A stretch of 9,426 nt of DNA from an uncultured Acidobacteriota bacterium (GTDB taxonomy: Bacteria; Acidobacteriota; Thermoanaerobaculia; Gp7-AA8): contig CAMPKJ010000192.1 of assembly GCA_946887105.1 (NCBI GenBank), positions 1-9,426 of the forward strand, read 5' to 3'. The notes beneath the pieces are model-generated. The model had not been told where the DNA came from, searched no databases, and saw only the letters and a program-made list of their open reading frames with translations. Made by a program: the position numbers and the translations under genes. Positions 1 through 9,426 of the stretch are shown here, piece after piece; within the stretch, counting starts at the first letter, position 1; every line of letters starts with the position of its first letter.

Positions 1-654
1 ACCACCCGCGAGCGCGGCCTGCTCGGCACGCGCTTCACGCTCGAGGCCGAAGGCGCCTCGCGCGAATTCGAGCTGCTGCTGCCGGGGCGGCACAATCTCG
101 ACAATCTGCTCGCCGCCATCGCCACGGCGCGCGCGATCGGCATTTCATGGGATGGCATCGCGCGCGGGGTCGCCGAGGTCAAGCCGGCGTATCACCGCGG
201 CGTGATCGTGCCGCTCGCGAACGGCGCCACCGTTTACGACGACACGTACAACTCGAACCCGTACGCGCTGGCGCGCACGCTCGAACTGATGACGCGGGCG
301 GATGTCCGCGGACGGCGCATCGCCGTGATCGGCGACATGCTGGAGCTGGGCGAGCAGGAACTGCAGTTCCATCGCGACGCCGGCAAAGGCATTCCGAACT
401 CGATCGACGTGGTCATGGCCGTCGCCAGGCCGGGCAACGACGCGCGTTCCCGCGCGCTGCTCGACGGCGCCCGCGAAGCCGGCTTCGCGGACCACGCGCT
501 GCATCACTTCCCGAACGCAGAAGCAGCGGGCCAGTTCCTGAAGACGTTTCTCGCCGATGGCGATCTGGTGTTGCTCAAAGGCTCGCGTGGCGTGGGTCTG
601 GAGAAGGCGGTAGCGATCCTGGAAACGAATCCTGACCGTGGAGGCGCACACTGA
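1..654 (+). CDS. murF: UDP-MurNAc-tripeptide:D-Ala-D-Ala ligase MurF, 3' part
   Basis: Cytoplasmic ATP-dependent ligase that adds D-alanyl-D-alanine to UDP-MurNAc-tripeptide, the last soluble step of the peptidoglycan precursor pathway. The frame is open from base 1, so the N-terminal and most of the ATP-binding domain lie upstream of the window; 217 residues remain, about half of a normal MurF. Visible Mur-ligase features, numbered within the fragment: GRHNLDNLLAA (29-39), the usual [GxHN...N.LAA] stretch at the end of the central domain; YDDTYNSNP (79-87), the conserved DD.YN.NP motif opening the C-terminal domain; RIAVIGDMLELGE (106-118); and LLKGSRGVGLEKAV (191-204), matching the family's V.KGSR...E. 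The TGA stop (652-654) shares one base with the mraY ATG. A GTG at 202 is in frame but lies inside the conserved fold, so it is not a real start. MurF rather than MurE is favoured by DDTYNSNP, the KGSR ending and its place just before mraY. Confidence 0.96.
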   Translation, partial: TTRERGLLGTRFTLEAEGASREFELLLPGRHNLDNLLAAIATARAIGISWDGIARGVAEVKPAYHRGVIVPLANGATVYDDTYNSNPYALARTLELMTRADVRGRRIAVIGDMLELGEQELQFHRDAGKGIPNSIDVVMAVARPGNDARSRALLDGAREAGFADHALHHFPNAEAAGQFLKTFLADGDLVLLKGSRGVGLEKAVAILETNPDRGGAH

Positions 655-1742
655 TGCTGTACCACCTCCTGTATGGCCTCCGCGACGTCGTGGTCGGCTT
701 CAACGTGTTCCGGTACATCACGTTCCGGACCGCGTTCGCCGCGCTGACGGCGCTGCTCATCTCGTTCATCCTCGGCCCGTGGCTGATCGAGCGCATGCGC
801 CGCATCAAGCTCGGCCAGTACATCCGCGAGGAAGGTCCGAAATCGCATCAGGTGAAGGCCGGCACGCCGACCATGGGCGGGCTGCTCATCAACGTGGCCA
901 TCCTGATCCCGACCATCCTCTGGGCGGACATCACCAATCCGTACATCTGGATCATCCTCTTCGTCACCGCGGCGTATGCCGCGATCGGATTCATCGACGA
1001 CTATCGCAAGCTGGCCAAGAAGCAGAACCTCGGCCTGACGTCGAAAGAGAAGTTCACCTACCAGTTTGCCGTCGCGTTGCTGGCCGCGCTCGCGATTGCA
1101 TACCTGCCGATGCTCAAGAACAACTACTCGACCGCGATCACGTTCCCGTTCATCAAAGACGTGGTGTTGAATCTCGGGCTGCTGTACATCCCGTTCGTGA
1201 TGGTCGTGCTGGTGGGCTGCTCGAACGCGGTCAATCTCACGGACGGTCTGGACGGGCTGGCCATCGGCTCGACGCTGGTCGCGGCGGTCACCTACACCGT
1301 GCTCACGTACGCTGCCGGCCACGCGCGCATCGCCGACTACCTGCGCATCGCCTGGGTGCCGCAGACCGGAGAGCTGGCGGTGTTCTGCGGAGCGATGGTC
1401 GGAGCCTCGCTCGGCTTCCTCTGGTTCAACGCGCATCCGGCGGAGATCTTCATGGGCGACGTCGGTTCGCTGGCGCTGGGCGGCGCGATCGGCTGCCTGG
1501 CGGTGATGATCAAGCAGGAGATCCTGCTGGTGCTGGTGGGCGGGCTGTTCGTGCTCGAGGCGATGTCGGTGATCCTGCAGGTGGCGTCGTTCAAGATCAC
1601 CGGACGGCGCATCTTCAAGATGTCGCCGCTGCATCACCATTTCGAATTGTCCGGCTGGAAGGAAACGAAAGTGGTCGTGCGCTTCTGGATCATCGCGGTG
1701 ATGTTCGCGATGGTGGCGCTGGCGACGCTCAAATTGCGATGA
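654..1742 (+). CDS. mraY: Phospho-MurNAc-pentapeptide transferase MraY
   Basis: Integral membrane enzyme that transfers phospho-MurNAc-pentapeptide from UDP to undecaprenyl phosphate to form lipid I, the first membrane step of peptidoglycan synthesis. At 362 residues it has the usual family length (about 360). Motifs seen: AGTPTMGG (69-76), FIDDYRK (113-119) with the Asp pair D115/D116 that binds Mg and substrate, NLTDGLDGLA (194-203), FMGDVGSLALG (266-276) with D269, and PLHHHFE (325-331) with the His triplet. About ten hydrophobic segments are spread through the chain, from about 24-42 to 341-359. ATG 654 overlaps the murF TGA by one base (TGATG), and a GGAGG at 640-644, 9 nt upstream, serves as ribosome binding site. 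The 3' end overlaps murD by ATGA, so translation is probably coupled on both sides. Confidence 0.98.
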   Translation: MLYHLLYGLRDVVVGFNVFRYITFRTAFAALTALLISFILGPWLIERMRRIKLGQYIREEGPKSHQVKAGTPTMGGLLINVAILIPTILWADITNPYIWIILFVTAAYAAIGFIDDYRKLAKKQNLGLTSKEKFTYQFAVALLAALAIAYLPMLKNNYSTAITFPFIKDVVLNLGLLYIPFVMVVLVGCSNAVNLTDGLDGLAIGSTLVAAVTYTVLTYAAGHARIADYLRIAWVPQTGELAVFCGAMVGASLGFLWFNAHPAEIFMGDVGSLALGGAIGCLAVMIKQEILLVLVGGLFVLEAMSVILQVASFKITGRRIFKMSPLHHHFELSGWKETKVVVRFWIIAVMFAMVALATLKLR

Positions 1743-3052
1743 AGACGCTGGTGGTGGGTGCGGGGAAGTCGGGCGTCGCGTCGGCGAACTTTCTGGCCGC
1801 GCGCGGCGAGCGCGTGCTGCTGGCGGACTCCGCCAAGGAGCCGTCGCTGCCGGTCGCGCTCGACACGCGCGTCGAACGCGCATTCGGCCGCGAAGACGTC
1901 GCGCTGCTCGATGACGTGACCACCATCGTCGTCAGTCCCGGCGTGCCGCTCACGATTCCGCTCCTGCAGCAGGCGGCCACGCGCGCCATTCCGGTCATCG
2001 GCGAGATCGAGCTGGCTTATCGTTTTCTGCAGGGCACCGTCATCGCCGTCACCGGCTCGAACGGCAAGTCCACCACCACGGCGCTGATCGGCGAGATCCT
2101 GCGCGTGGCCGGACGGCAGCCGATCGTGGCCGGGAACATCGGCGAGCCGCTCATCTCCGCGCTCGATCCCGAGCGTCCGCGCACGTACGTGCTCGAGCTT
2201 TCGTCGTTCCAGCTCGAGACCGTCGAAACGTTCCACGCGCACGTCGCGCTGCTGCTGAACATCACGCCCGATCACATGGACCGCTATGCGAGCTTCGACG
2301 ACTACGCCGCGGCCAAGTACCGGATCTTCCGCCATCAGGGGTCCGGCGATACCGCGATCGTGAACGCCGCAACCGATCGCCGCGGAACGACGCGCGATTC
2401 GGGCGCGCGCGTCTGGCGCTTCTCGTCGACGGAACGCATCGAGGCAGGTGCGTTCGTCGATGGCGACGAACTGGTGATGAACGTCGGTGGCGAAGAGCGC
2501 CGCATCCCGCGTGCGTCGCTCCAGCTGCAGGGACAGGCGAACGCCGAAAATGCGCTTGCGGCGTGGCTGGCCGCACGCGCCATCGGGATCGACGACATGG
2601 ACGTGCAGATCGCGTTCGGCACGTTCGCCGGACTGCCGCATCGCATGGTGCTCGTGCGCGAGCTCGACGGCGTCGCCTGGATCAACGACTCGAAGGGGAC
2701 CAATGTCGACGCGACGCTGAAATCGCTCGAAGGTTTCACCGGCTCGAGCGTCATCCTGATCCTCGGCGGCAAGGACAAGGCGGGCGAGTTCGAGCGCATG
2801 CGCGAGCTCGTCGCGGCCAAAGCGCGCACGGTGCTGACCATCGGCAAAGCGGCGGATCGCATCGCCGAGGCGCTGCAGGGATCGAGCGAGATCGTGCCCG
2901 CCGAGACGATGGACAACGCGGTGCGCTGGGCGCGCGAACACGCGAGGCCAGGGGACACGGTCCTGCTCTCGCCCGCGTGCGCGAGCTTCGATCAGTACCG
3001 CAACTTCGAACATCGCGGCGAGCACTTCGAAGAGTTGGTGAGGGGGCTATGA
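1739..3052 (+). CDS. murD: UDP-MurNAc-L-Ala:D-Glu ligase MurD
   Basis: Cytoplasmic ATP-dependent ligase adding D-glutamate to UDP-MurNAc-L-alanine. The 437 residues match the family (about 440-450). Domain order: N-terminal Rossmann UDP-binding domain starting with VVGAGKSG (5-12); central ATPase domain with P-loop TGSNGKSTTT (105-114), GNIG (132-135), ELSSFQLE (153-160) and NITPDHMDR (174-182); C-terminal domain with LPHRM (299-303), INDSKGTN (315-322), LGGKDK (342-347) and SPACASFDQYRNFEHRG (411-427), which are diagnostic for MurD. ATG 1739 overlaps the mraY stop by 4 nt (ATGA) and has no clear Shine-Dalgarno, so coupling is likely. The frame extends upstream to 638, but that part is an out-of-frame reading of mraY. 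The start is tight: the first beta strand begins at residue 3. The TGA (3050-3052) lies in an ATGA shared with the small frame in the following repeat region. Confidence 0.97.
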   Translation: MKTLVVGAGKSGVASANFLAARGERVLLADSAKEPSLPVALDTRVERAFGREDVALLDDVTTIVVSPGVPLTIPLLQQAATRAIPVIGEIELAYRFLQGTVIAVTGSNGKSTTTALIGEILRVAGRQPIVAGNIGEPLISALDPERPRTYVLELSSFQLETVETFHAHVALLLNITPDHMDRYASFDDYAAAKYRIFRHQGSGDTAIVNAATDRRGTTRDSGARVWRFSSTERIEAGAFVDGDELVMNVGGEERRIPRASLQLQGQANAENALAAWLAARAIGIDDMDVQIAFGTFAGLPHRMVLVRELDGVAWINDSKGTNVDATLKSLEGFTGSSVILILGGKDKAGEFERMRELVAAKARTVLTIGKAADRIAEALQGSSEIVPAETMDNAVRWAREHARPGDTVLLSPACASFDQYRNFEHRGEHFEELVRGL

Positions 3053-3171
3053 GCGCGCGAGTTCCTCGGAGTTCCTCGGAGTTCCTCGGGTTCCTCGGCG
3101 GACCCGCGCGAACTTGTCACCCGAGGAACCCCGAGGAACTCCGAGGAACCCCGAGGAACTCGACGTCATGA
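3049..3171 (+). CDS. Possible 40-residue coupling ORF across the murD-ftsW repeat
   Basis: Not a recognised protein. This small frame begins at an ATG that overlaps the murD stop (ATGA 3049-3052) and ends at a TGA that overlaps the ftsW start (ATGA 3168-3171). GAGGGGG (3040-3046) just upstream makes a good ribosome binding site. The peptide is basic, rich in Ser, Arg, Pro and Gly, and is mostly the translation of the 9-bp repeat (EFLGFLGG in the left arm; PRNPEELRGTPRN in the right arm). It has no signal peptide, membrane segment or known motif. What is seen is the open frame and the overlap at both ends. The inference is that ribosomes leaving murD could read through the hairpin and deliver themselves to ftsW, so that passage of the ribosome may matter more than the peptide. 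It could equally be chance, as a 119-bp repeat-derived sequence can stay open by luck. Confidence 0.35.
   Translation: MSARVPRSSSEFLGFLGGPARTCHPRNPEELRGTPRNSTS
3058..3162. repeat. Inverted array of a 9-bp unit (GTTCCTCGG x4 / CCGAGGAAC x4) forming a long hairpin
   Basis: Left arm (3058-3098): four direct copies of GTTCCTCGG at 3061, 3071, 3081 and 3090, the first two followed by a spacer A. Right arm (3121-3162): four copies of the reverse complement CCGAGGAAC at 3121, 3131, 3141 and 3151, each followed by C or T. Paired by hand, 40 base pairs form with one A-C mismatch (3070/3150) and one bulged C (3130); the loop is 22 nt (3099-3120). There is no T-tract after the stem, so it is not a standard intrinsic terminator. 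It lies wholly between murD and ftsW inside a cluster where most other junctions overlap. It may be a REP/MITE-like or minisatellite-type palindromic element; I do not recognise a named family. Confidence 0.93.
3153..3157 (+). promoter_or_regulatory. Shine-Dalgarno of ftsW inside the last repeat unit
   Basis: GAGGA in the fourth right-arm repeat unit sits 10 nt before the ftsW ATG at 3168 and is the only good ribosome binding site there. It decides the ftsW start in favour of ATG 3168. Because the unit pairs with 3061-3069, this site would be buried in the hairpin when the RNA is folded. Each of the other three right-arm units carries the same GAGGA, so the repeat unit itself supplies the motif. 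Confidence 0.6.
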
Positions 3172-4262
3172 GCCGCAAGCTCACCTACGACACCTGGCTC
3201 TTCTCCACCGCCATGCTCATCCTGGTGGTCGGGCTGGTGATGATCTACAGCGCGTCGGCGATGATCGCCACGCAGCGATTCGGACATGGTCCTTATTACT
3301 TCCTCGTGCGGCAGCTGGTGTTCCTCGTCGTCGGCGCGGGCGCGATGTTGTTCCTCATGCACGTCAATCCGGCGGTGCTGCAGAACCGGCGCGTGGTGTA
3401 CGGCGCGCTGGCCGTCGTCGCGCTCGGATTGATCGCGGCGCTGTTCCAGTCGCCGATCAACGGCACCCATCGCTGGATCCAGTTGCCGTGGTTCCAGCTG
3501 CAGCCGTCGGAGTTCGCGAAGCCGGCCATCATCCTCTTCATCGCCGCGTTTCTGGCCAAGCGCGACGAGCGGATCAACGACCTCACCGCCACGCTGCTGC
3601 CGCTCGGATTCATCCTGACGCTCGTGGCCGGACTGGTGCTGCTCGGCCGCGATTTCGGGACGGCCATGACGCTCGTGCTCGTGGCCGCGGGCATGATCTA
3701 CGTCGGCGGTGTGAGCTGGCGTTACGTCGCGCTCATCGCCGCGGCGTTCGTGCCGCTGGCCGGCTACTTCGCGGTCAGCGCGGCGTACCGGCGCGAGCGG
3801 CTGTTGTCGTTCCTGAATCCCGAGGCCGATCCGCTGGGAAAGGGATTTCACGCCATGCAGTCGCTGATCGCCATCGGCACCGGCGGATTCGAGGGACTGG
3901 GCATCGGCAACGGACGGCAGAAGCTGTTCTTCCTTCCCGAGCCGCACACCGACTTCATCTTCGCGATCATTTGCGAAGAGCTCGGATTCGTCGGAGCGCT
4001 GCTGTTGATCGCCGCGCTGGCGCTGCTGGTGTGGCGCGGATTGCGGATCGCGCAGTACAGCCAGGATCGTTTCGCGTTTTACGCGGCCATCGGCTGCACG
4101 CTGATGATCGCCATCCAGGCGCTGATCAACGTCAGCGTCGTGCTGTGCCTTCTTCCGACGAAGGGACTGCCGCTGCCGCTCGTGAGTTACGGAGGCTCTT
4201 CGCTCATCGCGAGCCTCATGGCCATCGGACTGCTGCTGAATTTTTCTCAACAATCAGGCTGA
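3168..4262 (+). CDS. ftsW: Septal peptidoglycan glycosyltransferase FtsW (SEDS family)
   Basis: Multi-pass membrane glycosyltransferase of the SEDS family that polymerises lipid II during septation, working with a class B penicillin-binding protein. 364 residues, about ten hydrophobic segments. Motifs: YSAS (27-30), NGTHRWIQL (98-106), LQPSEFAK (111-118), RDFGTA (161-166), the HTDFIFAIICEELG stretch (260-273) whose Asp (D262) corresponds to the catalytic Asp of SEDS enzymes, and the C-terminal TKGLPLPLVSYGGSS (331-345). FtsW rather than RodA is favoured by the position between murD and murG. ATG 3168 is chosen because FtsW proteins start with a short cytoplasmic tail before helix 1 and GAGGA precedes it. 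A TTG at 3114 extends the frame only through repeat sequence and has no ribosome binding site. Odd points: the residue before DFGT is Arg where most SEDS proteins have Pro, and the gene is separated from murD by the repeat hairpin. Confidence 0.96.
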   Translation: MSRKLTYDTWLFSTAMLILVVGLVMIYSASAMIATQRFGHGPYYFLVRQLVFLVVGAGAMLFLMHVNPAVLQNRRVVYGALAVVALGLIAALFQSPINGTHRWIQLPWFQLQPSEFAKPAIILFIAAFLAKRDERINDLTATLLPLGFILTLVAGLVLLGRDFGTAMTLVLVAAGMIYVGGVSWRYVALIAAAFVPLAGYFAVSAAYRRERLLSFLNPEADPLGKGFHAMQSLIAIGTGGFEGLGIGNGRQKLFFLPEPHTDFIFAIICEELGFVGALLLIAALALLVWRGLRIAQYSQDRFAFYAAIGCTLMIAIQALINVSVVLCLLPTKGLPLPLVSYGGSSLIASLMAIGLLLNFSQQSG

Positions 4263-4266
4263 CGAC

Positions 4267-4273
4267 AAAGGTG
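4267..4273 (+). promoter_or_regulatory. Shine-Dalgarno of murG
   Basis: AAAGGTG in the 15-nt gap after ftsW, with the AGG ending 6 nt before ATG 4278. It supports ATG 4278 over the in-frame GTG at 4293, which has no comparable site at the right distance. Confidence 0.6.
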
Positions 4274-4277
4274 TGGC

Positions 4278-5384
4278 ATGGGTGAGACGGGCGTGAAGAC
4301 ACTGATGATCGCGGGCGGCGGGACCGGGGGACACATCTATCCCGCGATTGCCATCGCACGCGAGTACATCGCGCGCGACGCGTCGCGCATAGTGGTCTTC
4401 GTCGGCACGCAGCGCGGTCTCGAGAAGACCATCGTCCCGAAAGCCGGTTTCCCGCTGGAGTTCATCGACGTCGGCGGCCTCAAAGGCATGCGCGGCCTGA
4501 ACCTGCTGCGCAGCGTCGCCCGTCTGCCCCTCGGCTTCATCCAGGCCTGGAAGCACGTCGGCCGCCACCGCCCCAGCGTCGTCCTCGGCGTCGGCGGCTA
4601 TTCATCGGGCCCGGTGCTCGTCGCCGCGAAACTGCGCGGCATCCCGACGATCATCCACGAAGCGAACGCCTTCCCCGGCCTCGCCAATCGCGTCCTCGCG
4701 CGCTGGACGACAACCGTTGCGGTTGCATTTGCGGAAGCACTCCCGCGCATGAAACGCAAAGACGGCGTCGTGACCGGCAACCCCATTCGCCACGAATTCT
4801 TCGATCTCGGCGCAACTCCCAAACGCCTGACGCCCAACGGCCAACGCCGCCTCTTGATCTTCGGCGGCTCGCAAGGCTCCCGCATCCTCAACGAGACCGT
4901 GACCGGCGCGCTGCTGTTCCTCGCGCGCCTGAAGGACACCGTGCAGATCGTTCATCAGACCGGCCCGCACGATCTGGAGAAAGTGCAGGCCGCGTATCGC
5001 CAGTCGGCGTTCGCGAACGCGCGTGTCGTTCCCTATCTCGACCCGATGGCGGATGAGATCGCGGCGGCGGACCTGGTCGTCTCACGCGCCGGCGCGATGA
5101 CCATCGGCGAGCTGTCCGCGATCGGGCGCGGCGCGATTCTCATCCCGTTCGCCGCGGCCACGAACAACCACCAGGAGATCAACGCGCGCGTGGTCGAGAA
5201 AGCGGGCGGCGCGATCGTCATCACCGAAGCGGAGCTCACACCGGAGCGTCTGGCCGGAGCGATTTCCGAAGTGCTCGCCGATCCGAATCGCTCGCAACGG
5301 ATGGGTGCGGCAGCGAAGCAGCTGGCCACGCCCGATGCCACTAAAAGCATTGTCGATTTGATTGAGAAAATTCAGGCAGATTAA
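4278..5384 (+). CDS. murG: Lipid II synthase MurG (UDP-GlcNAc:lipid I GlcNAc transferase)
   Basis: Peripheral inner-face membrane GT28 glycosyltransferase that adds GlcNAc from UDP-GlcNAc to lipid I, giving lipid II, the substrate of FtsW. 368 residues, normal for the family. The N-terminal domain carries the glycine loop GGGTGGHIYPA (13-23), GVGGYSSGP (104-112) and HEANAFPG (127-134). The link region has TGNPIR (166-171). The C-terminal donor-binding domain has GGSQGS (196-201), HQTG (226-229), SRAGAMTIGEL (269-279) and PFAAATNNHQEINA (290-303), the family's UDP-GlcNAc binding stretch. The first beta strand starts at about residue 7, so ATG 4278 gives a short natural N-terminus. The gene follows ftsW by 15 nt. 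The last 15 or so codons are clearly more AT-rich than the rest (ATT, TTG, AAA), leading into the AT-rich junction with murC. Confidence 0.97.
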   Translation: MGETGVKTLMIAGGGTGGHIYPAIAIAREYIARDASRIVVFVGTQRGLEKTIVPKAGFPLEFIDVGGLKGMRGLNLLRSVARLPLGFIQAWKHVGRHRPSVVLGVGGYSSGPVLVAAKLRGIPTIIHEANAFPGLANRVLARWTTTVAVAFAEALPRMKRKDGVVTGNPIRHEFFDLGATPKRLTPNGQRRLLIFGGSQGSRILNETVTGALLFLARLKDTVQIVHQTGPHDLEKVQAAYRQSAFANARVVPYLDPMADEIAAADLVVSRAGAMTIGELSAIGRGAILIPFAAATNNHQEINARVVEKAGGAIVITEAELTPERLAGAISEVLADPNRSQRMGAAAKQLATPDATKSIVDLIEKIQAD

Positions 5385-5392
5385 CTTACAAT
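5362..5392 (+). promoter_or_regulatory. Candidate internal promoter before murC
   Basis: TTGAGA (5362-5367) and TACAAT (5387-5392) resemble sigma-70 -35 and -10 boxes, each with one mismatch to consensus, but the 19-nt spacer is longer than ideal. They lie at the 3' end of murG and in the 27-nt murG-murC gap, which is strikingly AT-rich for this window. A transcript would begin near 5399, leaving only about 13 nt before the murC ATG. Speculative: no experimental or comparative support is visible. Confidence 0.22.
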
Positions 5393-5411
5393 TTCACGAG
5401 AACCGATCAGG

Positions 5412-6764
5412 ATGATTTTTGATCAATTTAGGACCATTCATTTCGTCGGCATCGGCGGAATCGGAATGAGTGGGCTCGCGGAGATCCTGAATGGCGCAGG
5501 ACTCACAGTGACCGGGTGTGACCTGAAGCGTTCAGCCGCGACTGACCTGCTGGCCAGTCGGGGCATCGCCGTCACTCTCGGGCACGACGCGTCGCACGTC
5601 ACCGGCAGCGACCTGGTGGTGATCACCTCCGCCGTCAAAGGCGAGCACGTCGAGGTGGACGCCGCGCGCATGCAAGGCATCCGGATCATGAAGCGCGCCG
5701 AAGTCCTCGGCGCGATCGTGAACGAGAAACGCTCCGTCGGCGTCGCCGGCACGCACGGCAAGACCACCACGTCCGCGATGATCTCCATCGTCCTCGAAGA
5801 AGCGGGACTCGATCCAACCATGCTGGTCGGCGGCATGGTTCGAAACCTCGGCACGAACGCGAAGCGCGGCGCGAGCGACCTGCTGGTCGTCGAAGCCGAC
5901 GAATACGACCGCACCTTCCATCACCTCCACCCCGAGATCGCGGTGATCACGAACATCGAGGCCGATCACCTCGAGTACTACAAGACCTTCGAGAACATCC
6001 TGGAGGCGTTCCGCATCTTCGTCGGCGGCGTCAAACGCGACGGCCTGGTGATCGGCTGCGCGGACGATGAGCACGTCGCGCGTCTGCTGCGTCACGCCGA
6101 ACAGCGCCGCGTCGGTTATGGATTGTCCGAAGAGGCGGACCTGCGCGCCGTGAACCTCGCGTTCAACGAGCGCGGGTCGTCGTTCGAAGTGCCGGGCGTC
6201 GGCTTTTTCAAGCTGTTCATTCCGGGCGAGCACAACGTGCGCAATGCGCTGGCGGCGATCGCCGTCGGACGCGAGCTCGGTCTCTCCGGCGAAGTGATCG
6301 CCGCGGGGCTGGCGAAGTTTCTCGGCGTCGACCGCCGCTTCCAGATCCTGGGCACGTATCAGGGTGCGATCGTGGTCGACGACTACGCGCATCATCCGAC
6401 CGAGATTCGCGCGACGCTCGAAGCCGCGCGGGGCGGTTATCCGGAACGCCGCGTGGTGGCACTCTTCCAGCCGCACCTCTACTCCAGGACGCGCGACTTC
6501 GCGCGCGAGTTCGGCGAGGCGCTGCTCGTTGCCGACGTGCCGATCGTCACGCCGATCTACGCCGCGCGCGAGCATCCGGAGGACGGCGTCTCGGCGCGGT
6601 TGATCTCCGACTCGGTCGAAGGCGTCGAGTTTCTCGACCGCAGCCACGCCCAGATCATCAATGAAATGCGCCGCCGCCTGCGGCCGAACGACATCTTCAT
6701 CGTCATGGGCGCCGGCGACGTGCACGAGATCGCCGAGGAGATCGTGCGAGGGGAGGACGCGTGA
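5412..6764 (+). CDS. murC: UDP-MurNAc:L-alanine ligase MurC
   Basis: Cytoplasmic ATP-dependent ligase that starts the stem peptide by adding L-alanine to UDP-MurNAc. 450 residues, typical length. The N-terminal UDP-binding domain has GIGGIGMSGLAEIL (13-26). The central ATPase domain has P-loop GTHGKTTTSAM (113-123), EADEYDRTF (161-169) with the Glu/Asp metal-binding set, NIEADHLEYY (181-190) and PGEHNVRNALAA (271-282). The C-terminal domain has DDYAHHPTEI (323-332), FQPHLYSRT (352-360) and PIYAAREHP (381-389), all diagnostic for MurC. ATG 5412 is the only sensible start, as the Rossmann strand begins by residue 9; the ribosome binding site is weak (GAGAA, 5398-5402, 9 nt away). It follows murG by 27 nt and ends in a TGA (6762-6764) that shares one base with the ftsQ ATG. 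Confidence 0.97.
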   Translation: MIFDQFRTIHFVGIGGIGMSGLAEILNGAGLTVTGCDLKRSAATDLLASRGIAVTLGHDASHVTGSDLVVITSAVKGEHVEVDAARMQGIRIMKRAEVLGAIVNEKRSVGVAGTHGKTTTSAMISIVLEEAGLDPTMLVGGMVRNLGTNAKRGASDLLVVEADEYDRTFHHLHPEIAVITNIEADHLEYYKTFENILEAFRIFVGGVKRDGLVIGCADDEHVARLLRHAEQRRVGYGLSEEADLRAVNLAFNERGSSFEVPGVGFFKLFIPGEHNVRNALAAIAVGRELGLSGEVIAAGLAKFLGVDRRFQILGTYQGAIVVDDYAHHPTEIRATLEAARGGYPERRVVALFQPHLYSRTRDFAREFGEALLVADVPIVTPIYAAREHPEDGVSARLISDSVEGVEFLDRSHAQIINEMRRRLRPNDIFIVMGAGDVHEIAEEIVRGEDA

Positions 6765-7564
6765 TGAACTTCGACACCACGGCATCGCGCTTCCTGCGCC
6801 CGCCCGACGTCACCCGTCTGCGCCGCAACCAGCGCCGCATTCAGGCGCAGCGGCTGCTGATCCTCCTGCGCAACATCGCATTGGCCGCGGCGTTGATCGC
6901 CGGCGCCGTCTGGGCGTATCGCCACACGCAGTCGGACGAGCGGTTCGCGGTGCGCACCATCGAGGTCGTCGGCGCCGTGCACACGCCGCGCGGTGCGCTC
7001 GATGTGATCACGCAGCGCTACGTCGGCCTGAATCTCTTCCAGATCGACATCGCCCGCGTGCAGCAGGACCTCGGCGGTCTCGGCTGGGTGCGGCGCATCG
7101 ACATCGAGAAGAACCTGCCCGACACGCTGCGCATCAAGATCACCGAGCGTGTGCCGGTGGCGCTCGCACGCATGGGCGATCAGCTGCGTTACGTCGATGA
7201 AGAAGGCGTCGCCTTCGCGCAGCTCAGCCCGCGCGTCGGCGACCCGGATCTGCCGCTCATCAGCGATGCCTCCGGCTCGGAGCTGGTGCGCACCGTGACG
7301 CTGTTGCGCGATCTGCGCGCGCGCGACCGCGAGCTCTATTCGCGCATTTCCGAAGTGTGGCCGATCCCGCCGCGCGGCTTCGCGTTGTACGACCGCCAGC
7401 TCGGCGCGGTGGTCTATGCGAACGAGGACGACGTCGCGGCGAAGTGGCGAAACCTGTACGCCGTGCTGCGCGCCGAGAACAACCCCAGGATCGAGTACGC
7501 GGACCTCCGGTTCGCGGATCGCGTGATCGTGAAACCGTTGGAGTCAGAGAATGTCCAAGACTGA
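6764..7564 (+). CDS. ftsQ: Cell division protein FtsQ
   Basis: Bitopic inner-membrane divisome protein of the FtsQ/DivIB family that links early and late division proteins through its periplasmic part. 266 residues: a basic cytoplasmic tail (1-36, rich in Arg), one membrane helix (about 37-52), a POTRA domain (about 61-129, FAVRTIEVVG to IKITERVPVA) and a C-terminal beta domain (about 141-256) ending in YADLRFADRVIVKP, the usual FtsQ closing strand. ATG 6764 is preferred over GTG 6761 because GGGAGGA (6751-6757) is 6 nt from the ATG but only 3 nt from the GTG. It shares one base with the murC stop and overlaps ftsA by 14 nt. Identification rests on architecture, the closing strand and the position between murC and ftsA, since FtsQ is poorly conserved in sequence. 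Confidence 0.92.
   Translation: MNFDTTASRFLRPPDVTRLRRNQRRIQAQRLLILLRNIALAAALIAGAVWAYRHTQSDERFAVRTIEVVGAVHTPRGALDVITQRYVGLNLFQIDIARVQQDLGGLGWVRRIDIEKNLPDTLRIKITERVPVALARMGDQLRYVDEEGVAFAQLSPRVGDPDLPLISDASGSELVRTVTLLRDLRARDRELYSRISEVWPIPPRGFALYDRQLGAVVYANEDDVAAKWRNLYAVLRAENNPRIEYADLRFADRVIVKPLESENVQD
7540..7543 (+). promoter_or_regulatory. Shine-Dalgarno of ftsA within ftsQ
   Basis: GGAG lies 7 nt before ATG 7551, inside the last codons of ftsQ. It fixes the ftsA start and the 14-nt ftsQ/ftsA overlap. Confidence 0.6.
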
Positions 7565-8783
7565 AGACAAGTACATCGTTGCCCTCGACATCGGCACTTC
7601 GAAAGTCTGCGCGCTGGTCGCCGAGATCAGCGATCGCGGGCAGCTGGAGATCATCGGCAAAGGCACCTCGCCGATGAAAGGCACGCGGCGCGGCAACATC
7701 ATCAATCTCGATCAGGCCATCGACGCGGTCAAGAAAGCGGTCGATGAGGCCGAGGTCATGGCCGGGCTGCAGATCGACTCGGTCTACGTCGGCGTCTCGG
7801 GCGATCACATCCGCTCGGTGAACTCCCGCGGCGTGGTGTCGGTGATGGGCAAGCACAAAGAGATCGCGCGCGAAGACATCGATCGCGTGATCGAGGCCTC
7901 GAAGTCGATCAACATCCCCGCCGAGCTCGAACTGCTGCACGTCATCCCGCGCCAGTTCGTGGTCGATGGACAGGACGGAATTCACGATCCGATCGGCATG
8001 ACCGCCACGCGGCTCGAGGCTAACGTGCACATCGTCACCGGCGCGCGCACGCACGACCAGAACGTGCTCACCTGCGTGAACAAGGCCGGCATCGCCGTGC
8101 AGGAGCTCGTGCTCGAACAGCTCGCGGCGGCCGAGGCGGTGCTCACGCAGGACGAGCGCGAGATGGGCGTGCTGCTGATGGACATCGGAGGCGGGACCAC
8201 GGATTACGCGGTCTTCCTCGAAGGCAACGTCGTGCACACGAACGTGCTGCCGGTCGGCGCCGGACACTTCACCAGCGACATCTCGGTCGTGCTGCGCACG
8301 CCGATGGAAGACGCCGAACGGATCAAGAAGCGTTACGGCTGCGCGCTGGCGTCGCTGATCACGAACGACGATCCGATCGAAGTGCCGACCGTCGGCGGAC
8401 GCGCGCCGAAGATCCTTTCGCGGCAGGAGCTGACCGGGATTCTCGAGCCGCGCGCCGCGGAGATCGCCAAGCTCGTGTATCGCGATCTGGAGAAGGTCGG
8501 ACTGGACAAGGAAATCCGTTCGGGCGTCGTGCTGGTGGGCGGGGGCGCGGAGATGGAAGGCATGGTGGAGATGGTCGAGCAGGTCTTCGACCAGTCCGCG
8601 CGCAAGGGTGTGCCGCGCGGATTCGGCGGACTGGCGGACACGGTCAGCGGTCCAGAGTGGGCTGCCGCCGCGGGACTGCTGCTGTGGGGATTCCGCAATC
8701 AGACGCGGGCGCGCACGCGCCGTCCGCGGAAGGGGCTCGCGAAAGTGGCGGACTCCTTCAAGTCCTGGTTTGCATGGACTTGA
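7551..8783 (+). CDS. ftsA: Cell division protein FtsA, actin-like FtsZ membrane anchor
   Basis: Actin-like ATPase that binds the FtsZ tail and tethers the Z-ring to the inner membrane. 410 residues, usual length. Actin-fold motifs: phosphate 1 ALDIGTSKVCALV (11-23); phosphate 2 LLMDIGGGTTDYAVF (208-222); adenosine loop GVVLVGGGAEMEGM (325-338). The FtsA-specific 1C region spans roughly residues 85-160, and GAGHFTSDIS (236-245) is the family's conserved strand after subdomain 2A. The C-terminus has a basic linker (RARTRRPRKG, 386-395) and a likely amphipathic membrane-targeting helix (395-410, with Phe403, Trp406, Phe407 and Trp409). ATG 7551 gives the standard short N-terminus before strand 1. 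It sits in the usual order ftsQ-ftsA-ftsZ. The stop TGA (8781-8783) lies in a small AT inverted repeat. Confidence 0.97.
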   Translation: MSKTEDKYIVALDIGTSKVCALVAEISDRGQLEIIGKGTSPMKGTRRGNIINLDQAIDAVKKAVDEAEVMAGLQIDSVYVGVSGDHIRSVNSRGVVSVMGKHKEIAREDIDRVIEASKSINIPAELELLHVIPRQFVVDGQDGIHDPIGMTATRLEANVHIVTGARTHDQNVLTCVNKAGIAVQELVLEQLAAAEAVLTQDEREMGVLLMDIGGGTTDYAVFLEGNVVHTNVLPVGAGHFTSDISVVLRTPMEDAERIKKRYGCALASLITNDDPIEVPTVGGRAPKILSRQELTGILEPRAAEIAKLVYRDLEKVGLDKEIRSGVVLVGGGAEMEGMVEMVEQVFDQSARKGVPRGFGGLADTVSGPEWAAAAGLLLWGFRNQTRARTRRPRKGLAKVADSFKSWFAWT

Positions 8784-8799
8784 AAAAGTTTTCTTTCAA
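8780..8799. repeat. Small AT inverted repeat at the ftsA stop
   Basis: TTGAAA (8780-8785) and TTTCAA (8794-8799) are perfect 6-bp inverted arms separated by 8 nt, overlapping the ftsA TGA. As RNA this would be a weak hairpin; as DNA it has the form of a small protein-binding site. It is not a terminator by appearance (no GC stem). Function unknown; chance is possible in this AT-rich gap. Confidence 0.35.
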
Positions 8800-8811
8800 C
8801 GCATCACGTAA

Positions 8812-8841
8812 ATGAGTACTATTCCGGGAGACGGTAAATGA
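8812..8841 (+). CDS. Possible 9-codon leader ORF overlapping the ftsZ start
   Basis: ATG 8812 opens MSTIPGDGK and stops at TGA 8839-8841, which overlaps the ftsZ ATG (ATGA 8838-8841). No Shine-Dalgarno precedes it, so it may simply be chance. If translated, it would hand ribosomes to ftsZ in the same way as the ATGA junctions elsewhere in the cluster. Confidence 0.15.
8826..8830 (+). promoter_or_regulatory. Shine-Dalgarno of ftsZ
   Basis: GGGAG, 7 nt before ATG 8838, is a strong site that fixes the ftsZ start. It is needed because ftsZ does not overlap ftsA. Confidence 0.65.
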
Positions 8842-9426
8842 TCATATTTGACGAACGGCCTGGCGACGGCGCACTCGCGGTCACGCTCGAGGAAGAGCAG
8901 CACCTCGGCGCCAAGATCAAGGTCATCGGGGTTGGTGGGGGTGGTGGGAACGCCGTCAACCGGATGATCCAGGCAGGCATCAAAGGCGTCGAGTTCCTCG
9001 TCGCCAACACCGACCTGCAGGCCATGCGCGCGTCTCTCGCGCCGGTCAAGCTGCAGATCGGCGGCAAGCTCACCAAGGGCCTCGGCGCCGGCGCCAATCC
9101 GGAGATCGGACGCAACGCCGCGCTTGAAGACACCGAGCGGATACTGGAGGCGCTCAGCGGCGCCGACATGATCTTCATCACCGCCGGCATGGGCGGCGGC
9201 ACCGGCACCGGTGCGGCCCCGATCATCGCCAAGTGCGCCCGCGAGCGCGGCATCCTCACGGTGGGCGTGGTCACCAAGCCGTTCCACTTCGAGGGCCGCC
9301 ACCGCATGCGCCTGGCCGACGCCGGCATCGGCGAGCTGCAGCGCTACGTCGACACCCTGATCGTCATCCCCAACCAGAACCTGTTCCGCGTCGCCAACGA
9401 GCGGACGACCTTCGCCGAAGCCTTCG
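8838..9426 (+). CDS. ftsZ: Cell division GTPase FtsZ, 5' part
   Basis: Tubulin-like GTPase that polymerises into the Z-ring at mid-cell and recruits the divisome. The frame is open to the window end, giving the first 196 residues of about 350-400 or more. Seen: a 25-residue N-terminal extension ([10 protein letters not shown]...), the nucleotide-binding start [17 protein letters not shown] (27-43), NTDLQAM (57-63), [15 protein letters not shown] (78-92), the tubulin signature [12 protein letters not shown] (117-128), VTKPFHFEG (145-153) and IPNQNLF (177-183). The GTP-binding half is intact; the catalytic T7 loop and the C-terminal tail that binds FtsA are beyond the window. The gene is 54 nt after ftsA with its own strong ribosome binding site, fitting the usual higher expression of FtsZ. 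The glycine loop is coded by an unusual G/T-rich tract (8928-8948). Confidence 0.97.

Follow-up and report, generated by a model that had tools for sequence, protein, structure and literature searches.

A palindromic array of short words at the murD-ftsW junction of an acidobacterium may be tolerated as a translated coupling relay

In the DNA of a soil acidobacterium analysed here (the window, 9,426 nt), the junction between murD and ftsW, both essential cell-wall genes, is occupied by a 105-base palindrome of tandem short words, and a 40-codon frame, which the initial annotation had not mentioned and which is the part that relatives retain, runs through the whole hairpin. We propose, with a probability of roughly 0.6, that the repeat insertion has been tolerated at this position because it would be translated as a coupling relay, in a manner resembling that of mycobacterial interspersed repetitive units (MIRUs) but with palindromic word arrays as the inserted material. 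The array would have entered a junction at which murD and ftsW overlap by 4 nt (ATGA), as they do in uninserted relatives; the junction in the window now contains ATGA twice. The former ftsW start would now open the relay ORF, whose stop forms a new 4-nt overlap with the start of ftsW. Ribosomes that finish murD would start again on the relay, open the hairpin as they translate it and then re-initiate on ftsW, and it is because the relay ORF would hand ribosomes from murD to ftsW that the array could persist between them. Here we document the element, the wider kind of repeat to which it belongs, the different words found at this junction and the retention of the reading phase; from these sequence comparisons we infer that the relay is translated and that coupling is what selection keeps. 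The features of the junction are as follows.

1739..3052, + strand: murD, with its stop TGA at 3050-3052 (Pfam MurD-like_N, Mur_ligase_M and Mur_ligase_C; end of the ORF)
3049..3052, + strand: ATGA, 4-nt overlap of the murD stop and the start of the relay ORF
3049..3171, + strand: relay ORF, 40 codons plus stop (MSARVPRSSSEFLGFLGGPARTCHPRNPEELRGTPRNSTS), spanning the entire hairpin; translation predicted
3058..3162, between murD and ftsW: whole hairpin, 105 bases
3058..3098, + strand: 5' arm, four GTTCCTCGG words at spacings of 10, 10 and 9
3061-3069, 3071-3079, 3081-3089 and 3090-3098, + strand: the four forward GTTCCTCGG copies
3099..3120, strand not assigned: loop of 22 nt separating the arrays
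3121..3162, + strand: 3' arm, four CCGAGGAAC words at a spacing of 10
3121-3129, 3131-3139, 3141-3149 and 3151-3159, + strand: the four inverted CCGAGGAAC copies
3153..3156, + strand: GAGG in the last word, possibly a weak Shine-Dalgarno sequence for ftsW
3168..3171, + strand: ATGA, 4-nt overlap of the relay stop (3169-3171) and the ftsW start (3168-3170)
3168..4262, + strand: ftsW, the downstream gene (Pfam FTSW_RODA_SPOVE, E 4.5e-105)

These coordinates agree with the initial annotation, which had described four copies, a 22-nt loop and four inverted copies, and RNA folding recovered the near-perfect stem with one mismatch and one bulge that it had read from the letters. The longest ungapped arms, 3058-3090 and 3130-3162, are 97% complementary. 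Folding of positions 3040-3180, which the annotation had suggested, gave a strong stem of -100.1 kcal/mol as against -56.6 +/- 4.1 for shuffled sequences (z -10.5), and none of the 200 shuffles folded as stably. A search of positions 2950-3300 against Rfam returned nine matches, five of them to miRNA hairpins and none reaching its gathering score. The putative ribosome-binding GAGG lies within the stem, 11 nt 5' of the ftsW ATG, and the 5' end of ftsW (ATGAGCCGCAAG) is close to the ftsW 5' ends of relatives. Neither a Pfam match nor a homologue was obtained in searches with the relay ORF product. Within the dcw cluster of the window, Pfam identified mraY, murD, ftsW, murG, ftsQ, ftsA, ftsZ and two Mur ligases, which we read as murF and murC from the gene order. 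The neighbouring junctions are as tight as the annotation had stated, with overlaps of 1 nt between murF and mraY and of 4 nt between mraY and murD.

The murD-ftsW junctions of relatives, which the annotation had suggested aligning, were read across the near clade (n = 19: the window, L126 = G016, L001-L007 and L196-L205). Six of the 19 genomes have no insert and their ftsW start overlaps the murD stop by 4 nt, among them L001, L003, L004 and L007, in which the ftsW start lies within this overlap. In L006, the murD frame itself continues across a CCCGACA array and ends in a 4-nt overlap. The other 12 genomes, including the window, have inserts of 28-184 nt separating the two genes. Judged by folding and by eye, nine of these inserts are inverted arrays; L002 and L197 carry short unpaired arrays and L198 no array, and a strong hairpin is absent from the inserts of L002 and L198. 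The words, also compared by eye, are GTTCCTCGG in the window, CAGAAAG in L196, CAGACCG in L200 and ACGGGTA in L197, with related GTGCC words in L201 and L202, related GGTTGC words in L005, L126, L199 and L203, and one heptamer, in rotation, shared by L002 and L006. In L201 (G010), the entire element is tandemly duplicated in frame, and its relay consists of two similar halves. The earlier suggestion of a recent origin holds insofar as the two nearest relatives have no insert at this position (L001) or one with another word (L196).

A tree of concatenated MraY, MurD, FtsW and MurG sequences interleaves inserted and uninserted genomes: the window pairs with G018 (support 0.61), and the insert-free L001 joins these two (support 1.00), some deeper nodes being poorly supported. 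Among five pairs of sister genomes with inserts, four have clearly different words and one (L201/L202) has related words. Repeated insertion or repeated replacement of the word would explain both the interleaving and these differences. At the murD-ftsW junction, spacings of at least 60 nt occur in 9 of 19 genomes vs 8 of 69 cases at four other tight junctions chosen for pooling (murF-mraY, mraY-murD, ftsW-murG and murC-ftsQ; p 0.001), the pool leaving out murG-murC (0/17), ftsQ-ftsA (0/16) and ftsA-ftsZ (6/14, where a spacing of ~50 nt is usual).

Ten of the 12 inserts contain a relay ORF of 11-63 codons that begins at the murD stop or close to it and overlaps the ftsW start by 4 or 8 nt. Eight of the relays begin and end with a 4-nt overlap (L002, 11 codons; L005, 34; window, 40; L196, 41; L198, 14; L200, 36; L201, 63; L203, 46). 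The G016 relay has an 8-nt overlap with ftsW, and that of L202 begins at a GTG located 7 nt past the murD stop and overlaps ftsW by 4 nt; in L197 and L199 the frame is cut short by early stops and there is no relay. When 1 or 2 nt were removed in silico from the middle of each insert, the relay remained in 1 of 12 and 2 of 12 cases, respectively, so that relays are found in 10/12 natural vs 3/24 shifted inserts (Fisher p 6e-5, with the inserts treated as independent). The idea of a relay was derived from the window, L002, L005 and L006; among the nine inserts examined later, the relay is present in 7/9 vs 2/18 shifted versions (p 0.001, again treating inserts as independent). Should all 12 inserts go back to a single insertion event, they would not be independent, and these p values are in that respect optimistic. 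Openness of the frame alone is in slight excess, with nine open frames among the 12 vs 5.7 expected from dinucleotide shuffles (for L202 this comparison used a different start, and it was scored as a miss). Eight of the nine open frames end exactly in a 4-nt overlap, the expectation being one in three (p 0.001). By eye, the relay peptides of different species look unrelated.

Work on translational coupling has reported that the commonest gene overlaps are 4, 1 and 8 nt and that a spacing of ~20 nt almost abolishes re-initiation, although some of the studies cited in the same source describe re-initiation across long spacers (PMC10666635). Given that ~20 nt is nearly sufficient to abolish re-initiation, a hairpin of about 105-115 nt should uncouple ftsW from murD; a relay with overlaps at both ends would be likely to avoid this uncoupling and to melt the stem, the same reasoning as is given for MIRUs (PMC12548453).

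Elsewhere in G016 the relay signal is weak. Across 813 kb of this genome, relays were found at 5 of the 27 array-bearing junctions in which a start codon overlaps the upstream stop vs 3 of 54 for shifted versions (p 0.08). All words of these five strict relays are stop-free, and a relay is absent from all ten junctions whose words are of the AGTNCTG, AATTGA or AATGTT type; the sites open to an array may therefore be restricted by the stop codons that its word contains. Among seven relays found under looser rules in G016, one word (AGCGGGT...) contains TAG. At other junctions of the near clade, in a survey that left out murG-murC and ftsA-ftsZ, mraY-murD gaps of at least 78 nt occur in four genomes, of which L007, L197 and L200 have no relay and G016 has a 30-codon frame ending 2 nt before the murD start. 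One of the three long ftsW-murG gaps contains a relay (G016, 41 codons, 8-nt overlap) and those of L003 and L200 contain none; at the murF-mraY junction of G016, a 55-codon frame ends in a 1-nt overlap. Two of these gaps have repeats of their own: the 205-nt mraY-murD gap of L007 holds two tandem CAGAGAT-like hairpins, its frame from the overlapping start stopping after eight codons, and the 132-nt ftsW-murG gap of L003 holds another palindrome-like repeat, TGTCATCCTGAGG...CTCAGAATGACA. At the murD-ftsW junctions of distant Acidobacteriota, an exact relay was found in none of the 14 genomes with a start at the required position, 25 more lacking such a start. Of 57 other dcw junctions of distant genomes, counted irrespective of array status, 6 have a frame ending in a 4-nt overlap (four at ftsA-ftsZ, one at ftsW-murG and one at murG-murC).

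As a repeat, the hairpin belongs to the paired inverted short-word arrays, which are widespread though little studied and occupy intergenic DNA in many Acidobacteriota, with words differing by lineage. In 813 kb of G016, all 105 pairs of similar neighbouring arrays (partners at most 250 nt apart) are inverted and none is direct. A scan of 400 kb of the same genome with a limit of 700 nt gave 58 inverted pairs, one of which consists of the facing arms of two adjacent hairpins, and one direct pair, many arrays being partnerless under these thresholds. Other G016 words in the same form include AGTNCTG, GGTTGCGC, GATCGCA, CAGACCG, AGCGGGT and AATTGAA. With the 700-nt limit, 69 Acidobacteriota loci yielded 21 inverted and no direct pairs and 11 loci of other phyla yielded none, the loci being grouped by record title and one of the 69 being titled only 'bacterium'. 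A further 400 kb from 16 genomes contained eight inverted and no direct pairs. The mean density outside G016 is thus ~2 pairs per 100 kb vs ~13 in G016, with G005 reaching four pairs in 40 kb. Of the 105 G016 elements, 66 are located at co-directional, 22 at divergent and 8 at convergent junctions, with four more inside genes and five at edges; the background comprises 423 co-directional, 90 divergent and 92 convergent junctions, and gene positions come from a simple gene caller. The median distance of an element is 5 nt to a stop codon and 30 nt to a start codon. The hairpin in the window has the form of the arrays described from Xanthomonas (see below), with a spacer flanked by tandem short words in inverted orientation, and the many intergenic copies per genome that characterize that type are present in the relative G016.

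The seven FtsW loci closest to that of the window are 67-78% identical and come from MAG records titled Acidobacteriota, Acidobacteria or Thermoanaerobaculia; the FtsW of a further genome, G018, is 77% identical. The exact doubled word, GTTCCTCGGNGTTCCTCGG, was found in only one of 148 genomes of the class, G016, with 49 matches (none for the reversed control), and in one of 396 genomes of a phylum sample, again G016, the two sets overlapping. The annotation had raised the possibility of a dispersed palindromic repeat and advised searching relatives for clusters of the word; this search revealed many copies in G016, where the same word occurs in at least 15 places and the general kind in 105 places per 813 kb, so that the idea gains support. 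We extracted 14 stretches of G016, 13 around sites of the word plus the dcw region, which lacks it and whose murD-ftsW insert is 93 nt of another word. The 13 stretches comprise 16 clusters, of which 13 are two-armed, with arms head to head around a spacer; L114 has two single-arm clusters of the same polarity ~410 nt apart, and L121 has one cluster with CCGAGGAAC copies only. Units within the clusters are spaced by 7, 8, 9 or 10 nt. Plasmids and phages gave no match to the word pattern. A match in a viral contig was taken as chance, since the double word stands alone within a long ORF and has no inverted arm.

Comparison of 40 loops uncovered one clearly homologous pair (score 42; control maximum 24, next best 25), and because the loops are otherwise unrelated, whole hairpins are apparently seldom copied; copy-and-paste of entire hairpins thus seems rare. 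The arms of one element often differ in period in the G016 clusters. When the 3' arms of all elements with a given word were ranked as partners, an element's own arm was placed slightly better than those of other elements in two of five word families and not in the other three (mean rank fraction, with 0.5 meaning no preference: AGTNCTG 0.39, 25 elements; AATTGA 0.33, 7; CAGACC 0.5, 6; GTTCCTCG 0.66, 11; GGTTNCG 0.67, 6). Selection for pairing, which the annotation had offered as one reason for the identical copies, is therefore not clearly supported for single elements. No excess of flanking direct repeats over the control, as target-site duplication would produce, was seen around 68 G016 elements; at murD-ftsW, where the murD stop overlaps a start in 11 of the inserted genomes, TGAG flanks the insert on either side in 7 of these 11. 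As a guess, replication slippage within an arm combined with template switching between arms could give rise to the form. A bolder and, in our estimation, rather doubtful idea is that the arrays make up a self-propagating repeat class of Acidobacteriota, in which the unit would be the form itself, a lineage-varying word of 7-10 nt in tandem, head to head around a spacer, put in place by a dedicated activity; coupled junctions would then keep only relay-readable forms, and the same site would be refilled repeatedly with different words that preserve the coupling.

Mobilization of a REP/REPIN-type element by a RAYT transposase is the least credible of the alternatives and was dropped after tests of gene adjacency and genome counts. 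G016 does encode 14 Y1_Tnp matches, but array pairs lie near only three of them, at ~0.5, 0.9 and 1.2 kb and none closer, in surroundings of about 2 kb or less on each side, and G024 and G025, with 18 and 17 such matches, have no array pair in 20 kb each. One of the G016 Y1_Tnp matches has a REP-like palindrome, CCCCGGGCTGAAGCCCGGGG (L156:2539-2672), at a distance of ~170 nt, which is separate from the word arrays. Almost as improbable is termination or attenuation of transcription at the murD-ftsW junction: the stem is strong and G+C-rich, but no T run follows it (the sequence after 3162 is ACGTCATGAG), the position is within an essential operon, and G016 arrays are rarer per junction between convergent (8/92) than between divergent genes (22/90).

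Three further explanations deserve more weight, although all seem unlikely. The hairpin could be a structural insulator of the kind of the ribosome termination structures reported from many bacteria (PMC7518266), placed behind the murD stop and lowering or separating the translation of ftsW. It begins 5 nt 3' of that stop and, in G016, 57 of the 82 stop-facing array edges are within 10 nt of a stop codon. Against this explanation, which we regard as the strongest of the three, the ORF that stays in phase across the insert in 10 of 12 genomes would take ribosomes through the structure, and the inserts of L002 and L198 contain a relay without a strong hairpin. REP-like stems act elsewhere as mRNA stabilizers or decay barriers, and a very stable stem inside an operon could likewise protect or process the transcript and set the mRNA levels of murD and ftsW. 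None of the analyses run here favours such a role, however, and 22 of the 96 placed G016 elements are located at divergent junctions, a position that leaves them no 3' end to protect; we give this explanation a small chance. An equally small chance is left to a purely neutral repeat, the relay phase of which would reflect coincidence or shared descent: the relay signal is weak across G016 as a whole, the inserts possibly have a common origin and openness is near the shuffle expectation, yet the inserts range from 28 to 184 nt and mostly carry different words in sister genomes, and still eight of nine open frames end in the 4-nt overlap (p 0.001). We favour the proposed coupling relay.

If the relay reading is correct, FtsW synthesis would depend on ribosomes arriving from MurD. 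The murD-ftsW junction offers a natural experiment on translational coupling, with inserts of 28-184 nt between otherwise overlapping genes in several lineages, most of which keep a frame that connects both genes through short overlaps. Short relay ORFs may escape gene finders that apply a length cut-off. The sources cited here describe inverted short-word arrays in a small number of bacteria, with neither origin nor role settled, and the acidobacterial arrays add to these reports strict head-to-head pairing and turnover of the word at one site.

The array form is known from Xanthomonas and Nostoc and the relay from MIRUs; to judge from the matches listed in the open-licence literature, which contain no description of arrays and relay together or of either in Acidobacteriota, the combination has apparently not been described before. 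In Xanthomonas, paired arrays of the heptamer GGGAATC, convergent and close together, are reported to number 70 in one genome and 75 in another (PMC4692102); other heptamer repeats are also known (PMC4679880). In Xanthomonas, one G-rich word is involved and a quadruplex interpretation is given, whereas a single acidobacterial genome has many words, mostly of 7-10 nt, and one junction has a relay reading frame. The P6b stem of the Nostoc tRNA-Leu intron is likewise built of heptanucleotide repeats, with the word replaced at the same site and length changes on one or both sides (PMC4476775); the likeness lies in a short-repeat stem whose word turns over at one site, and the difference is that the stem belongs to an intron there and to an intercistronic, apparently translated insert here. 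Dispersed extragenic palindromes are shared with REP/REPIN systems, but the unit here is a tandem word array and no close association with RAYT genes is seen in G016. Rickettsia palindromic elements often preserve the reading frame on insertion (PMC10969869); they fuse into proteins and have a conserved peptide, in contrast to the separate relay ORF, with no conserved peptide seen, of the acidobacterial inserts. MIRUs are short repeats that have inserted at a start codon and contain an ORF coupled at -4 nt to the gene that follows (PMC12548453), and the insert in the window, which also sits at a start codon and has an internal ORF with a 4-nt overlap (3168-3171; coupling predicted), resembles them in organization, a likeness drawn from their described layout rather than their sequence and implying no membership. 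What sets it apart from MIRUs is that it is a palindrome of tandem short words, that the word varies between most sister species, that the encoded peptides look unrelated and that the host is an acidobacterium.
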